In this document: one piece after another, positions 1-64,000 of the stretch
Layout of the letters: each line of letters opens with the position of its first letter
How positions within the stretch are numbered: the first letter of the stretch is position 1
Source of the DNA: Alicyclobacillus sp.
Lineage (GTDB): Bacteria > Bacillota > Bacilli > Alicyclobacillales > Alicyclobacillaceae
DNA length: 64,000 bases
NCBI GenBank assembly: GCA_023511295.1
Contig: JAIMBT010000014.1
Location: forward strand, 1 to 64,000
Direction: 5' to 3'
The notes under the pieces: generated by a model
Databases searched by the model: none
What the model saw: only the letters and a program-made list of their open reading frames with translations
What the model was told of the DNA's origin: nothing
Position numbers and translations under genes: made by a program

Positions 1-824
1 AGCCAAGGCCAGAGCCCGCCTTCTTCATGCTCCCAAAATCGAGCGGGGTATCGAGTTGATCCGCCAGTAGCGGCGGTGCCGAAACCCCGGAGAAGACGAA
101 TTTGATCGGCACACCGCCGCGCGGGCCGCCAGCGCATTCTTCGAGTAGCGCCCGCATTGGTGTTCCCATCTCCAACTCGTAGACGCCAGGCCGCTCGACG
201 TCCCCGGAAACCGTCAACACGAAGGTGCCCGGTGTATCGGCCGACCCGAAGCTGCGCCACCAATCGGCGCCCTTGCGCAGGATATGGGTGACGTGCGCGA
301 GCGTCTCGGCATTGTTGACGACAGTGGGGTGACCTTCTTCGAGTGCGGGCACGAACAGGCCCTGAATATAGGGGGGATTCACCCGTGGCAGGGGCTGGCC
401 ACCCTCGGCGACCTCGATCAGCCCCTTCTCCTCGCCCAGCAGATAATCGTCCGGGCCGAGCACCATGTCGATGATGATGTCCTTGCCGCTTTTCATCGCG
501 TTCGGGCCGATGTAGCCCGCCTTCGCGCTCTCGATCAACGCGGTTTTCAGCCGCTCGATCTCCCGGCCGAAGATCTCTTTGACGACGAGATACGCTCTCT
601 CGACCCCCAGCGTATAGGCCGCAATCGCGATGCCTTCGATGATCTGGTATGGGTTCTTGCGCGCGATAAAGCGGTCTTTGTAGGTCCCGGGCTCGCCCTC
701 GGCGAAGTTGCACAGGAGGTACTTCGGCTGGCCCGGATCATCGTAATTGCCTTGCCACTTCACGCCGGTGGGAAAACCCGCGCCCCCGCGCCCCCGCGCC
801 TCCGCGTCCCCCGCGCCCCCTACC
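1..824 (-). pseudogene. NuoF-like NADH:acceptor flavoprotein subunit, 5'-truncated and cut by the window edge
   Basis: The minus-strand frame encodes the FMN/NADH-binding core of the NuoF/FdhB family. Visible landmarks are GRGGAGFPTG (773-793), CNFAEGEPGTYKDR, a GEEKGLIEVAEGGQPLPR segment and VVNNAETLAHV. In NuoF the GRGGAGF motif normally sits about 60 residues into the protein. Here the frame upstream of it is open only to a stop at 917-919, inside the preceding metallo-hydrolase gene. That stretch contains no ATG, GTG or TTG codon before the motif; the first possible start (GTG) comes just after it. The 5' end is therefore missing, and the junction lies in an extremely GC-rich tract at 780-822. 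The C-terminal half, with the expected iron-sulfur region, lies outside the window. I read it as a decayed or rearranged gene; a sequencing error in the GC tract is possible but would not restore the missing residues. Confidence 0.7.
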
Positions 825-1601
825 TCACCACGCCCACTCCTCGCCGTAGCCGAGCACGACCACCTGCGTCTTCTCGTAACCTGCCAGGTGCTCCGCCAAT
901 TCGCGATCTTTGCCCATCATGAACTGCACAGGCGGCACATTCGCGGTCAGGGTCTCCCATACGTCCGGCCGAGGCGCTTCCGCTTTCGTTGGAAAGGTGT
1001 GGCTCGGGATGACGTAGCGGACGTCGAGCAGGTTTCGCACCGCATACGCCGCCTCGCGCGGACCCATCGTGAAGTGGCCTGATGCGGAGAGCACCGCCAC
1101 GTCCGGGTGGTAGAAGTCCTGAATCAGTTTCATGTCCAGGGTGAAGGTCGTGTCGCCGGAATGGTAGACCGTGTGATCGCCTGTGAACGCGAACACGTAC
1201 CCCGCGGCCTCCCCCGCGTAAACCGGACGCCCTTCCGTCTCCCCGAACGAGGACGTGTGACGCGCCACCACCATACTCGCTGCCACGCCTGGCAGCTCGG
1301 CTGTACCGCCGAAGTTGATGGGGAACACATTCGAGAGACCTTGTTGCAGGAGGAGCATGGCGAGATCGTACTGACAAACCACCATCACGTCCGGGTTCGC
1401 CTGCTTCACCCGCTCGAGGCCGCTCACGTGATCAAAATGGCCGTGCGTCAGGAACACCCCGCCGAGAGTCGCCAGGTGATCTGCCGACAAGAACGACTCC
1501 GGGCAGCCTGGGTTGAGGTCGAAGAACGGATCGACCAAATACGTGTGCCCATCCTTCGTGGTGTACTCAAACATCGCGTGGCCGAGACGGCGAATCTTCA
1601 T
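825..1601 (-). CDS. UPF0173-type metal-dependent hydrolase, MBL fold
   Basis: The protein has 258 residues and the metallo-beta-lactamase metal-binding pattern: THGHFDHVSG at about residues 53-62, a later RHTSSF, SGDTTF with the bridging Asp, and PSHTFPT near the C terminus. It should be a cytoplasmic hydrolase binding two metal ions; the substrate is unknown for this family. It starts with MKIRRLGHAMFEY, typical of UPF0173 proteins, with an AGGGGG-type ribosome site just upstream. It lies 30 bases after the LLM monooxygenase gene in the same direction and is probably cotranscribed with it and the flavin reductase. The next gene downstream is the broken NuoF-like fragment. Confidence 0.85.
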   Translation of the reverse strand: MKIRRLGHAMFEYTTKDGHTYLVDPFFDLNPGCPESFLSADHLATLGGVFLTHGHFDHVSGLERVKQANPDVMVVCQYDLAMLLLQQGLSNVFPINFGGTAELPGVAASMVVARHTSSFGETEGRPVYAGEAAGYVFAFTGDHTVYHSGDTTFTLDMKLIQDFYHPDVAVLSASGHFTMGPREAAYAVRNLLDVRYVIPSHTFPTKAEAPRPDVWETLTANVPPVQFMMGKDRELAEHLAGYEKTQVVVLGYGEEWAW

Positions 1602-1631
1602 GTCCGGTTCCCCCTTTCAACGTGTGGCGGA

Positions 1632-2654
1632 CTACGATGGGTTCGATCCGCTCACCTGTACGGTCTGGAACGCTGGCATCACGTACTTGGCGAACAGTTC
1701 CATGCTGCGCAGGACCTTCGACTGTGCCAGGCCACCGAAGTTCATAAAGGCCATGAAGTGGTTGACGCCAATCTCCTGGTATGAACGGATTTGCGCAATC
1801 ACCTCGTCCGGCGACCCGAAGATGGCCTGCTCGCGCGCCCGCAAGTCTTCGTACTGGATGTTCTTTCCGTACTGCCGGGTGCGCAGGTACAGGTTGAGCG
1901 CCTCCTTTGCATTGGCCTCCGCGTCCGCACGCGAGTCGGCGACGTGGACGTGGAACGCGACAGGGATCTCGAGTTCATCGGGATTCCCAAAGCCGCTCGC
2001 TCGGTACTCCGCTTTATAGGTCTCAATGACGTCCGCCATCTCGGCCCGCGAATTGCTGTTGACGTAGGCAATCCCCATGATGGGCCGGCCCATCCGGGCG
2101 ACGTATCGGACGGGTTCCTTGCGCAGCGAAGCAATCCAGAACGCGGGCGGCTGCTGGATGGGACGCACGTTCAGCCGCATCTCAGGCACGTGGAAGTACG
2201 GGCCGTCGTGCGAGAACGTCTCGCCGCTCCATGCCTTCAGCAGGACGTCGAGGGCGTCGTTGAAACGCAACGCTTTGTCTTCCATCGGCACCTGAAAACC
2301 GGCGAACTCGTGTGCGAGGTAGCCGCTGCCAAGGCCCATGTTCAACCGGCCGCCCGACAGGACGTCAACCATCGCGTAGTCCTCCGCAATGCGGACGGGA
2401 TTGTGCAGCGGCAGGACGCAGACCGATGTGCCGAGGCGGATTCGCTGGGTCAGACGTGCGAGCGTCCCGAGCAGGACCTGGGGGGACGGATCAACCCCGT
2501 ATTCGCTGAAGTGATGGTCGGCGAACCACACGGCATCGTAGCCGAGCTCGTCGGCGAGGACGGACTGTTCGATGACTTCGTCGTACAGTTGGCCCACGCT
2601 CCGCGGGACGAGCTGCTCGTAGTTGTCAAAGACGGTGAACGTACTGAACTTCAT
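1632..2654 (-). CDS. LLM-class flavin-dependent monooxygenase
   Basis: This is a 340-residue luciferase-like enzyme that uses reduced flavin and oxygen to oxidise an organic substrate. It shows the bacterial-luciferase N terminus (MKFSTFTVFDNY), the ADHHFSEYG segment, a GTSVCVLPLHNP strand and GRLNMGLGSGY, all standard in the LLM alpha-type family. The start at 2654 is chosen because AAAGGAGG lies 6-8 bases upstream; the longer open frame to 3038 overlaps the flavin reductase and has no such site. The flavin reductase 40 bases upstream on the same strand is the logical source of reduced flavin. The substrate cannot be told from sequence. Confidence 0.9.
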   Translation of the reverse strand: MKFSTFTVFDNYEQLVPRSVGQLYDEVIEQSVLADELGYDAVWFADHHFSEYGVDPSPQVLLGTLARLTQRIRLGTSVCVLPLHNPVRIAEDYAMVDVLSGGRLNMGLGSGYLAHEFAGFQVPMEDKALRFNDALDVLLKAWSGETFSHDGPYFHVPEMRLNVRPIQQPPAFWIASLRKEPVRYVARMGRPIMGIAYVNSNSRAEMADVIETYKAEYRASGFGNPDELEIPVAFHVHVADSRADAEANAKEALNLYLRTRQYGKNIQYEDLRAREQAIFGSPDEVIAQIRSYQEIGVNHFMAFMNFGGLAQSKVLRSMELFAKYVMPAFQTVQVSGSNPS

Positions 2655-2694
2655 GTGCGGATCCTCCTTTGGAAGATAAGTGACAACGGCGGGA

Positions 2695-3288
2695 CTAGGA
2701 CTGGAGGTTGCCCAATCCGGGCGCCCCGGCTGCGTCCACGGCTGCGTCCACGGCTGGCGCGACCTCGGCGGCCGAAGGCGCCGCCGCGTCGCCGCCCCGC
2801 GTGTCCAACGGTTGACCGAGTGTCCGGTAGCTGCCGCGGTAGAACAGCAGCGGATGGGCCTCGGCATCCCGCCAGCCTTGCTCGACGCGCGCGACGAAGA
2901 TGGTGTGGTCGCCGCCGGGGTGGGTCGCCTCCACTTGGCACACCAACACAGCCAGCGTGTCTCCGAGAAGCGGCACCTTGTGGGGGCCTTCGCGCCAGGG
3001 GACCCCACGGAACCGATCTGCCACGCCCCGCCTCGCAAACACCCTCGAGATCTCAGACTGTCGGTTGGTGAGCACGTTCAGCCCAACGTGGACCCCGGGT
3101 TGAAACAGCGCAAACCCGCCCACCTGGTGATCCAGGCAGAACAGGACGAGCGGCGGTTGCAGCGACAGCGAGGTCAGCGAGTTCACGGTGATGCCGTAGG
3201 GACCACTCGGCGAGTCGGTGGTGAGCACGCACACCCCCGTCGCGAAGTGGCCCATCAGGCCGCGCAGTTCGGCTCCATCCAACCACAT
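2695..3288 (-). CDS. Flavin reductase domain protein (FMN/FAD reductase partner of the monooxygenase)
   Basis: The protein has 197 residues with the flavin-reductase-like fold: LRGLMGHFATGVCVLTT at the N terminus, GITVNSLTSLSLQPPLVLFCLD, then GVHVGLNVLTNRQ. Such proteins reduce FMN or FAD with NAD(P)H and pass it to a monooxygenase. The start ATG at 3288 has GGAGGTGG directly upstream. The frame stays open further 5' but that part is leader RNA after a good promoter. The C-terminal 25 residues after the domain are Ala/Asp-rich, with a short VDAAVDAA repeat that mirrors a repeated 12-base DNA unit. This is the first gene of the operon that continues with the LLM enzyme and metallo-hydrolase. 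Confidence 0.85.
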   Translation of the reverse strand: MWLDGAELRGLMGHFATGVCVLTTDSPSGPYGITVNSLTSLSLQPPLVLFCLDHQVGGFALFQPGVHVGLNVLTNRQSEISRVFARRGVADRFRGVPWREGPHKVPLLGDTLAVLVCQVEATHPGGDHTIFVARVEQGWRDAEAHPLLFYRGSYRTLGQPLDTRGGDAAAPSAAEVAPAVDAAVDAAGAPGLGNLQS

Positions 3289-3356
3289 CCACCTCCGTCT
3301 TGCGGGCCGATCCCGGTTTGCGCGCGCCGCGCGGCAGATGCGCCTGCAAACACACA

Positions 3357-3397
3357 GGCCCAGTGAACCCGCGCCTCGGAGCGGATTGCACTGGGCC
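3357..3397 (-). other. Leader hairpin in the flavin reductase 5' region
   Basis: A perfect 9-bp stem, GGCCCAGTG with CACTGGGCC, closes a 23-nt GC-rich loop. It lies about halfway between the inferred transcription start (about 3471) and the start codon at 3288. On the minus strand it is followed by a TGTGTGTTT stretch, so it could be an attenuator. I could not match the 180-nt leader to a known riboswitch class. Confidence 0.4.
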
Positions 3398-3464
3398 CTG
3401 TTCACTCGCGCTGAAGCCGGCACCTCGCAGTGCGCAGCCCCCGTAAACAGCCAGCGAAAGATTC

Positions 3465-3478
3465 TGTTAGCGCTTTCA
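3465..3478 (-). promoter_or_regulatory. cre site (CcpA operator) for the flavin reductase operon
   Basis: TGAAAGCGCTAACA on the minus strand matches the cre consensus TGWAANCGNTNWCA at every defined position. It begins directly at the -10 element and spans the expected transcription start, the usual place for CcpA repression. Confidence 0.75.
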
Positions 3479-3506
3479 GGATAGACAATTCTGTTTTCTT
3501 TGTCAA
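3478..3506 (-). promoter_or_regulatory. Sigma-A promoter of the flavin reductase operon
   Basis: The minus strand carries TTGACA (3501-3506), a 17-base spacer and TATCCT (3478-3483). The -35 is a perfect match and the -10 fits 4 of 6 bases. The cre site adjoins the -10, and an inverted repeat overlaps the -35. Confidence 0.7.
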
Positions 3507-3530
3507 CGGACGGACAGGGCCGTTGACAAA
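3499..3530. promoter_or_regulatory. 11-bp perfect inverted repeat overlapping the -35 element
   Basis: TTTGTCAACGG (3499-3509) and CCGTTGACAAA (3520-3530) are exact reverse complements separated by 10 bases. The left arm contains the -35 hexamer of the flavin reductase promoter. There is no T-run, so it looks like an operator rather than a terminator. The regulator is unknown. Confidence 0.55.
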
Positions 3531-3566
3531 GCACTCGTGATGGACCGCCCAACAGGTGAAGGGGTG

Positions 3567-3680
3567 TTAAGGTTGTGGGGGTGGGACCGGATCGATCCGC
3601 CCCATCGCCTGGCCCTGTCGCTTCCACTCTGCGTAGCGGTCGAAGGCGTGGCGGATGGACTGAATGACCGCGCCCTGCAC
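3567..3680 (-). CDS. Small protein of 37 residues, unknown function
   Basis: A GTG start at 3680 is preceded by AAGGAGGAG at good spacing and the frame ends at 3567. The product is a short amphipathic peptide ending in a Pro-rich tail (PVPPPQP), without a membrane segment. It follows the YeiH-type exporter gene on the same strand after about 60 bases. An alternative in-frame ATG near 3738 would add about 20 residues but has a poor ribosome site. I do not recognise a family. Confidence 0.45.
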   Translation of the reverse strand: MQGAVIQSIRHAFDRYAEWKRQGQAMGRIDPVPPPQP

Positions 3681-3742
3681 GGAGTGGTCTCCTCCTTGAA
3701 GGGCGCCCTGTGGTTTTCGGGCCCCGGTGGGTTCCATTGCCC

Positions 3743-4810
3743 TTACCGCGTCAAGGCTTGCAGTGCGAGGCTGGAGACCGCCACCAGCGCCCACGTGCAG
3801 AGCCCCATGAGAAGCGGCCGGGAGCCCGTTTGGCGAAACGACTGCAGGTTTGTGCTCAATCCGATGGCCGCAAGCGCCACCGCAATCAGGTATTGGCCCA
3901 GGTCGTTGAGGGCGGATGCGGCCGTTCCAAACACCCCCAGGGTGTCCAACGCTGACATGGCCACGAAGCCCAGGATGAAGAGCGGGAACGAGATCCGCAC
4001 CCGGCGGCGACGCGGCCCAACCGAATCCCCCGAGCCGAGGTGTGCTGCAGCGGTGCGGCTGGAGCGGATGGCGAACCAGAGGCTGACCGGGATGATGGCG
4101 AGGGATCTCGTCAGCTTCACCACCGTCGCGTACTGCCCGGCGACCGGGGAGAACGCATACCCCGCCGCAACGACGGACGACGTGTCGTTGATGGCCGTCC
4201 CCGCCCAGACCCCGAACTGCGTCGACGAGAAGTGCGCTAGGTGGCCAATCGCCGGAAACAGGAACACGGCGATGACGTTGAACAAAAAGATGGTGGAAAT
4301 CGCGTAGGCAATCTCGCTCTCCTCCGCAGCGACAATCGGCGCAACCGCCGAAATCGCAGAGGCGCCGCAGATGCTGGTCCCGACGGCAATCAGCCGAGTG
4401 AGGTTTGTCGGCAACCGCAACAGCCTGCCGATGAGGGTGCCGCCCGCGAGTGCAACCGCCAAGCTGCCCACCATCACCCAAAAGGAGGCCGATCCGGTCT
4501 TCCACACCGCGGCCAAATTCAAGTTCGCACCGAGGAGGATGATGGCCAGTTGGAGGATCCGCTTGGACGTAAATCCCACACCTGGCTGCAGCGCGGCAAT
4601 CCAGGCTCCGCGCCCATCCGCCCGCAACGCACGGCCGGTGGTTGCGTTCAAGGCGAGGCGAACGAGAATCCCGACGAGGATGGCGACGATAGGCGCACCA
4701 ACCGTCGGCAGCAGGTGACCGACGTACGTCGCCAGCCCGGCGATGGCGGCGGCGACGCAGAACCCCAACAGCAGACGCCGCGGATGCTTGAGTTGTTCGA
4801 GCAGTGACAT
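3743..4810 (-). CDS. yeiH: YeiH family putative sulfate exporter (UPF0324)
   Basis: This is a 355-residue integral membrane protein with about ten hydrophobic segments. Family features are the GLATYVGHLLPTVGAPI opening helix, a KRILQLAIILLGANLNL segment, a SICGASAISAVAPIV loop and an FGVWAGTAINDTSSVVAAGY motif, all characteristic of the YeiH/PSE family. Members have been proposed to export sulfate or other small anions; direct transport evidence is limited. The ATG at 4810 has GAGGAGGA nearby. YeiH genes are commonly controlled by LysR-type regulators; none lies here, but a LysR-like dyad is found upstream at 4933-4947. Confidence 0.85.
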   Translation of the reverse strand: MSLLEQLKHPRRLLLGFCVAAAIAGLATYVGHLLPTVGAPIVAILVGILVRLALNATTGRALRADGRGAWIAALQPGVGFTSKRILQLAIILLGANLNLAAVWKTGSASFWVMVGSLAVALAGGTLIGRLLRLPTNLTRLIAVGTSICGASAISAVAPIVAAEESEIAYAISTIFLFNVIAVFLFPAIGHLAHFSSTQFGVWAGTAINDTSSVVAAGYAFSPVAGQYATVVKLTRSLAIIPVSLWFAIRSSRTAAAHLGSGDSVGPRRRRVRISFPLFILGFVAMSALDTLGVFGTAASALNDLGQYLIAVALAAIGLSTNLQSFRQTGSRPLLMGLCTWALVAVSSLALQALTR

Positions 4811-4932
4811 GGCGAGTCCTCCTCTGGCCGACCAACCGCGCTCGCTCGCCAGAAGGTGCAGCGGCGCGGCGACACATCTTGAGGATAGACCCGTTCATCC
4901 ATCAGGTGAAATACGCGATGTTTGTAGGAATA

Positions 4933-4947
4933 ATAACTAATCCTTAT
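4933..4947. promoter_or_regulatory. LysR-type T-N11-A dyad upstream of yeiH
   Basis: ATAACTAATCCTTAT is an ATAA-N7-TTAT dyad in an AT-rich island between yeiH and the repeat tract. It resembles the T-N11-A core of LysR operators. Position and shape are the only evidence. Confidence 0.3.
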
Positions 4948-4987
4948 ATATCAACCCTATGCACCAGTCGCGTGAACGTCCAGCTAC

Positions 4988-5114
4988 GGCGCCCGTTGCG
5001 ACGCCCATGCCGACGCCCGTTGCGACGCCCGTTGCGACGCCCATGCCGACGCCCATGCCGACGCCCATGCCGACGCCCGTTGCGGCGCCCATGCCGACGC
5101 CCATGTCGGCGGCG
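4988..5114. repeat. 12-bp tandem repeat tract (about ten units)
   Basis: Units alternate between CGTTGCGACGCC and CATGCCGACGCC with few changes (one unit has GGCGCC). The tract lies between the stop codon of the YjeM-type transporter (5146) and the yeiH upstream region. A length that is a multiple of 3 keeps all frames open, which creates spurious coding-like frames (Met-Gly-Val repeats on minus, Thr-Pro repeats on plus). No ribosome site supports translation. Confidence 0.85.
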
Positions 5115-5145
5115 GTTACCCTGAACCGCGGAAGCGGTGAGCGCC

Positions 5146-6738
5146 CTACGAAGCGCGGCGTCCGCGCTCGTCGTGGCCAGATCTGGCTAGCCGCTCGTAC
5201 CGCCCGTAAAGCGCCAGGGCGACCACCGCGAAGAAGACCGGTCCAACCACCATCCACACGGTGGACTTCCAATCGCCCGTCAGGGCCGGCTGAATGATGG
5301 TGAACAGGTTGGCGAACCCGACCGTGAAGGTCACCACGACCGTCGCGACCCACGCCGATCCCGTCCGGCGGTAGACCTGAAACGGCTTCGCGATGGACGC
5401 GTTTTTCTTGAACCAGATGAACGCGATGGACAGAAACAGGTACGGCAGGGTCATGGCCACGTTGGTCATCAAGACGAGGTAATTGAAGAACGTGGATACG
5501 CCCTCGCCGCCGAACGAGATCACGAGAATCAGCACCAGAACCAAGGCGCACTGCACCCAAAGCGCGTATTTCGGAACATCGTCCTCCACGTCGCCCAACC
5601 TGCCGGGCCACAGTGCTCGCGGCGGCCCTTCAATGAGCTGTTTCAACGGAGCGTATCCGAGCACCACGAACGCGCCCATCAGCGCGAGGAACATCGATAA
5701 CCCGACAAACCGGGCCACCCAGGCTGCCAACACAGCTGAGCCGTGCGGACCCAGCCCCATCCCCAGACCGACTTGGTAACCGAGGTGTTGCATGACCACG
5801 TAGGCGACATTCCCCAAGTTCACGTGGTGCGATGCCAGCACCTGCTGCCAGTTGGTGAAGATGCCGATGAGGAACACCCCGACCGAATAGCCAATGGTGA
5901 TGATGAACGCCGCAATCGTGATGGCCCGTGGCATGGTACGCTCGGGATGATCTGCCTTGTCCGACAGCCCGCCGACGACCTCCAGGCCCCCGTACGCAAA
6001 GATTGCGAAGACGATGAAGGAGAGGACCCCGAGCGGCGTTTGGTAGGCGCCGTTGGGCGACAGGACGAACGCCCGTGCGGACGGGATCGGCTGTGCGAGG
6101 TGGCCCTTGCTCGCCAGCAGAACCACCACCGCCCCGACGAGCAGCAGGACGTTTAGGAAGGCCACGGCAGATCCGCCGATGGACGCGACAATCTCGACCT
6201 CACGAATCCCCTTCGTGATGACGTACGTGACGGCGAGGATCCACAGCGCCCCGAGGATGCCGAGCGTCTGGGTGGCGGTCAAGCCGAGGATGGACCACGT
6301 CTGGGTCGTGTCCGATCCGAAAATGGCGTTGGACAGCGGGATCCAGATGGTGGAACAGATGTCGACCATCCAGATGACGTACGACGCGTACCACATGAAC
6401 GTACCGATGAAGGCGAAGCGCGGCCCGACCGATTGAGACATCCAGGAATAGATGCCGCCTTTCGCGGACTGGAACGCAGCGCCGTATTCGCTCAGCATGA
6501 ACGCGTACAGGATGAAGAAGCAAACGCCCGTGATAAGGTACCACGGGATGGCCGCGTACCCCATGAGGTAGAAGTCGCGGGACATGTTGGTGAACCCGAA
6601 CACGGACGTGAAGATCATCAGAATGACAGGAACCAGCGTCATCTTCTTCAAGGCAGTGCTCGAACCCCCTCGCATGGCGCGCCGAACCGAGTGGCTGTCC
6701 ATTGGCCGTGGGTACGACATCCACTCGACCCCAGCCAT
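5146..6738 (-). CDS. yjeM: YjeM-type amino acid transporter (APC superfamily, glutamate/GABA family)
   Basis: The protein has about 530 residues and 12 predicted membrane helices, and follows E. coli YjeM almost helix by helix. Shared landmarks include MTLVPVILMIFTSVFGF, GAAFQSAKGGIYSWM, GPRFAFIGTFMWYASY, FAIFAYGGLEVVGGL, GLSMFLALMGAFVVLGY and FANLFTIIQPALTGDW. YjeM is a putative inner-membrane amino acid transporter whose substrate is not firmly known. The first ATG (6738) gives a 20-30 residue longer N terminus than E. coli YjeM, and no start has a strong ribosome site; 6675 is an alternative. The gene is flanked by two repeat tracts. Confidence 0.85.
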   Translation of the reverse strand: MAGVEWMSYPRPMDSHSVRRAMRGGSSTALKKMTLVPVILMIFTSVFGFTNMSRDFYLMGYAAIPWYLITGVCFFILYAFMLSEYGAAFQSAKGGIYSWMSQSVGPRFAFIGTFMWYASYVIWMVDICSTIWIPLSNAIFGSDTTQTWSILGLTATQTLGILGALWILAVTYVITKGIREVEIVASIGGSAVAFLNVLLLVGAVVVLLASKGHLAQPIPSARAFVLSPNGAYQTPLGVLSFIVFAIFAYGGLEVVGGLSDKADHPERTMPRAITIAAFIITIGYSVGVFLIGIFTNWQQVLASHHVNLGNVAYVVMQHLGYQVGLGMGLGPHGSAVLAAWVARFVGLSMFLALMGAFVVLGYAPLKQLIEGPPRALWPGRLGDVEDDVPKYALWVQCALVLVLILVISFGGEGVSTFFNYLVLMTNVAMTLPYLFLSIAFIWFKKNASIAKPFQVYRRTGSAWVATVVVTFTVGFANLFTIIQPALTGDWKSTVWMVVGPVFFAVVALALYGRYERLARSGHDERGRRAS

Positions 6739-6825
6739 GCCACTCGCGGCGACAATGACCCGCTGCCGGGCACATGGTTCCAGCGTGCGCCCGGCGAGGC
6801 AAATCTATGCGAGACGGGGGCCGGC

Positions 6826-7120
6826 GGGCGAACCAGGCTGCGCGAACGCAACAGCGGGACGCGGTTCCGCTATTTCCAGCGGAGGCGGTCCTGGTGTGCG
6901 CCACAAGGGAACCGCGTTCCCCTATCGGCCCGGACACCGCCCCTGGCGCACGCCATAAGGGAACCGCGTTCCCCTATCGGCCCGGACACCGCTCGATCCG
7001 GCGGGCGAACCCGGCTGCGTAGACGCAATAGCGGAACGCGGTTCCGCTATTTCCAGCGGGCGCGGCCCTGGCGCGCACCACAAGGGAACCGCGTTCCCTT
7101 ATCGGCCCGGACGCCGCCCA
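6826..7120. repeat. Block of REP/BIME-like hairpin repeats (copy 1)
   Basis: A unit of about 115 bp occurs twice (from about 6826 and 7006), with a half copy between (about 6942-6992). Each full unit holds two hairpins with 3-nt loops. Hairpin A is best at 7028-7050, where ATAGCGGAAC and GTTCCGCTAT pair perfectly around GCG. Hairpin B is best at 7082-7100, where AAGGGAAC and GTTCCCTT pair around CGC. The same core GGAACCGCGTTCC recurs at 58870-59075. The block fills the 510-bp gap between the M20 gene and yjeM, where I see no gene. Confidence 0.75.
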
Positions 7121-7186
7121 GACTCCGCCCAGACTCCGCCCAGCCACCGCCCAGACTCCGCCCAGCCACCGCCCAGCCACCGCCCA
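7114..7186. repeat. 11-bp tandem repeats
   Basis: Six units alternating GACTCCGCCCA and GCCACCGCCCA, preceded by a partial unit, directly abut the hairpin-repeat block. The perfect 11-bp period and lack of spacers rule out a CRISPR array. Confidence 0.8.
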
Positions 7187-7251
7187 ATCCGGCGGGGCTG
7201 GCGGGCCCTTCTACGCCCCCACCAGCCCCACCCAGTCCTCCCCACCCAACC

Positions 7252-8457
7252 TCACGCTGGGAAGTCAGGGCCGCTCGTGCGAAACTCCTCCCAAACCTTG
7301 TCGAGAAACCCAGGCTCCAGCAGCAGATCGGCGCCCGTCTTCGCCAGCGCCTCCGCCATCTGCAGCATTCGCTCCTGCGCCTCCGGCGAACCCGCCGCTT
7401 CGCGGAAGGCGTGCGAGTGCCCAGCCGTCCCGCGCGGCGCAATCTGCAGGTACGGGTGAATGGCCGGCAAGATGAGGCTGACGTTGCCGATGTCAGACGA
7501 GCCGGTCCCGCCCTTCAGCACCGGCACCTCCACCTCAATCCCCTGCGCCTGCAGGTAGTCTGCGACCCGCGTGGCGATGGTGTGGTTGTTTTTGCGCTCC
7601 GCGTAGAGCGGCCCTGCGTGCGTCACCTCCGTGCGCGTCCCGGTGGCCAGCGCCGCCGCCTCCGCGCACGCCTTCACCCGCTCGACGAGCTCCAACACGC
7701 CCTCTCGGGTCAGCGCCCTCACCAGGAACGACGCCGCCGTGTAGTCCGGCACGACGTTCGGAGCGGCGCCGCCGTGCGTGATGATTCCGTGAATCCGCGC
7801 CGTCTCAGGGATGTGCTGGCGCAGGCCGTCAATGGCGACGTAGAACTGAATCATCGCCGCCAGCGCGTTCCGCCCCTCCTGCGGGTTGCCCGCCGCGTGC
7901 GCCGCTTTGCCGAAGAACTGAATCTGGAGGTGGGCCGTCGCCGTCGCGTGGCGCCACGGGATGGTCCGATCACCCGGATGGAACATCAGCGCCGCGTCGA
8001 CGCCTTCAAACACGCCTTTCTCGATCTCGATGATCTTCCCGCCGGCCCCCTCCTCCCCAGGGGTCCCGATAGCGAGCACGGTGCCGGGGAAGTCGTCGCC
8101 CAGCGCCCGCTTCAACGCCAACGCGGCCGTCAATCCGCCAGTCGAGATGAGGTTGTGCCCACACGCGTGGCCAATCTCCGGCAGTGCGTCGTACTCCAGC
8201 AAGAACGCAATCCGCGGCGACTCGCCGCTTCCCGCGCGGCCGACAAACGCCGTCGGCAGATCCTCGACGCCGCTCACCTCGAACCCGTTGTCGGCGAGCT
8301 TTGCCTTCAACTTCTTCGCTGTCTCGTACTCCTCCATCGACAGTTCCGGGTGCTGATGGATGTCGAGGCTGAGAGCCGTCATCTCCTGCCGCAGATCCGC
8401 GATGGCTTCGTGAATCCGCTGATGGACTTCCGCAATGGCTTCAACCTGCGTCCGCAT
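7252..8457 (-). CDS. M20 family amidohydrolase / aminoacylase
   Basis: This is a 401-residue dinuclear metal hydrolase of the M20D type (hippurate/aminoacylase, AbgB-like). Metal-site landmarks are DIHQHPELSMEEYET near residue 33, LEYDALPEIGHACGHNLI near 88, the catalytic GTPGEEGAGGK, and the dimerisation-domain FFGKAAHAAGNPQEGRNAL. It should cleave an amide from an acylated amino acid or small peptide in the cytoplasm. ATG at 8457 is preferred over the GTG two codons upstream because GGAGG then has 8-base spacing. It follows the peptide-binding lipoprotein gene by about 100 bases on the same strand, which suggests peptide or acyl-amino-acid use. Confidence 0.9.
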   Translation of the reverse strand: MRTQVEAIAEVHQRIHEAIADLRQEMTALSLDIHQHPELSMEEYETAKKLKAKLADNGFEVSGVEDLPTAFVGRAGSGESPRIAFLLEYDALPEIGHACGHNLISTGGLTAALALKRALGDDFPGTVLAIGTPGEEGAGGKIIEIEKGVFEGVDAALMFHPGDRTIPWRHATATAHLQIQFFGKAAHAAGNPQEGRNALAAMIQFYVAIDGLRQHIPETARIHGIITHGGAAPNVVPDYTAASFLVRALTREGVLELVERVKACAEAAALATGTRTEVTHAGPLYAERKNNHTIATRVADYLQAQGIEVEVPVLKGGTGSSDIGNVSLILPAIHPYLQIAPRGTAGHSHAFREAAGSPEAQERMLQMAEALAKTGADLLLEPGFLDKVWEEFRTSGPDFPA

Positions 8458-8559
8458 GTACACCGCCTCCTCTCCGATTTCAGGCCGTCGGCCTGGGACG
8501 TCACCGTGGCGAATCCGCGCAATCCCGATGCGCCGCCTAGATGACCGCCCTGGCTCGCT

Positions 8560-10335
8560 CTAATTCGTCAGCTGCCAGTCGTACACGTTCCAGGTGTCCA
8601 CACTCCACGGGTTCGGCTGGTAGCCGCTGATGCCGATGCTGGTGTCAATCTCGTCCGGCGAGAAGTACCACAGCGCCGGCACCTGGTCGTGCAAGATCTG
8701 CTCCACTTGCTGCATCAACTGCTGGCGTTTGGACTGGTCGGTCGTCACCGCCACCTGCTGCATCAGTTGGTTCACCTGCGCGTTGTTGAACGCGCCGTAG
8801 TCGGATGCGCCGCCCGGGGTGAAGTCCTGCTGCGTCGTCGCAGGCGGATCGGTGCTGTCGAGCGACTCGTACTCCGCGATGTCCCAGCCCTTACCGGACG
8901 GCAGGAGAGATCCGAAGAAGTCGTTGGCAGGGACGTTCTTTATCGTCATCTTGACGCCAATCTGCTTGAACCAGAACTGAATCAGGCGCTCCGTCGCCTC
9001 GCGCGTCGCGTTCCCTGCCGTGGTGGAGTACACCAGGCTGAGCGTCTGCCCGTTCTTATGCAGGTACCCGTCCGATCCCATCGTCCACCCCGCCTGGGCG
9101 AGAAGCTGCTTGGCCTTGGCTGGGTCATACGGGTACGGCTGCAGGTTCGGGTTGCTCGTCCAGGACAACTTCGACTGGTCTGCCGCCAACAGCGTCGCTT
9201 TCCCTTTGTAGATCTGTTGCACAATCGCTTGCCGGTTGATGGCCATCTCGAGCGCTTGGCGGACCCGCACGTCCTGCAGGATGGGGTTGCGTTCGTTGAT
9301 GAGGCCCATCTCAAAGCCCGGCTGCGGCGTCGCGTGAACGTCCGCTCCCGAAATCGCTTGGATTTGGGAGAGCGAGGTGATGGGATCGAAGTACCATACG
9401 TTGATGGCGTGCGCCTGTGCGTTGGTGAGCAAGGTGTTCTGGTCCGGGATGATCTTGAACTCGATGTTCGGCGTCTTCGGCTTCGGCCCAAACCAGTACG
9501 GGTTGGCGGTCACCGAAATGGACGCACCGGGCACCCAGGACACGAACTTGTACGGCCCGTCCGTGACCGTCGGGTTGTGGTTGAACGACGCCGTGTTGAC
9601 GTCCTTTGGATCCATGTTGCCAAACACGCTGTACGGGATGATGCCCGGCATCGGGTTGGCGAACGCGTCGTCGATGAACCCAGGGTCCGGTTGCTTCAGC
9701 TTGATTTTGAACTCGTGATCATTGACGATGGTGAAACTCTCGACATCATCCCAACCGAGGCGCGAGGAGGCGTTCACGGCTGGATTGGTGATCATCTTGT
9801 AGGTGATTTCGACGTCCTTCGACGTCACCGGGTCCCCGTTCGACCACTTGGCGTTCGGGTTCAAGTGGAAGGTGTAGGTCAGGCCGTCGGCAGAGATGCC
9901 CCCGTTCGCGACCGTCGGGACCTCCGTTGCCAGTGCGGGCGCCAATTGCCCGTTCGGCTGCACGGTGAACAGGTTTTGGTACAGTGCCGCATCGACAATC
10001 TCCGAAAACGTCTCGTTCGGACCGAGGATGGGATTCAGGTTGCCGGGCTCCTCGAACAATCCGTCGACGATGGTGCCGCTCGGATTGTTGGTCGCGGCGG
10101 TCGACGAGGACGTATTCCCGGTCGATCCGCCGCTCGATCCTCCCCCGCCCCCAGCACCGTTGCCTGCATTCCCCGAGCTGGCCCCGCCGCCCGAACCGCA
10201 TCCTGCCACTCCGACGGTCAACACCACCGACAGCCCAATCATCGCCGCCCAAGCCCGGCGCGGCTTCATGCCGCCCGTTGTCCGTCCCGCTGTTCTCGCC
10301 CCACGCCCTGTGTGCTTGTCCGCTTCTCGCTCCAC
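8560..10335 (-). CDS. Peptide/nickel-type ABC transporter substrate-binding lipoprotein (SBP_bac_5)
   Basis: The 591-residue precursor has a positively charged start (KPRRAW), a hydrophobic stretch and the lipobox VGVAGC. A Gly/Ser-rich linker follows, then the family 5 extracellular solute-binding domain starting at GLFEEPGNLNPIL. GTG at 10335 is chosen because GGAGGG lies 7 bases upstream; a downstream ATG (MKPRRAW) lacks a site. It delivers oligopeptides or similar solutes to an ABC permease, but no permease lies next to it. It is a close paralogue of the binding protein at 32432-34189, sharing long identical stretches, which may mean both use the permease at 34396-36269. Confidence 0.9.
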   Translation of the reverse strand: MEREADKHTGRGARTAGRTTGGMKPRRAWAAMIGLSVVLTVGVAGCGSGGGASSGNAGNGAGGGGGSSGGSTGNTSSSTAATNNPSGTIVDGLFEEPGNLNPILGPNETFSEIVDAALYQNLFTVQPNGQLAPALATEVPTVANGGISADGLTYTFHLNPNAKWSNGDPVTSKDVEITYKMITNPAVNASSRLGWDDVESFTIVNDHEFKIKLKQPDPGFIDDAFANPMPGIIPYSVFGNMDPKDVNTASFNHNPTVTDGPYKFVSWVPGASISVTANPYWFGPKPKTPNIEFKIIPDQNTLLTNAQAHAINVWYFDPITSLSQIQAISGADVHATPQPGFEMGLINERNPILQDVRVRQALEMAINRQAIVQQIYKGKATLLAADQSKLSWTSNPNLQPYPYDPAKAKQLLAQAGWTMGSDGYLHKNGQTLSLVYSTTAGNATREATERLIQFWFKQIGVKMTIKNVPANDFFGSLLPSGKGWDIAEYESLDSTDPPATTQQDFTPGGASDYGAFNNAQVNQLMQQVAVTTDQSKRQQLMQQVEQILHDQVPALWYFSPDEIDTSIGISGYQPNPWSVDTWNVYDWQLTN

Positions 10336-10378
10336 GTGTCTTCCCTCCACGTTGCAAAGTGATAGCTGCGTGGATATC

Positions 10379-10409
10379 TTATCACGCAATTATTGATATT
10401 TCGTGATTA
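10379..10409. promoter_or_regulatory. Large imperfect palindrome covering the binding-protein promoter
   Basis: A 31-bp dyad starts TTATCACG and ends CGTGATTA, with about 10-11 of 15 positions symmetric. It lies across the -10 and the whole spacer of the promoter described at 10387-10415, so a bound protein would block RNA polymerase. Confidence 0.45.
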
Positions 10410-10415
10410 CTTCAA
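10387..10415 (-). promoter_or_regulatory. Candidate sigma-A promoter of the peptide-binding protein
   Basis: The minus strand has TTGAAG (10410-10415), a 17-base spacer and TAATTG (10387-10392) in a short AT-rich island, about 50 bases before the GTG start. Confidence 0.45.
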
Positions 10416-10562
10416 AAATAGACCGAGATCGACAAAAACGGACAGAGTGCACGCAAGACAAGCGCGAAGATTGGACGATACGGCGGAAGTTGGTACTCGG
10501 TGGCAAAACGCATCAAAAGCCGCCGCACGCCAAACGGCAATCTCCCTGTCGAAACAAGGAAA

Positions 10563-10597
10563 GGACCCGGCTGGCTTGACGAATCAGCCGCCGGACC
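10563..10597 (-). terminator. Intrinsic terminator after the MFS gene
   Basis: An imperfect GC-rich hairpin (GGTCC-GGCGGCT with AGCCAGCCGGGTCC) lies about 20 bases after the MFS stop codon. On the minus strand it is followed by TTTCCTTGTTT. Confidence 0.5.
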
Positions 10598-10618
10598 CTC
10601 CCTATTACCGTTCGCAAA

Positions 10619-11905
10619 TCAGGCCTTGGTCACCTGCGCCACCTCCAGTGGCCGCTCGGGGTGAACCAGCAGCCACAGGCCAGCACCAATCAAGGCCGCG
10701 ATGGACATGACCGTGAGCGACGTGGCCCAGTTCGACGTGAGCGAGACGAGTAGCGCGGTGAAGATGGGCCCGAGCGCACCGGAGAAGTTGCCCCAGAAGT
10801 TCGTCCATCCGGTAACTGACCCCGTCATGTTGCCGCCCAAGTCCGTGCACGACGACCAAATCGAGACCTGCACCATCCCGACCGACCCAAGAGATAGCAT
10901 GAAGCACAGCATCATCAGCCAGGTGATGGTGATCTGGCTACCAAGGATGAGGAACAGCGCCGCCAGGACAAACCCTGCCGCCGCAAACGGCGTGCGTGCC
11001 TTCCACTTTGACCCCGTTCTTGCGTAGACCCGGTCCTGCCACGCCCCCGCGACGAACACCATGATGAACAGCGCCACCCACGGCAACGACGACGCGAATC
11101 CCATGGACTTCAGTGAGAAACCACGCGCCTTGACGAGGTACGTCGGCAGCCAGGTGGAGTAAAAGCTCTGAATGAGGATGAGGAAAAAATACTGCAGTCC
11201 GATGGCCCAAAAGCGGTAATTCGCAATGAATTGACCCCAGTCTCTCCACCCCGCCGCGTCGCGGGAGTTCTTCGCATCGTACCCGCTCTCAATGTACGCC
11301 AGCTCCTCTTGGGACACGCCCGGGTGTTGGCGCGGATTGTCGCGGTAGAAGATCCACCATAAAAGTCCCATGATGGCGCCTGCGACGCCGTAGATGTAGA
11401 ACGACCAGCGCCAGCCCAGACCCGACACAATCGCGACGGTCAGCGGCCCGCCGATGATAGGGCCGAGATAGAGCCCCCCGAGCAGAATCGAGTTTGCTCG
11501 CGCCCGCTCGTGGCTCGGGAACCAGCGTTTGATGGAGTTGACCGACGCGGACCAGTCAGCCGCCTGCCCCACACCGAGCAGGCCGCGAATGCCGACGAAG
11601 GACGCCACGCTGTTCCCGACCGCCGTCAAAATCGTCCACAGGGACCACCACAAGTCCGCAAGCGTCAGTGCCTTGCGAGACCCCCACCGCTCGCTCAGGA
11701 TGCCTCCCGGCACCTGCAGAAACGCGTACGTCCAAGTGAACGACGTCAGGATGAGGCTCATACTGACGAGCGAAAAGTGAAAGTCCTTCTGGATGACAGG
11801 CGCGGAAACGGTCATGTTCGTCCGGTCCAAGGACATGATGAACGTCAACGGAAAAATGATGAGGTACATCAGACTCCACCGCAATCTGCCGCGCGGCTTG
11901 TTCAT
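10619..11905 (-). CDS. MFS transporter, anion:cation symporter (ACS) type
   Basis: The protein has 428 residues with 12 predicted membrane helices. The ACS-family signature is clear: SLDRTNMTVSAPVIQKDF after helix 1, GGILSERWGSRKAL in loop 2-3, and RWFPSHERARANSI in loop 4-5. ACS carriers take up organic anions such as hexuronates, glucarate or aromatic acids. The ATG at 11905 has GGAGGGG upstream; the frame is open to 12007 without a site. It is the last gene of a probable operon with an RraA-like protein and a nitrilase-superfamily amidohydrolase, so its substrate is probably a carboxylate or amide handled by those enzymes. Confidence 0.85.
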   Translation of the reverse strand: MNKPRGRLRWSLMYLIIFPLTFIMSLDRTNMTVSAPVIQKDFHFSLVSMSLILTSFTWTYAFLQVPGGILSERWGSRKALTLADLWWSLWTILTAVGNSVASFVGIRGLLGVGQAADWSASVNSIKRWFPSHERARANSILLGGLYLGPIIGGPLTVAIVSGLGWRWSFYIYGVAGAIMGLLWWIFYRDNPRQHPGVSQEELAYIESGYDAKNSRDAAGWRDWGQFIANYRFWAIGLQYFFLILIQSFYSTWLPTYLVKARGFSLKSMGFASSLPWVALFIMVFVAGAWQDRVYARTGSKWKARTPFAAAGFVLAALFLILGSQITITWLMMLCFMLSLGSVGMVQVSIWSSCTDLGGNMTGSVTGWTNFWGNFSGALGPIFTALLVSLTSNWATSLTVMSIAALIGAGLWLLVHPERPLEVAQVTKA

Positions 11906-12016
11906 CCCGAATCCCCTCCGGGGCAGGCGGTTGGACATCCGTTCCACATGCGTCCGCACGGGCGTCGCTCGCTGCGTCCAGCCGCAGAACCGCCTGCCAT
12001 CATTCAATCCCGTGCA

Positions 12017-12838
12017 CTATCGACCCAATACACCGTATAGCTCCGGTCTGCGGTGAGCAGAAGACGGCAACTTCCTGCGAACTTGCGCGATCCGCTCGAG
12101 ATCGATATCAGCCGTCACCAACCCCTCCGTCTCTGCGCCGCTCGCGATGGGAATGCCCATCGGATCGACCACCAGGCTGTTGCCGCAGTAATGATCACTG
12201 ACTTGATCAGCCGCAGCGACGAAAACCGTGTTCTCCAGAGCCCGCGCGGTCACCAGCGTCTGCCAGTGGTGTTCCTTTTCCGGGCCGCGCACCCACCCCG
12301 ACGGAACGACGATGATATCTGCCCCACGCACAGCCTGGTAGCGGGCAATCTCCGGAAAGCGCAGCTCGTAGCAGACGAACATGCCAAGCTTCCCAAACGG
12401 TGTCTGAATGGGTTCAAAGAGCTGATGGCCGGGCTTGATGTGTTCCGACTCTCTTGCGCCAAACGCGTCGTACAAGTGCGTCTTCCGATAGACTCCGACC
12501 GTAGCACCGCTGGCGTCCACAATCAGCGTGGTGTTGTACACGCGGTTGTCCTCGGCGTCTTCGGCGGCCTCGCGCATGCCGAACACCAGCCAGGCGCCGA
12601 AGGACTGCGCGAGCCGACTCATCCGCTGGACAAACGGTCCGTCGATGGGCTCAGAATCTGCCCGTACCACATCGTGTGGCGTCCCGGCTGGGAAGTGGCT
12701 CATAAACACCTCGGGAAACACCACGAGGTGACTGTCCCGCTCGTCCGTCGCCTGGCGAACGGCGGCTTCCGCCTTGTCGAGGTTGAGCTGCTTGTCGTCC
12801 GTCGAGCCGAGCTGTGCCAGCGTGATCCGAAAAGACAT
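12017..12838 (-). CDS. Carbon-nitrogen hydrolase (nitrilase superfamily, omega-amidase-like)
   Basis: The protein has 273 residues with the complete Glu-Lys-Cys triad of the superfamily: Glu in VVFPEVF, Lys in YRKTHLYDAF, and Cys in FVCYELRFPE. The length and the YRKTHLYD and CYELRFPE motifs fit the omega-amidase/deaminated-glutathione amidase branch, which hydrolyses omega-amides of 2-oxo acids. ATG at 12838 follows a GGGGG-containing site. It sits 13 bases after the RraA-like gene and about 110 bases before the MFS gene on the same strand. Confidence 0.85.
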   Translation of the reverse strand: MSFRITLAQLGSTDDKQLNLDKAEAAVRQATDERDSHLVVFPEVFMSHFPAGTPHDVVRADSEPIDGPFVQRMSRLAQSFGAWLVFGMREAAEDAEDNRVYNTTLIVDASGATVGVYRKTHLYDAFGARESEHIKPGHQLFEPIQTPFGKLGMFVCYELRFPEIARYQAVRGADIIVVPSGWVRGPEKEHHWQTLVTARALENTVFVAAADQVSDHYCGNSLVVDPMGIPIASGAETEGLVTADIDLERIAQVRRKLPSSAHRRPELYGVLGR

Positions 12839-12851
12839 CCTGCAACGCCCC

Positions 12852-13514
12852 CTAGTCGCGTGCGATGTACTTGACTGCGCCGGAAATGTTCATCAGCGGT
12901 TCGCCGCTGTCGAGCCGTTGCTTGGTCACAATCTCGCGCTGTTCGCGCTCGTAGGCTTCGTCCGCGAGTGCCAGGAGATCATCACGCGGCCCGTGTAGAA
13001 CCATGACCCCGCTCCCATCCCCGAGTATCAGATCACCTGGCAACACCACAGCGCCGCCAATGGAGACCGGGACGTGAATGTCGCCTTCAATGCCCAACCC
13101 CCGCGTCGTGATGGCCGTAATGGACCGGTAATACACCTGTAGGTTCAGCGGGCGGATTTCGTCCACGTCTGTGATGCCGCCATCGGTGATCACGCCCGCA
13201 GCGCCGCGGACCTGCGTGGCGTACGCGACCATTCCGCCAACAGCAGCTCGATCTGTGTCTCCGTTCATATCCACCACGAGCACGTCACCCGCCTCCAATT
13301 CGTTCACCGCAATGTGGACGGCTGCCGAGTCGAGGTGCGGGATTTTGACCGTGATGGCCCGGCCGACCAGCTTCCCTCCTTTAAGTGAATGGAGACCCTT
13401 CATGAACCCACTGTCCCTCATGTGCCCGATGGTCGATGGGCTGATCTTCCGGTAGGCGGCGAGTACGGCTTCATCGATTGCAGGCGGCCTTTCGCCGATG
13501 CGAATCAATGTCAT
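12852..13514 (-). CDS. RraA-like / HMG-aldolase family protein with altered active site
   Basis: The protein has 220 residues with the RraA/DlpA fold: SPSTIGHMRD, GRAITVKIP, a GDVLVVDMNGDTDRAAVGG loop and GAAGVITDGGITDVDEI. Active 4-hydroxy-4-methyl-2-oxoglutarate aldolases have a G-x-x-R-D motif in that last segment, where Arg holds pyruvate and Asp helps bind metal. Here it reads GGITD, so Arg is replaced by Thr while Asp remains. Aldolase activity is therefore doubtful; decarboxylase or another role is possible. The ATG at 13514 is preceded by AAGGAGG at very short spacing. It is the first gene of the nitrilase-MFS operon. Confidence 0.75.
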   Translation of the reverse strand: MTLIRIGERPPAIDEAVLAAYRKISPSTIGHMRDSGFMKGLHSLKGGKLVGRAITVKIPHLDSAAVHIAVNELEAGDVLVVDMNGDTDRAAVGGMVAYATQVRGAAGVITDGGITDVDEIRPLNLQVYYRSITAITTRGLGIEGDIHVPVSIGGAVVLPGDLILGDGSGVMVLHGPRDDLLALADEAYEREQREIVTKQRLDSGEPLMNISGAVKYIARD

Positions 13515-13781
13515 CCCCTCCTTGGTGTGGGGCTGCGGCCAGGCGACGGCCCTCATCGACGTCGCCGCCGTCCGCTCGAGCCCCAATTTCTGTCGCGGTG
13601 CGAATCCCCGCGCTCATGCGTTGCAGTACATGGGTACGGGCCATATGTGCGGACTATTCAAGCAATATCATGGGTTGTTTGGGAGTTGCTCGGGGGAGGG
13701 GGGCTGCTTGCAATCCGCACTCGACTCCCGCATGCTGGTTCTGTTGAAAACATGGTCAGCACGCTCTGGAGGGTCGACCGC

Positions 13782-14144
13782 ATGACTCCACTCAGCCCAT
13801 CGTTCCGCGTTTTCGGCGCGGTCTACCTGATGCTCGTTGCGCTTCTCATCACGGCCCTGCTCGGCGGCAAAGCGACGCACCCCGGAATGGTCCTCGGGCT
13901 CGCGGCGATTGTCCTGGGACTGCTCCTGCTCGGGCGGGCCATGGCCGCGCGGAACCAGATGTCTGCACTGCTTTGCGCTGGGATCTGCGTACTCGTGGAG
14001 ATTGTCGCATGCTTCATCGTCGGGTTTGCGACGGACCCGACCGAGTTGTGGTTTGCGACGTTCTACGGGGTCTTCGGCGTGTTACTCGGACTGGAGGGTG
14101 TCCTGAAGCGGGTGTACGAGACCACCCGGCGCAGCGGATGGTGA
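13782..14144 (+). CDS. Small four-helix membrane protein, unknown function
   Basis: The product has 120 residues and four predicted membrane helices: AVYLMLVALLITALL, GLAAIVLGLLLLGRAM, LLCAGICVLVEIVACFIVG and TFYGVFGVLLGLEGVL. A short basic tail follows. ATG at 13782 has GGAGG nine bases upstream; an ATG ten codons earlier lacks a site. It stands alone, divergent from the RraA-like operon. I do not recognise a named family. Confidence 0.65.
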   Translation: MTPLSPSFRVFGAVYLMLVALLITALLGGKATHPGMVLGLAAIVLGLLLLGRAMAARNQMSALLCAGICVLVEIVACFIVGFATDPTELWFATFYGVFGVLLGLEGVLKRVYETTRRSGW

Positions 14145-14215
14145 AGGTCGAAGGCGAGCCCCGGTTGGCGGCAGGGCGCCGCACCCAGCGTGCGCGACCC
14201 CGGACAGGGCAGCCA

Positions 14216-14244
14216 GAGAGGGCATGGCACCCGCCTGCCCTCTC
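14216..14244. terminator. Bidirectional hairpin between converging genes
   Basis: GAGAGGGCA and TGCCCTCTC form a perfect 9-bp stem with an 11-nt loop, 70 bases after the small membrane protein gene and 50 bases after the converging small ORF. The plus-strand flank is moderately T-rich (GGTTCGTTTCGG). Confidence 0.5.
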
Positions 14245-14294
14245 GGTTCGTTTCGGCCGTTGCCGACGGCGTTCGCAGACGTTCGTCCCGACGA

Positions 14295-14498
14295 TTACCG
14301 ACCACCCTCGGAAGGATCTACCTCGTCCCATACCAACCGGGTGACGGTGGTCGAATCCCCCCGTTGCACCTCCTGCTCGGTCGCTGGAGCGTTCAGCCCC
14401 TCCACACCGTCCAAGCCAGGGGCGAGTTTGCCTTCGGTGCTCTCGCCCTCCAGGAGCACACGCCCGTTTCCTTTACGAGTCGGATCAACTCCCGCCAT
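14295..14498 (-). CDS. Small hydrophilic protein of 67 residues, unknown function
   Basis: ATG at 14498 has an excellent ribosome site (GAGGAGGT, 8-base spacing). The product is rich in Glu, Gly, Asp and Thr, without Cys or hydrophobic segments, and looks disordered. It lies 94 bases after the tandem-KdpD gene on the same strand, so it may be read through from the kdp operon or have its own promoter. No family recognised. Confidence 0.55.
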   Translation of the reverse strand: MAGVDPTRKGNGRVLLEGESTEGKLAPGLDGVEGLNAPATEQEVQRGDSTTVTRLVWDEVDPSEGGR

Positions 14499-14592
14499 GC
14501 CGCATACCTCCTCACCACAGATATTTACGTCGAGTAGGATGCCAACCTTCGGAGCGCGCTATGTTGGTGCCAGGCCGGACACGGCGTGTTGC

Positions 14593-16857
14593 TTAATCGC
14601 GCTCATACGCGACAACGTGTAAGTCCACAAATTCACCGCGCGCGAGGACGTAGTCAATCGGGTTTGATTTCATGCGCTGCAACAAACCTTTGGCGTAGAT
14701 TGGCTGACCGACAACCAGTTGTGCGACCTGTAACTCTCGTGCAGTCTGGACGATTGTAAGACCAAGGTCGTGGTTGACCGCAGGTTTCATCAGAAAGTGC
14801 GCATCAAATTGTTCTGCAAGGTTCTGAATCCGTGCCAGGTCGCGTTCATCTTCTGGACTCAGGTGCTCATCTGTGAGCACGACGAGGACCCAGAGTTCGA
14901 CGTTCAGCCGGTCTGCAATCCTCCAACCGCGGCGAATCAACTTTTCAGAGTGGGGCCGGTAGTTGACGCATACGAGAATCCTTCCGAATTCCGTTAGAGC
15001 TTCTCTTGCCTGGGCTGCACGCGCACGAAGGTTTCGCTGATCGACGTCGTCCGCCACTTCGAGCAGGGCAAGCTCTCGCAGCGCCGATAGATTGGCTGTT
15101 TGAAAGAAGTTGTCCAGGGCTTGTTTGACTTTCTCTCGCGCGTAAATGCGGCCCTCAACCAACCGTTGCTGAAGTGTTTCAGGGGTGACGTCAATCAATT
15201 TAATCTCACGTGCGAGTTTCATGAACCAGTCGGGAACGCGTTCCCGGACCTTCACGCGCGTGATGTGCTCCACCTTGTCGTGTAGGCTCTCGAGGTGCTG
15301 TACATTGACAGCAGTCACGACATTGATTCCTCGTTCCAATAGATACAAGATGTCCTGGTATCTTTTTTCGTGTGCACTACCCGGAACGTTCGTGTGTGCA
15401 AGTTCGTCAATGAGCACGATAGCTGGTCTTCTTCGAACAATCGCGTCGATGTCCATCTCCTCGTAGACGCGCCCTGCCACCTCTACACGTTTCTTCGGAA
15501 CGATTTCGAGGTCCCCGATTTGATCCGCCGTCTCCTGTCTGCCATGCGTTTCAATCAGGCCAATGACAACGTCCCATCCACGCTTGCGCCAGTCCTTGGC
15601 GTCCTGTAGCATCTTGTACGTCTTGCCGACGCCCGGTGCTGCTCCAACATAAATCGTGAGACGCCCTTTTAGGCGCTGCGAAACGTTTGAATCGCTCAGG
15701 TAGGTATGCGGTTTGTCGAAGCTTTCGGCAGTCCCGGGTGGGTCCCGCCATCCTACAATACGTAAGTCCGTGTAACGCAGATGACGCAAGAGGTATCCGA
15801 CCGGGTTGTCTCTCCATATCGCCCATTTTTTATTTGATGCCGGTTGACCAATGACAATTTGTGTAACGTTCAAACGCTGAGCCACATCGGCAATCACAGC
15901 CCCAATGGGTCTGTCATTGCGTGGCTCCACCACCCACTCGGCTTCATATTCCAGAGCCAGTTCCTGTAAGCTGTTCAATAAGGCTTTGTCCTTCTCCGCC
16001 AGCATCGTCTCCGCAGAATTCGGGATGCTCAGCACATATAAATCGGCCTTCATCCGTAAAGCCATTCGATGGCCACGTCGAATCAGGCGAACAGCCCTCG
16101 AATAGTACGAACTCACGCAGACCATGATAACTTCCTTTGCACCGACCGGCCCTGGGATCTTTCGCCGAGAGTACGAGCGCTCAAGGCGGTCGTCCACATC
16201 CTCTGCCACCACGCGAAGCGCGAGTTCTCGAAGCCCGGAGAGGTTGGACTTGCGAAAGAAATTGGCTAACGCGTGGTCGATCTTGTCCGGAGGGTAAATA
16301 CTTCCGTCCCGCAGGCGCTGGCGGAGCGTCTCGGGCGTTACATCGACCACAGACACCTCATCTGCCCGCCGGATGAGTGCCTCCGGGATGAGCTCCCTGA
16401 CGGGAATTCCCGTAATCTCTTGCGCCTCTTCGTGAATGCCTTCGATGTGCTGCACATTGACGGTGGTCAGTACGGAGATTCCCTGATCTAATAGGTACTC
16501 GACATCCATGTAACGTTTTGGGAACACGGATCCTGGTGCGTTGCTGTGCGCCAGCTCATCAATCAGCACCACGTCAGGGTGACGTGCCACGATAGCGTCC
16601 AGGTCCACCTCTTCAAACGTGCGGTGTTGGTAGTGCACAAGCTTTCGGGGCAACACCTCGAGTCCGTCGACCTGCGCCGCCGTCTCGGGCCGGTCGTGTA
16701 CGTCGACGTACCCAATCACGACGTCAATCCCGCGTTCTTTCAGAGATAAGGCTTCGCGCAACATGGTGTAGGTCTTCCCAACCCCCGGCGCAGCACCGAT
16801 GAACACCTTCAGTTGACCGGGTTCCGATCCAAACGCTTCTCCGTCTCCTGCGGCCAT
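14593..16857 (-). CDS. kdpD: Tandem KdpD sensor protein: two KdpD-USP modules, no kinase
   Basis: The protein has 754 residues and two consecutive copies of the KdpD cytoplasmic sensor module. Copy 1 (about 15-370) has Walker A GAAPGVGKT at 21-29, IDELAHSNAPGS and VTPETLRQRL, then a universal-stress-protein-like domain ending IVIGQPASNKK. Copy 2 (from about residue 400) repeats all of these: GAAPGVGKT, IDELAHTNVPGS, VTPETLQQRL and LVVGQPIYAKG. The DUF4118 membrane part and histidine kinase of normal KdpD are absent. They form the separate protein at 21700-23352. It follows kdpC by 7 bases, so it is coexpressed with the pump. It probably senses K+ or ligand (ATP, c-di-AMP in other KdpD USP domains) and controls the kinase in trans. 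Confidence 0.9.
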   Translation of the reverse strand: MAAGDGEAFGSEPGQLKVFIGAAPGVGKTYTMLREALSLKERGIDVVIGYVDVHDRPETAAQVDGLEVLPRKLVHYQHRTFEEVDLDAIVARHPDVVLIDELAHSNAPGSVFPKRYMDVEYLLDQGISVLTTVNVQHIEGIHEEAQEITGIPVRELIPEALIRRADEVSVVDVTPETLRQRLRDGSIYPPDKIDHALANFFRKSNLSGLRELALRVVAEDVDDRLERSYSRRKIPGPVGAKEVIMVCVSSYYSRAVRLIRRGHRMALRMKADLYVLSIPNSAETMLAEKDKALLNSLQELALEYEAEWVVEPRNDRPIGAVIADVAQRLNVTQIVIGQPASNKKWAIWRDNPVGYLLRHLRYTDLRIVGWRDPPGTAESFDKPHTYLSDSNVSQRLKGRLTIYVGAAPGVGKTYKMLQDAKDWRKRGWDVVIGLIETHGRQETADQIGDLEIVPKKRVEVAGRVYEEMDIDAIVRRRPAIVLIDELAHTNVPGSAHEKRYQDILYLLERGINVVTAVNVQHLESLHDKVEHITRVKVRERVPDWFMKLAREIKLIDVTPETLQQRLVEGRIYAREKVKQALDNFFQTANLSALRELALLEVADDVDQRNLRARAAQAREALTEFGRILVCVNYRPHSEKLIRRGWRIADRLNVELWVLVVLTDEHLSPEDERDLARIQNLAEQFDAHFLMKPAVNHDLGLTIVQTARELQVAQLVVGQPIYAKGLLQRMKSNPIDYVLARGEFVDLHVVAYERD

Positions 16858-16864
16858 GCCTCAC

Positions 16865-17437
16865 TCACCCCTTGCCGAGGCGTCTTTCGATCACCAAATT
16901 CAACTGCATGACGTTCACCATGGGCGTTCCCCATATTCCCAATGTCGGATGCTGTTCATACTGTCGGACAAGCCCCTGTAAATACGCCTGAGACAGTCCT
17001 GTCGCCCGGGCAATGCGAGGTATCTGCAACAGGGCATCCTGTACCGAGATGTCGGGATCGAGACCAGAGCCAGACGATTCCACCATATCAGGCGGGACTT
17101 GGGACGGAGAGACTCCAGGATTCTGCTGCAAGACGGTCTGCAGGTTGTTTCTGACTTCCTTTACGAGCGCCGGGTTCGTCGGTCCAAGGTTGGAACCGCC
17201 AGATCCGTTGGCCGCGTAATTGACGGCGGACGGACGCGGATGAAACAATCCGGGGTTCGTCACTGGCTGGGCGATAAGCATGGAACCCACAACTTGTCCT
17301 CGTACCTTTACCATGCTGCCTTGCGCTTGGTACGGAAACAGCAGCTCTCCAATTCCCGTAATCACCAGGGGGTAAATCAATCCGAGCAAGATGGCGAAGA
17401 TCATTGTAAAGCGGATGGAACGCCAAAAATTCACCAT
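16865..17437 (-). CDS. kdpC: Potassium-transporting ATPase subunit C
   Basis: The protein has 190 residues with a single N-terminal membrane helix (FTMIFAILLGLIYPLVITGIG) followed by an extracytoplasmic domain. KdpC signatures are present: LIAQPVTNPGLFHPRPSAVNYAANGSGGSNLGPTNP in overlapping segments, VPPDMVESSGSGLDPDIS and ARATGLSQAYLQGLV. KdpC is the small subunit that helps KdpA and KdpB assemble and bind K+. It lies 12 bases after kdpB and 7 before the tandem kdpD gene, on one transcript. Confidence 0.95.
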   Translation of the reverse strand: MVNFWRSIRFTMIFAILLGLIYPLVITGIGELLFPYQAQGSMVKVRGQVVGSMLIAQPVTNPGLFHPRPSAVNYAANGSGGSNLGPTNPALVKEVRNNLQTVLQQNPGVSPSQVPPDMVESSGSGLDPDISVQDALLQIPRIARATGLSQAYLQGLVRQYEQHPTLGIWGTPMVNVMQLNLVIERRLGKG

Positions 17438-17449
17438 AACCCACGCCTC

Positions 17450-19495
17450 CTACAGGTGACTTGCTGTTGCAAGCAACAGGTCAATCAGCTTGATTCCAAC
17501 GAACGGTGCAACCACACCACCAAGACCGTAGATGAGCAGGTTGCGAATCAACATGCTGGTCGCGCCCATCGGACGGTATTTGACGCCCCGCATGGCAAGC
17601 GGGATGAGCAGCGGAATGATGATGGCATTGAAAATCAACGCAGACAGAATCGCACTGCGTGGACTGTGCAAATGCATGATGTTGAGTGACTGTAAGGACG
17701 GGATCATCGTGAGAAAGATCGCCGGGATGATAGCAAAATACTTTGCGACATCGTTGGCGATGGAAAAGGTGGTGATGGCCCCACGTGTAATTAAGAGTTG
17801 TTTGCCGATGGAAACAACCTCAATGAGCTTAGTGGGGTCGGAGTCCAGGTCAATCATGTTGCCCGCCTCCTTGGCGGAAGTGGTCCCCGTGTTCATCGCA
17901 AGGCCCACGTCTGCCTGCGCCAAGGCCGGAGCATCATTGGTCCCGTCCCCTGACATCGCGACCAGCTTTCCCTGTTCTTGCTCACTTTGAATCAACCGAA
18001 TCTTATCCTGCGGCTTGGCCTCCGCGATGAAGTCGTCAACGCCCGCCTCCCTGGCGATGGTTGCAGCCGTCAGCGGGTTGTCACCTGTACACATCACGGT
18101 CTTAATGCCCATCCGGCGCAGCTCTTCAAACCGTTCACGCATGCCCGGCTTGACAATGTCCTTCAGATAGATGAGACCGTAGATCTCGGTCCCCTTCACC
18201 ACCGCCAGAGGGGTGCCTCCCTCCTTTGCAATGCGCTCCGTTTGCTCCCCGAGATCCGCTGGAATGGACCCGCCTTGGTCCGCGACAAACTGCTGGATGG
18301 CATCGACTGCGCCTTTGCGGATGATGGTCCCATTCGGCAGGTTGAGACCGCTCATCCGTGTGTCTGCACTGAACTCGACGTTCTCTGCTTGCAAATAGTC
18401 TTCACGAGCGAAGGCAATCCCCTTTTGTTTGGCGAGATCGATCACCGAGCGGCCTTCTGGAGTTTCGTCGAACAAAGACGAAATGGCGGCGATCTCCGTC
18501 ACCTCTTGTGCACCGTGGCCGCCGACTGGCACGAACTCACTCGCAAGCCGGTTTCCTATCGTAATGGTCCCTGTTTTATCCAGGATCAGCGTGTTTACGT
18601 CGCCAGCTGCCTCGACCGCCTTACCCGATTTCGCAATTACATTGAAGCGGATAACACGGTCCATGCCGGCAATTCCGATGGCGGACAACAGTGCGCCGAT
18701 GGTCGTCGGGATGAGGCAAACGAGTAGCGCAATCAGCGTCGCGACGTCAATCGGCTTACCCACATAGCGTGCCATCGGCTCAAGGGTCACGATGACAATC
18801 AAGAAAATCAGGGTCAAACCGGCCAACAACACCGACAGGGCCAGCTCGTTCGGCGTCTTTTGGCGGCTTGCGCCTTCCACGAGACCAATCATCTTGTCGA
18901 GAAACGATTCGCCTGGGTCGACAGTGATTCGTATGACCAGTTCGTCTGACAACAGCTTCGTTCCACCGGTCACAGAACTAAAGTCACCGCCAGCGCCGCG
19001 GATCACCGGTGCTGACTCTCCTGTGATGGCAGACTCGTCTACACTGCCCAAGCCCTCAATGACCTCACCGTCAGCCGGTATCATCTCACCTGCCTCGACG
19101 CGAACAATGTCCCCCTTGTGCAGCGTCGTGGCCGGCACCTGCTCGTACGTGCCATCCGCACGTTTTCGGTTGGCGTACAGATCTGTCTTCGTCCTGCGCA
19201 ACGACTCTGCCTGAGCTTTGCCACGCCCCTCCGCGACGGCCTCCGCAAAGTTCCCGAAGAGCACCGTGACGAGCAAAATCACGGTGACAATCGCGTTGTA
19301 CCCGCGCTGACCAGCCGAGTAGTGTCCACCGAACAAGTTCTGGTCAATGGTTAAGAGCAGCGTAATCACAAAACCAATTTCCACGACAAACATGACAGGG
19401 TTGCGTACCATCACACGTGGGTCGAGTTTCGTAAACGATTCCCAAACCGCACGCCGGAGGATATCCGGCGTGAGTGTATTCGAATTTTTTGCCAT
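17450..19495 (-). CDS. kdpB: Potassium-transporting ATPase ATP-binding subunit B
   Basis: The 681-residue P-type ATPase is of full length. The phosphorylated Asp lies in [12 protein letters not shown], the actuator loop reads [11 protein letters not shown], the nucleotide-binding domain contains [11 protein letters not shown], and the hinge carries [19 protein letters not shown]-type residues ([16 protein letters not shown]). It hydrolyses ATP to drive K+ uptake through KdpA under severe K+ limitation. The gene is second in kdpFABC, with the start ATG at 19495 after AGGAG. Confidence 0.97.
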
Positions 19496-19548
19496 GCGCT
19501 AAGTCTCCTTCTCGCGCCGGGGCTGCTGGCTCCGGCTCCAGATCAAGC

Positions 19549-21252
19549 TTAATGCCCTAGCGAAGCCCACATTTGCAGCTGTTCACCGATTGGCCCAATG
19601 GCGAGCGCTGGGAAGAATGTGAGCGCACCGACGATGACAAACACCGCCACAAACACACCACCGAAGGCGAACGTGTCCGTTCGCAATGTGCCGGAACTCG
19701 CCGGAATCGACGCCTTCTTCGCCAGTGAGCCGGCAATCGCAAACATGGCGATGATGGAGATATAGCGCCCGAAGAGCATCACGAGCCCCTCTGTAAGATT
19801 GAAGAACACATTGTTTCCGGAGAGCCCGGCGAATGCTGATCCGTTGTTGGCAGCACCGGACGTGTAGGCGTAGAGCACCTCGGATAGTCCGTGCAGGCCA
19901 GGGTTAAGCAACATGGACTTACCCAACTGTGTCGTAAGGGTAATGGCCGTCGGCGCAAGGATGATAAACGGATGTACGAGCATCGCGACCGTGGCAAGTT
20001 TGATTTCGCGAGCTTCAATCTTTTTGCCGAAGATCTCCGGCGTGCGCCCGACCATCAGGCCGGACAGGAACACGGTGATAATGAGAAACATCAAAATGTT
20101 TAAAAGTCCGGCGCCGTCCCCCCCGAAAACGAGGTTGAACATCATGAACAGCATCGGGATAAAGCCGCCCATCGGCATCAAACTGTCATGCATCGAGTTC
20201 ACGGCACCCGTGGTAAATGCGGTTGTAATCGCTGCAAAGGCACTGGACAACGCCGGTCCAAAGCGTACCTCCTTGCCCTCCATGTTGACGCCATGGATAC
20301 CGAGGGCATGGGCCAAAATCGGATTTCCGCGAGTCTCGTTGGCGTAAATGACGAATGCGCCAACGACGAGAACCGCAGTCAGGAACACGTACAGGACCGC
20401 CGCCTGTTTACGATTGCCGATAAACCGGCCAAATGTCCACACGAGGGCGCAAGGAATAAGGCCCATTGCAATCATTTCCAAAACCGTGGTCCACGCACTC
20501 GGATCCTCGAACGGATGTGCCGAGTTCGCATTAAAGTATCCGCCACCGTTGGTGCCCAGTTGCTTGATGGCCTCGAGCGACGCAACCGGCCCCCGAGAGA
20601 TAACCTGAACTGCGCCGGACAGCGTGTGGGCAACCTGATGTCCCTGCAAGGTCTGTGGAACTCCGTAACCGACAAGAACCAAAGCAAAAACGACAGCGAG
20701 TGGAATCAGCAGCCGCGTGTGAATCTTGATAAAGTCGACCCAAAAGTTTCCCAACGAGTCCGACCGCTTCGCCGAGATGGACCGCAAGAATGCGATGGCT
20801 GCGACAACCCCAGTCGCCGCCGAAGTGAACTGCAGATACGTGATGGCGATCATCTGCGACAGATAGGACAGCGATTGCTCACCTGAATAATTCTGCCAAT
20901 TTGTGTTCGTGATGAAACTTGCGGCGGTATTAAAGGCCAGGGCCCACGGCATGGCCGGAACATGGTCAGGATTGAGTGGGAGCCTACCCTGCAGGCGAAA
21001 CACAAGGTACGCAAACACCATCATCACAAAATTGACGAGCATCAGCGTACGCAGGTAGGCCTTCCAACTCATCTCCACAGACGCGTCGACGCCGACAGCG
21101 CGGTACACAAGCCGCTCGAGCGGGCGATAAACTGCGTCCAGTCGGCTCCCGGTCCCACTGAAGACACGGTAGAGGTACCCACCCAGCGGTATACCAAGGG
21201 CTAGAATCACAGCAATGATCACGAGAATGCCGATGGAGCCTGCAACGGTCAC
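19549..21252 (-). CDS. kdpA: Potassium-transporting ATPase K+-channel subunit A
   Basis: The protein has 567 residues and about ten membrane helices, with the four pore-loop filter sequences of the SKT superfamily, for example FITNTNWQNYSGE and GTNGGGYFNANSAHPFE. KdpA takes K+ from outside and works with KdpB. The start is GTG at 21252, with AAGGAG upstream. It is 65 bases after kdpF and 53 before kdpB. Confidence 0.97.
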   Translation of the reverse strand: MTVAGSIGILVIIAVILALGIPLGGYLYRVFSGTGSRLDAVYRPLERLVYRAVGVDASVEMSWKAYLRTLMLVNFVMMVFAYLVFRLQGRLPLNPDHVPAMPWALAFNTAASFITNTNWQNYSGEQSLSYLSQMIAITYLQFTSAATGVVAAIAFLRSISAKRSDSLGNFWVDFIKIHTRLLIPLAVVFALVLVGYGVPQTLQGHQVAHTLSGAVQVISRGPVASLEAIKQLGTNGGGYFNANSAHPFEDPSAWTTVLEMIAMGLIPCALVWTFGRFIGNRKQAAVLYVFLTAVLVVGAFVIYANETRGNPILAHALGIHGVNMEGKEVRFGPALSSAFAAITTAFTTGAVNSMHDSLMPMGGFIPMLFMMFNLVFGGDGAGLLNILMFLIITVFLSGLMVGRTPEIFGKKIEAREIKLATVAMLVHPFIILAPTAITLTTQLGKSMLLNPGLHGLSEVLYAYTSGAANNGSAFAGLSGNNVFFNLTEGLVMLFGRYISIIAMFAIAGSLAKKASIPASSGTLRTDTFAFGGVFVAVFVIVGALTFFPALAIGPIGEQLQMWASLGH

Positions 21253-21317
21253 ACGGAATCACTCCTTGACTGGCGGCTGTCCGCGAAGCTGCTGCGCGGA
21301 TGAGCCTGCGCATATGG

Positions 21318-21395
21318 CTAGAACTTCTCCGGATGAAAAATCACGTACGTCAAATACCCCATCAGCACAATCGAAACCACGAGCAGGACCCACAC
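21318..21395 (-). CDS. kdpF: KdpF, small stabilising subunit of the Kdp pump
   Basis: The 25-residue product is one membrane helix (VLLVVSIVLMGYLTYVIF) ending HPEKF, the typical KdpF tail. GTG at 21395 follows TAGGAGGGG. KdpF stabilises the KdpABC complex in the membrane. It precedes kdpA directly. Confidence 0.85.
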   Translation of the reverse strand: MWVLLVVSIVLMGYLTYVIFHPEKF

Positions 21396-21407
21396 ACGGC
21401 ACCCCTC

Positions 21408-21491
21408 CTACGCTCTGTCAAATGCTCGGAACACCAGAAAGAACAAACCAAACACAGCCAGAAAAATGGCCAAGGAAATCACGTCCCCCAT
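21408..21491 (-). CDS. 27-residue membrane peptide upstream of kdpF
   Basis: ATG at 21491 has GAGGTGG at good spacing. The product is a single hydrophobic helix (LAIFLAVFGLFFLVF) with an acidic N terminus and an RAFDRA tail. It ends 12 bases before kdpF and is the first cistron of the kdp transcript. It is not KdpF; it resembles small unnamed peptides that I recall near kdpF in other genomes. Role unknown. Confidence 0.6.
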   Translation of the reverse strand: MGDVISLAIFLAVFGLFFLVFRAFDRA

Positions 21492-21582
21492 GCGTTCCAC
21501 CTCGTCAGTAGACTATCCCCCAGCGGCATCTTCATGCCTTCCAAACCGTGCACTAGCAAGCAGTAGACGCCACCGTGCCGAA

Positions 21583-21588
21583 ATTGTA
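21583..21588 (-). promoter_or_regulatory. -10 element of the kdp operon, weak -35
   Basis: TACAAT on the minus strand lies about 90 bases before the first small ORF. At 17-base spacing the -35 reads CACCAT, a poor match, as expected for an activator-dependent promoter. Confidence 0.4.
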
Positions 21589-21628
21589 GCCCCGGCTCGC
21601 GTCAAAATGGTGTAAAGATCCAGGCGTA

Positions 21629-21651
21629 GTACGTAAAAAAAACATAAATAC
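21629..21651 (-). promoter_or_regulatory. KdpE-box-like element
   Basis: The minus strand reads TATTTATG followed by a run of eight T and ACGTAC. This resembles the E. coli KdpE site (TTTATA then a T-run and TTTACA). It would lie about 53-75 bases before the kdp transcription start inferred from the -10 at 21583, close to the E. coli arrangement. It sits between the divergent kdp operon and kdpD-kinase/kdpE genes and could serve both. Confidence 0.45.
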
Positions 21652-21699
21652 GCGACGCGCCCGGCTGAAGCGGGTTATAACAAAGGTAAAGATGTAGAA

Positions 21700-23352
21700 A
21701 TGGAGCTCTGCGACATGAGAGAAGTTGAACCCTCAGTGCTGAAGTGGCGAGTGTTGACATCCTATATGATGCCGTGGCCGAATCCCGGCAAGCTTCCAGA
21801 GGAAAGCAGTCGACGGTCAGGGCGTTTCCCGTATCTGGTCATCACGCTGATGGTTGCCTTGTTGACAACCGTCTTTTGGAAGGTTGGTAATGCCTTCAAT
21901 CTCGTCAACTTGGCACTTTTATATTTACTCCCGGTTCTCGTAAGCGCGGCTCGGTGGGGACGGGGACCGTCATTTTATGCTGCGGGTATCGGCGTCGTCT
22001 CCTTTGACTTCTTCTTTGTTCCCCCGGTTCATAGATTCAGCGTCGCAGACATCCGGTATCTTGTATCGTTTATCGTGTACCTGGCGGTCGCAGCTTTCAC
22101 TGCGAGTTTGGCAGCTCAACTTCGCCAAAACGCTCGGGAAGCCATTGCGCGTGAAGCCGTTACGTCGTCCTTGTTCACCCTGAGCACACAGGTCGCCGCT
22201 GGCCGCGACCTAGACCAGGTTCTACGTGAAATTGTGGTACACGCATGGAACACCTTTGGTTTGCCAACTGCCATACTCTTACCCCATCCAAACGGAGAGC
22301 TACAGGTACAAGTGATGGCTGGGTTTCCAGACGGTAAACTGACGCCGGCCCTCGAGCCGCGGGTTATAGAGTGGGTGTACAAGCATGGGCAGATGGCGGG
22401 ATACGGCTCGAGCGCACATCGCGATGGAAACTTCCTGTACGTGCCCCTCAAAACGGAGTCGAAGGTCCACGGTGTGATGTGCGTTGGCGCCGACCACCGG
22501 CGCACCGGAACTAGTAAAAGCGCTCGCATCCCGGTGGTACAAGCGTTGGCCGGTCTTGCGTCCGTGTCCATCGCCCGAACGCACTTTGAGGAGGAGGCAA
22601 AGATTGCGCACCTGACCGCCGAATCCGAGCGACTGCGAACCGCGTTGCTGGACTCCATTTCACACGAACTGCGCACGCCGCTCGCGACGATCATTGGCGC
22701 CGCAACGGCGCTGGGCGAAGGCGCATCTGTGCTCTCTGCAGATGACCAGCATGAATTGCTCCTGACAGTTCACGAGGGCGCGATGCGGATGAATCGGTTG
22801 GTCACAAACTTGCTTGGTATGGTCCGTCTCGAGAGCGGCATGCTCCGCCTGAACAAAAAGTGGTGTGACGTATCGGACATGATTGGAGTGGCACTGTCGC
22901 AAGTCCACGATGCCTTACAGAACCGAAAGGTGTCCGTGCATCTCCCGAGCGGCTTGCCACCGGTAGCTGTGGATGATGTGCTTGTGGAGCAGGCCCTTGT
23001 CAACCTACTCAGCAACGCCATCAAATACTCCCCGGATGGGAGCGCCATCGACATCGATGCCTTGGAGTATGATGGCGTATTGACGCTACGAATCCGAGAC
23101 CGCGGAATCGGAATACCTGAGGATGAGGCGGATAAAATTTTCGATAAATTTTACCGTTCCCAATCCGCACAGGCGATCCCCGGCACAGGACTCGGATTGG
23201 CCATCTGTAAGGGGATTATCCAGGCCCATGGCGGTGAGATATACGCGCGGCCAGCCGACGACACAGGCACGGTGTTCACCATTCGGCTACCCGTTGGCGA
23301 CTCAGAACAGCAAGGGCTGTCCCTTGGAGACACGGAGGAGATGAGTTTTTGA
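21700..23352 (+). CDS. kdpD: KdpD C-terminal half: DUF4118 membrane domain, GAF and histidine kinase
   Basis: The 550-residue protein starts with about 45 soluble residues. Four membrane helices of the DUF4118 domain follow (about 48-135, including SFDFFFVPPVHRFSV), then a GAF-like domain (about 150-300), HisKA with SISHELRTPLATIIG, and a HATPase with NLLSNAIKYSPDG, DRGIGIPE and GTGLGLAI. This is the part of KdpD that begins after the USP domain; the N-terminal sensor is encoded separately and in duplicate at 14593-16857. ATG at 21700 is given; ATG 21715 has a better GGAG spacing. The gene overlaps kdpE by one base. Confidence 0.9.
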   Translation: MELCDMREVEPSVLKWRVLTSYMMPWPNPGKLPEESSRRSGRFPYLVITLMVALLTTVFWKVGNAFNLVNLALLYLLPVLVSAARWGRGPSFYAAGIGVVSFDFFFVPPVHRFSVADIRYLVSFIVYLAVAAFTASLAAQLRQNAREAIAREAVTSSLFTLSTQVAAGRDLDQVLREIVVHAWNTFGLPTAILLPHPNGELQVQVMAGFPDGKLTPALEPRVIEWVYKHGQMAGYGSSAHRDGNFLYVPLKTESKVHGVMCVGADHRRTGTSKSARIPVVQALAGLASVSIARTHFEEEAKIAHLTAESERLRTALLDSISHELRTPLATIIGAATALGEGASVLSADDQHELLLTVHEGAMRMNRLVTNLLGMVRLESGMLRLNKKWCDVSDMIGVALSQVHDALQNRKVSVHLPSGLPPVAVDDVLVEQALVNLLSNAIKYSPDGSAIDIDALEYDGVLTLRIRDRGIGIPEDEADKIFDKFYRSQSAQAIPGTGLGLAICKGIIQAHGGEIYARPADDTGTVFTIRLPVGDSEQQGLSLGDTEEMSF

Positions 23353-24074
23353 TGGGTGCCAAGATCCTGATTGTTGACGACGAGGTACAAATCCGTAGAT
23401 TGCTTCGGGTAACCCTCGAAGCGCATGGATTCTCCACGGTCGAGGCAAACAGGGGCAAAGACGCAGTCAGTCAGGCCAGCTTCGTCAGACCCGACCTTGT
23501 GATTCTCGACCTCGGACTTCCGGACATGGACGGGATGGAGGTCCTAGCACAAATTCGGGCTTGGTCCAGCGTTCCAATTCTCGTCCTCACTGTGCGCGAA
23601 GACGAGGCCGGAAAGGTTCATGCCCTGGACCACGGCGCCGACGACTACATCACCAAGCCATTCGGCATGAGTGAATTGATGGCGCGCATTCGGGTTGCCC
23701 TTCGCCATGCAGCGCGTCAGTCTGACCAACCTGTCCTACACATCGGGCCGCTTACAATCGACCTTGCCCGACGCATTGTCGAGAAGAACGGTGTCTCCGT
23801 AAAACTAACTCCGATTGAGTACGAATTGCTGAAGACGCTCGCGAAAAACGCTGGCCGTGTGCTGACCCATCGTCAGCTTCTGAAGCAAGTTTGGGGGGAA
23901 CAGAATTACGAAACCGCCGGCCATTACCTGAGAGTGTACGTCGGCCACTTGCGGAAAAAGATTGAAGACGAACCGACACGACCACAACTTATTGTGACAG
24001 AACCCGGCGTCGGATACCGGCTTGTGGCGCCACAGGAAGATTCCAACGAAGTGTCCGTAAACGATGGGGGGTAG
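23352..24074 (+). CDS. kdpE: KdpE response regulator
   Basis: The 240-residue OmpR-type regulator has the acidic pair in LIVDDEVQIRRLL, the phospho-acceptor Asp in LVILDLGLPDMDG, and Lys in YITKPFGMSELMARI. Its C-terminal winged-helix domain contains LTPIEYELLKTLAKNAGRV and VGYRL. ATG at 23352 overlaps the kinase stop (TGATG), so translation is coupled. It should activate kdpFABC under K+ limitation. Confidence 0.95.
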   Translation: MGAKILIVDDEVQIRRLLRVTLEAHGFSTVEANRGKDAVSQASFVRPDLVILDLGLPDMDGMEVLAQIRAWSSVPILVLTVREDEAGKVHALDHGADDYITKPFGMSELMARIRVALRHAARQSDQPVLHIGPLTIDLARRIVEKNGVSVKLTPIEYELLKTLAKNAGRVLTHRQLLKQVWGEQNYETAGHYLRVYVGHLRKKIEDEPTRPQLIVTEPGVGYRLVAPQEDSNEVSVNDGG

Positions 24075-24137
24075 GCCGACCGCCGCCCCCCAAAGGTTTT
24101 CAGTGTTCGAAACGTCGCATGCACAATTCCCACGTGT

Positions 24138-25337
24138 TTAACCGTCAATCCGCTCAATCACCGTCGCCACGCCCTGCCCCACGCCGACGCACAAGGTGGC
24201 CAGTCCATAGCGGTCTCCAGTGCGCTGCAGTTGGCGTGCCAGCGTACCGACGAGGCGGGCTCCTGAGCAGCCGAGCGGGTGCCCAATGGCGATGGCGCCG
24301 CCGTTTGGGTTGACGCGGTCTGGGTCGAGGCCCAGTTCGCGGATGCAGGCGAGCGACTGCGACGCGAACGCCTCGTTCAGCTCCACCCAGTCGATGTCCG
24401 AAACGGAAAGCCCTGTTTGGCGCAGAACCTTGCGGGTCGCCTCAATCGGACCGACCCCCATGACGGACGGGCTCACCCCAGCGGCTGCCGATGCCACATA
24501 CCGAGCGAGCGGTTTCAACCCCAACTTCCGACCTGTCTCCTCCGAAATCAACAGCAGCGCTGCCGCCCCATCGTTGATGCCGGACGCGTTACCCGCGGTC
24601 ACGGTTCCGCCGGCCCGGAAGATGGGCCGCAGCTTGGCCAACGCTTCCAGCGTCGTGTTCGGCCGCGGATGCTCATCCACCTCGACAACTGTCTCGGTCT
24701 TTCGATCCCGCACGGTCACCGGCACAATCTCCTCGCCGAAGATCCCTGCCGCCTGGGCCTTCGCGGTCTTCTGCTGGCTGGCGAGTGCAAAGGCGTCCTG
24801 GTCTTCACGCGAGATGCCGTACTGCTCCGCCACGTTCTCTGCGGTCTCTCCCATACTTTCCAAGGGGTATGGGAAGTTCGGGTTGCCCATGCGCCAGCCG
24901 AGGGTGGTGTCCCACATCGTCTGGTTCCCGCGGACGAACTCAGTCTCCGGCTTCTGAAACACGAGCGGCGCCCGCGTCATGCTTTCCACACCGCCTGCGA
25001 CCGCCACGTCCATCTCGCCGAGGGCGATGGCCCGTGCCGCCTGATTCACAGCCTCCAGACCGGAAGCACACAGGCGATTCACGGTCACGCCTGGCACCGA
25101 CTCCGGCAGCCCTGCGAGCAGCACGGCCATTCGCGCGACGTTGCGGTTGTCCTCGCCCGCTTGGTTGGCGCAACCCATGAACACGTCGTCCACCAACCCA
25201 GGCTCCAGCCCGCTGCGCCGCACCACCTGTCCAATCACGAGTGCCGCCAAGTCGTCCGGCCGCACCGACTTCAACGCGCCGCCCTGTCGCCCGATGGGCG
25301 TGCGCACGTAGTCCACAATCCACACGTTGCGAGTCAT
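24138..25337 (-). CDS. Acetyl-CoA C-acyltransferase, closest to 3-oxoadipyl-CoA thiolase (PcaF type)
   Basis: The protein has 399 residues and a full thiolase catalytic set: Cys in [16 protein letters not shown], the [13 protein letters not shown] His, and Cys in [10 protein letters not shown]. The [23 protein letters not shown] segment resembles PcaF/PaaJ sequences, which cleave 3-oxoadipyl-CoA to succinyl-CoA and acetyl-CoA. Without neighbouring pca or paa genes, a general beta-oxidation role is equally possible. ATG at 25337 has GGAGGAGG upstream. It converges on kdpE with only 60 bases between. Confidence 0.85.
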
Positions 25338-25582
25338 GCAAGGACCTCCTCCATCCACCGGCTGAATGCGGTTACATCTAGTTTAGCGAATCTCTGCTTC
25401 GGGCACGATGGAAATTCCGGTGCGCCCGACTTCGAGCGATGCTCCAGATTCCATTCCTCGTGTTCCAGAAATGCCCATGTCACGCGGCAAACCGCTTCTC
25501 CGTCCGATGGATTGAACACAACCATCTGTGACCTTGCGAAAAGACACCAAGGCATCACGATGAACGAGGGAGACGAACAACC

Positions 25583-26488
25583 GTGAAATATCGGGTAGGT
25601 TTCGCAGGGATGATGGCGATGGGTGCCATGGCGGCCCAGATGTGGATGCCGGCCGTGGCGCATGCGAGCACAGCGGTGATCTATCAACCAACTGTCATTG
25701 AAGCAGCCGGGCAGCCTTCGCTTTATCCACAGCATCTTGTCGTGAATGACCCGTGGTCGGGGAAAGCCACCAGTTGGGTGCCGGTATACTACCTGCAAGA
25801 AAGCCTCGGGTCTCTCGGGGTGCAGACGAAATGGAACGGCGACACCCTGACCGTCCTCTCCACGCCGAGCGGCTGGAACGTCAATGTCAGCAGCGCGCCA
25901 GAAACGGGCACCCCGCCAGCCGGCCAGATGCAGTTTTCCATCGGATCGAATTCGAGCGATTTTGTCAGGGCGCCGAAGTTGGTGGCTGTCGACCCCGCAT
26001 CGAATCAGCTGACCACCTATGTACCTGTCTACTATGCCGATTTATTCCTGCAACAGCGTCTGCTCATGCACGTCACTTGGTCGGGCACCACGTGGAGCAT
26101 GACACCACCTGTTGCTGCCTATGCGAATCAGATTGCCGTCATCCAACGCAATGGATATGAACCCACCAACAAGACTCCGAATGCGTCCGTCGAGACCGCC
26201 TCCGGAGGAACCTTGCAGGCGTGGATTGGGGTCCGGACCGGGTCAGACGGATACAACCAGTACGTGTTCTTCTTCCTCAACGGGCGCTACCTCGGAACGG
26301 ACACCGCAAAGCCGAGCCTTCAGATAACAAGTGTCAAGCCGGTGGGCAGCGGCATCGCGGTCACGTACCCGGTCTACAAGCGCGGTGATTCGAACGCTCA
26401 CCCGACGGGGACGCCCGTCACCATCACGTACACATGGAACGGCTCGCACTTGGTTCCGAACAAACCGTATCCGAATCAATTCAATTAA
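25583..26488 (+). CDS. Secreted protein with copper-amine-oxidase-N-like and LppP/LprE-like regions
   Basis: The 301-residue product starts with GTG at 25583 after a GGGAG site and has a signal peptide (MMAMGAMAAQMWMPAVAHA). Residues 35-95 carry VPVYYLQESLGSLGVQTKWNGDTL, like the stress-bearing copper-amine-oxidase N-terminal domain. A second similar segment (VPVYYADLFLQQRL) follows near 150. The C-terminal third (GYEPTNKT, then LQAWIGVRTGSDGYNQYVFFF) resembles LppP/LprE-type secreted proteins. It probably acts at the cell surface; no enzymatic site is visible. Confidence 0.65.
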   Translation: MKYRVGFAGMMAMGAMAAQMWMPAVAHASTAVIYQPTVIEAAGQPSLYPQHLVVNDPWSGKATSWVPVYYLQESLGSLGVQTKWNGDTLTVLSTPSGWNVNVSSAPETGTPPAGQMQFSIGSNSSDFVRAPKLVAVDPASNQLTTYVPVYYADLFLQQRLLMHVTWSGTTWSMTPPVAAYANQIAVIQRNGYEPTNKTPNASVETASGGTLQAWIGVRTGSDGYNQYVFFFLNGRYLGTDTAKPSLQITSVKPVGSGIAVTYPVYKRGDSNAHPTGTPVTITYTWNGSHLVPNKPYPNQFN

Positions 26489-26529
26489 GATGACCCCAGG
26501 GCGTTGGCTGGTGGCGCCTGAGTTCATGC

Positions 26530-26559
26530 GAAAGGGTTCGGTTGTCGCCGAACCCTTTC
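26530..26559. terminator. Bidirectional terminator
   Basis: A perfect 12-bp stem, GAAAGGGTTCGG with CCGAACCCTTTC, has a 6-nt loop. It lies between the converging secreted-protein and MFS genes, with A-rich and T-rich stem ends serving both directions. Confidence 0.75.
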
Positions 26560-26600
26560 CGTCCGTATTCCCGTTTCTCGCTGGCTCGTGAAAACTCCAC

Positions 26601-27857
26601 TCAATACCCGCGCGCGGCTAGAATCAATCCGCTGATGCCGCCCACGACGGCGAAGATGATGAGATACGGGAATCCGACAGCAAACGAAATGCCGAGGATG
26701 TACGTCCCGACAGCCGAGATGATGTTTTCAAGGCCGTTCAGGTACCCTGCACCGACACCCACGTTCTGGCGCGGGAACATCTTCTGCAGCGAACTCCACA
26801 CGGTTGGCAGGACCACGCCGTTCATCGCGCTGGCGATGGAGATGAGGATCATCGCCAGGGTCAGGTTGCTGGTGTGCGTTCCAAGCAGCAGGCCCAGTGC
26901 CGCGACGAGCGTCGCGATGCCCGCGAAGACCGCGCGCTTCATCCACTTGTCGCTGAGCAGCGCCGTGATAATCAGGAACACGGTCATCAAGATGTACGGC
27001 AGCATGTTCCAGATGCCGGTGTTGTGCAGAGTGATATGGCGGACGTTCAGCAGGTACTTCGGCAGCCAGAACAGCAGGCCGTAGAAGACGGTGGCCATGC
27101 CGGACCAGTTGAGCAGCAGGAGCCAGAAATCGACCTTCTTGAACACCTGTCCCAGCGTGACGGTTTCGAGGGGTACGTCTTCCTCTGCAGCGCCTTCCTG
27201 GATGTACGCCAGCTCGGCGGCTGAAACCTTCGAGCTGTCTTGCGGCCGGTCCTTCGCAACGAACCACACGACCGGCAACATCACGACAATCCCGACGCCA
27301 AACAGGACGTAGAACGGCAGCCGCCACGAACCGGACGAGAGAACCATCCACGCGATGAGCGGGCCGGTGATGATGGGGCCGATGGTCAACCCAAACTCCC
27401 AGAACATGTTGGCGCGCGCCCGCTCCTTCGGGGGGAACCAGACCTTCACCCACTTCGAATTGAGCGGCCAGTGCATCCCCTCACCCAGCCCGAGCAGCAC
27501 GCGAGAGAGCACCAGCGCGGCGGTGCTCCAGATGACGCCCGTGAACAAGGTCATCAGCGACCACCAGGTGAGTGCAATCATCGCCACTTTGCGCGGCCCA
27601 AGGCGGTCGCCCAGGTACCCACCGAAGATGTTGGACAGCCCGTACATAAACAGAAACAGGCTGTTCGCCAAGGCGAGACCGGCGTCCGTGACCACGTGGT
27701 CCTTGACCATCAGCGGTCCCGTGATGGAGATGTTGGTGCGGTCCACGTAGGATACCAACAGCAGGAACCAGAGCGCCACTGCAAACCACCAGCGATAGTT
27801 CGTCCGCCGCTCCGTCCCCGTCCGGACTGTGCTGTTCGACAGTCCTGGCGTGCTCAT
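26601..27857 (-). CDS. MFS transporter, ACS type
   Basis: The 418-residue protein has 12 predicted helices and ACS signatures: VSYVDRTNISITGPLM, GGYLGDRLGPRKVA and VWFPPKERARANMFWE. ATG at 27857 is preferred over 27863 because GGAGGG then has proper spacing. It diverges from the GntR-lhgO operon, and the two share a 280-bp control region with a GntR operator. Import of 2-hydroxyglutarate or a related dicarboxylate is a reasonable inference. Confidence 0.8.
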   Translation of the reverse strand: MSTPGLSNSTVRTGTERRTNYRWWFAVALWFLLLVSYVDRTNISITGPLMVKDHVVTDAGLALANSLFLFMYGLSNIFGGYLGDRLGPRKVAMIALTWWSLMTLFTGVIWSTAALVLSRVLLGLGEGMHWPLNSKWVKVWFPPKERARANMFWEFGLTIGPIITGPLIAWMVLSSGSWRLPFYVLFGVGIVVMLPVVWFVAKDRPQDSSKVSAAELAYIQEGAAEEDVPLETVTLGQVFKKVDFWLLLLNWSGMATVFYGLLFWLPKYLLNVRHITLHNTGIWNMLPYILMTVFLIITALLSDKWMKRAVFAGIATLVAALGLLLGTHTSNLTLAMILISIASAMNGVVLPTVWSSLQKMFPRQNVGVGAGYLNGLENIISAVGTYILGISFAVGFPYLIIFAVVGGISGLILAARGY

Positions 27858-27900
27858 GAACATCCCTCCTCAACATGTGGGTCACAAACGGGCCGGTCGA

Positions 27901-27929
27901 TTTTCATCCGGCAAAACATTTGCTATGAT
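27901..27929 (+). promoter_or_regulatory. Promoter of the GntR-lhgO operon
   Basis: TTTTCA (27901-27906), 17 bases, TATGAT (27924-27929). The operator at 27946-27968 lies immediately downstream of the expected start site. Confidence 0.5.
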
Positions 27930-27945
27930 GCCTAGTGACCCAGTC

Positions 27946-27968
27946 ATCTGGTTGTATGACAACCGGAT
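27946..27968. promoter_or_regulatory. GntR (FadR/FCD-type) operator
   Basis: ATCTGGTTGT and ACAACCGGAT are inverted 10-bp arms with one mismatch around ATG. The core TTGT-ATG-ACAA fits the T-x-G-T-N3-A-C-x-A pattern of FadR-subfamily GntR regulators. Its place after the promoter suggests autorepression. Confidence 0.6.
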
Positions 27969-28139
27969 CATAGAATACGCTTTCAACGATGTCAACGAGT
28001 CCGCGCGCGCGTTTGAAGAGGATTTCGCCACCTCCAAACGGTCGCAACTCGTCCGCGCGGCGAACACGCGGCACGGCGCCTCCCCATCCAGGCGGTGTGG
28101 GTACAATATCGGGATGGTTTGGACAAAGGAGGAAGCGAC

Positions 28140-28886
28140 GTGGAGAAGATTCAGAAGTCGCGGGTGAGCGACGCCGTCGTCGAGCGAATCAAGGAAATGA
28201 TTCAGAACGGCACCTACCAGGCTGGGGACAAGCTGCCGTCGGAGAAAGAGCTGGCGGAGGCCTTCGGCGTGAGCCGCGTGAGCGTGCGCGAGGCGCTGTC
28301 CATGTTGTCGGCCGGTCAAATCATCGACATCCGGCATGGCGAGGGCAGTTTCGTCCGGCAGGTGGACGTATCGAACTACATCCCCCCGATTGCGGCTTCC
28401 CTGTTGGACTTCCCCGCGGCAGCCATGCACCTGTTGGAGGTCCGCATCATGCTGGCGGTCGGGGCCGCGGAGCTTGCGGCGGTGCGGGCGGACGCGGAAG
28501 CCCTGGCGGAGATGGATTCTGCGCTCCAGAGCTACTGGGATGAAGTGCGGGAGCACGGAACGGGCGCCAAGAGCGACTGGCGGTTCCACCACGCGATTGT
28601 GGAGGCCACGCAGAACCCAGTCCTGGTGGAGTTCGCAAACCGGATTGGCGACCTCGTCGCCGAAGGCATGCGCTACACGCTCGGCAAGAACCTCGGTGAC
28701 CCCGGCCGCATCCGCCAGGTGGCAGACGAACACGAGACCATCGCTGCCGCCATCCGCAACGGCGACCCAGAAGCTGCCGGCACCGCGATGCGGCTTCACC
28801 TGGAACACGTCCGCCAGAAGCTGATGCACTTGATGGACGAACAACACCTGGAACCGCATCGCAGAGGAGATGACAACCGTGTATGA
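28140..28886 (+). CDS. GntR family regulator (FadR/FCD subfamily)
   Basis: The 248-residue protein has an N-terminal winged helix (GDKLPSEKELAEAFGVSRVSVREAL) and an all-helical C-terminal FCD ligand-binding domain with the metal-site Asp/His pattern (SDWRFHHAIVEAT, DEHETIAAAI and LHLEHVRQKL). GTG at 28140 has AAAGGAGGA upstream. Its end overlaps the start of lhgO. It probably represses lhgO and perhaps the divergent MFS gene in response to a hydroxy- or oxo-dicarboxylate. Confidence 0.88.
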   Translation: MEKIQKSRVSDAVVERIKEMIQNGTYQAGDKLPSEKELAEAFGVSRVSVREALSMLSAGQIIDIRHGEGSFVRQVDVSNYIPPIAASLLDFPAAAMHLLEVRIMLAVGAAELAAVRADAEALAEMDSALQSYWDEVREHGTGAKSDWRFHHAIVEATQNPVLVEFANRIGDLVAEGMRYTLGKNLGDPGRIRQVADEHETIAAAIRNGDPEAAGTAMRLHLEHVRQKLMHLMDEQHLEPHRRGDDNRV

Positions 28887-30132
28887 CGCACTCGTGATTG
28901 GCGGCGGCATCGTCGGACTCGCCACCGCGCACGCCTTGTTGCAGCGCAACCCGGCGTGGAAGGTCGTCGTGCTGGAGAAAGAAAACCGCGTGGCGGCCCA
29001 CCAGACCGGCCACAACAGCGGGGTCATCCACTCTGGCATCTACTACAAGCCAGGCAGTCTGAAGGCGCGGCTGGCGCGTGAGGGCAACCAGCGCATGGTG
29101 GCGTTCTGTCAGGCCCACGGGATTGCCCACGAGGTGTGTGGCAAGGTGATTGTCGCGGCGGACGCCAGCGAGCTACCGGGGCTGCACAGCCTGTACCAGC
29201 GTGGGTTGGAGAACGGACTACCCGTGCGCCTCATCCGCAGCGAAGAGCTCGCCGAGTTGGAGCCGCACGTGCGCGGCGTAGCCGCCATTCACGTCGCATC
29301 GACCGGAATTGTCGACTACCGAGCGGTCTGCGAGACGCTGGCCGAGGAAATTGAGTCCCGCGACGGAGAGATCTACCTCGGACAAGAGGTCGTCGGCGTT
29401 CAGGAACTAGGCGACGAGGTGCGCGTTCAAGCCCGTACGCGCGGCAGGGCGGCGGCGACCGGGACCGACGGACCCGGCGCTTCCGCGCAGGCTGTCGCCG
29501 GTGAACGGGAGTATCGCGCGCGGCTGGTGGTGAACTGTGGGGGGTTGTTGTCGGATCGAATCGCGAAGCTGAGCGGTGCACAGACCGGGCTGCGGATTGT
29601 CCCGTTTCGCGGCGAGTACTACGAGTTGGCACGGCACCGCCGGGACCTCGTCCACAACCTCATCTACCCGGTCCCAAACCCGAACTTCCCGTTCCTCGGC
29701 GTGCACTTCACGCGCATGGTCGACGGCAGCGTGGAAGTCGGGCCGAACGCGGTGCTCGCGTTCCGGCGCGAGGGGTACACGAAGTGGGACTTGGATTGGA
29801 GAGATCTGGCAGAGACTCTCACCTACCCTGGCTTCCTTCGCTTGGCCCGCACGTACTGGACGGAGGGCCTCGCGGAAATGGTACGCAGTTACAGCAAACG
29901 GGCGTTTGTCCGCAGCGTCCAGCGGCTGCTGCCAGAAGTGACGGAGGCAGACCTGCACCCGTCCGGGGCAGGCGTGCGGGCTCAGGCGCTCACTCGGGAC
30001 GGCCAACTGGTGGACGACTTCGCGGTCATCCGGCAGGGCCGCGTCGTCCACGTGTGCAACGCGCCATCCCCTGCGGCGACGGCGTCGCTGTGCATCGGAG
30101 AGTATGTGGCGGCGGAGTACGTGGGGGCGTAG
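28879..30132 (+). CDS. lhgO: L-2-hydroxyglutarate oxidase/dehydrogenase
   Basis: The 417-residue FAD enzyme has the dinucleotide-binding GGGIVGLATAHALL at the N terminus and LhgO landmarks: HQTGHNSGVIHSGIYYKPGSLKA, CGKVIVA, FRGEYYEL, and PNPNFPFLGVHFTRM with GPNAVLAF. It oxidises L-2-hydroxyglutarate to 2-oxoglutarate, passing electrons to the membrane quinone pool. GTG at 28879 is preferred because GAGGAG lies 9 bases upstream; the ATG at 28870 directly abuts that site. It overlaps the GntR gene by 8 bases. A Gly/Ala-rich insert lies near residues 190-210. Confidence 0.88.
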   Translation: MYDALVIGGGIVGLATAHALLQRNPAWKVVVLEKENRVAAHQTGHNSGVIHSGIYYKPGSLKARLAREGNQRMVAFCQAHGIAHEVCGKVIVAADASELPGLHSLYQRGLENGLPVRLIRSEELAELEPHVRGVAAIHVASTGIVDYRAVCETLAEEIESRDGEIYLGQEVVGVQELGDEVRVQARTRGRAAATGTDGPGASAQAVAGEREYRARLVVNCGGLLSDRIAKLSGAQTGLRIVPFRGEYYELARHRRDLVHNLIYPVPNPNFPFLGVHFTRMVDGSVEVGPNAVLAFRREGYTKWDLDWRDLAETLTYPGFLRLARTYWTEGLAEMVRSYSKRAFVRSVQRLLPEVTEADLHPSGAGVRAQALTRDGQLVDDFAVIRQGRVVHVCNAPSPAATASLCIGEYVAAEYVGA

Positions 30133-30183
30133 GCCGGACGGGTTGATTCACCGGCGGCTCCCCCCGCGCCGCTCTCGGCCTCG

Positions 30184-30819
30184 CTAGTCGTCACAGCAGC
30201 CGTCGGCCTCCCCGCGCGCCGTTTGCACCGCTTCCCAGCCTTCGTGGGCGACGTAGTAGACGAGCCCGAGCGCTGCGACGGCGTCCATCCACCACCACCC
30301 GGTCAGAGCGGTCAAGGCGACGCCGGCCAGTAAGATCCACGCCATGTAGGCGCACACCATGCTGCAAGACCCGTCCGCGCGCAGCGCCCGGCTGCCGATT
30401 TCCGCCCCAAGCCGCCGCTTGAGCCCCGCCAGGTACGGCATGATGACCGCGGAGGCCACAGCGAGGGCGATGCCGAGGGGGCTGGTCTCGGCCCCTTGGC
30501 GCTGCACCAACTTGTCGACAGACCCCGCGACGATGTACAGCGCGAGCAACAGCAAGGCAACGCCGACGACCCACGAAGCCACCTTCTCCGCCCGCGCGAC
30601 CTGCCTGGCATCCGCCCCTCGGGCTTCAATCAGGAGCCGCCACAGCAACACGGTGCCGGCCACCAGCTCTATCACACTGTCTGCGCCGAAGGCCGTGAGG
30701 GCCAGGGAGTGCGCGGCGATACCGGAACCGATGGCTCCCGCCGCCTCCACCACCATCCACGCGACCGACCCCATCTCCACGCGAAGGCATCTGCCGACAG
30801 ACACGGTCTGAAAGGCCAC
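30184..30819 (-). CDS. Cation-diffusion-facilitator-like membrane protein
   Basis: The 211-residue protein has five to six hydrophobic segments. Its first half (ALTAFGADSVIELVAGTVLLWRLL) follows the CDF transmembrane domain, with the Asp of the metal site in FGADS and a matching D in WWWMDAVAALGLV. It lacks the C-terminal cytoplasmic domain of CzcD-type proteins and ends in DGCCDD, which could bind soft metals. GTG at 30819 has AGGGGGG upstream. It follows czcD by 56 bases and is probably the third gene of the ArsR-controlled efflux operon. Confidence 0.65.
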   Translation of the reverse strand: MAFQTVSVGRCLRVEMGSVAWMVVEAAGAIGSGIAAHSLALTAFGADSVIELVAGTVLLWRLLIEARGADARQVARAEKVASWVVGVALLLLALYIVAGSVDKLVQRQGAETSPLGIALAVASAVIMPYLAGLKRRLGAEIGSRALRADGSCSMVCAYMAWILLAGVALTALTGWWWMDAVAALGLVYYVAHEGWEAVQTARGEADGCCDD

Positions 30820-30874
30820 GACAATCCCCCCTGAAGACATGGAACGCGGCGTTCCGTCCGACGGTGCTCCCAGG

Positions 30875-31867
30875 TCAGTGGTGATGGTCTTGCAGGCCGC
30901 CGTTGCAGAGCAGCGAATCGTCGTGCAGATGAGACGGGTCCTCCGCTTGAATGGTCACGTGGCCAATCCCGAGGTGCGCCAACTTGTGCTCCACATCGTG
31001 CAGCATGTGCTGGACGTTTTCCACCGTCATCTGCCCATCCACGACCACGTGGCAGGACAGCGCGTTGCGACCGCTGGTGATGGTCCACACGTGGAGGTCG
31101 TGGACATGCTGAATCCCGCCGACGGAGAGGATGGCCTGAACCACTTTCGAGATCTCAATCCCCTTCGGTGTCCCCTCCATCAACACGCTGACGGTCTGCC
31201 GCACGATGCGCACCGCGCCGTAGGCGATGAGGAGGGCAATCAAGACGCTCAAGATGGGGTCCAGCGCGTACCAGTGGGTGAACAGGATGATGACACCGCC
31301 CACAATCACGCCTGCGGAAGCTGCGGCGTCCCCCAACATGTGAAGGACCGCACTCTGGACGTTGAGGTTCTCCTCATGTCGCATCCCAAGCCCAAGATAC
31401 AGGTTGATGGCCAACCCCACGCCTGCGCTGACGAACATCCAGACCGGCTCGATGGCCTCCGGGTGTTGGAACCGCCCGTAGGCTTCCCAGAGGATCCACA
31501 GCGTAATGAGGATGAGCGTGATGCCGTTCACAAACGCCGCAAGGATGCCGGCCCGGTAGTAGCCGAAGGTCATCCCTTCGTTCGCCGGCTTATCCGACAG
31601 CCGCATGGCATACCAGGACAACCCGATGGCCGCGATGTCCGTCAGCACGTGACCGGCGTCCGACAGCAAGGCGAGGCTGCCGGAGAGCCATCCTCCCAGC
31701 AGCTCGACGACGAGGATGGTCAACGTCAGAAAGAAGGCGAGTTTCATCTTCCCTGCGGGCGCGTGGGAGTGGAACACGTCGCCGTGGTCGTGGCTGTGGC
31801 CGTGATGGTGAACGAGCCCGTGCGGGTGACCGTCATGCAGCGAATGGACCTGATCTCGTTCGCTCAT
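30875..31867 (-). CDS. czcD: CzcD-type cation (zinc/cadmium) efflux transporter
   Basis: The 330-residue CDF protein has six membrane helices. The Zn site residues appear in ALLSDAGHVLTD and HMLGDAAASAGV. A His-rich N-terminal region (HDGHPHGLVHHHGHSHDHGD) and a C-terminal HDLHVWTITSG domain are present, with a His-rich tail. It exports divalent metal in exchange for protons. Its ATG overlaps the stop of the ArsR-type regulator gene by four bases, so the two are translationally coupled. Confidence 0.92.
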   Translation of the reverse strand: MSERDQVHSLHDGHPHGLVHHHGHSHDHGDVFHSHAPAGKMKLAFFLTLTILVVELLGGWLSGSLALLSDAGHVLTDIAAIGLSWYAMRLSDKPANEGMTFGYYRAGILAAFVNGITLILITLWILWEAYGRFQHPEAIEPVWMFVSAGVGLAINLYLGLGMRHEENLNVQSAVLHMLGDAAASAGVIVGGVIILFTHWYALDPILSVLIALLIAYGAVRIVRQTVSVLMEGTPKGIEISKVVQAILSVGGIQHVHDLHVWTITSGRNALSCHVVVDGQMTVENVQHMLHDVEHKLAHLGIGHVTIQAEDPSHLHDDSLLCNGGLQDHHH

Positions 31868-32244
31868 TCGCCGGTGCTCGCTTCAGGGCAGGTGTGGGTG
31901 GCGTGATCTATCGCCATCTGCAACAGGCCCAGGGTGTGCACGTCGTCGTGGCGGTAATAGACGGTGTTCCCTTCCCTCCGGTTCGTGACGAGGCGCAGGG
32001 CGCGCAGGTAGCCGAGCTGGTGGGACACCGCGGATTGCGTCATCTGGAGGACGTGGGCGAGGTCGCACACGCACAACTCACGGTTCGATAGGTTGTACAG
32101 GATGCGCACGCGCGTCGGGTCCGCCAGCGCTTTGAACGTCGCAGCCACCCGGTCCACGACGGCCGCCGGCAGTTGCTGCTCGCAGTCCTGCAGCGCGTCG
32201 GTATGGACCGTGGCGCAGCACGCTGCTGCCAATGGAGTCGCCAT
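31864..32244 (-). CDS. ArsR/SmtB family metal sensor, CadC/SmtB-like
   Basis: The 126-residue winged-helix repressor carries ALADPTRVRILYNL and QSAVSHQLGYLRAL. Two potential metal sites are visible. One is alpha3N-type, with N-terminal Cys (AACCATVHTD and a further Cys) and ELCVCDLA, as in CadC. The other is alpha5-type, HDDVHTLGLLQMAIDHATH, as in SmtB and CzrA. It should release DNA when Cd, Pb or Zn binds. ATG at 32244 has AGGAG 10 bases upstream. Confidence 0.88.
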   Translation of the reverse strand: MATPLAAACCATVHTDALQDCEQQLPAAVVDRVAATFKALADPTRVRILYNLSNRELCVCDLAHVLQMTQSAVSHQLGYLRALRLVTNRREGNTVYYRHDDVHTLGLLQMAIDHATHTCPEASTGE

Positions 32245-32260
32245 CGACAACACCACTCCT

Positions 32261-32280
32261 ATATGAACAAATGCTCATAT
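32261..32280. promoter_or_regulatory. ArsR/SmtB operator
   Basis: ATATGAACA and TGCTCATAT form a near-perfect 9-2-9 dyad, very like the classical SmtB/CadC/CzrA operator. It lies 17 bases before the regulator start codon, overlapping the expected ribosome or promoter region. Confidence 0.75.
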
Positions 32281-32333
32281 ATAGTGTACACACCATTCCG
32301 CGAAGATGACACCTTTCGCCGCGGGCCTGCTAG

Positions 32334-32385
32334 AAAAAATGAGCGCCCGCCGCGCGGTCACCCATCCGGGTGCCGACGGCGGGGT
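32334..32385 (-). terminator. Terminator of the peptide ABC operon
   Basis: On the minus strand a nested GC-rich hairpin (CCCGCCG outer arm with CGGCGGG, CACCC inner arm with GGGTG) is followed by CGCTCA and six T residues. It lies about 50 bases after the binding-protein stop. Confidence 0.7.
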
Positions 32386-32431
32386 TTCAGAAGGTCTGCG
32401 GCGCAGGGCGCATACCTTCGGATGGCGGGGC

Positions 32432-34189
32432 TTATTTCAACTGCCAATCCCACACGTTCCAGGTATCGACGCTCCACGGGTTCGGCTGATAACCGTCGAT
32501 GCCGATGGTGGTGTCAATTTCGTCCGGATAGTAGTACCACAGCGCGGGCAGTTGGTCGTGCAGAATCTGCTCCACCTGCTGGGCCATCTGTGTCCGCTGC
32601 GTCTGATCTACCGTGACCATCACCTTGCTCATCAGGCTGTCGACCTGTGCGTTCTTGAAATCGCCGTAGTTCTGGGCGCCTGTCGACGTGAACAGCGTCT
32701 GCGTGGAGGACGCCGGGTCTGTCCCGTCCTGCCACTCGAACTCGCCCAAATCCCATCCCTTTCCGCTCGGCAGCACGGTCCCGAAGTACTCGTTTGCAGG
32801 ATAGTTCTTGATGGTCATCTTGATGCCAACCTGCTTGAGCCAGAACTGGACCAGTCGCTCCGTGGCTTCACGGGTCGCGTTGCCAGCCGTCGTCGCGTAG
32901 GTGATGCTGAAGATCTGCCCGTTCTTGTGCAGGTACCCGTCGGACCCCATCGTCCAACCGGCTTCAGCGAGCAACTTCTTCGCCTGTGCCGGATCATACG
33001 GGTACGGCTGGAGGTTCGGGTTTCCAGACCAGGCCATCGGCGATTGGTCTGCCGTCGCCAACACAGCCTTCCCCTTCCAGACCTGCTGCACAATCGCCTG
33101 ACGGTTGATGGCCATCTCGAGCGCCTGCCGGACCCGCACGTCCTGGAGGATGGGGTTGCGCAGGTTGACGACCGCCATTTCAATCGCCGGCATCTGCGTC
33201 TCGTGCACGTCTGCCCCGGAGATGGCCTGAATCTGGGACAGCGAAGTGATGGGGTCGAAGTACCACACGTTGATGGCGTGCGCCTGGGCGTTCGTCAGCA
33301 GCGTGTTCTGGTCCGGGATGATCTTGAACTCAATCGTCTGCGTCTTCGGCTTCGGGCCAATCCAGTTCGGGTTCGCCGTCACCGTGATGGACGCGCCCGG
33401 CACCCACGACACGAACTTGTACGGGCCGTTGGTCACGGTCGGGTCATGGTTGAAGGAGGCCGTGTTCACGTCCTTCGGGTTCATGTTGCCGAACACGCTC
33501 GCCGGCAGAATTCCCGGGAACGAACTGGCCAGCGCGTTGTCGATGAACGCCGGGTCCGGCTGCTTCAGGTGAATGACGAACTCGTGGTCGTTCACGATAT
33601 CAAAGCTCTTAACGTCGTCCCACCCGAGCCGCGAGACCGCGTTCACCTGTGAGTTGGTGATGAGCTTCCACGTTACGTAGACATCCTTCGACGTGAACGG
33701 GTCCCCATTCGACCACTTCGCGTCGGGATTCAGGTGGAACGTGTACGTGAGGCCGTCCTTCGAGATGCCGCCGTTGTCCACCGTCGGGACTTCCGTCGCC
33801 ATCTGCGGAACCAGTTGGTTCTGCGGGTTCACCATGAACAGGTTGCGGAACAGGGTTGCGTCGACGATATTCGAGAACGTCTCGTCCGGTTGCAGGATGG
33901 GATTGAGGTTGCCGGGTTCCTCGAACAGACCGTCGACAATCGTGTTGGAAGCGGTCGAGCTCGATCCGGTCGCATTCCCCGACCCACTGCTGGAATTCGC
34001 CGTCGTCGTCACCGCGTTGCCGGCGCTGTTGCCACTGTTTCCGCTACTGCCACTCCCACCACCGCAGCCGGCGACAACGCCGACAGCCAGCAGCGCGGAC
34101 AGTCCAGCCATGACCGACTTCACGCTCCGCCGCGATGCGCGAAACCGGCGGTTCTCTTGGACCGCTTGTGGGTCCTTCCTGTCTTTCAC
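32432..34189 (-). CDS. Peptide ABC transporter substrate-binding lipoprotein (second paralogue)
   Basis: The 585-residue lipoprotein precursor has a basic N terminus (RRFRASRRSVKS), a hydrophobic core and the lipobox VGVVAGC. A Ser/Gly/Asn-rich linker and an SBP_bac_5 domain from GLFEEPGNLNPIL follow. It is strikingly similar to the protein at 8560-10335, sharing for example ITSLSQIQAISGADVH, ILQDVRVRQALEMAINRQAI and GYQPNPWSVDTWN. The start is GTG at 34189 after GGGGG. It is the last gene after the two permease genes; the 200-bp gap before it holds a GC hairpin but no gene. Confidence 0.92.
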   Translation of the reverse strand: MKDRKDPQAVQENRRFRASRRSVKSVMAGLSALLAVGVVAGCGGGSGSSGNSGNSAGNAVTTTANSSSGSGNATGSSSTASNTIVDGLFEEPGNLNPILQPDETFSNIVDATLFRNLFMVNPQNQLVPQMATEVPTVDNGGISKDGLTYTFHLNPDAKWSNGDPFTSKDVYVTWKLITNSQVNAVSRLGWDDVKSFDIVNDHEFVIHLKQPDPAFIDNALASSFPGILPASVFGNMNPKDVNTASFNHDPTVTNGPYKFVSWVPGASITVTANPNWIGPKPKTQTIEFKIIPDQNTLLTNAQAHAINVWYFDPITSLSQIQAISGADVHETQMPAIEMAVVNLRNPILQDVRVRQALEMAINRQAIVQQVWKGKAVLATADQSPMAWSGNPNLQPYPYDPAQAKKLLAEAGWTMGSDGYLHKNGQIFSITYATTAGNATREATERLVQFWLKQVGIKMTIKNYPANEYFGTVLPSGKGWDLGEFEWQDGTDPASSTQTLFTSTGAQNYGDFKNAQVDSLMSKVMVTVDQTQRTQMAQQVEQILHDQLPALWYYYPDEIDTTIGIDGYQPNPWSVDTWNVWDWQLK

Positions 34190-34395
34190 GTCTGCATACC
34201 CCCTGTTTGTTGGTCTGGGACCGCCCCTTTGGGCGACCCGTGCGTCTTCTGCGCCCGGTGAGAGTCACCGTCGAAACCCGGTGCATCGGTGCGGGTAACT
34301 TGCGCGAAACCGGCGGATTCGTCTGCTGCAGACATGCCAACCGCCCGCGCCGACATCCCCCCTCTCAATTCGCAAAGGTGCAGCGTTCTACAGCG

Positions 34396-35283
34396 TCACT
34401 TGTCGTTGCGGGCGTCGAGCGAGTCGCGGACCGCGTCGCCGACGACGTTGATGCACAGGACGACCAGAAAGATCATGAGGCCGGGAAAGATGGCCAACCA
34501 CGGCGCGTTGGACACATAGGACTGCGCCTGGTTGAGCAGGAAGCCCCAGGAGATGTGCGGCGGCTGGATGCCAGCGCCGAGGAAACTCATCACCGACTCG
34601 AGCACAATCGCCTGCCCCACCAGCAGCGTGCAGTTGACAATCAGCGGCGAGATGGCGTTCGGCAGGATGTGCCGGAAGATGATGCGCCCAGACCGGCATC
34701 CCACCATCCGCGCCGCATCGACGTAATCCGCGTTGCGCAGGTTGAGGATGCGGCTGCGAATCAGCCGGGCCGGGTACATCCAGGACGTCAAGCTGATGAT
34801 CTCGACGATGGTCACGGGCGTCGCGCCGAGGACGGCGGACAACCCGAGGATGATGAACAGAGACGGAACCGACAGGCCGACGTCAGTGACGCGCATCAGA
34901 ATTTCGTCGACCCAGCCGCCGAAGTATCCGGCGAGCGACCCGATGGTGCCCCCGATGATCACCGCGACGAGCGCGGAGATGACACCCACGCTGAGGGAGA
35001 TGCGCCCACCGTACAGCACCTCGGTGAAGAGGTCGATGCCGACGTCGTCCGTGCCCATCAGGTGATGAATGCCTGGCGGAGCCAACATGGCGTTTAAATC
35101 TGGGTTGTTGAGGGTGTACGGCGCAATCCACGGCGCGAAGATGGCCGCCAGTGCGACGACCAGGATGAACGCCGCAGCCAGAATCGTGATGGGGCGTCGG
35201 AAGATCTTGCGAAACACGCTGACCCGCTGCCGCGAAACGACCGCGACCGCCTCGGACGCCTTGGGTTCAGTGGCGAGTGCCAT
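34396..35283 (-). CDS. Peptide ABC transporter permease (DppC/OppC type)
   Basis: The 295-residue protein has an N-terminal helix (ITILAAAFILVVALAAIF), the OppC-type motif HLMGTDDVGIDLFTEVLYGGRISL, and the EAA loop (DAARMVGCRSGRIIFRHILPNAI). It pairs with the DppB-type permease to form the channel. ATG at 35283 has GAGGAG upstream. No ATPase genes (DppD/DppF) follow, so the energising subunits must be encoded elsewhere. Confidence 0.92.
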   Translation of the reverse strand: MALATEPKASEAVAVVSRQRVSVFRKIFRRPITILAAAFILVVALAAIFAPWIAPYTLNNPDLNAMLAPPGIHHLMGTDDVGIDLFTEVLYGGRISLSVGVISALVAVIIGGTIGSLAGYFGGWVDEILMRVTDVGLSVPSLFIILGLSAVLGATPVTIVEIISLTSWMYPARLIRSRILNLRNADYVDAARMVGCRSGRIIFRHILPNAISPLIVNCTLLVGQAIVLESVMSFLGAGIQPPHISWGFLLNQAQSYVSNAPWLAIFPGLMIFLVVLCINVVGDAVRDSLDARNDK

Positions 35284-35315
35284 GGCTCTTTCCGCTCCTC
35301 TCTGATGGACTCCCG

Positions 35316-36269
35316 TCAGTCGTAGCGCACGCGCGGATCCATATAGGCGTACAACACGTCCGAGACAATGTTCGCCAGGATGATGATGACCGACAGCAGC
35401 GAGATCTCGCACATGATGACGGGGTAGTCGTCCTGTGCGATGGCCTGCGCGAAGAGACGCCCCATCCCTGGCCAGGAAAAGATGGATTCCGTAATCAGCG
35501 CACCGCCGAACAGGTACGCGCCGTCCATAATCATCACAGTGGTCACCGGCAACAGGGCGTTGCGTAAGGCGTGCCGCCACGTCACCACTCGACGGAGAAG
35601 CCCCTTCGCCCGGGCCGTCCGAACGTAGTCCTCACTCAGTGCGTCGAGCATGGAGGAACGCACGTACCGACTTTCGTGCGCGACCTGGTACACGGCGAGG
35701 ATGCTCACAGGGAGCACCGCGTGCCAAATGCGGTCCCCGAGCGAGAACACCGTGCCGGAAGAGCTGATACCTCCAGCCGGGAACCAGTGCAGGTCGGCCG
35801 CAAAGATGACGAGTACCATCAACCCCACCCAGAACGTCGGCATGGCGACGCCGAAGTAGCTGAGGATGGTCAGCGTGTAGTCCGTGACGGAGTACTGCCG
35901 AGTTGCGCTGATGACGCCAATCACGAACGACACCAGCACCCCGATGATGTACGCGGAGAGCATCAACTCCAGCGTGGCCGGCAAGCGCTGCAGGACCATC
36001 TGGATGGCCGGCTGGCCGTATGAGTAGGAGTAGCCGAAGTTGCCCTGAACTGCCCCCCGGACCCAGTTCCAGTACTGGACCCACAGGGGTTTGTCCAAGC
36101 CGAAGTTGGCCTTGATTTGGGCCAGCAGCTCCTTCGTCATCCCTGGCTGATGCTCGTACATCGCCATGGGGCCACCGGGGATAGCGTGCATCATGAAGAA
36201 GAGCAGGATGGAGATGCCGAACAACACCGGGATAGCCTGAAGAATGCGTCGAACTACGTAGACGTACAC
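35316..36269 (-). CDS. Peptide ABC transporter permease (DppB/OppB type)
   Basis: The 317-residue protein has the DppB start (YVVRRILQAIPVLFGISILLFF), IPGGP, a GNFGYSY loop and the EAA motif (YVRTARAKGLLRRVVTWRHALRNALLP). GTG at 36269 has GGGAGGG upstream. It is the first gene of a DppB-DppC-binding-protein operon driven from the AT-rich promoter region at 36400. Confidence 0.92.
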   Translation of the reverse strand: MYVYVVRRILQAIPVLFGISILLFFMMHAIPGGPMAMYEHQPGMTKELLAQIKANFGLDKPLWVQYWNWVRGAVQGNFGYSYSYGQPAIQMVLQRLPATLELMLSAYIIGVLVSFVIGVISATRQYSVTDYTLTILSYFGVAMPTFWVGLMVLVIFAADLHWFPAGGISSSGTVFSLGDRIWHAVLPVSILAVYQVAHESRYVRSSMLDALSEDYVRTARAKGLLRRVVTWRHALRNALLPVTTVMIMDGAYLFGGALITESIFSWPGMGRLFAQAIAQDDYPVIMCEISLLSVIIILANIVSDVLYAYMDPRVRYD

Positions 36270-36379
36270 GCAAACACCCTCCCGCCTCATGCTGTGCAGA
36301 CTGATTCCGGCAGCGGTTCCTATGAACCAGCACCGGCCAAGGTGCTGGATGTCACGCAACATGATAGCACAAAATTATC

Positions 36380-36398
36380 TGTGATACTATAATGTTAT
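36380..36398. promoter_or_regulatory. AT-rich dyad downstream of the peptide-operon promoter
   Basis: TGATA and TATCA arms frame an AT-rich centre (TGATACTATAATGTTATCA), directly downstream of the -10 element, where a repressor could sit. Confidence 0.3.
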
Positions 36399-36400
36399 CA

Positions 36401-36429
36401 ATTGTAGTTTTTTAACAGATTATTGTCAT
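36401..36429 (-). promoter_or_regulatory. Sigma-A promoter of the peptide ABC operon
   Basis: The minus strand has ATGACA (36424-36429), 17 bases and TACAAT (36401-36406): five of six matches in each hexamer with ideal spacing. The 410-bp gap 36270-36679 otherwise holds the SPW-gene promoter region and no gene. Confidence 0.65.
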
Positions 36430-36640
36430 AAGTGGTCGAGCCGGGTCGAACTTTGTCACGGCAGGCGCCTTGAACGGATGGAAATCGAGTCGGCGTCTGC
36501 GCTTGTGCGCGCACGATTCGCCGCGTAACCGCTCACGTTTCAGACGTCAATGCAAAGCATCGACTGCAATCCGTCGCCATCCGCTCCTATTGACCTTGAT
36601 GAACTTTGACTTTATCGGTCGAGCGCCATACTTTTATTTT

Positions 36641-36654
36641 GTAAGCGCGCTTAC
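36641..36654. promoter_or_regulatory. Perfect 14-bp palindrome before the SPW gene
   Basis: GTAAGCGCGCTTAC is self-complementary. It resembles a cre site with two extra central bases, so it is not a standard CcpA operator. It lies about 26 bases before the start codon, just after a possible promoter (TTGACT, 17 bases, TACTTT). Confidence 0.4.
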
Positions 36655-36679
36655 CAACATCTTCAGGAGGTGTCGGTCG

Positions 36680-37051
36680 ATGAAGTGGAGAAACGGGCTC
36701 AACGCTCTGATTGGCATCTGGTTCATCGTGGCTCCCTGGGTCCTCGGGTTTTCCGGCCGCGCTGACGCCACCTGGACCAGCGTCGTGATTGGTGTGATCC
36801 AAGCGGCGGCTTCCATTTGGGCAGCGTACGTCGAGCGCCCCGGCTGGGGCACTTGGCAGAACTGGGTTGCCCTGCTGACCGGCGTGTGGTTCGTGGTCCA
36901 GCCGTTCGCCCTGAATCTCTCGGCTGTTGAAGGGGTCGTTTGGAGTAGCGTCATACTCGGTTTGGTTACGGTCGTGGCCAACCTCTGGACCATGGTGGAA
37001 GGCCACAATGAGGGCCATCCCGTGCACCGCAGTCGGGCCAAAGCGTCCTGA
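36680..37051 (+). CDS. SPW-repeat membrane protein
   Basis: The 123-residue protein has four membrane helices in two repeats, each beginning with the W-x-x-N/L pattern: WRNGLNALIGIWFIVAPWVLGFSG and WQNWVALLTGVWFVVQPFALNLS. This is the SPW domain of unknown function. A soluble basic tail follows. ATG at 36680 has AGGAGGTG upstream. It stands alone. Confidence 0.8.
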   Translation: MKWRNGLNALIGIWFIVAPWVLGFSGRADATWTSVVIGVIQAAASIWAAYVERPGWGTWQNWVALLTGVWFVVQPFALNLSAVEGVVWSSVILGLVTVVANLWTMVEGHNEGHPVHRSRAKAS

Positions 37052-37137
37052 GGTCACAGCATCCACCGGTCTGCTCCGCATACCTGCAAACGAGCAACCG
37101 CACGGATTCCATTCGGGGATGGTCCCCTGGAGATGAG

Positions 37138-37167
37138 GAGGAGCCGGTTGGTGAAAACCGGCTCCTC
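37138..37167 (+). terminator. Strong hairpin after the SPW gene
   Basis: GAGGAGCCGGTT and AACCGGCTCCTC form a perfect 12-bp stem with a 6-nt loop. The plus-strand tail is not T-rich, so termination efficiency is uncertain. It also lies after the end of the converging methyltransferase remnant. Confidence 0.5.
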
Positions 37168-37283
37168 TCCTGTTGATGATGGCGTTGTGATTCCCCGCCG
37201 CTGCACGAAGCCGTACGGCAGAAAGACTTTCGAAATCTTGCGGTCGGACTCTGCCGGCGTTGTCTTGCCGTTACTTTCGCGGA

Positions 37284-38037
37284 TCAGCCGTTTCGAAACA
37301 GATAGAGGCCAAAGCCGAGAGTGTCTCTCCCCCACTTGACGTACGTCTGTCTCCAGCTTCGAATTTGGGTCAGCATGGCCTCGACATCTGGATCATCTGG
37401 GTTTTCCTGTGCGTAATCCTCGATGGAAAGGGAGTATCGCCACTCATACTCGTCCCAGTCATCTTCACTGGCCGTTGATGACCATAGGCATTGCAATCCA
37501 AGACGCTCCGCGCTCAAAATATTCTCGGCGTGCGTCGTCAAGTCGTTCTCATCCGCATCGCCCAGGGCCATTAGGTATTCGGGGGAAGGCGTTTGTTTCC
37601 AATACCCCTCGCCGATGAGGATGTATCCACGCTCTTTCACGTATCGCCGTAAGGTCGCTAGACACGGTTGATATCCCCCCAACGCCTGGGTGGAGCCCGT
37701 GCAGATGGCGAGATCGAAAAGGGGGCCAGAATATTGGCCGAGGAACTGTGCGGCAATCGGCGTGAACAAACGTGAGTTGCCCTGGTTTCACGCGCCCTTC
37801 GGCCCGCCGATACGCTTCCGCGCGACATTCTTCGCGGAGATCGACGCCAATTCCAGTTGCCGGGTACTTCTCCAGAACGCGTATCAGGACTTCACAAGCC
37901 CCCGCTCCGATGTCCACCACGCACGCACCTGGTGGGAGGGCGATGTGAGAGATCAAGCGTTCAAGTTTGATTGCATCAATCGGCGAAAAAATCAAGTGAT
38001 CTCGATGCCCAATGAGCGAAAATTTGTTCCAATCCAT
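37284..38037 (-). pseudogene. SAM-dependent methyltransferase broken by one frameshift
   Basis: The first half (from 38037) reads MDWNKFSLIGHRDH, then the SAM-binding ACVVDIGAGACEVLIRVLEKY and GIGVDLREECRAEA, up to TFVHAD. The second half continues in another frame, from about 37760 to 37284: LGQYSGPLFDLAICTGSTQALGGY, GYILIGEGYWK, SEDDWDEYEW and DTLGFGLYLF. Together they make one class I methyltransferase of about 250 residues with nothing missing. A single-base insertion or deletion near 37750-37770 explains the break. It may be a true recent mutation or a sequencing error. Confidence 0.8.
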
Positions 38038-38285
38038 GCCGTCCTGTCCCCTTTGTTATGTTCCGTAAAGTCGATGCGGCCTTCTTTGCGTTGTTTGATT
38101 CCGGTATACCACAGTCCGGCCCGGAACAGGCTTTCGGAATCTTGCTCCGATATTGTTGAGTGTTCAAGTCAGCCGTGGAAACAGAGCGAACGTGTCACTG
38201 GATGTCGGTGGGAAGGACTTGGACGGCGTCGGGGATCTCCGCGTGCGAACACCGCTCCATGAGGATTGGCGAGAGAATGAAAATG

Positions 38286-38317
38286 GAGATGGCGCACCCG
38301 GGCAGGTGTGCCATCTC
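38286..38317 (-). terminator. Terminator of the fru operon
   Basis: GAGATGGC-G-CAC pairs with GTG-T-GCCATCTC (11 of 12 bp) around an 8-nt loop, about 65 bases after the fruA stop. On the minus strand CATTTTCATTCTC follows. Confidence 0.65.
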
Positions 38318-38381
38318 TCTCCCAACGACGGATGCTGGAACCGACGAAATGTGCTCACTTTGCCGCCGGCGGACGCCTTGG

Positions 38382-39806
38382 TCAAGCCGCCGCGCGCGCC
38401 TCCGAGATGGGCTTCTTCAACGCAGTCACGAGCAGACCGGCGACAACGGCCCCGATGACAATCGCCAGCAGGAACAGGTACCAGTGCCCAATCAGCGGGA
38501 AAACAAACACGCCGCCATGCGGGGCCGGGTTGGTGACCTTGAAGAGCATCGTGAGGCCCCCGGTAATGGCGGACCCAACCATGATGCTGGGAATCACCCG
38601 CAGTGGGTCCCTCGTCGCGAACGGGATGGCGCCTTCCGTGATGAAGCAGGCGCCGAGGATGACCGCCGCCTTCCCGGCATCTCGCTCGTCTTGCGTGTAC
38701 TTGTGGCGACTGATGAACGTCGAGAAGGCCATGGCCAGGGGTGGGACCATACCGGCGCCCATCACCGCTACCATGATGGCCTCGGCCTCTGGTGTCCGGG
38801 TCGGCAACAGGCCGACAGCGAAGAAGTACGCCACCTTGTTGAACGGGCCCCCCATGTCGAAGGCCATCATCAAGCCGAGCAACAATCCCAACCCGAGCGA
38901 TGCGCTGGCCCCCATGCTGTTCAGCCCCGCCGAGATAGCGTGCATCAGGGCGGCAATCGGATGTCCGAGGACGAAGATCATCAGCAGTCCGACAATCCCG
39001 ACCGACAACACCGGCAGCAGCAACACGGTCTTCACGCCCTCGAAGGTCCGCGGCACGCGGATCACCTTCTTTAAACCGACGGTCAGGTATCCTGCGAGGA
39101 ATCCTGCGATGATGCCGCCCAGGTAGCCAGCGCTGGCGTGGGCCTCCCCGTACATCCCACCCTGTGTACCAATCCAGCCGCCGACGAGACCCGCCGCAAA
39201 CGCTGCCCGATCTCCGATGGACTCGGCGATAAATCCGGCGAGAATGGGGACAAACAGGGCAAACGCGGAGTTCGCGCCAATGTTGTTGAATGCCGCCGAC
39301 AGCGGCTGTTTGCCGTTTAAGTCGATGGCGACGGACAGCGCGATGAAGATACCTCCGGCAATCACCAAGGGCAACATGTTGGAGACGCCGTTCATCAGGT
39401 GCCGGTAGACCGCTGGCTGCCCTTGCTTGCGAGCCTGCTTCTGTTCCGCGATGGCTTCCATGTACGCCCCGGACGCGTCCGAAGCGGCGGACGCACCGTA
39501 CACGGGCGCGTCACTCGCCTGTTCAATCAGGGATTTGGCGTCCTTGATGGCAGCGGTCACGGAGGTCTGCAAGACCTTCTTACCGACAAACCGCTCCAGC
39601 TCCACCCGCTTATCGGCCGCGATGATGACAGCATCCGCCTCGCGGATCTCGTCCTCGGTCAGTCTATCTTCTGCACCCCCCGCGCCCTGCGTCTCGACGC
39701 GGATCTCCACGCCGAGTTCCTTCGCCGCTTGTTCAAGGCCTTCTTGGGCCATGAACGTATGGGCGATCCCGGTGGGACACGCGGTGATAGCCACGTACTT
39801 CGCCAT
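38382..39806 (-). CDS. fruA: PTS fructose transporter, EIIBC
   Basis: The 474-residue protein has an EIIB domain at the N terminus, with the phosphorylated Cys10 in ITACPTGIAHT. The EIIC membrane domain (about 130-470) contains GGIFIALSVAIDL, GFIAESIGDR, a LMMAFDMGGPFNKVAY loop and GACFITEGAIPFA. There is no EIIA domain; that function is probably supplied by the divergent EIIA gene at 41968. It imports and phosphorylates fructose to fructose 1-phosphate. ATG at 39806 has AAAGGAGGAGG upstream. Confidence 0.93.
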   Translation of the reverse strand: MAKYVAITACPTGIAHTFMAQEGLEQAAKELGVEIRVETQGAGGAEDRLTEDEIREADAVIIAADKRVELERFVGKKVLQTSVTAAIKDAKSLIEQASDAPVYGASAASDASGAYMEAIAEQKQARKQGQPAVYRHLMNGVSNMLPLVIAGGIFIALSVAIDLNGKQPLSAAFNNIGANSAFALFVPILAGFIAESIGDRAAFAAGLVGGWIGTQGGMYGEAHASAGYLGGIIAGFLAGYLTVGLKKVIRVPRTFEGVKTVLLLPVLSVGIVGLLMIFVLGHPIAALMHAISAGLNSMGASASLGLGLLLGLMMAFDMGGPFNKVAYFFAVGLLPTRTPEAEAIMVAVMGAGMVPPLAMAFSTFISRHKYTQDERDAGKAAVILGACFITEGAIPFATRDPLRVIPSIMVGSAITGGLTMLFKVTNPAPHGGVFVFPLIGHWYLFLLAIVIGAVVAGLLVTALKKPISEARAAA

Positions 39807-39828
39807 GAGACAACCTCCTCCTTTGCGT

Positions 39829-40869
39829 CTACTCTCCCGTGTCAGTGCTCTGCGCACGCCAGTCCGGCACTGTCAGCCGCGCGAACACGTCCAGCGACTG
39901 ACTGTGCGTCTCGCGCAAGCAGGCGTCTATCGCGGCCCGGCACGGATTGACGTTCCCGGGCTGCTGAACCTTGGCGGTGCCGGCCGCAGCCGCAAAGCGA
40001 ACGGCTTGCTCCACTGGCCAACCTTGGCACACTGCGTAAAGCAGCGCTGCGGCCACGGTATCACCTGCGCCGACGACCGATTTCACCGGCACCTGCGGAA
40101 CCGTGACGCGGACCGCTTGTCTATCTGTCACAGCCAAGAGACCGTCTGCCCCCATCGACACCGCCACCATGCCGACGCCGGATGCGACAAGCGCTGCGGC
40201 TGCTTCGACCACTTCCGATTCTGTTCGCAGCGGTCGTCCAATCAAATCGGCCAACTCCGCGCGGTTGGGCTTCACGACATCCGGGCCAGCAGCGACGCCC
40301 ATTCGCAGACCCGCACCGCTGGCATCGAGCAGGGTGCGCGCCCCGCGGCGCTTCGCTTCCGCGATGGCAGTGGCGTACCAATCCGCCCGGCATCCTTCCG
40401 GTAGGTTTCCACAAAACGCCAACCACCGGTTTGGCTGGGCGAGCTGGTTGACTGCTCGTTCCAACGCGGTCCACTCGTCGGGTACGATGGACGGCGCTGC
40501 GCTGTTCAACTCCGTCAACTGCCCACCCGATTCAATCACTTTCACGTTCAGGCGCGTCTCGTTCTGAATCGGGATGAACTCCGTTGGAATCCCGGCTTCC
40601 TCCAGTTGGGCAACGAGCCAACGCCCATTCGCTCCGCCGACAAACCCTGTGGTGCGCGTTGGGAGGCCGAGCTCACGGAGCATCTTGGACACGTTGATGC
40701 CCTTCCCACCTGGGTAACGGACCGGCGTCTTCACGCGATGAAGCGCACCTGGACGGAGCGCGTCCACCGTGATGAACAGGTCCACCGCGGGGTTGAGCGT
40801 GACTGTCACGGCTTCCCACCGTTCCCCCCCGGATTCGTCGGTGTGTGTGGGTCCATGGTTGCGCGCCAT
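39829..40869 (-). CDS. fruK: 1-phosphofructokinase
   Basis: The 346-residue PfkB-family kinase has TLNPAVDLFITVD, GGKGINVSKMLRELG, and the catalytic GAGDTVAAALLYA near the C terminus. It converts fructose 1-phosphate to fructose 1,6-bisphosphate. ATG at 40869 is chosen because GAGGGAG has correct spacing. It lies between fruR and fruA in one operon. Confidence 0.92.
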   Translation of the reverse strand: MARNHGPTHTDESGGERWEAVTVTLNPAVDLFITVDALRPGALHRVKTPVRYPGGKGINVSKMLRELGLPTRTTGFVGGANGRWLVAQLEEAGIPTEFIPIQNETRLNVKVIESGGQLTELNSAAPSIVPDEWTALERAVNQLAQPNRWLAFCGNLPEGCRADWYATAIAEAKRRGARTLLDASGAGLRMGVAAGPDVVKPNRAELADLIGRPLRTESEVVEAAAALVASGVGMVAVSMGADGLLAVTDRQAVRVTVPQVPVKSVVGAGDTVAAALLYAVCQGWPVEQAVRFAAAAGTAKVQQPGNVNPCRAAIDACLRETHSQSLDVFARLTVPDWRAQSTDTGE

Positions 40870-40915
40870 CGCCATCTCCCTCTTCTCCATCGTGCGTTCT
40901 CGTGCCGCGTCCAGG

Positions 40916-41680
40916 CTAGCCGCGGGCGACGACCACGCGCACACCGTGTCCCGCCAGCGCCTGGTTCAGAGCCGGGTCATCCAGTCCCTCGTCCACAACC
41001 AGCGTGTCGACCGCATCCCAGGTGCACACCTGGACAAGGCTCACCTGTCCCACCTTGCTCACGTCGGACACCACCACCACGTGCTTCGCGGCGCGGACCA
41101 TGGCGCGTTTGGTAGCGCCTTCCATTACATTGGGGGTCGTCACGCCCCCGTCATGCATGCCATTGACGCCGAGGAACAGAATATCCACGTGCATTTGGCT
41201 CAGCATCTGCTCGGTAAACGGTCCCACCATCGCGCCCGTATTCGGGCGCAGCTCACCGCCGAGGAGCAGAAGTTGCTTGGAAGCGTCGCCCGCCAGCTCA
41301 TCGGCGATGACAAGGCTGTTCGTGACAACGGTCAACGTGCGGCTTTGCAATGCGCGTGCTACGTGTACTGTGGTCGATCCGGCGTCGAGCAATACCGTAT
41401 CGCCGTCCTCGACGAGCGAGGCCGCCGCCGCGCCGATGCGGGCTTTCGCCTCCGTGCGCTCGCCGCCTTTCTCCTGCCAGGTCGGCTCGTATGCGGCATG
41501 CTCTTGGAGAACGGCGCCGCCGTGTGTTCGTTTCAACCGCCGCGCCCGCTCCAGCTCCTGCAGATCTCTGCGAACGGTCGACTCGGACGTCTGAAGCAGG
41601 TTCGCGAGCTCGCTGACGGTGGCACGGCGATGCCGTTGCAAATGTTGCAGGATGTGAGCGTGGCGTTCTGGCGCGAACAC
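40916..41680 (-). CDS. fruR: DeoR family regulator of the fructose operon
   Basis: The 254-residue protein has an N-terminal DeoR helix-turn-helix (RRATVSELANLLQTSESTVRRDLQELE) and a sugar-phosphate sensor domain (DGDTVLLDAGSTTVHVARAL, VGPFTEQML). GTG at 41680 (MFAPERHAHIL) matches the usual DeoR start and has AAAGGGG upstream. It should respond to fructose 1-phosphate and control the fru genes in both directions. Confidence 0.9.
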   Translation of the reverse strand: MFAPERHAHILQHLQRHRRATVSELANLLQTSESTVRRDLQELERARRLKRTHGGAVLQEHAAYEPTWQEKGGERTEAKARIGAAAASLVEDGDTVLLDAGSTTVHVARALQSRTLTVVTNSLVIADELAGDASKQLLLLGGELRPNTGAMVGPFTEQMLSQMHVDILFLGVNGMHDGGVTTPNVMEGATKRAMVRAAKHVVVVSDVSKVGQVSLVQVCTWDAVDTLVVDEGLDDPALNQALAGHGVRVVVARG

Positions 41681-41801
41681 GAGCAACACCCCTTTCTCCC
41701 GGGAACGGCAGGACATCGGCGCAAGCGTCGCCGGCGAAGCAGCCTCGTTCGGCGTCCGCCTGCCAAAACCACCGAAATCACGCATGAACAATAATCATTT
41801 G

Positions 41802-41829
41802 TGCTCATTTTTGATTGCTTTTGCTCATT
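41802..41829. promoter_or_regulatory. Direct repeats, candidate FruR operator
   Basis: TGCTCATT occurs at 41802-41809 and 41822-41829, exactly 20 bases apart (two helical turns). They lie between and over the divergent promoters, the arrangement expected for a DeoR-type regulator. Confidence 0.5.
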
Positions 41830-41843
41830 ATAGGGTGTATCAT
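41815..41843 (+). promoter_or_regulatory. Candidate promoter of the EIIA-ptsI operon
   Basis: TTGCTT (41815-41820), 17 bases, TATCAT (41838-41843). The -35 is weak; the FruR-like direct repeat lies inside the spacer. Confidence 0.4.
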
Positions 41844-41856
41844 CGTCCCGTGTCAA
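41827..41856 (-). promoter_or_regulatory. Near-consensus promoter of fruRKA
   Basis: The minus strand has TTGACA (41851-41856), 18 bases and TATAAT (41827-41832), both hexamers perfect. The cre site overlaps the -35 and one direct repeat covers the -10. Confidence 0.75.
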
Positions 41857-41864
41857 CGCTTTCA
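41851..41864 (-). promoter_or_regulatory. cre site overlapping the fru promoter
   Basis: TGAAAGCGTTGACA on the minus strand fits TGWAANCGNTNWCA completely and includes the -35 hexamer, so CcpA binding would block the promoter. Confidence 0.7.
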
Positions 41865-41967
41865 GGTGTCGGCCGTCGCGAATCGGGTGGAAGGAGCGGA
41901 TGGATTCCGTTCTCGAAAGACGGCCAGTGTTGTCAACACGCGACGGAGCTATCGGAGGTGTCGTGGT

Positions 41968-42411
41968 ATGATGTTTGAAGCAGCCAACGTGTTGATGGCG
42001 GTGGACGGAGCGTCCCAGGAGGACGTGATTCGCGCCGTTGTCCGCCGAGCCGAGGAACTGGGAAAGGTCACAGACGCGGAGCAGACCGTCCGCGCCGTGT
42101 TGCAGCGAGAAGCCGAGAGTACGACCGGGTTCGGGAAGGGCGTGGCGATTCCGCACGGCAAGACGTCGGCGGTCACGGAACCCGTCCTGCTGTTCGCGAA
42201 ACTGAAGCAGCCGGTGGACTGGAAATCACTCGACGACCAGCCCGTCACGATGTTGTTTCTCATCCTGGTTCCGGAAACTTCCGCTGCGGAGCATCTGAAG
42301 ATCCTCGCCAAACTCGCCCGCAAGCTGATGCACGACGACTTCGTCGAGGCATTGCGCGGCTTTCAGACTGCAACGGAACTGGCTGCCTACGTGGACGCCG
42401 AACTGGCGTAA
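41968..42411 (+). CDS. PTS EIIA, fructose/mannitol type
   Basis: The 147-residue single-domain protein has the phospho-acceptor His in GKGVAIPHGKTSAV and an LLFAKLKQPVDWKSLD strand typical of EIIA-Fru/Mtl. It receives phosphate from HPr and passes it to EIIB, most likely the divergent FruA. ATG at 41968 has GGAGGTG upstream; the frame is open further 5' but without a ribosome site. It is followed by ptsI. Confidence 0.9.
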   Translation: MMFEAANVLMAVDGASQEDVIRAVVRRAEELGKVTDAEQTVRAVLQREAESTTGFGKGVAIPHGKTSAVTEPVLLFAKLKQPVDWKSLDDQPVTMLFLILVPETSAAEHLKILAKLARKLMHDDFVEALRGFQTATELAAYVDAELA

Positions 42412-42497
42412 CCGCGGAAGGTTCGGGACGAACGCGGGGCGATGACGCCGCGCAGGTTCCGAATCGGGCAAACTTGTCACGAAACGAGGTGTCTGGT

Positions 42498-44234
42498 GTG
42501 CGCATGGTATTTCGCGGTGTAGCGGCGTCCGACGGGATTGCCATCGGACCGCTGTTCGTTCTGCAACACGCACCAGTTGAAGTGGAAGAACGCAGAGGCG
42601 TCGCGGTCGACGCGGAACTCGCCCGCCTGGACGACGCAGTCGCCAAGACCAAACAGGACCTGCAGTCGCTGCACGAAACGGCGTTGGAACGGCTGGGCCC
42701 CGACGAAGCGGCCATCTTCACGGCGCACCTGCAGATTTTGGAGGACCCGGAGTTCGTCGGCGCGACCAAGCGGCAAATCGAAACAGACCAGGTCAACGCC
42801 GAGTTTGCCCTCACCACCGTCTCGAATCAACTGGTGGCGCTCTTTGAGCAGTTGGAGGACGACTACCTCCGGCAACGCGCTGCGGACATCAAGGACATCC
42901 GTCAGCGCGTGCTTTCGCACCTGCTCGGCACGGGCAGCGCAAACCTCTCGAACCTCACCCACCCGGTTGTGCTCGCTGCCGTTGAACTGACCCCTTCGGA
43001 CACCGTTGTTCTGGACAAGCGCCGTGTGCAGGCGTTCATCACCGACGTCGGCGGACGAACCTCCCACTCTGCCATCATGGCCCGCTCGCTCGGGATTCCG
43101 GCCGTCGTTGGTCTCGGCTCCGCCACCGCATCGATTCCGCCCGGCACCACCGTGATTGTCGACGGATTCGGCGGCGAAGTGATTGCCGACCCAGATGCGG
43201 CGGAGATTGCGCGGTTCACAGAGCGAATGGAAGAGGCTGCCGCGGACGCGAAGGTCCTCGCGACGCTGAAGGGCGAGCCGTCCGTCACGCGGGACGGACA
43301 CAAGGTGGAGCTGGCGGGCAACATCGGGACACCGGCCGACTTGGCGGCCGTCTTGGACAACGGCGGCGAAGGTGTCGGGCTGTTTCGCTCCGAGTTTCTC
43401 TATATGAACCGCGACACCGCCCCGACCGAGGAGGAGCAGTTCACCGCGTACCGGGACGTGGCCGAACGGCTGGCGGGTAAGCCGGTCGTCATCCGAACCC
43501 TCGACGTTGGCGGGGACAAGGAGATTCCGTACCTGGACCTGCCAAAAGAGGCCAATCCGTTCCTCGGCTATCGGGCCATCCGCGTTTGCTTGGACCGGAC
43601 CGACCTGTTCCGGACCCAACTACGGGCCATCCTGCGCGCATCCCACTATGGGAACGTGAAGGTCATGTTTCCGATGATCTCGAACGTCTCCGAAGTTCGG
43701 CGGGCGAAACAGGTGCTCGCGGAGGTGAAGGACGACCTGCGCAGGGAGGGTGTGCCGTTTGACGACCGGATGGAAGTCGGCATCATGGTCGAGATTCCGT
43801 CCGTCGCTGTAGCGGCAGACCTCGTCGCGCCAGAGGTCGACTTCTTCTCCATCGGCACGAACGACCTCATCCAGTACACGATGGCGTGCGACCGGATGAA
43901 CGAGCGCATCTCGCACCTGTATCAGCCCTACCACCCGGCCATCCTGCGCCTCGTGAAGATGGTCATTGACGGCGCACACCGGCACGGCAAGTGGGTCGGG
44001 ATGTGCGGCGAGATGGCTGGCGATGAAACGGCGGCGCCGCTTTTGTTGGGGCTGGGCCTGGACGAATTCAGCATGAGTGCAGGGTCCATCCTCAAAATCC
44101 GACAGCGCGTCCGCAACCTCCGGTTTGCAGATGCCGAGGCACTGGCCGCTGCGGCCGTCCATGAAGAGAGCCAGGAAGCCGTCCGGGCACGGGTGGCGCG
44201 CTGGCTGGAGCAGGCCGGAGAGCACCGAAGCTAA
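42498..44234 (+). CDS. ptsI: PTS enzyme I (phosphoenolpyruvate-protein phosphotransferase)
   Basis: The 578-residue enzyme is of normal length: swivel domain FRGVAASDGIAIGPL, active-site His in GGRTSHSAIMARSLGIPAVVG, PEP-binding VGLFRSEFLYM and FFSIGTNDLIQYTMACDR, and catalytic Cys in GMCGEMAGD. It starts PTS phosphotransfer to HPr. GTG at 42498 has GAGGTG upstream; ATG at 42504 is also possible. ptsH (HPr), the usual neighbour, is absent from this window. Confidence 0.93.
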   Translation: MRMVFRGVAASDGIAIGPLFVLQHAPVEVEERRGVAVDAELARLDDAVAKTKQDLQSLHETALERLGPDEAAIFTAHLQILEDPEFVGATKRQIETDQVNAEFALTTVSNQLVALFEQLEDDYLRQRAADIKDIRQRVLSHLLGTGSANLSNLTHPVVLAAVELTPSDTVVLDKRRVQAFITDVGGRTSHSAIMARSLGIPAVVGLGSATASIPPGTTVIVDGFGGEVIADPDAAEIARFTERMEEAAADAKVLATLKGEPSVTRDGHKVELAGNIGTPADLAAVLDNGGEGVGLFRSEFLYMNRDTAPTEEEQFTAYRDVAERLAGKPVVIRTLDVGGDKEIPYLDLPKEANPFLGYRAIRVCLDRTDLFRTQLRAILRASHYGNVKVMFPMISNVSEVRRAKQVLAEVKDDLRREGVPFDDRMEVGIMVEIPSVAVAADLVAPEVDFFSIGTNDLIQYTMACDRMNERISHLYQPYHPAILRLVKMVIDGAHRHGKWVGMCGEMAGDETAAPLLLGLGLDEFSMSAGSILKIRQRVRNLRFADAEALAAAAVHEESQEAVRARVARWLEQAGEHRS

Positions 44235-44264
44235 CGGTGGTCACTTTGCGGGAGGGTTCGTGGC

Positions 44265-44504
44265 ATGGATGTGGAAGGACAGCAACTCTTTTTGAAATAC
44301 ATTCTGGAACGCGTACAAGAAGGGAAGGAAGAAGAAGCTCGGGCGTTGCTCGCTGGTTATTTCCAGAAGCAGGCGGATGGGACATTCACGCCAGAAGAGA
44401 TTGCCCAGTCGATTCCCCGCATTCTGAGCTTGTTGAGGCCAGAAAAAATCGTGGAAGTCCAGGCCGTGATGAAGCGATTTGCGGAAAGTCACGGGGTGAA
44501 ATAA
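44265..44504 (+). CDS. Small 79-residue soluble protein after ptsI, unknown function
   Basis: ATG at 44265 follows GGGAGGG. The helical, charged product (FLKYILERVQEGKEEEARALLAGYF, then FTPEEIAQSIPRILSLLRPEKI) lacks membrane segments and Cys. It is 30 bases after ptsI and is probably cotranscribed. It is not HPr: there is no phosphorylatable His motif. I do not recognise a family. Confidence 0.65.
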   Translation: MDVEGQQLFLKYILERVQEGKEEEARALLAGYFQKQADGTFTPEEIAQSIPRILSLLRPEKIVEVQAVMKRFAESHGVK

Positions 44505-44630
44505 AGCACGCCACCTGCTCTGAGGACCCATCGGGAATCGTTCGCTCGACGTTCGGCCGACCACGGTGCGACCGGGGTGCGGGTGCGCGATAGCTGCCTG
44601 AAGGCGGTCGCTGTCGGCGGCCGCCTCCCC

Positions 44631-45305
44631 TTACGGAGTTCCGTTCACTCTGCGCAGGCTGTGCAGTGCGGAGAGGTAATGTTGCTCGAGGGCGTCACAC
44701 GCGACGGTTACGTCGCCGCTTCGCAACGCTTCAATCAACTCCTGGTGCATACCGGCCAGGCGAGCCATGCGGCTCGGCGCTTTCGATTGGACTGCGATAA
44801 ACATCGCCCCGACCTGCGTATCCAAGGACTTGTAAAGGTCAAGCAGTCGACCATTGTCGGCCAGCTTCACGACCGTGTGGTGAAAGGCGATGTCCGCCTG
44901 AATCATTTCTCCGACGTCCTTCGCCGATTGGGCGACTTCAAACCGCTTGACAATCTCCTCGAGCTGGCCCAGGACGGCGGCGTCAACGCGGTTCATCCCG
45001 CTGCGAACCGCTCCGACCTCCAACAGCGCCCGCAGCTTGTACACCTCTTCCGCGTCTTTGTCGGACAACTCCGTGACGAACGTGCCGCGGTGTGCGTGGT
45101 AGGTGACCAGACCTTCCGACTGCAACCGTCGCAGCGCTTCCCGGACGGGGCCTCGGCTCATGCCGAGCTGTTCCGCCAGTTGCACTTCGTTGATGCGCTC
45201 ACCCGGAACCAGTTCGCCGAGCAAGATCATGCGCCGCACCACATTTTCGACGCCTTCGCTCAGCGTGCGAAAGCGAAACTCCGTCGCGTCGTTGCCCAAC
45301 TCCAC
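44631..45305 (-). CDS. GntR family regulator (FCD subfamily)
   Basis: The 224-residue protein has a GntR winged helix (GERINEVQLAEQLGMSRGPVREAL) and an FCD domain with the metal-ligand pattern (QADIAFHHTVVKLA, GMHQELIEAL and LEQHYLSAL). The start GTG at 45305 follows AGGCGGTGG. It is the last gene of a minus-strand catabolic cluster and probably controls it. The palindrome at the cluster promoter (52192-52205) has the TGT-N2-ACA core preferred by GntR proteins. Confidence 0.85.
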   Translation of the reverse strand: MELGNDATEFRFRTLSEGVENVVRRMILLGELVPGERINEVQLAEQLGMSRGPVREALRRLQSEGLVTYHAHRGTFVTELSDKDAEEVYKLRALLEVGAVRSGMNRVDAAVLGQLEEIVKRFEVAQSAKDVGEMIQADIAFHHTVVKLADNGRLLDLYKSLDTQVGAMFIAVQSKAPSRMARLAGMHQELIEALRSGDVTVACDALEQHYLSALHSLRRVNGTP

Positions 45306-45485
45306 ACTGCCACCGCCTGTCTGTGACGTTTTTCGACTTCCTTCGCAAGTTCATGTTAGCACATCATCAGCCGAAGGCACCGTCCAGTCGTTCGCCTGTG
45401 GCGGCGTATGGTTCGCCTGCTCAGCGCCGGGCCGCCCCCACGGCGCAGCCAGGCGGCCCGCTGACCATCCGGTGACCCGCTGCCG

Positions 45486-46322
45486 TCAAAACATGTGGTG
45501 TCCACCGTCCACGCTGATCACCTGTCCGCTCACCCAGCGCGCGGCGTCCGAGGCGAAAAAGCACACAGCTTCCGCGATGTCGCGGGCCGTGCCAAGGCGG
45601 CGCAGCGAGATGGACGCCAGCAATGCAGCCTGGCCTTCCGGCCCCATCGCCTGCCACTGCTTCTCCGTTGTCGGGTTACTCCGGACAAACCCGGGTGCGA
45701 CGTTGTTCACTGTGATGTTATACGGACCCAGTTCGCGCGCCATCTGGCGAGTCAAGCCAATCTGCCCGGCCTTGGCGCTGGCGTACGCCTGGATGCCCGT
45801 GAGGCTAAAGCTCCGTCCGGCCCCCGACGACACGTTGACAATCCGGCCGTACTGCCGCGCCTTCATGCTGGGCGCCGCGGCCCGGATGCAGTAGAACGCC
45901 CCCGTCAGGTTGACGTCGAGGACAGCGCGCCACTCGGCCGGCGTGACGTCTTCAATCGGCTGGTGCACCTGCCCCAGCACGCCACCGGCATTGTTCACGA
46001 GGATGTCGAGCTTTCCGTACCGCTCCACCACCTCGCGGATACACGCTGTAACGGCGGCCTCGTCGGTGACGTCAAGGGTCTCCGTTCGGCCGCCTGGACG
46101 CACGCCGTCCGACGCGCCGAACTGCGCTTGTGCCTGTGCACCTGCGGCATCCAAGACCGCTTGGGTCGCTCCCAGCTCTCCTGCCGCGATGTCCACGGCG
46201 ACCACGAACGCACCCCGACGGGCGAGCAATGCTGCGATTTCACGGCCGAAGCCGTGGGCGGCACCGGTGACGAGGGCGGTACGCCCGCGAAAGACGGGGC
46301 CGATGTCTGGATACTCGTTCAT
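45486..46322 (-). CDS. Short-chain dehydrogenase/reductase
   Basis: The 278-residue classical SDR has the NAD(P)-binding TGAAHGFGREIA, NNAGG, catalytic Ser in VNVSSGAG, the YASAK catalytic motif, and the C-terminal VSGQVISVDGG. The Asp in VVAVDI after strand 2 suggests NAD rather than NADP. A 20-residue insert after the second helix is unusual. Its ATG overlaps the M28 gene stop by four bases. It probably oxidises a hydroxy acid or alcohol released by the amidase and deacylase genes upstream. Confidence 0.88.
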   Translation of the reverse strand: MNEYPDIGPVFRGRTALVTGAAHGFGREIAALLARRGAFVVAVDIAAGELGATQAVLDAAGAQAQAQFGASDGVRPGGRTETLDVTDEAAVTACIREVVERYGKLDILVNNAGGVLGQVHQPIEDVTPAEWRAVLDVNLTGAFYCIRAAAPSMKARQYGRIVNVSSGAGRSFSLTGIQAYASAKAGQIGLTRQMARELGPYNITVNNVAPGFVRSNPTTEKQWQAMGPEGQAALLASISLRRLGTARDIAEAVCFFASDAARWVSGQVISVDGGHHMF

Positions 46323-48097
46323 GATTGCGCCTCCTCTGTTCCGTACATCTCGGCGAATCTTGCCGCCTCCAGCAGGGCGTTCTCGACGTAGTTGGCGCGG
46401 CGCTGAATCAACACGAGGAGGTGTTGCTCCTCGGCGGAGGACGGAGCTGCCGCGTGGAGGTCCGCAATCGGTGCGAGGGCGGGGATGGGTGGCAGCGTCA
46501 GGGCCGGATCTGGCTCAAACCGGTTGCCTGTACTGTAATTGAGCGGCACCAGCCTGCGCGAGAGCCCGACGAGCGCGCGGTTGCGGACCGCCACGGGCAG
46601 GGCACGGGCATAGAGCGCCTCTACAGCAGCTTGCAGCCGGTCACACGCTACCAGTGCCGCATGGAGCGAAAACCGGGGACCTGCTGTCTCCTGCCAGCGC
46701 GTCAAGTGCTCGCGCAGCTCGGCAACCGTCTGGCGGAAGTCGAGGTCAAGCGCGTCGGCTTCCAGGTACGTCGCGAGTGCGCGCAGGTAGATGCGGGCGT
46801 CGCGCAACAGGAATGCAGGGTCCAACTTGTCTGGCGTGTCGTCCACGGCGTGCCACCACGGGCCAAGGCCCCCCGTCTTGCCGTTCCCTCCGAGGAGTGC
46901 GCTCACGTTGTAGCGCCCCTCGCCGTCCGGTCCGCTCTGCGGCGGCTGTTCGGAGAGGCACATGAACAGGCAGGACACGCCGACGCCGTAGAAGGATTGG
47001 TCACCGCCACGGGCGAAGCGGCCCCCGGAAAACGGCCCGCCCGTCTCTGCCGCGACCGTCTCTGCCGCGACGTGGCGGGTTTCCGACATCGCCCACGCCT
47101 CCGACAGCACCGTGGCGCCCTTGCCGCCGATGGAGTCGACGTACATGTGCAGCACGAGGTGGTCGACCAACTCCTGAAAGTGGTGATCCACGTACCAGGT
47201 AGAGCCCGCATAGCGCCCGTGCGAGTGGCCAGACCAGAAGCCGACGCGCAGTGTGCGCGCCAATCCTTCTCGGCGCTGCTGGAACAAGCGCAGCGCTTCC
47301 AGCTGCAGCGCGTTGGCGCTCGCGTTGTCCATGGCACCGTAATGCCACGAATCGACGTGGCCGCCCAGCAGCACCACCTCGTCAGGGTAGCGACTGCCGC
47401 GGACCTCCGCAATCAACTGCGGAATCTGCCGCCAACCGGTTTCAACCTGGGTGTGGAGCGTCGCGATGACCCGCCCGCCCGTCAGCCAAGATTGAATCGC
47501 TTTCCCGTCCCGTGCGACGATGGACACCACGGGCAGGTTCGGCAACTGCGATACGGTCTCTGCGGACGGAGACCCCCAGACCGGTGAGATTATCATTTCG
47601 TGCAGTTCGTCGCCGTTGACGAAGATGGCCCCTGCGGCCCCAGCCCGCACGGCCGCTACGGCCTTCGCGGGAGACGCGAGGCCGCTGATGAGGGCAATCT
47701 CACCCGGCCGGAACCCGCTCGCGCGGTAGTCGGCAGCCTCCCCGCCCGCGACGTCCACGACCCGCCCGGTGACACCGGCCTCGGGCGTACTGGCGCCCAT
47801 CGAGTGGGTGATACACGAGAACGACGGCACCTCCGATGCACCCTCGCGGCGCACGATGAGGCGAGCCGACCCCGGCAGACTGATGAACGCCGGGTGCGTG
47901 GTTCGCTCGTAGGGGATGCCCCACGCCTGCAGGCAGGACTCGATGTAGTCGAACGCTTCTGCCTCGCCAGGCTCTCCCGACAGGCGAACCCACTGTGCAA
48001 TCGCTTCCACGTGGTGCATCAGGTCGTCGGCGGTGACGAGGTCTTGCACCGGCGCGAAGTCGGTGTGCGCGGCACCGCGGATGGATGGGTCGGACAT
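46319..48097 (-). CDS. M28 family metallopeptidase-like protein with PA domain
   Basis: The 592-residue protein has a PA-like insert (about 110-215) followed by a zinc peptidase domain: LLGGHVDSWHYGAMDNASAN (first metal residues), RVGFWSGHSHGRYAGS, and WWHAVDDTPDKLDP. In typical M28 enzymes the segment after strand 4 reads W-x-x-E-E-x-G; here it is WSGHSHGRYAGS, with His in place of Glu. The catalytic base is therefore altered. No signal peptide is visible. It lies inside the amidase operon and overlaps the SDR gene. Confidence 0.8.
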   Translation of the reverse strand: MSDPSIRGAAHTDFAPVQDLVTADDLMHHVEAIAQWVRLSGEPGEAEAFDYIESCLQAWGIPYERTTHPAFISLPGSARLIVRREGASEVPSFSCITHSMGASTPEAGVTGRVVDVAGGEAADYRASGFRPGEIALISGLASPAKAVAAVRAGAAGAIFVNGDELHEMIISPVWGSPSAETVSQLPNLPVVSIVARDGKAIQSWLTGGRVIATLHTQVETGWRQIPQLIAEVRGSRYPDEVVLLGGHVDSWHYGAMDNASANALQLEALRLFQQRREGLARTLRVGFWSGHSHGRYAGSTWYVDHHFQELVDHLVLHMYVDSIGGKGATVLSEAWAMSETRHVAAETVAAETGGPFSGGRFARGGDQSFYGVGVSCLFMCLSEQPPQSGPDGEGRYNVSALLGGNGKTGGLGPWWHAVDDTPDKLDPAFLLRDARIYLRALATYLEADALDLDFRQTVAELREHLTRWQETAGPRFSLHAALVACDRLQAAVEALYARALPVAVRNRALVGLSRRLVPLNYSTGNRFEPDPALTLPPIPALAPIADLHAAAPSSAEEQHLLVLIQRRANYVENALLEAARFAEMYGTEEAQS

Positions 48098-48155
48098 CGT
48101 AGTCCCTCCTGCTCTGTGGTTTGACGTCTGTCTGGCCTCTGACCTTCGTCGCGGT

Positions 48156-48329
48156 TCACTTCGGAAACGCTGGTTCTGCGAATGGATGGAACGCCGACTG
48201 CGTCAGGTCCCGGATGGCTGCGATGAAGGTGTGGGTCGTATGCGGCGTATCGTACAGGATGCGCGCGCCGACACTGGAAACCACGTCCAGGATGGCGTCC
48301 CCCGTCTCTTCATCGGTCCAACGCAACAC
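48156..48329 (-). CDS. 57-residue protein in the amidase operon, unknown
   Basis: GTG at 48329 follows GGAGGCGATTCT. The product starts MLRWTDEETGDAILDVV and ends FAEPAFPK, soluble, with a His-Thr-rich middle. It sits between the amidase and M28 genes. Small proteins next to amidases can be GatC- or AtzG-like chaperones, but I see no clear match to those. Confidence 0.55.
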   Translation of the reverse strand: MLRWTDEETGDAILDVVSSVGARILYDTPHTTHTFIAAIRDLTQSAFHPFAEPAFPK

Positions 48330-48371
48330 AGAATCGCCTCCTATCTAAAGGAACACTAGAGACGCGACCAC

Positions 48372-49844
48372 TCAGACCCCGAGCGACGCTTCCATCACGG
48401 CAGCCCAGCGCAGCAACTGGAGGTCGTGGCAGCGCAGACCGACCAACTGCAATCCGACGGGGAGGCCCTCTTCGCAGCGGCCGCAGCAGATGGAGACCGC
48501 CGGATGACCGGAGACGTTGAACGGCCCGGTATAGCGCATCTCGTCCATCGTCGCGTCGCCGATGGCCGGGTCTTCGGCGGGCGCCGGGAAGTCGACCGTC
48601 GGTGTGACGAGTACGTGGTATCTCGTGAACCAACCGTCGACGGTGCGCCGCAGCTCTCGCTGTGCAGCCAGAGCGTGGAGGTAGTCGACCGCAAGGGACT
48701 GGCGACCTGCGTCAATCTGCTGCCAGGTCAGCGGGGCATAATCGGAAGCCCGGTCCCACCACGGTCTGTGGACCTCGGCCGCTTCCGGGAGCAGGATGGA
48801 CAGCAAGGTCTCCTCCGCAGCCTCCAACGCCGCCAACCCTGTCGCAGGGAGCTCCTCGAGCTCCACCCCCATCGATTCCAGGGTCTGCAGCGCTCGATTG
48901 TACGCCTGGCGAACGGAAGGCTTCGTGTGACGAAGGAACCCGGCGGGCAACACCCCGGCCCGCAGCGGTCGGTCGGCGGCCGTGACCGGTTGTCCGCCCC
49001 TTCGGCCGGGCTCCAGATGAGCCGTACCGCCGATGGATCCTGCGTCCAGTGGACGGCCGGCGCCGCCTAGCGCCGACCCGGCCATCGCTTCCAGCAGCCA
49101 CGAGAGGTCGGCGGCCGTTCGGCCGATGGGGCCGACGTGATCTAGCGCGTGCGACAGCGGGAACACACCGTCGGTCGGGACGAGCCCGTACGTCGGCTTG
49201 AGCCCCGCCACGCCACAGTAGGCAGCAGGAATGCGGATGGAGCCACCCGTGTCGGTGCCCACGGCGCCAAACAGCATCCCCGCTGCGACAGCCGCCGCAG
49301 AGCCGCCGCTGGACCCACCCGAGGTCCGCCGAGGGCAGTGCGGATTGTTGGTCTGCCCGAAGTCAGGATGCGGGACGCCGTAGGCGAACTCGAGCAGGTT
49401 CGTCTTACCGAGCAAGAGGGCCCCTGCCTCGCGCAAACGGGTCCAGACCAGCGCGTCGGTGGTGGCGGTGTGGCCGCGCAGGATGCGAGACCCGCACGTC
49501 GTCTCCAAACCGGCCACGTCGACGAGGTCCTTCAAGCCGATGGGAACCCCGAGCAGCGGCGGTAAGTCGGCGGAACAGCCCGCCCGTCGGGCCGCTCGGT
49601 AGGCCTGCTCCGCGGCGCCGGCGGCAGCGCGCGCCTCGTCGGCGCAGACGGCGATAAAGGCGTTGAGCGTCGGCTCCCAGGCCTCCATCTGCACGAGCGC
49701 AGCTTGCAAGATCTCGACGGGCGAAGTAGATCCGCTCCGGTACGCGCCGACCAGCTCTGCGATGGTCCAGCCGAGCCGCTCGTCCGCCCACTGCGGACCG
49801 CCGGGGCGGGCCGGCATCCGCGACGGACCGGTTGTCCGCGCCAT
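48372..49844 (-). CDS. Amidase signature family hydrolase
   Basis: The 490-residue enzyme has the complete Ser-cisSer-Lys triad: Lys in VPIGLKDLVDVAG, the Ser-rich RTSGGSSGGSAAAVAAGM, and the nucleophile in GTDTGGSIRIPAA. It resembles GatA/AtzE-type amidases and hydrolyses a carboxamide. There are no gatB or gatC neighbours, so a tRNA role is unlikely. Its ATG overlaps the deacylase stop (TGATG). Confidence 0.88.
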   Translation of the reverse strand: MARTTGPSRMPARPGGPQWADERLGWTIAELVGAYRSGSTSPVEILQAALVQMEAWEPTLNAFIAVCADEARAAAGAAEQAYRAARRAGCSADLPPLLGVPIGLKDLVDVAGLETTCGSRILRGHTATTDALVWTRLREAGALLLGKTNLLEFAYGVPHPDFGQTNNPHCPRRTSGGSSGGSAAAVAAGMLFGAVGTDTGGSIRIPAAYCGVAGLKPTYGLVPTDGVFPLSHALDHVGPIGRTAADLSWLLEAMAGSALGGAGRPLDAGSIGGTAHLEPGRRGGQPVTAADRPLRAGVLPAGFLRHTKPSVRQAYNRALQTLESMGVELEELPATGLAALEAAEETLLSILLPEAAEVHRPWWDRASDYAPLTWQQIDAGRQSLAVDYLHALAAQRELRRTVDGWFTRYHVLVTPTVDFPAPAEDPAIGDATMDEMRYTGPFNVSGHPAVSICCGRCEEGLPVGLQLVGLRCHDLQLLRWAAVMEASLGV

Positions 49845-50794
49845 CAGCGGGCGTCCCCCAGGGCGAGGAGCGGATCGTTCCCGTTGATAGCGAGCGAGGT
49901 CACGAGGAACAGCACCTTGCCGCCGGTCTGGGCGGTGACGGTGCGCAGGGGTTCCCCAAACAGGTCGCAGATGCGCCCAAGGGTCTGTCCTGCCGTCACG
50001 GTGTCCCCGCAGGAGACGGCTGGGTACCACAGCCCGGCGGTGTCCGCCCGGTACCAGTCGAACTGCTGCAACACCTGCGTCTGCGTGGGTTCGACCTCGC
50101 CCGAGAGCACCCCGAGCTTGCGCAGGCAGTTGTGCACGCCTGTCTGCAGCTGAGCGGAGGCCTCGCGGCTGAGGATGCCCTGCTGGCCCGCCTCGGCGAT
50201 GAGGGCCAGCTTGCCGGCCTCCGCCGCCGCGCCGTAAGTGGACCCTGGGACCTGGCCGCGGCTCGCGATGACGTACGGGATACCGAAGGTCCGCGCCAGA
50301 TCTTCAGCTGCTTGGTCCAATCGCGCATCTCCTGTGACGTGGTAGATGGAGAACGGGACCAACGCCTCAATCATGTCGCCGCCGTGCAGGTCCATCAACA
50401 CATCTGCCGGCTGAATGGCCGTACGGTAGATGAAGTCGGCGAGGCGCTCCGCGTCGGTACCATCGGCGGCTCCGGGGAAGGACCGGTTGAGGTTCTTGCC
50501 ATCCCCGGGATGGACGTAGATGCTGCGCGCAAAGAAAGAGTCGGTGTTGACGATGGGCAGCACCGCCACGCGGCCGTGCACCGTCTCCGGCTGGAGGGTG
50601 CGACCGAGCTGCAGCGCAGCGTCGATGGAGGAGTACTCGCAGCCGTGGATGCCGCCGAGGATGAGCACGGTCGGCCCAGGGGCGACCCCGTGAATGAGAA
50701 ACACCGGAATAGGGGTGTTCACCCCCGGTGCGTCGAGGGTGCCGTGCACGCGCTGCCCTGGTTCAGCGGCCAGTGTACCGAAGTGCCACGTCAT
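49844..50794 (-). CDS. Succinylglutamate desuccinylase/aspartoacylase family deacylase
   Basis: The 316-residue zinc enzyme of the M14-like AstE/AspA group has metal ligands in GGIHGCEYSS (His and Glu) and LMDLHGGDM (His). LNRSFPG is typical of the DoeB/AspA branch, and a C-terminal beta-barrel region ends in GGKVLFLV. It should remove an acyl group from an N-acyl amino compound. It is upstream of the amidase in the same operon and follows the reductase gene after a 258-bp gap in which I see no gene or clear RNA element. Confidence 0.85.
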   Translation of the reverse strand: MTWHFGTLAAEPGQRVHGTLDAPGVNTPIPVFLIHGVAPGPTVLILGGIHGCEYSSIDAALQLGRTLQPETVHGRVAVLPIVNTDSFFARSIYVHPGDGKNLNRSFPGAADGTDAERLADFIYRTAIQPADVLMDLHGGDMIEALVPFSIYHVTGDARLDQAAEDLARTFGIPYVIASRGQVPGSTYGAAAEAGKLALIAEAGQQGILSREASAQLQTGVHNCLRKLGVLSGEVEPTQTQVLQQFDWYRADTAGLWYPAVSCGDTVTAGQTLGRICDLFGEPLRTVTAQTGGKVLFLVTSLAINGNDPLLALGDAR

Positions 50795-51052
50795 GGGACC
50801 TCACCTCTCTCGTTTCGGATGGAGGTAGATTTGGGAGGAGCGGCTGCCGGGGGTGGTTCATGGCTGCCGACCCGGACCATCCATTTGCGAACATTCCCAG
50901 TTTGTCTGTCTCCGGACTACCTGTACTGTCCCCTCGCTCGCCGCCTTCCGGCTGAACGACCTTCATCGTCTCGGACGGCATCCAGGAACCTGGGCCAAGC
51001 CGCCCACCCTGAAGGTGTGCGAACGGCTTCACGGTTTGTCTATGCCATTTAT

Positions 51053-52117
51053 CTATATGCGAGACGCGTCCCCCGAACGCCGCAGCCCACCCTCGACCTC
51101 GTACAGTTCGGCCAACCGGTCGAGGTGGTGCCAACTCATCGGCGCGCCGTCCTCCAATTGATGGATGATGGCAATCACAAACCGCGTCAGCGGCATCGGT
51201 CGGCCGAGCCGCTCCCCAATCTGCACCACCGGTGTGAGTTGAAAGTCGACCTCGGTCCTGCGCTTGCGAACAGCGAGGTCTCGCCAGATGCCGCTTTTCG
51301 TCTTCTTATTGCTCGCCATCCGCAGCGCGAGACGCTCCAGTTGGTCGGCCAACGCCTGCGGATCTCGCTGGTCCCTGGGATACACCAGCGACGGCTCCCA
51401 ATCGTCGAAGCCCATGGGCCGAATTCCCTGAAGGTCGGCCACCTCGAGTACCTCGGACGTCAGTTCCAGCAGCGCGTCGCGGTGTGGCAGACTGCGCACG
51501 ACCTCGGCCATCGTCGCATCGACCATGGCGGTGGCGAACAAGAGCGCAGCGTACGACAACTTGCCCCACAGGTACCCGAGGATGTTGTCGGTGACTTGCA
51601 CTGGCCCCCAACACGACAGCGCCCGCTGCAGTTCCAACACCCGCGGGCTGATGGATTGGTCCACTTCTCCGAGGTACAGCGCGGACACGCCGCCGTACAG
51701 GATGCGCCCTGGCTCCAGGTAGTCGGCCGAAAAGTTCACGAAGCAGCCGATGGTCTTCTCCACGCCAATCACGGACGCGATGATGTCTTCGCACAGTCCG
51801 TTTTGGCACGACACAACCTGGGTACCCGTTCCGACGAGCGGCAGCAACTGGCGGATGGCCCGCTCCGTGTCCTGCGACTTGACGCAGAGCAGCACCGTCC
51901 GAAGCGGCTCGCCGCGTGCCAGCAGCTCGTCTGGCGTGTAGGCGGGCGCTTGTACGGTGAACGTCTCATCCGGCCCTTCAATCCGCAGGCCCGGCCCACG
52001 GATGGCTTGAACGTGGGGTTCAACGAGGTCGCAGAACGTCACGTCGTGCCCACCGCGCTTGAGGTACGCGCCGAGCACACCGCCGATGGCGCCCGCGCCG
52101 ACGATGGTCAACTGCAC
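51053..52117 (-). CDS. Ketopantoate reductase-like oxidoreductase (ApbA/PanE family)
   Basis: The 354-residue protein has the N-terminal NADP-binding GAGAIGGVLGAYL, VLLCVKSQDTERA, the SCQNGLCED motif with Asn, and a C-terminal helical domain with KLSYAALLFATAM. The PanE catalytic Lys region is present (WGKLSYAA). In an amide-degrading operon a catabolic 2-keto/2-hydroxy acid role seems more likely than pantothenate synthesis. GTG at 52117 has GAGGTG upstream; it is the first gene after the promoter at 52172-52200. Confidence 0.82.
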   Translation of the reverse strand: MQLTIVGAGAIGGVLGAYLKRGGHDVTFCDLVEPHVQAIRGPGLRIEGPDETFTVQAPAYTPDELLARGEPLRTVLLCVKSQDTERAIRQLLPLVGTGTQVVSCQNGLCEDIIASVIGVEKTIGCFVNFSADYLEPGRILYGGVSALYLGEVDQSISPRVLELQRALSCWGPVQVTDNILGYLWGKLSYAALLFATAMVDATMAEVVRSLPHRDALLELTSEVLEVADLQGIRPMGFDDWEPSLVYPRDQRDPQALADQLERLALRMASNKKTKSGIWRDLAVRKRRTEVDFQLTPVVQIGERLGRPMPLTRFVIAIIHQLEDGAPMSWHHLDRLAELYEVEGGLRRSGDASRI

Positions 52118-52171
52118 CGTGGTTCACCTCACTTGGATGGTCTGTGATGGTCCGCCCCTGATGTTGGGCTC

Positions 52172-52200
52172 ATTGTAATCAGCATATTGTGAACTGTCAA
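52172..52200 (-). promoter_or_regulatory. Near-consensus promoter of the amidase catabolic operon
   Basis: The minus strand has TTGACA (52195-52200), 17 bases and TACAAT (52172-52177). Confidence 0.72.
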
Positions 52201-52205
52201 CAGTT
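52192..52205. promoter_or_regulatory. Palindromic operator over the -35 element
   Basis: AACTGT and ACAGTT form exact inverted arms with a 2-base centre. The core TGT-N2-ACA suits GntR-type regulators such as the one at 44631, and a bound repressor would occlude the -35. Confidence 0.5.
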
Positions 52206-52289
52206 GATTGGACCGTCACATTCACCACACACGGAACCGCGTGCGCGCTATGATAGCCGTATCGAACCGATGATTGTGGAGGTGCAGAC

Positions 52290-53303
52290 ATGTCGGCCGC
52301 TGGACTGCTGCTCGTCGCGCTGGTCCTCGCCTTCGCGTGGAGCATCGGCGCGCATTACACCGGGGCTTGTATGGGGATGCCGTACGGGTCGGGATCGATC
52401 CGCTTGAAGACCGCCCTCGGCCTCATGGCCGTACTCGCACTGCTCGGCGCGGCGTTCGCCAGCCACGGCGTGGAGACCACGGTCGGCCTGCATATCGTCG
52501 ATGCCAGCCGAGTCACCGTCCCGGCGGCCGTCCCGGCGGCCCTCACGGTGATTGTCGCCGCGTTTCTCCTCACCACCGTCTATACGGCTGCCAAGGTCCC
52601 AACTTCGACGATTCAGATCTTGGTCTTCTGCGTGGTGGGCATGGCCATCGGAGCGGGTATCCGCATCCACTGGATGACGATTCTCCAGCTCGCCGTGGTC
52701 TGGGTCGTCGCCCCGCCCATCGCGCTTGGCCTCGGTTACCTGTTCACGCACGGAATCGACCGCTGGGTCGGGTTTCACCCGACGATGCGTCCGGAGGCAT
52801 CTGCGGGCCCTCCATCCGCGGCTGCAGCGGTACTGCACACTCTCCGCACCCTCCTCGTCGCAGTGGGAGCCGCCGCGTCCTTCGTCATGGGGGCGAATGA
52901 CGTATCGAACGCCACGGGCGTGCTCATCATGACGCACCTATTCAACCTGTGGACGGCTGGGCTGGTTGGCGGCGTGGGCCTGCTCCTCGGGGTGCTCACG
53001 TGGGGACGCCCTCTGCTGCGCAAGGTCGCGTTCGACATCGTCCACGTCGACCTGTCGATGGCGAGTGCCGCGCAGCTGGTACAGGCGCTGGTGGTGGTTC
53101 TGGCGGTCGCGTTTGGATTTTTCACCTCGATGAATCAGGCGCTGGTGGGCGCGATGATGGGGGCTGGACTGGCGAGGGGGAGCGGATCAATTGAGTGGAA
53201 GGCAGTCTGGAACATCGTGAAAGGCTGGGTGATTGCCCCCGTCTCCGGCATCGTCCTCACCTTTCTGCTCGCCAAACTGACCGGCATCTGGTGGACGCTG
53301 TGA
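52290..53303 (+). CDS. PiT family inorganic phosphate transporter, diverged N-terminal signature
   Basis: The 337-residue protein has about ten membrane helices and the two-fold PiT repeat. The second signature is intact (SFVMGANDVSNATG). The first, normally GANDxxNA, reads GAHYTGACMG, losing the Asn-Asp pair. The cytoplasmic loop is short (VGFHPTMRPEASAG). ATG at 52290 has GGAGGTG upstream. It is divergent from the catabolic operon and shares its 170-bp control region, so it may transport an organic or unusual anion instead of phosphate. Confidence 0.75.
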   Translation: MSAAGLLLVALVLAFAWSIGAHYTGACMGMPYGSGSIRLKTALGLMAVLALLGAAFASHGVETTVGLHIVDASRVTVPAAVPAALTVIVAAFLLTTVYTAAKVPTSTIQILVFCVVGMAIGAGIRIHWMTILQLAVVWVVAPPIALGLGYLFTHGIDRWVGFHPTMRPEASAGPPSAAAAVLHTLRTLLVAVGAAASFVMGANDVSNATGVLIMTHLFNLWTAGLVGGVGLLLGVLTWGRPLLRKVAFDIVHVDLSMASAAQLVQALVVVLAVAFGFFTSMNQALVGAMMGAGLARGSGSIEWKAVWNIVKGWVIAPVSGIVLTFLLAKLTGIWWTL

Positions 53304-53325
53304 CGACATCGGGCGACAGACGTCG

Positions 53326-53411
53326 CGAAAGAGATCTGGCCTCCGTGGGCCGCCCAGGTTCGGTGGAAACGGGCGGTCCTCGAGCGGGATCGACAAAGAG
53401 ATCTGGCCTCT
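53326..53411. repeat. Direct repeat of AAAGAGATCTGGCCTC
   Basis: The 16-base sequence occurs at about 53328-53343 and 53395-53410 in the non-coding gap after the PiT-like gene. The cause is unknown. Confidence 0.6.
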
Positions 53412-53449
53412 TCTGGCGGTGACGTCGCCTTTTGCCCTCTCGGGGCCCA

Positions 53450-53476
53450 CAAAAAGGCCAGCCGGAGCGGCTGGCC
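53450..53476 (-). terminator. Terminator of the sigma-like locus
   Basis: GGCCAGCCG and CGGCTGGCC form a perfect 9-bp stem with a GAG/CTC loop. On the minus strand five T residues follow. It lies 40 bases after the last small gene of the locus. Confidence 0.8.
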
Positions 53477-53513
53477 GCGATGAACCACCGTAACCGATTC
53501 GCGCGATTCGACG

Positions 53514-53693
53514 TCAGTCGAGGTGCAGCCCCGTCTCGCGCACGGCGTGCTCCCAGCTGGGGTAGTAGTAGAGGGCGTTTTTGAACAGCTCGGGATTGGC
53601 CTCCTTCACCTTGCGCTTCGAGAGTGGACCGCCTTGTTCGCCAAGTTCCTTGATTCTGGTGATGACCTCAGCTGCGCTCATGTCTGGCCGCAT
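53514..53693 (-). CDS. Small 59-residue protein, possibly nucleic-acid binding
   Basis: ATG at 53693 follows GGGGAG at 9-base spacing. The product is charged and helical (VITRIKELGEQGGPLSKRKVKEANP), followed by ELFKNALYYYPSWEHAVRETGL. The closing pattern (aromatic, S-W-x-x-A, then G-L) resembles a small repeated domain I recall in homing-endonuclease and HTH-type proteins. It is the last gene before the terminator and lies 100 bases after the sigma-like gene. Confidence 0.6.
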   Translation of the reverse strand: MRPDMSAAEVITRIKELGEQGGPLSKRKVKEANPELFKNALYYYPSWEHAVRETGLHLD

Positions 53694-53790
53694 CGAGATT
53701 CACTCCCCATGGAGAAGATTGGCTTACACTCCCAGTCTCCCCCATCGCCTTGTCGATTAGACACATCCGACAGCGGGTGACGGCCGCACG

Positions 53791-54207
53791 TCACTGGACG
53801 CACCCGACGGCGTCCATGTATCGGCGTAGTTTCTTCAGCGCCCTCGCCTTGAGGCGGCCGATGGACTGCTGTGAGATGTGAAAGTCCGTGGCGACCGTCT
53901 GCTCCGACAACCCGCGAATCACGGTGGCCAGAATGACATCTCGCTGCTTCTCGGTCAGGACGCTGAGCATCTGTTCGAGAAACAGCTGCGCTTCCGCTTG
54001 CGCTGCAGTATCGGATGAAGAGGCGGTCAGCAGATGCAGTCGGCTGCCACCATCCTCCGGGAGCGGATCATCCAAAATCAGCAGCTCGTGCGCGTACACG
54101 CTGCTGCGTTTCCTCGCGAGCCGCGCACTCTCCTGACGAACGACGCATGCCAGCCAAGCTGTGATTTGCGCATCGGATGAATCCGCGCAAGCAGTCAATG
54201 ACCCCAT
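53791..54207 (-). CDS. Sigma-70 region 4-like protein (SigO-like, lacks region 2)
   Basis: The 138-residue protein carries a C-terminal sigma region 4 helix-turn-helix (LTEKQRDVILATVIRGLSEQTVATDF, then SQQSIGRLKARALKKLRRY). The N-terminal part is a short helical segment (ITAWLACVVRQESARLARKRSS) with no region 2. B. subtilis SigO and Tn916 Orf7 have a similar layout and work, or are thought to work, with a separate small region-2-like protein. Such a protein is found at 54735-54980. The ATG at 54207 directly abuts AAGGGGG; TTG at 54198 is an alternative start with better spacing. Confidence 0.7.
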   Translation of the reverse strand: MGSLTACADSSDAQITAWLACVVRQESARLARKRSSVYAHELLILDDPLPEDGGSRLHLLTASSSDTAAQAEAQLFLEQMLSVLTEKQRDVILATVIRGLSEQTVATDFHISQQSIGRLKARALKKLRRYMDAVGCVQ

Positions 54208-54253
54208 CCCCCTTCAATCGTTGATTCCTCGGCCCAGCTCGCGACCTGCACGG

Positions 54254-54544
54254 CTAGGGCCGTAGGTCAAACGGGTCCTTCGCCCAACCGATCTGCACGG
54301 ACACCAGGTACCCATGGGCGCGGAGTGTGGCTTGTGCAAACATCACCATGTTCTCGAAAGGATAGCTGTCCAAAGTCGGCTGTGGCGGAGCGACCGGAGA
54401 GCCCCACGCAGTCCCGGCGGCTTCCATGGAACTGGAGGCTTCGTCTGCAGTCGCTGTTGCCGGGGCTGTCGAAAGAGACGCGGCGCCGAACGAGGCGATG
54501 AACGTACAGATGACGATGCCGAGAAACCGATAGAGCGCCTTCAT
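54254..54544 (-). CDS. Small secreted or membrane-anchored protein, unknown
   Basis: The 96-residue product starts at ATG 54544 (GGGAGGAG upstream) with a signal-like helix (FLGIVICTFIASFGAASL). A short extracytoplasmic part follows, with Ala/Thr/Ser-rich and Pro-rich linkers and a NMVMFAQATLRAHGYLVSVQIGW segment. It lies between the two sigma-like genes. It could be a target, an envelope sensor or an anti-sigma partner. No family recognised. Confidence 0.6.
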   Translation of the reverse strand: MKALYRFLGIVICTFIASFGAASLSTAPATATADEASSSMEAAGTAWGSPVAPPQPTLDSYPFENMVMFAQATLRAHGYLVSVQIGWAKDPFDLRP

Positions 54545-54683
54545 TTTGACTCCTCCCGTTCTGTGGATAGCGAGACGGACACCAGACCCAATGACCGTCC
54601 TTGCGGCAATCGAGAGACTCGTGCGTCCCAATCCAGCCAGCCCAGCGGCGCCTACCGCTCGCGGTTGCGCTCGTCTCACCACC

Positions 54684-54737
54684 CCCCTTACTGTATATAG
54701 AGTGAAAACAGGAGGGTTTTACACCCCCCTGTTTTCA
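54684..54737 (-). terminator. Hairpin at the end of the region-2-like sigma gene
   Basis: GTGAAAACAGG-A-GGG and CCC-C-CCTGTTTTCAC form a 15-bp stem with one mismatch (about 54700-54737), overlapping the stop codon of the upstream gene. Downstream on the minus strand is CTCTATATACAG, which may contain a promoter for the following genes. Confidence 0.5.
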
Positions 54738-54980
54738 CCGCTTGTTCCGGCGCGGGCGGTCACGACCCGCTCGCCGCAGTTCATCCACCCCCCACGTGGT
54801 ATGGGGCCGATACCGCTTGATGGCTTCCGCCATCCGCAGAATCAAGGCCGCTTCATCGTCTGGGATACCGTGACCGTACTTCTTGATCAGCGGTCGGAAA
54901 CGATTGATGACCTGCAGGAGGGCGTCCTCGTCACCAGATTGGGCCCTCGCAATCAGGTCGCGCAACTTCGGCTCTGGCAC
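54735..54980 (-). CDS. Small sigma region 2-like protein (RsoA/HTH_16-like)
   Basis: The 81-residue product (GTG at 54980, AAAGGAG upstream) has the HTH_16 pattern: LRDLIARAQSGDEDALLQVINRFRPLIKKYG, then DEAALILRMAEAIKRY. B. subtilis RsoA, a co-sigma that supplies region 2 to SigO, and Tn916 Orf8 have this layout. It lies 30 bases after the terminator of a c-di-GMP-I type riboswitch, on the same strand, so its expression should depend on the ligand. Confidence 0.65.
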   Translation of the reverse strand: MPEPKLRDLIARAQSGDEDALLQVINRFRPLIKKYGHGIPDDEAALILRMAEAIKRYRPHTTWGVDELRRAGRDRPRRNKR

Positions 54981-55015
54981 GCGGGCCGCTCCTTTCCCGT
55001 TCCATGCAATAAAAA

Positions 55016-55034
55016 AACTGGCATGCCGCCAGTT
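55016..55034 (-). terminator. Riboswitch-linked intrinsic terminator
   Basis: AACTGGC and GCCAGTT form a 7-bp stem with a GGCAT loop, followed on the minus strand by seven T residues. The 5' arm can instead pair with the 3' end of the aptamer. Confidence 0.75.
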
Positions 55035-55040
55035 GCAAGG

Positions 55041-55130
55041 TCAAACTCGGTGCAACCTGGCAAGCATAGCGCGAAGCGCCGTAGCCCCATGGCTTTGCGT
55101 CCCCGGCTTTCGCCGGGTTTGCCCATTTGT
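55041..55130 (-). ncRNA. c-di-GMP-I (GEMM) riboswitch
   Basis: The minus strand carries the hallmark blocks of the class in order: GGGCAAACC, a CCGGC-GAAA-GCCGG tetraloop stem, GGGACGCAAAGCCA, GGGGCTA, a variable second stem, and TTGCCAGGTTGCACCG. The GAAA tetraloop and its receptor side are present. A terminator follows. CCAGGTTGCA in the aptamer (55051-55060) can pair with TGCAACTGG (55029-55037), which contains the 5' arm of that terminator. Ligand binding should thus favour termination (an OFF switch). The gene controlled is the region-2-like sigma protein. Confidence 0.88.
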
Positions 55131-55224
55131 CGTTGTCGCTTCTCAGACACGAACCCGTGGGTTTCCGTACGTCAGGTATTCGCCGCGCGCACGGAATCTC
55201 CTTGCTCGTTTTGCCCAATCTCGT

Positions 55225-55782
55225 TCAGTCGACGTCGAGCTTGGACCGCCGGCCCTTGCGGTCGATGCGCATCCAAGCGGACACCACAGCGAGCGTGATG
55301 AGGACGGACACAATCGCCTCCGGCAACCCGTTCGCGACCGCCGTCACCAACGCGGGCCCAAAGGCCAAGTAGCCGCGCAACACCGCCATGCCGAGGACGA
55401 GGATGGTGTTCGTGGCTGACCCCATGAACCCGGCAACCCCGATGGCAGCGTACACGTTCCATCGGCGGATGCCGACGAACACCAACCATGAGACAATCCC
55501 GATGAACAGGCGCGGCAGCACAGACACGAGCGGATCTTTGAAAAACGGGACGTCCGCGCCGACAAACGACGAAAGTCCGAAGATGAAGCCAATCACCGTG
55601 CCGACGGGCCAGCCTTCCATGATGGAACCGATAATGACCGGGATGTGCATGATGGTCGCGTTGCCCGCGGGCGTTGGGACAGGGATATAGCCCCAGCGCG
55701 TGAAGCCGAGCAGGATGGCGATGGCACTCAACACGCCGGCGACGACGATGCGCCGGACGGTGAAGCCGATTTGCTTCTCCAC
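55225..55782 (-). CDS. ECF transporter S component (ECF_trnsprt family)
   Basis: The 185-residue membrane protein has about five to six helices. The family features are a short N-terminal segment, IAILLGFTRWGYIPVPTPAGNA, MHIPVIIGSIMEG, a GFIFGLSSFVGADVP loop and LPRLFIGIVSWLVF. It binds a vitamin-like substrate for the EcfAAT module encoded upstream. Folate and pantothenate are known for related members, but the substrate cannot be assigned. The 184-bp gap before it (55783-55966) is GC-rich and may hold an unrecognised leader. Confidence 0.82.
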   Translation of the reverse strand: MEKQIGFTVRRIVVAGVLSAIAILLGFTRWGYIPVPTPAGNATIMHIPVIIGSIMEGWPVGTVIGFIFGLSSFVGADVPFFKDPLVSVLPRLFIGIVSWLVFVGIRRWNVYAAIGVAGFMGSATNTILVLGMAVLRGYLAFGPALVTAVANGLPEAIVSVLITLAVVSAWMRIDRKGRRSKLDVD

Positions 55783-55966
55783 ATCAATCCCCCCCTATGG
55801 CGGAAGTGCTTTCAGACATGCCGCGCGCCGTTGCACCGGGGCGGCATTCCGGTAGACAGAACGCGGGTACGCGGGGGACCCGGAACGCCCAGGCCAGATC
55901 TTACCCGAATCCCGCCGGTTGCGCGACCCCCTGCGGCTCACCCTCAGCCTGGCCCGCCAACCGCCC

Positions 55967-56812
55967 CTAGAACGGAAACGGGGCGAAGACGAGTGCGGCC
56001 GACAGCGCCATCCCGGCCAAGAACATGACGATATCGCGCCCCCCCGCACGGTAGCGACGGTACGCGGTCCGCGCCTGGCCTGGAACGTAGCCGCGCGCCT
56101 CCATGGCGAGCGCCAACTCCTCCGCCCGCACCAACGCGGTGTTGAAGAGTGGGATGATGAGCGGGAACACGTCCCGCGTCCGGCGCGCGATGTTCCACCA
56201 GCTGCCGGTGCCAAACTCCGCCCCCCGCGACGCCTGTGCCTTCATCATTTTCTCCATCTCCATCGCGAAGGTGGGGACGAAGCGGACCGCAATCGTCACA
56301 ATCAAGGCGAAGGCGTGGACCGGCACTTTCATCCGCCCCAGCGGCCGCAGCAGACCTTCCACCCCGTGGGTCAACTCCGTGATGGATGTGGAGAGCGTCA
56401 GCACGCTGACGGCGAAGATGATCTCGACGAACCGTAAGGTGGATACGACAACGACGCGGACGCTGGCGCTGGTGATGCGGAGGATGCCCCAGTGAAAGTA
56501 GACCTGCCCGCTCGGACCATACCCATTCCCGTAAAACAGCAACTGTAAGATGGCGAGAATCAGGATGAACGGGATGGCGGGCTTGAGCCCCGACAACCCG
56601 TAGGAGAGCGGAATCCGGGCCAGGGCAAAGAGGGCCAGACAGACGCACAGCCCCGCGACGTTGCCGAGGTAGGTGTGACACAGCGAGATGGAGAGAATCC
56701 ACAGCGCCGCTGCCAACAGCTTCAGACGGGGGTCCATTCGGTGGATGACGGACCCGGTCGGAAGATACTGACCGATGGTGATGTTGCGCGTCAACTCGAA
56801 GTCACCGGCCAT
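55967..56812 (-). CDS. ecfT: ECF transporter T component
   Basis: The 281-residue protein has N-terminal membrane helices, the SVIHRMDPRLKLLAA entry motif, and two coupling-helix motifs in the C-terminal half (MKAQASRGAEFG and AMEARGYVPG), which dock onto EcfA1 and EcfA2. ATG at 56812 has AGGGGGG upstream and lies within the end of ecfA2 (11-base overlap). Confidence 0.93.
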   Translation of the reverse strand: MAGDFELTRNITIGQYLPTGSVIHRMDPRLKLLAAALWILSISLCHTYLGNVAGLCVCLALFALARIPLSYGLSGLKPAIPFILILAILQLLFYGNGYGPSGQVYFHWGILRITSASVRVVVVSTLRFVEIIFAVSVLTLSTSITELTHGVEGLLRPLGRMKVPVHAFALIVTIAVRFVPTFAMEMEKMMKAQASRGAEFGTGSWWNIARRTRDVFPLIIPLFNTALVRAEELALAMEARGYVPGQARTAYRRYRAGGRDIVMFLAGMALSAALVFAPFPF

Positions 56813-57821
56813 GCGCGTCCCCCCTGTCTTCCGCATGGGCATGCGGATGCCGCCCGTCCGGCTCGCGCCGATGAGCAGGCCCTTCCCAGGCTGTGGGCGG
56901 TGCCGACAGGTCCCCGGACGGTGGCTCGGCCGCGGCCGCAGGTCCTCGTTGCCCGGATGCGGCGGCGGCGACCTCCTCGGCGACTTCCGGCACGGTGAAC
57001 CGAGTCGTGTCGACGTGGTATCCACGGCTGTGGAGCGCGCGCAAGATCTCGACCCCTGGCGGCGCGCCAACCTGCAAGTCTGGGCGTTCGTCCAATGCAC
57101 CGAACAGCTCGCGCGGCGTCCCGTGGAAGGCGATGTGCCCGGCCGCGAGGACGTAGACCGTATCCGCGAGGTACGCCACTTCCTCCATGTTGTGGGACAC
57201 GAATACGACGGTCAGGCCCTCAGACCGGTTGAGATCTCGGATGCGGCGGAGCAGGTCTCGGCGCGATCTCGGGTCCAGCCCCGCGGTCGGCTCGTCCAAT
57301 ACCAAGATCTGCGGACGCAGGACGAGTACCCCAGCGAGCGCCACCTTGCGCTTCTCGCCGCCGCTCATGGCGAACGTGCTGCGGTTTTTCATCTCGTCGA
57401 AGTCGAGTCCCACCACGCCCATCGCCCACTTCGCGCGCTGGACGACCTCGGAGAGCGGGATCCCTTGCTTGAGTGGACCGTACGCGATGTCGTCCCCCAC
57501 CAAGCGCTCGAAGATCTGGTCCTCCGGGTTTTGAAACACCAGTCCCACCTGCTGGCGAATGGCGCGGATATCCACCTGTGGGTTGGACAACCGCGCGCCG
57601 TTCACGACGACCTCCCCCATCTGCGGCCGCAACAATCCGTTGAAGTGTTGAATCAACGTCGACTTCCCGGACCCCGTGTGGCCGATGATGGCCACACAGC
57701 TCCCCGCCGGGATGACCAGATTGACACCGAAGAGGGCCGGCTGCGCGAGCGGCGTACCCTGCAAATAGGTGTGGTGGAGGTTGGAGACGGTCAGAATGTC
57801 GCCGCGGTTTGATTCACCCAT
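56802..57821 (-). CDS. ecfA2: ECF transporter ATPase A2 (longer C terminus)
   Basis: The 339-residue ATPase has Walker A GHTGSGKST, Q-loop FQNPEDQIF, signature MSGGEKRKVALAG and Walker B ILVLDEPTAGLD. An unusually long C-terminal tail, Ala/Pro/His-rich (about 50 residues), extends past the normal end. ATG at 57821 overlaps ecfA1 by 8 bases. Confidence 0.93.
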   Translation of the reverse strand: MGESNRGDILTVSNLHHTYLQGTPLAQPALFGVNLVIPAGSCVAIIGHTGSGKSTLIQHFNGLLRPQMGEVVVNGARLSNPQVDIRAIRQQVGLVFQNPEDQIFERLVGDDIAYGPLKQGIPLSEVVQRAKWAMGVVGLDFDEMKNRSTFAMSGGEKRKVALAGVLVLRPQILVLDEPTAGLDPRSRRDLLRRIRDLNRSEGLTVVFVSHNMEEVAYLADTVYVLAAGHIAFHGTPRELFGALDERPDLQVGAPPGVEILRALHSRGYHVDTTRFTVPEVAEEVAAAASGQRGPAAAAEPPSGDLSAPPTAWEGPAHRREPDGRHPHAHAEDRGDAHGR

Positions 57822-58677
57822 GCCGACGCTCCCCTCCTGAGCCTGCCAGCCTGTCCACCTCGGCGACGACCTCCTCCACCGAGATGGCGTCCCTCCGAAA
57901 CGCGGGAATGCGCGCGTGCACTTGCTGAGCCACCCGACTGGCCTCCGGCACGTCCAACCCGAGTGCTTCGAGCTGGTCCGGATGTGCAAACAGTTCGCGC
58001 GGCGTCCCCTCAAGCGCCACCCGTCCTTCGTGCATCACCAACACCCGGTCGGCCTCCGCCACCTCGGACATGTGGTGAGTGATGGTGACGATGGCCATCC
58101 CCTGTTGGTTGAGCCGACGCACCACCGCGAGGATCTCTGCCCGCCCGAAGCTGTCGAGCATGCTCGTCGCCTCATCGAGCACCAGGCAGTCGGGCCGCAT
58201 CGCGAGGATGCCCGCAATCGCCACGCGCTGCTTCTGGCCCCCGGAGAGGAAGTGCGGCGGCCGATGTCGGTACTCGGACATCCCGACCGCTTCCAGCGCT
58301 TCGTCAATCCGCTCCTGCATCTCCCCCGGCGGCACACCGAGGTTTTCCAGACCGAACGCCACGTCGTCCTCGACGATGGTGGCGACAAGCTGGTTGTCCG
58401 GCGACTGGAACACCATCCCGACGCAGCGCCGAATCTGTTGCTTGCACGACGCATCTTTCGTGTTCATTCCCGCCACCCAAACGTCGCCCCGCGTCGGCGT
58501 CAGAATGCCGTTCAGGTGCTTGGCGAGTGTGGATTTACCCGATCCGTTCTGTCCGATGACAGCCACGTACTCTCCGGGGTACACCCGCAGGGACACGTCC
58601 GTAAAGGCCGCCACAGACTGCGACGGCCCTTGCCCATACGAAAAGGAGATCTGATTGACCTCAATCAGCGGTTTCAT
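57814..58677 (-). CDS. ecfA1: ECF transporter ATPase A1
   Basis: The 287-residue ATPase has Walker A GQNGSGKST, Q-loop FQSPDNQLVA, signature LSGGQKQRVAIAG and Walker B CLVLDEATSMLD. It is the first gene of the ecfA1-A2-T-S operon. ATG at 58677 has AAGGGG upstream. Confidence 0.93.
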   Translation of the reverse strand: MKPLIEVNQISFSYGQGPSQSVAAFTDVSLRVYPGEYVAVIGQNGSGKSTLAKHLNGILTPTRGDVWVAGMNTKDASCKQQIRRCVGMVFQSPDNQLVATIVEDDVAFGLENLGVPPGEMQERIDEALEAVGMSEYRHRPPHFLSGGQKQRVAIAGILAMRPDCLVLDEATSMLDSFGRAEILAVVRRLNQQGMAIVTITHHMSEVAEADRVLVMHEGRVALEGTPRELFAHPDQLEALGLDVPEASRVAQQVHARIPAFRRDAISVEEVVAEVDRLAGSGGERRHG

Positions 58678-58869
58678 GCTCGACCCCTTCGCGACGCAGG
58701 AGTGGATGCGCCGGCCCTCGGCCGGCCACTCGCCATTGGCGTTGCCCGCGGCCCCAGCGGTCGCCGGCGACGTTGCACCGGCGACGACCGTTCGCATGCG
58801 GGTCTATTGTACAATTTCGGAGCCACTCCGCCAAACCGAGGACAGGCGGGTGGGGGGTGCCGGGGGCGG

Positions 58870-59122
58870 ATAGCGGAACGCCAGTCCCTTGTGGGGGCCG
58901 GATCGACCCCTCCCGCCGCGAACAGCGGAACCGCGTTCCCTTACGCGCCGGCGGCGGGCACGGCACAGGCCGATCTCGCCGGCCGGCGGTGCCAATGGCG
59001 GAACGCCGGTCCCTTGTGGGGGCCGGATCGACCCCTCCCGCCGCGAACAGCGGAACCGCGTTCCCTTACGCGCCGGCGGCGGGCCCGACAAAGGCCAATC
59101 TCGCCGGCCGGCCCCGCGTTCA
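58870..59122. repeat. Hairpin-repeat block (copy 2), 125-bp unit in tandem
   Basis: Two imperfect tandem copies (from 58873 and 58998, offset 125) each contain GCGGAACGCC-R-GTCCCTTGTGG and CAGCGGAACCGCGTTCCCTTA. The core GGAACCGCGTTCC is the same as in the block at 6826-7120. They occupy the intergenic space between ecfA1 and the BceB-type gene; I see no gene in 58678-59119. Confidence 0.75.
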
Positions 59123-61087
59123 CGCCCCTGCACTCCCCCGCTGAAGGCCCGGAATCACCCGGCGCAGGTAGTTGAAGCGGGCCACCACGAGGTAGACCAC
59201 CATCGCACCGGCGAAGATACCGACCACGATGCCGAAATCGGGCCAAATGTTCACTCCACGCGGTAACAGGTGGGTCAAGTCCAGGATGGCGACCACGCTG
59301 TGAGCCAGCCCAAACAAGACGGGTGCCGCGAACAGCAATAGGAGTTCGCGTGTGAGGACAGACTTCGCCTCTCGTGTCTGCAGGCCGATGCGTCGCAGAG
59401 CGGTGAACTGCCGCTGGTCTTCCTCCAATTGCGCTTGCAATCGGAAGTACAGCGCGCTTCCACAAGCGAGAAAGAACAGGACGCTGACGAACATTCCCGC
59501 AAATATCATCGTGGAGAAAAGTTGCTCCGTCTCCGCGTACGTCGGTACAGGGCTTTCGTAGTGCGCATCCCGGACGTTGCGGGGAATCTGCGCGTACATC
59601 TCCTGAATCGCCGACTGCGCGTGCTGCCAGTTCGATACCAAGAACGCGTGCATCGTCCAGTGGGATGGGCCCGGCGCCATCGCCGACCATTGCGCGTAGT
59701 CCTGATCTGGGACCACCAATGTGTACATAGGCGCACTGCGGATGGTGTTCATCAGCGCAGCATGGATGGTCCGATCAATGACGATGGGCTGTGTATCATG
59801 GCCGGGCACGACTACCTGGCCACTCGTCGCATGGTCGAATGGACCCGCAATGAAGGCCGGCGACAGCTGCAGGAACGCGTGGCCTGCACGAGGGGGTGGG
59901 ACCACGGGAAGGTATTTCCGCAGCGTGGGCTCGGACTGTCTCAGTGCAGCCTCTGTGCGTTCAAAGGTCGAGGCCGACATCACGTAGACGGGAGTGTCCG
60001 ACTTCGACTGGGCGAGGCGGAACGGCAGGACCAACACGGGCAGCGTGGTTTGCTGCCGGACGGCGAAGTGGTGCGCTTCGAAGGTTGATCTCGCTTGTTG
60101 CGCAGAAACGGGAAGCGGAGTGCCCTGTTGCTCAGCCACCATGAGCGTGTAGGGATCTCCTTGGGTGGTGACCACCTGGATGTCGTGTTGTAACCCGAAC
60201 ACCCCGCCCATGCTGGTGATCACCACTGCGGCGAGCATCGTGACGACCGTCAACACGCGGGCGTTGTCGCGGATGCGGTGGGCCAGCCGGCCCACGACCA
60301 AGATCTGTTTCCCAGATCCGCTCCGTTTACGCAAGTGGCTGAGCACCATCACCGAGACTTGGCTGTACAACAGATACGTCCCGAGGCCCGTGAGAATGAG
60401 AATCGGGACCATCGTCGCGACGACCGCTTTGCTGTAGGCGAGGGCGAGGTCATAGGCGGCCGCCAGACAGGCCAAGGAGAGGAACACCAGCCACCACGAG
60501 AACCTCGGGGGTTTTTGCTGCGCGCGCTGGCCGAGCATCAACGCCCTTGGCGTGCGCCGACGGATGCGCCAAGCCGTGAACAAAGCCTCCGCCAGGAACA
60601 CGCAGCCGAAGACGGCGAGTGCCAGATGCAGTGCCCGCGCCGGGAGCTGAAACGGGATGGAGACGGGAAGTTGCAAGAGCCTATCCATCGCCATCAAGAA
60701 CAACTTTGTCAAACCTGCGCCGGCCGCCATGCCGACGACCATGGCTGCAGCCGCCATCAGGATGCTCTCAAAAAGCACCATCTGCCCAATCTGCCCCGGC
60801 CTGGCGCCGAGGACGAGGAACAGGCCGAACTCCCGCCCGCGGAGGCGGAGCAGGGCACTATGAAAGAAAAAGATGAAGAAGACGGCGAAGGCGATGACGA
60901 TGTACTGGCAGAGGGTCAAGATGGCCTGCGCGGTGCTCGTCATGTGGCTGTGTTCCACTGTCGGGTTGTAGAGAAAGCAGGCGAACATGAAGAAGACCAT
61001 CACGGCGACCGCACTGGATGCCAAGTAGCCGATGTAACGGCGCGCATGGCCCAGGGCGTTCTTCAAGATCAGTTGGCGCCAGCTCAT
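59120..61087 (-). CDS. BceB-type FtsX permease
   Basis: The 655-residue protein has ten membrane helices in the 1+3+2+4 layout of Bce permeases and a large extracellular domain (about 300-520) between helices 7 and 8. FtsX repeats are seen in LFLVLGARPGQIGQMVLFES and FTALRRIGLQTREAKSVL. It works with the ATPase at 61084 in resistance to cell-wall-active peptides and in signalling to the neighbouring kinase. Its ATG overlaps the ATPase stop by four bases. Confidence 0.9.
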   Translation of the reverse strand: MSWRQLILKNALGHARRYIGYLASSAVAVMVFFMFACFLYNPTVEHSHMTSTAQAILTLCQYIVIAFAVFFIFFFHSALLRLRGREFGLFLVLGARPGQIGQMVLFESILMAAAAMVVGMAAGAGLTKLFLMAMDRLLQLPVSIPFQLPARALHLALAVFGCVFLAEALFTAWRIRRRTPRALMLGQRAQQKPPRFSWWLVFLSLACLAAAYDLALAYSKAVVATMVPILILTGLGTYLLYSQVSVMVLSHLRKRSGSGKQILVVGRLAHRIRDNARVLTVVTMLAAVVITSMGGVFGLQHDIQVVTTQGDPYTLMVAEQQGTPLPVSAQQARSTFEAHHFAVRQQTTLPVLVLPFRLAQSKSDTPVYVMSASTFERTEAALRQSEPTLRKYLPVVPPPRAGHAFLQLSPAFIAGPFDHATSGQVVVPGHDTQPIVIDRTIHAALMNTIRSAPMYTLVVPDQDYAQWSAMAPGPSHWTMHAFLVSNWQHAQSAIQEMYAQIPRNVRDAHYESPVPTYAETEQLFSTMIFAGMFVSVLFFLACGSALYFRLQAQLEEDQRQFTALRRIGLQTREAKSVLTRELLLLFAAPVLFGLAHSVVAILDLTHLLPRGVNIWPDFGIVVGIFAGAMVVYLVVARFNYLRRVIPGLQRGSAGA

Positions 61088-61848
61088 GATGGCCTCCCCT
61101 CCAGGACCGCAAGGCTGGACAAGATCTCCTGGAAGAAGTCCTCCCGTCGCTGTGTCCCATCTCGATCCAGTTGGGAGAAGACGCGCCCATCCCGGATGAA
61201 CACAATCCGTCCGCTGTAACTGGCCGCAAACGGGTCGTGGGTCACCATGAGAATGGTGGAACGCAGCTCCTGATTCAGCCGCTGAAACACTTCGAGAAGG
61301 GCCTGGGACGATGCCGAGTCGAGATTGCCCGTTGGTTCGTCCGCCAGGATGATGTCCGGTTGGTGGACGATGGCGCGCGCCACGGCCGTGCGTTGCTGTT
61401 GACCGCCCGAGAGTTCATACGGGTAGCGGTCCAGGTCATCCGCCAAGCCCAAAAATCGCACCGTTTCGATGACCCGTTCGCGCACGTGCGGCCCCTTGTG
61501 CCCATCCAAGGTGAGCGGAAGCGCGACGTTTTCCGCGAGTGTCAGCGTATCGAGCAAGTTGTAGTCCTGAAACACGAAGCCCAGGTGGCGACGGCGAAAC
61601 AGCGCGAGTTGGTCGGCGCCGAGCGCTGTCACGGACTGATCTCGCAGCCAGATCTCCCCGCTGGTCGGCTGGTCGAGTCCGGCCAGGAGGTTGAGCAGCG
61701 TCGTCTTGCCGCTGCCGGAAGGACCCATGATGCTGACAAACTCCCCTTCATCGACCGTCAGGTCAATCCCATTCAGCGCCTTGTGCACAGCACCGGCGTA
61801 TTTGGCTCCGTAGACTTTCGTCAGGTGTTTCACCTGCAAGACTGGCAA
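61084..61848 (-). CDS. BceA-type ABC ATPase
   Basis: The 254-residue ATPase has Walker A GPSGSGKTT, Q-loop FQDYNLLDTL (typical for MacB/Bce ATPases), LSGGQQQRTAVARAI and ILADEPTGNLD. The start is TTG at 61848 with GAGGAGG at good spacing; that site is the 3' arm of a small hairpin (CTCCTCG with CGAGGAG), which might reduce translation. Confidence 0.92.
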   Translation of the reverse strand: MPVLQVKHLTKVYGAKYAGAVHKALNGIDLTVDEGEFVSIMGPSGSGKTTLLNLLAGLDQPTSGEIWLRDQSVTALGADQLALFRRRHLGFVFQDYNLLDTLTLAENVALPLTLDGHKGPHVRERVIETVRFLGLADDLDRYPYELSGGQQQRTAVARAIVHQPDIILADEPTGNLDSASSQALLEVFQRLNQELRSTILMVTHDPFAASYSGRIVFIRDGRVFSQLDRDGTQRREDFFQEILSSLAVLEGRPS

Positions 61849-61923
61849 TCTGAAGGCCTCCTCGTCGTGTATCTTTCGTCACGAGGAGAGTATCGCATGA
61901 ACACAGGCCGACTACCTTCGCGA

Positions 61924-61955
61924 AACCTTACAGCACCAGCCGGACAACCTTACAG
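61924..61955. promoter_or_regulatory. Direct repeats before bceA, candidate response-regulator site
   Basis: AACCTTACAG occurs twice, 22 bases apart (61924-61933, 61946-61955), the spacing expected for an OmpR-family dimer. The second copy overlaps the last codons of the kinase gene. Confidence 0.5.
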
Positions 61956-63149
61956 TTTCGTCACCTGACCCGTTGCCGGCCCATCGTCCGGGTCGGCGAT
62001 ACGGTCCGGCCGGCTGGTCTCGCGGCTCCGCCCCGCGACACCCCATCCATCGCGGCCTCCGTGCGTCATCGGCTGGAAATAGCGTTCGCGGGGGACCGTG
62101 ACCGACACCGTCGTTCCCACACCCTCTGCCGAGGAGATGGAGACATCCATCCCGAGCCGATTCGCCACCTCCCGCACCAAGTACAGCCCCATCCCCGTGG
62201 CCCGCGAATGGGTGCGTCCGTTGGCCCCAGTGTAGAACGGATCAAACACGCGGCGCACGTCTCGCTGCGGAATGCCGATGCCGTTGTCCGCGAAGTCGAT
62301 GCGAACCGCCTCGTCGAAGGGCGTCAAGCGGATGCGAAAGACGTGCGTCTCCGCCTCGGCTCGATATCCGTACTGCAGCGCGTTGCGCACGATTTGGTCC
62401 GCGATGAAACGGAACCACTTTCGATCCGTCGACACCACGACGCGCTCCCTGTCACACTCGATCTTCGGGTACATCGACTGGCGGATCCACGAGCGCTTGT
62501 GCTCGTTGACGACCTCGCGCAGCGCGGCAAGTAGATCAAACGCTTCAAACCGCGCGTCGAATTCGAACGCATGGAGACGTGCCGTGGAGAGCATGGCCCC
62601 AAGTGACCCGTCGAGCCGCGCACACTCCTGCGCCAGGCTGTCCAACACAGGCAGCACCTGCTCGGCAATCTCCGGCCGCGATCCGACGAGTTGCCGCAGT
62701 TCCTGTTCCATGAGCTGAATCGCCGTCACAGGCGTCTTCATCTGATGCACGAACCGGGTGGAAAAGGTCTGAAAGAAGCGACGGCGCTCCTCCAGTTCTG
62801 ACAGTTCACGGGCGTAGCGGTTGTAGTAGGTATGGAGCACCTGTAAAAACAGGCGTTGTTCCGCCGTCGCTGCCGTGACGAACACACCCGCACCGTGCAA
62901 GCCCTGGTTCGTCCCGCGAATCCGGCTCTGCGCCTCCTGGTAGAATGGCCGGCGCAGCCAATACTCGACGCAAAGGAAGATGCCGTCACAGGCGGCGGCG
63001 AGCAAAAACGCGTAGAGGATGTCCGAGAATGGAATCCCGGAGCCATGCTCACTCGCCGCCAGTACCAAGGCCGCGGTCAGCAGGGCGAAGCCAAGCAAGG
63101 AAAAGAGTCCGAGGCGCCATTGGTCACGTAGAAAGATCCACAGGCTCAT
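61950..63149 (-). CDS. BceS-type intramembrane-sensing histidine kinase
   Basis: The 399-residue protein has two N-terminal membrane helices with a short extracellular loop, HisKA-like FVHQMKTPVTAIQLM, and HATPase motifs QIVRNALQYG, DNGIGIPQRD and TGMGLYLVREVANRL. It lacks an extracellular sensor domain, as Bce kinases do; it senses through BceAB. A disordered tail of about 45 residues follows the ATPase domain. It overlaps the regulator gene by four bases. Confidence 0.9.
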   Translation of the reverse strand: MSLWIFLRDQWRLGLFSLLGFALLTAALVLAASEHGSGIPFSDILYAFLLAAACDGIFLCVEYWLRRPFYQEAQSRIRGTNQGLHGAGVFVTAATAEQRLFLQVLHTYYNRYARELSELEERRRFFQTFSTRFVHQMKTPVTAIQLMEQELRQLVGSRPEIAEQVLPVLDSLAQECARLDGSLGAMLSTARLHAFEFDARFEAFDLLAALREVVNEHKRSWIRQSMYPKIECDRERVVVSTDRKWFRFIADQIVRNALQYGYRAEAETHVFRIRLTPFDEAVRIDFADNGIGIPQRDVRRVFDPFYTGANGRTHSRATGMGLYLVREVANRLGMDVSISSAEGVGTTVSVTVPRERYFQPMTHGGRDGWGVAGRSRETSRPDRIADPDDGPATGQVTKL

Positions 63150-64000
63150 GGCGTCCCGGCCCCTCCGTCTGCACGCGCCGTCCCGCCACCTGCGCGCCGG
63201 GATGGTGCGTTGGCGGCCGGCGGGTTGGCGGAAGGGGCCTCTCCGCCCTGGCTCGCCCCTTCACCGCCGGCGCGCCGTGACGGCGGATTTACATGCGGGG
63301 CCGGTGGACGAGCGGAACTCACCGCATCCACATCCAGGCGGTAGCCGAGGCCGCGGACCGTCAACACGGCGCCGTCCAGTCCCAGGCCGCTGAGCTTGCG
63401 GCGCAACCGCGTCACGTTCACCGTCAGTGTATTGTCGTCGACGAAGTGTACGTCGTCCCATAGCGCCTCGAGCAAGGCCTGACGGGATACAATTTGCCCA
63501 TCCGCCTTCAATAATTGGAACAACAGTTGCAGCTCCGTCTTGGTGAGTGGTTCCTCCCGCTCGCCGTACGCGACAACGGCTTTGTCGAGGTGTAGACGCA
63601 GTGTTCCAACCGCGATGCTGTCGCCCGCATGAAGCGGGTCGATTCGCAAAGCCTGCGCGTACTCACCGTACGCCCGTCGCAGCAGCGCGCGGATTTTGGC
63701 GAGCAGCACATCGGGGTGAAAGGGTTTCGTGATGTAGTCGTCGCCCCCGTTTTCCAGCGCATAGACTTTGTCCATCTCGCTGTCCCGGGCGGAAATGAAG
63801 ATGATGGGAACCTTGAGGGAACGGCGAATTTGACGACACCAATAGAAACCGTCGTAATACGGGAGGTTGATGTCGAGCAGGATGAGGTCCGGCTGCACCT
63901 CCTCCACCTCCGCGGCGATGTCGCGCAGACGCGTGGCGAGCGTCACGCCGAAGCCGTATCGCGTGAGCTCCCCGTGCAGCAGACCCGCGACGGTCGCATC
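63146..64000 (-). CDS. BceR-type response regulator, 5' end outside the window
   Basis: The OmpR-type regulator runs off the right edge; the first residues, including the N-terminal acidic pair, are missing. Visible are the phospho-acceptor Asp in LILLDINLPYYDGF, Lys in YITKPFHPDVL, and the winged-helix domain with LTKTELQLLFQLL and VRGLGYRLDVDA. After the DNA-binding domain there is a Pro/Ala/Gly/Arg-rich tail of about 55 residues with a repeated PSRRAGG motif, which is unusual for this family. Confidence 0.9.
   Translation of the reverse strand, partial: DATVAGLLHGELTRYGFGVTLATRLRDIAAEVEEVQPDLILLDINLPYYDGFYWCRQIRRSLKVPIIFISARDSEMDKVYALENGGDDYITKPFHPDVLLAKIRALLRRAYGEYAQALRIDPLHAGDSIAVGTLRLHLDKAVVAYGEREEPLTKTELQLLFQLLKADGQIVSRQALLEALWDDVHFVDDNTLTVNVTRLRRKLSGLGLDGAVLTVRGLGYRLDVDAVSSARPPAPHVNPPSRRAGGEGASQGGEAPSANPPAANAPSRRAGGGTARADGGAGTP

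Follow-up and report, generated by a model that had tools for sequence, protein, structure and literature searches.

The locus

In the window (the whole 64-kb stretch of DNA that was analysed), a riboswitch leader is followed by four small genes and a terminator. All elements of this unit lie on the minus strand, from 55133 to 53451, and the parts that an earlier note on this DNA had described are indeed present at that position. The features are as follows.

55048..55133, minus strand: c-di-GMP-I (GEMM-I) riboswitch aptamer (cmscan against RF01051, 77.7 bits, full length 1-87)
55051..55060, minus strand: 3' strand of the aptamer, CCAGGTTGCA, which also serves as the 5' strand of the antiterminator (pairs with 55029-55037 in the free leader)
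55029..55037, minus strand: 3' strand of the antiterminator, TGCAACTGG, sharing positions with the terminator 5' arm (leader folding)
55009..55034, minus strand: intrinsic terminator, AACTGGCGGCATGCCAGTT plus T run, also delimited as 55034-55016 (terminator analysis and folding)
54735..54980, minus strand: gene 1, predicted sigma region 2-like co-sigma (HTH_16) of 81 aa, GTG start (Pfam, AF2)
54684..54738, minus strand: dedicated promoter-like element with inverted repeat (matrix built from outside sites, hairpin z)
54254..54544, minus strand: gene 2, predicted secreted protein of 96 aa, no family (ORF, ribosome site GGGAGGAG, signal peptide by eye)
53791..54207, minus strand: gene 3, putative sigma partner of 138 aa, long N-terminal helix plus region 4 (Sigma70_r4_2, TIGR02937, AF2/Foldseek)
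53514..53693, minus strand: gene 4, basic protein of 59 aa, no family (ORF only)
53451..53476, minus strand: end-of-unit terminator, 9-pair stem plus T run, also delimited as 53476-53456 (terminator analysis)

Gene 2 corresponds to the secreted protein that had been noted behind the region-2-like gene; its ribosome site is clear and its signal peptide was recognised by eye. It has no Pfam, PHROG or credible homologue, and two weak candidate homologues within the family were rejected because they are antisense to other reading frames. The small basic protein said to precede a terminator is gene 4. Neither gene 2 nor gene 4 matches a Pfam family, and no neighbour of the oxdC, yvrJ or yvrL type was recognised at this locus. 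Directly upstream on the same strand are ECF-type transporter genes (an S component, a T component and two ATPases, 55225-58797), one of which (55782-55225) ends about 90 nt before the riboswitch. Since no sigma-A promoter was found between these genes and the riboswitch, read-through from the transporter gene is possible.

The riboswitch leader

The aptamer, recognised in the earlier note as GEMM/c-di-GMP-I, matches the RF01051 covariance model over its full length, well above the curated cut-off (77.7 versus 35 bits, E=1.5e-13), and is the sole Rfam match in the 64-kb window. It is one of seven c-di-GMP-I aptamers in this genome. The probability that one of the seven would fall 400 nt or less upstream of a given gene is about 4e-4; by this figure, together with the recurrence of the arrangement in distant genomes (see below), a chance placement before gene 1 is excluded. 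The targets of the other six switches in the genome (L001 and L003-L007), as read from translations, are a Flp-type pilin with a TadE-like gene, a secreted protein with a histidine kinase, a DUF342-like protein, an EAL protein, a SinR-like regulator and a GGDEF protein; judged by these predicted products, the six are an ordinary c-di-GMP network.

The expression platform adjoins the aptamer and contains, as had been proposed, both a terminator and a competing antiterminator. Folding gives the free leader -48.7 kcal/mol with the antiterminator versus -45.3 kcal/mol with the aptamer plus terminator, and in the window the probability of the terminator rises from 0.09 in the free leader to 0.77 with the aptamer sequestered. 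A. macrosporangiidus and its congener retain this antiterminator pairing, and in them sequestering the aptamer raises the terminator probability from 0.08-0.29 to 0.96. Because the antiterminator captures the 3' strand of the aptamer, the leader is predicted to be a ligand OFF switch, terminating when c-di-GMP is bound; this direction agrees with the earlier suggestion that high c-di-GMP stops synthesis of the co-sigma. A terminator lies no more than 18 nt from the aptamer in 10/10 leaders examined. In the seven other leaders the simple folding calculation gives no clear switching, and at most other loci the terminator is preferred even in the free leader, so that the energetics do not demonstrate switching there; the window and A. 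macrosporangiidus with its congener are the only cases in which the OFF calculation comes out clearly.

A predicted sigma factor in two parts

The gene directly behind the riboswitch had been described as a region-2-like, HTH_16-like sigma gene, and gene 1 does match Pfam HTH_16 (26.8 bits, cut-off 22), with a match that spans only 28 residues. In a Foldseek search of the PDB with the AF2 model (mean pLDDT 80), the top 16 rows are all sigma factors, mostly region 2 domains, with E-values of about 0.3 and up; the model superimposes on ShbA over 58 residues at 2.2 A (Z 6.4). The predicted fold of gene 1 is thus that of sigma region 2, from E-values that are weak and a match list that is specific. 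In alignments with sigma models, proteins of the gene 1 type cover the initial part.

Gene 3, whose start codon may be a TTG 9 nt downstream, matches Sigma70_r4 and Sigma70_r4_2 (34.6 bits for the latter), so that the HTH_16 and sigma region 4 profiles against which the earlier note had proposed to compare the two proteins both score above their cut-offs. The AF2 model of gene 3 has region 4 plus a long N-terminal helix, and Foldseek identifies it as sigma region 4. Against the ECF sigma model TIGR02937, the gene 3 protein covers only positions 50-165 of 165 and is not a single-chain ECF sigma factor. This alignment places the break in the sigma factor within region 2 rather than at the boundary between regions 2 and 4. 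The partner had been called region-4-only; its region 4 stands, but the "only" is rejected, since gene 3 carries part of region 2 too.

Several observations bear on whether the two proteins belong to one sigma factor. Concatenating gene 1 and gene 3 leaves the ECF score essentially where it was (45.5 bits versus 45.4 bits for gene 3 alone), a neutral test; natural fusions are the better evidence. Close relatives of genes 1 and 3 share the same 4/41 family genomes and the same loci. The idea of one sigma factor in two parts is backed by synteny across distant groups and by natural fusions, both treated below, and the two proteins together would form a working sigma factor.

A probable dedicated promoter behind gene 1

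One element was absent from the earlier note's list, though it falls within the note's coordinates. Immediately after gene 1, an inverted repeat (54702-54738) carries a -35-like TGTAAAA (54717-54723) in its loop and is followed by CTCTATATACAGTAAGGGG at 54684-54702; the promoter blocks of the window are TGTAAAA and TATACAGTAAGGGG. In most loci a block GGGGGTTATTAAAA-n-CCCCCTATTTTCTCTTTATATAGTAGAGGG is found directly 3' of the gene for the region 2-like half (the sigma2 gene; its partner is the sigma4 gene), and a TNTNAAA loop plus a CTCTTTATATAGTAGAGGG block, at near-constant spacing, is conserved across distant groups. When the 64-kb window was scanned with a matrix built from sites outside Alicyclobacillaceae, the site starting at 54708 on the minus strand ranked first with 27.7 bits, and the next independent site scored 3.5. 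The genome itself contains a single copy of the strict core, and across 20 genomes the core falls mostly inside split-sigma loci; in one genome (G519) an extra copy outside the locus lies before a phage-type holin gene.

Together these features suggest that the sigma pair reads the promoter at 54684-54738, and that the riboswitch probably gates only the sigma2 half, with gene 2 and the sigma4 half on their own promoter. The earlier picture of a riboswitch over the locus holds for the sigma2 gene but probably not for the genes behind this conserved element. Similarly, the proposed second-messenger-controlled regulon keeps its control but looks local; a large regulon was rejected because the strict core is found once in the genome, although looser sites may exist. 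The inverted repeat forms a strong predicted hairpin (z -7.3 in the window) with T-rich sequence after it, and this hairpin around the -35 element may end the gene 1 transcript as well. Promoter-like sites are also present at two other Alicyclobacillaceae loci with sigma4-like genes (L014, ~1264, minus strand; L015, ~2086, plus strand), which have the same -10 block (TATATNNGTAGAGGG) and a different -35 (AATCAAAATCGA).

Occurrence in other genomes

The synteny survey that had been suggested found the aptamer and the split sigma together in two distant groups. Of 46 two-part loci, 23 have a same-strand c-di-GMP aptamer upstream of the sigma2 gene, either RF01051 or its variant RF03167 (c-di-GMP-I-GGC), and the 21 genomes concerned belong to Alicyclobacillaceae and to the phylum of Desulfotruncus, where the class and phylum were searched for two-part loci and the loci then scanned for aptamers. 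By comparison, an aptamer is present in 1/29 related sigma loci (sigma4-first or single-chain), and that one is a natural single-chain fusion (Fisher p 1e-5, related loci being counted apart and the p-value a guide only). A. macrosporangiidus and its congener have the riboswitch and terminator first, followed by the sigma2 gene, a membrane protein gene and the sigma4 gene; in Desulfotruncus arcticus, which by GTDB belongs to a phylum other than that of the window genome, the riboswitch is followed by sigma2 and then sigma4. (By their records, A. macrosporangiidus and A. suci correspond to genomes of the Alicyclobacillus family, that of the window genome.) Adjacency of sigma2 and sigma4 is conserved across loci, and identity to gene 1 falls as low as 30% among members, which argues that the linkage is not the result of recent copying.

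Half of the two-part loci, those of A. suci among them, have no c-di-GMP aptamer, and no sub-threshold c-di-GMP aptamer was detected in nine aptamer-less loci. In A. suci (L011 and L027), two tandem split-sigma pairs are found in opposite order (sigma2-first and sigma4-first), without a riboswitch and followed by a glutaredoxin-like gene. In four loci (L058, L061, L119, L146) the variant aptamer c-di-GMP-I-GGC takes the place of the normal one, making the split-sigma loci a possible gene association for the little-studied RF03167. No relative of gene 3 was seen in plasmid records. Serine recombinase genes lie near the riboswitch-bearing loci L152, L155, L162 and L163 (genomes G870, G640 and G807), and G807 has three copies of the module; given these recombinases and copies, the module is possibly mobile.

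The natural fusion under the same riboswitch (L135, genome G899, 1433-2115) aligns to TIGR02937 over positions 1-164 with 61.5 bits, and further single-chain relatives exist. The ATG of this fused sigma gene lies inside the c-di-GMP-I aptamer (CTATGACAGC), which suggests translational control, and a promoter of the same type follows the gene (TTTTATATAGTAGAGGGG).

Genes carried by related loci

In relatives, the genes beside or behind the promoter include Amidase_3 (150.7 bits), Hydrolase_2 and Rv2525c/GH25-like proteins, weak glucosaminidase-like and M15-like proteins, the holin families Holin_BhlA (60 bits) and Holin_LLH (48.5 bits, behind the out-of-locus site in G519), and a recurring membrane protein of ~105 aa that is weakly holin-like. 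This content suggests a cassette for lysis or holin-assisted release. The family module might accordingly be a phage- or element-derived cassette of holin and lysin, for lysis or protein release under c-di-GMP, of which the window copy would be a reduced or repurposed form with other cargo. Besides the hydrolases and holins, the serine recombinases near several loci speak for this reading; against it, the window unit has neither holin nor hydrolase (gene 2 stands in their place), the commonest membrane protein is holin-like only weakly, several cargoes belong to no known family, and a search of viral contigs with the single narrow profile used gave no two-part relative. We hold it tentatively, at slightly less than even odds. 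It concerns the output and is compatible with the split-sigma explanation.

Relation to known systems

The orf7 and orf8 genes of Tn916, named in the earlier note, may encode a similar pair of small regulators. In B. subtilis, SigO-RsoA (YvrI-YvrHa) is a two-subunit sigma factor with the targets oxdC-yvrL, yvrJ and yvrI-yvrHa (PMC8103513). As in that system, sigma region 4 and region 2 are on separate proteins here and the regulon would be small and self-directed. Unlike it, however, the window has the sigma2 gene first, under a c-di-GMP riboswitch, with a promoter and another gene before the sigma4 gene and no recognised oxdC/yvrJ/yvrL-type neighbour; the sigO-rsoA order, with sigma4 first, occurs in other families.

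A c-di-GMP riboswitch acting on a sigma factor has a precedent in C. difficile, in which sigD, within the flgB operon, is under a class I c-di-GMP OFF riboswitch that works by transcription termination (PMC6366702). The predicted switch in the window would lower a sigma factor in the same way; the C. difficile switch governs a complete sigma factor within a large flagellar operon, whereas in the window half of a split ECF-like sigma lies directly behind the leader and the unit has its own local promoter. TcdR/TcdE provides another comparison, with a dedicated sigma factor, local cargo and a holin-like protein (PMC5386303). Relatives of the window module share these traits and the single-chain relatives score weakly against the BotR model, but membership is below curated cut-offs, and factors of the TcdR/BotR type are single chains with no riboswitch directly on the sigma gene. 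Finally, c-di-GMP also acts on a sigma factor in WhiG-RsiG of Streptomyces (PDB 6pfj and 7lq4 are among the structure matches); there the control is at the protein level through an anti-sigma factor, while in the window it would be at the RNA level, on synthesis.

The earlier note had supposed that an RNA link from c-di-GMP to a two-part sigma factor was undescribed. With respect to half of a split sigma, riboswitch control appears to be new: the combination is unreported in the literature searched, in which subscription papers are thinly covered. What is already known is a c-di-GMP riboswitch over a whole sigma factor, that of sigD (PMC6366702).

Proposed mechanism and alternatives

The locus is best read as a c-di-GMP-gated, self-amplifying split-sigma module, to which we assign a probability of roughly 0.8. 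Sequence and computation establish the aptamer, the terminator, the two sigma parts, the conserved linkage and the conserved promoter-like block; we infer the direction of the ligand effect in vivo, the assembly of the pair, its use of the promoter, the feedback and the end of the gene 1 transcript before gene 2. The riboswitch would control gene 1, which supplies only the core-binding half of an ECF-like sigma factor, approximately regions 2.1-2.2. In the absence of c-di-GMP, the leader would form the antiterminator and gene 1 would be made; with c-di-GMP bound, the antiterminator strand would be held in the aptamer and transcription would stop. Together with the gene 3 protein, which supplies the rest of region 2 plus region 4, the gene 1 protein would give a working sigma factor able to read the dedicated promoter right after gene 1 and thus to express genes 2, 3 and 4. 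The partner would be abundant only once the pair works, providing feedback, and the hairpin that holds the -35 element would end the gene 1 transcript and so keep the two inputs apart.

There are rival readings of this scheme. The two proteins might not constitute one sigma factor: gene 1 could be a small adaptor or anti-sigma, and gene 3 could bind DNA as a regulator alongside a different sigma factor. Neither protein alone is a complete sigma, the function of HTH_16 is deduced and the interaction of the proteins is a prediction, all of which would fit such an arrangement; yet single-chain relatives carry both parts in order, one of them under the same riboswitch, gene 1 is predicted to fold as region 2, relatives of the two genes co-occur, and RsoA/SigO of B. 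subtilis provides a precedent (PMC8103513). We consider this alternative very unlikely. The sign of the switch might also be the reverse, such that high c-di-GMP favours the sigma pair, as c-di-GMP-I switches of both signs exist (PMC6366702) and the free leader of several relatives already favours the terminator. Because the antiterminator takes the 3' strand of the aptamer in the window and in A. macrosporangiidus, which is the OFF layout, an ON switch seems improbable.

It is about equally doubtful that the unit is an ordinary operon, with genes 1-4 on one transcript under the riboswitch and the element behind gene 1 serving as a hairpin for internal termination or processing. The four genes do share a strand up to the terminator, and the element is indeed a strong hairpin followed by T-rich sequence; a hairpin alone, however, needs no conserved TNTNAAA loop and CTCTTTATATAGTAGAGGG block across distant groups, nor would it account for the out-of-locus copy before the holin gene in G519.

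Significance of the split

To our knowledge, essentially a single two-part sigma factor has been worked out so far. The c-di-GMP-gated module proposed here would offer a reason for splitting a sigma factor: with one half under a second-messenger riboswitch and the other behind the pair's own promoter, splitting would give an AND gate with feedback. The module would give HTH_16 proteins a role, its conserved promoter allows its targets to be located by sequence, and it would tie c-di-GMP to local cargo that often resembles a lysis or release cassette. Low c-di-GMP would then yield the sigma half and switch on a self-amplifying circuit with nearly a single promoter; in many Bacillota the outcome, a holin-like protein plus peptidoglycan hydrolases, could perhaps be a decision for lysis or release, a widespread c-di-GMP output not yet described, of which the Alicyclobacillus window would be a secreted-protein variant; to this reading of the output we give slightly less than even odds.
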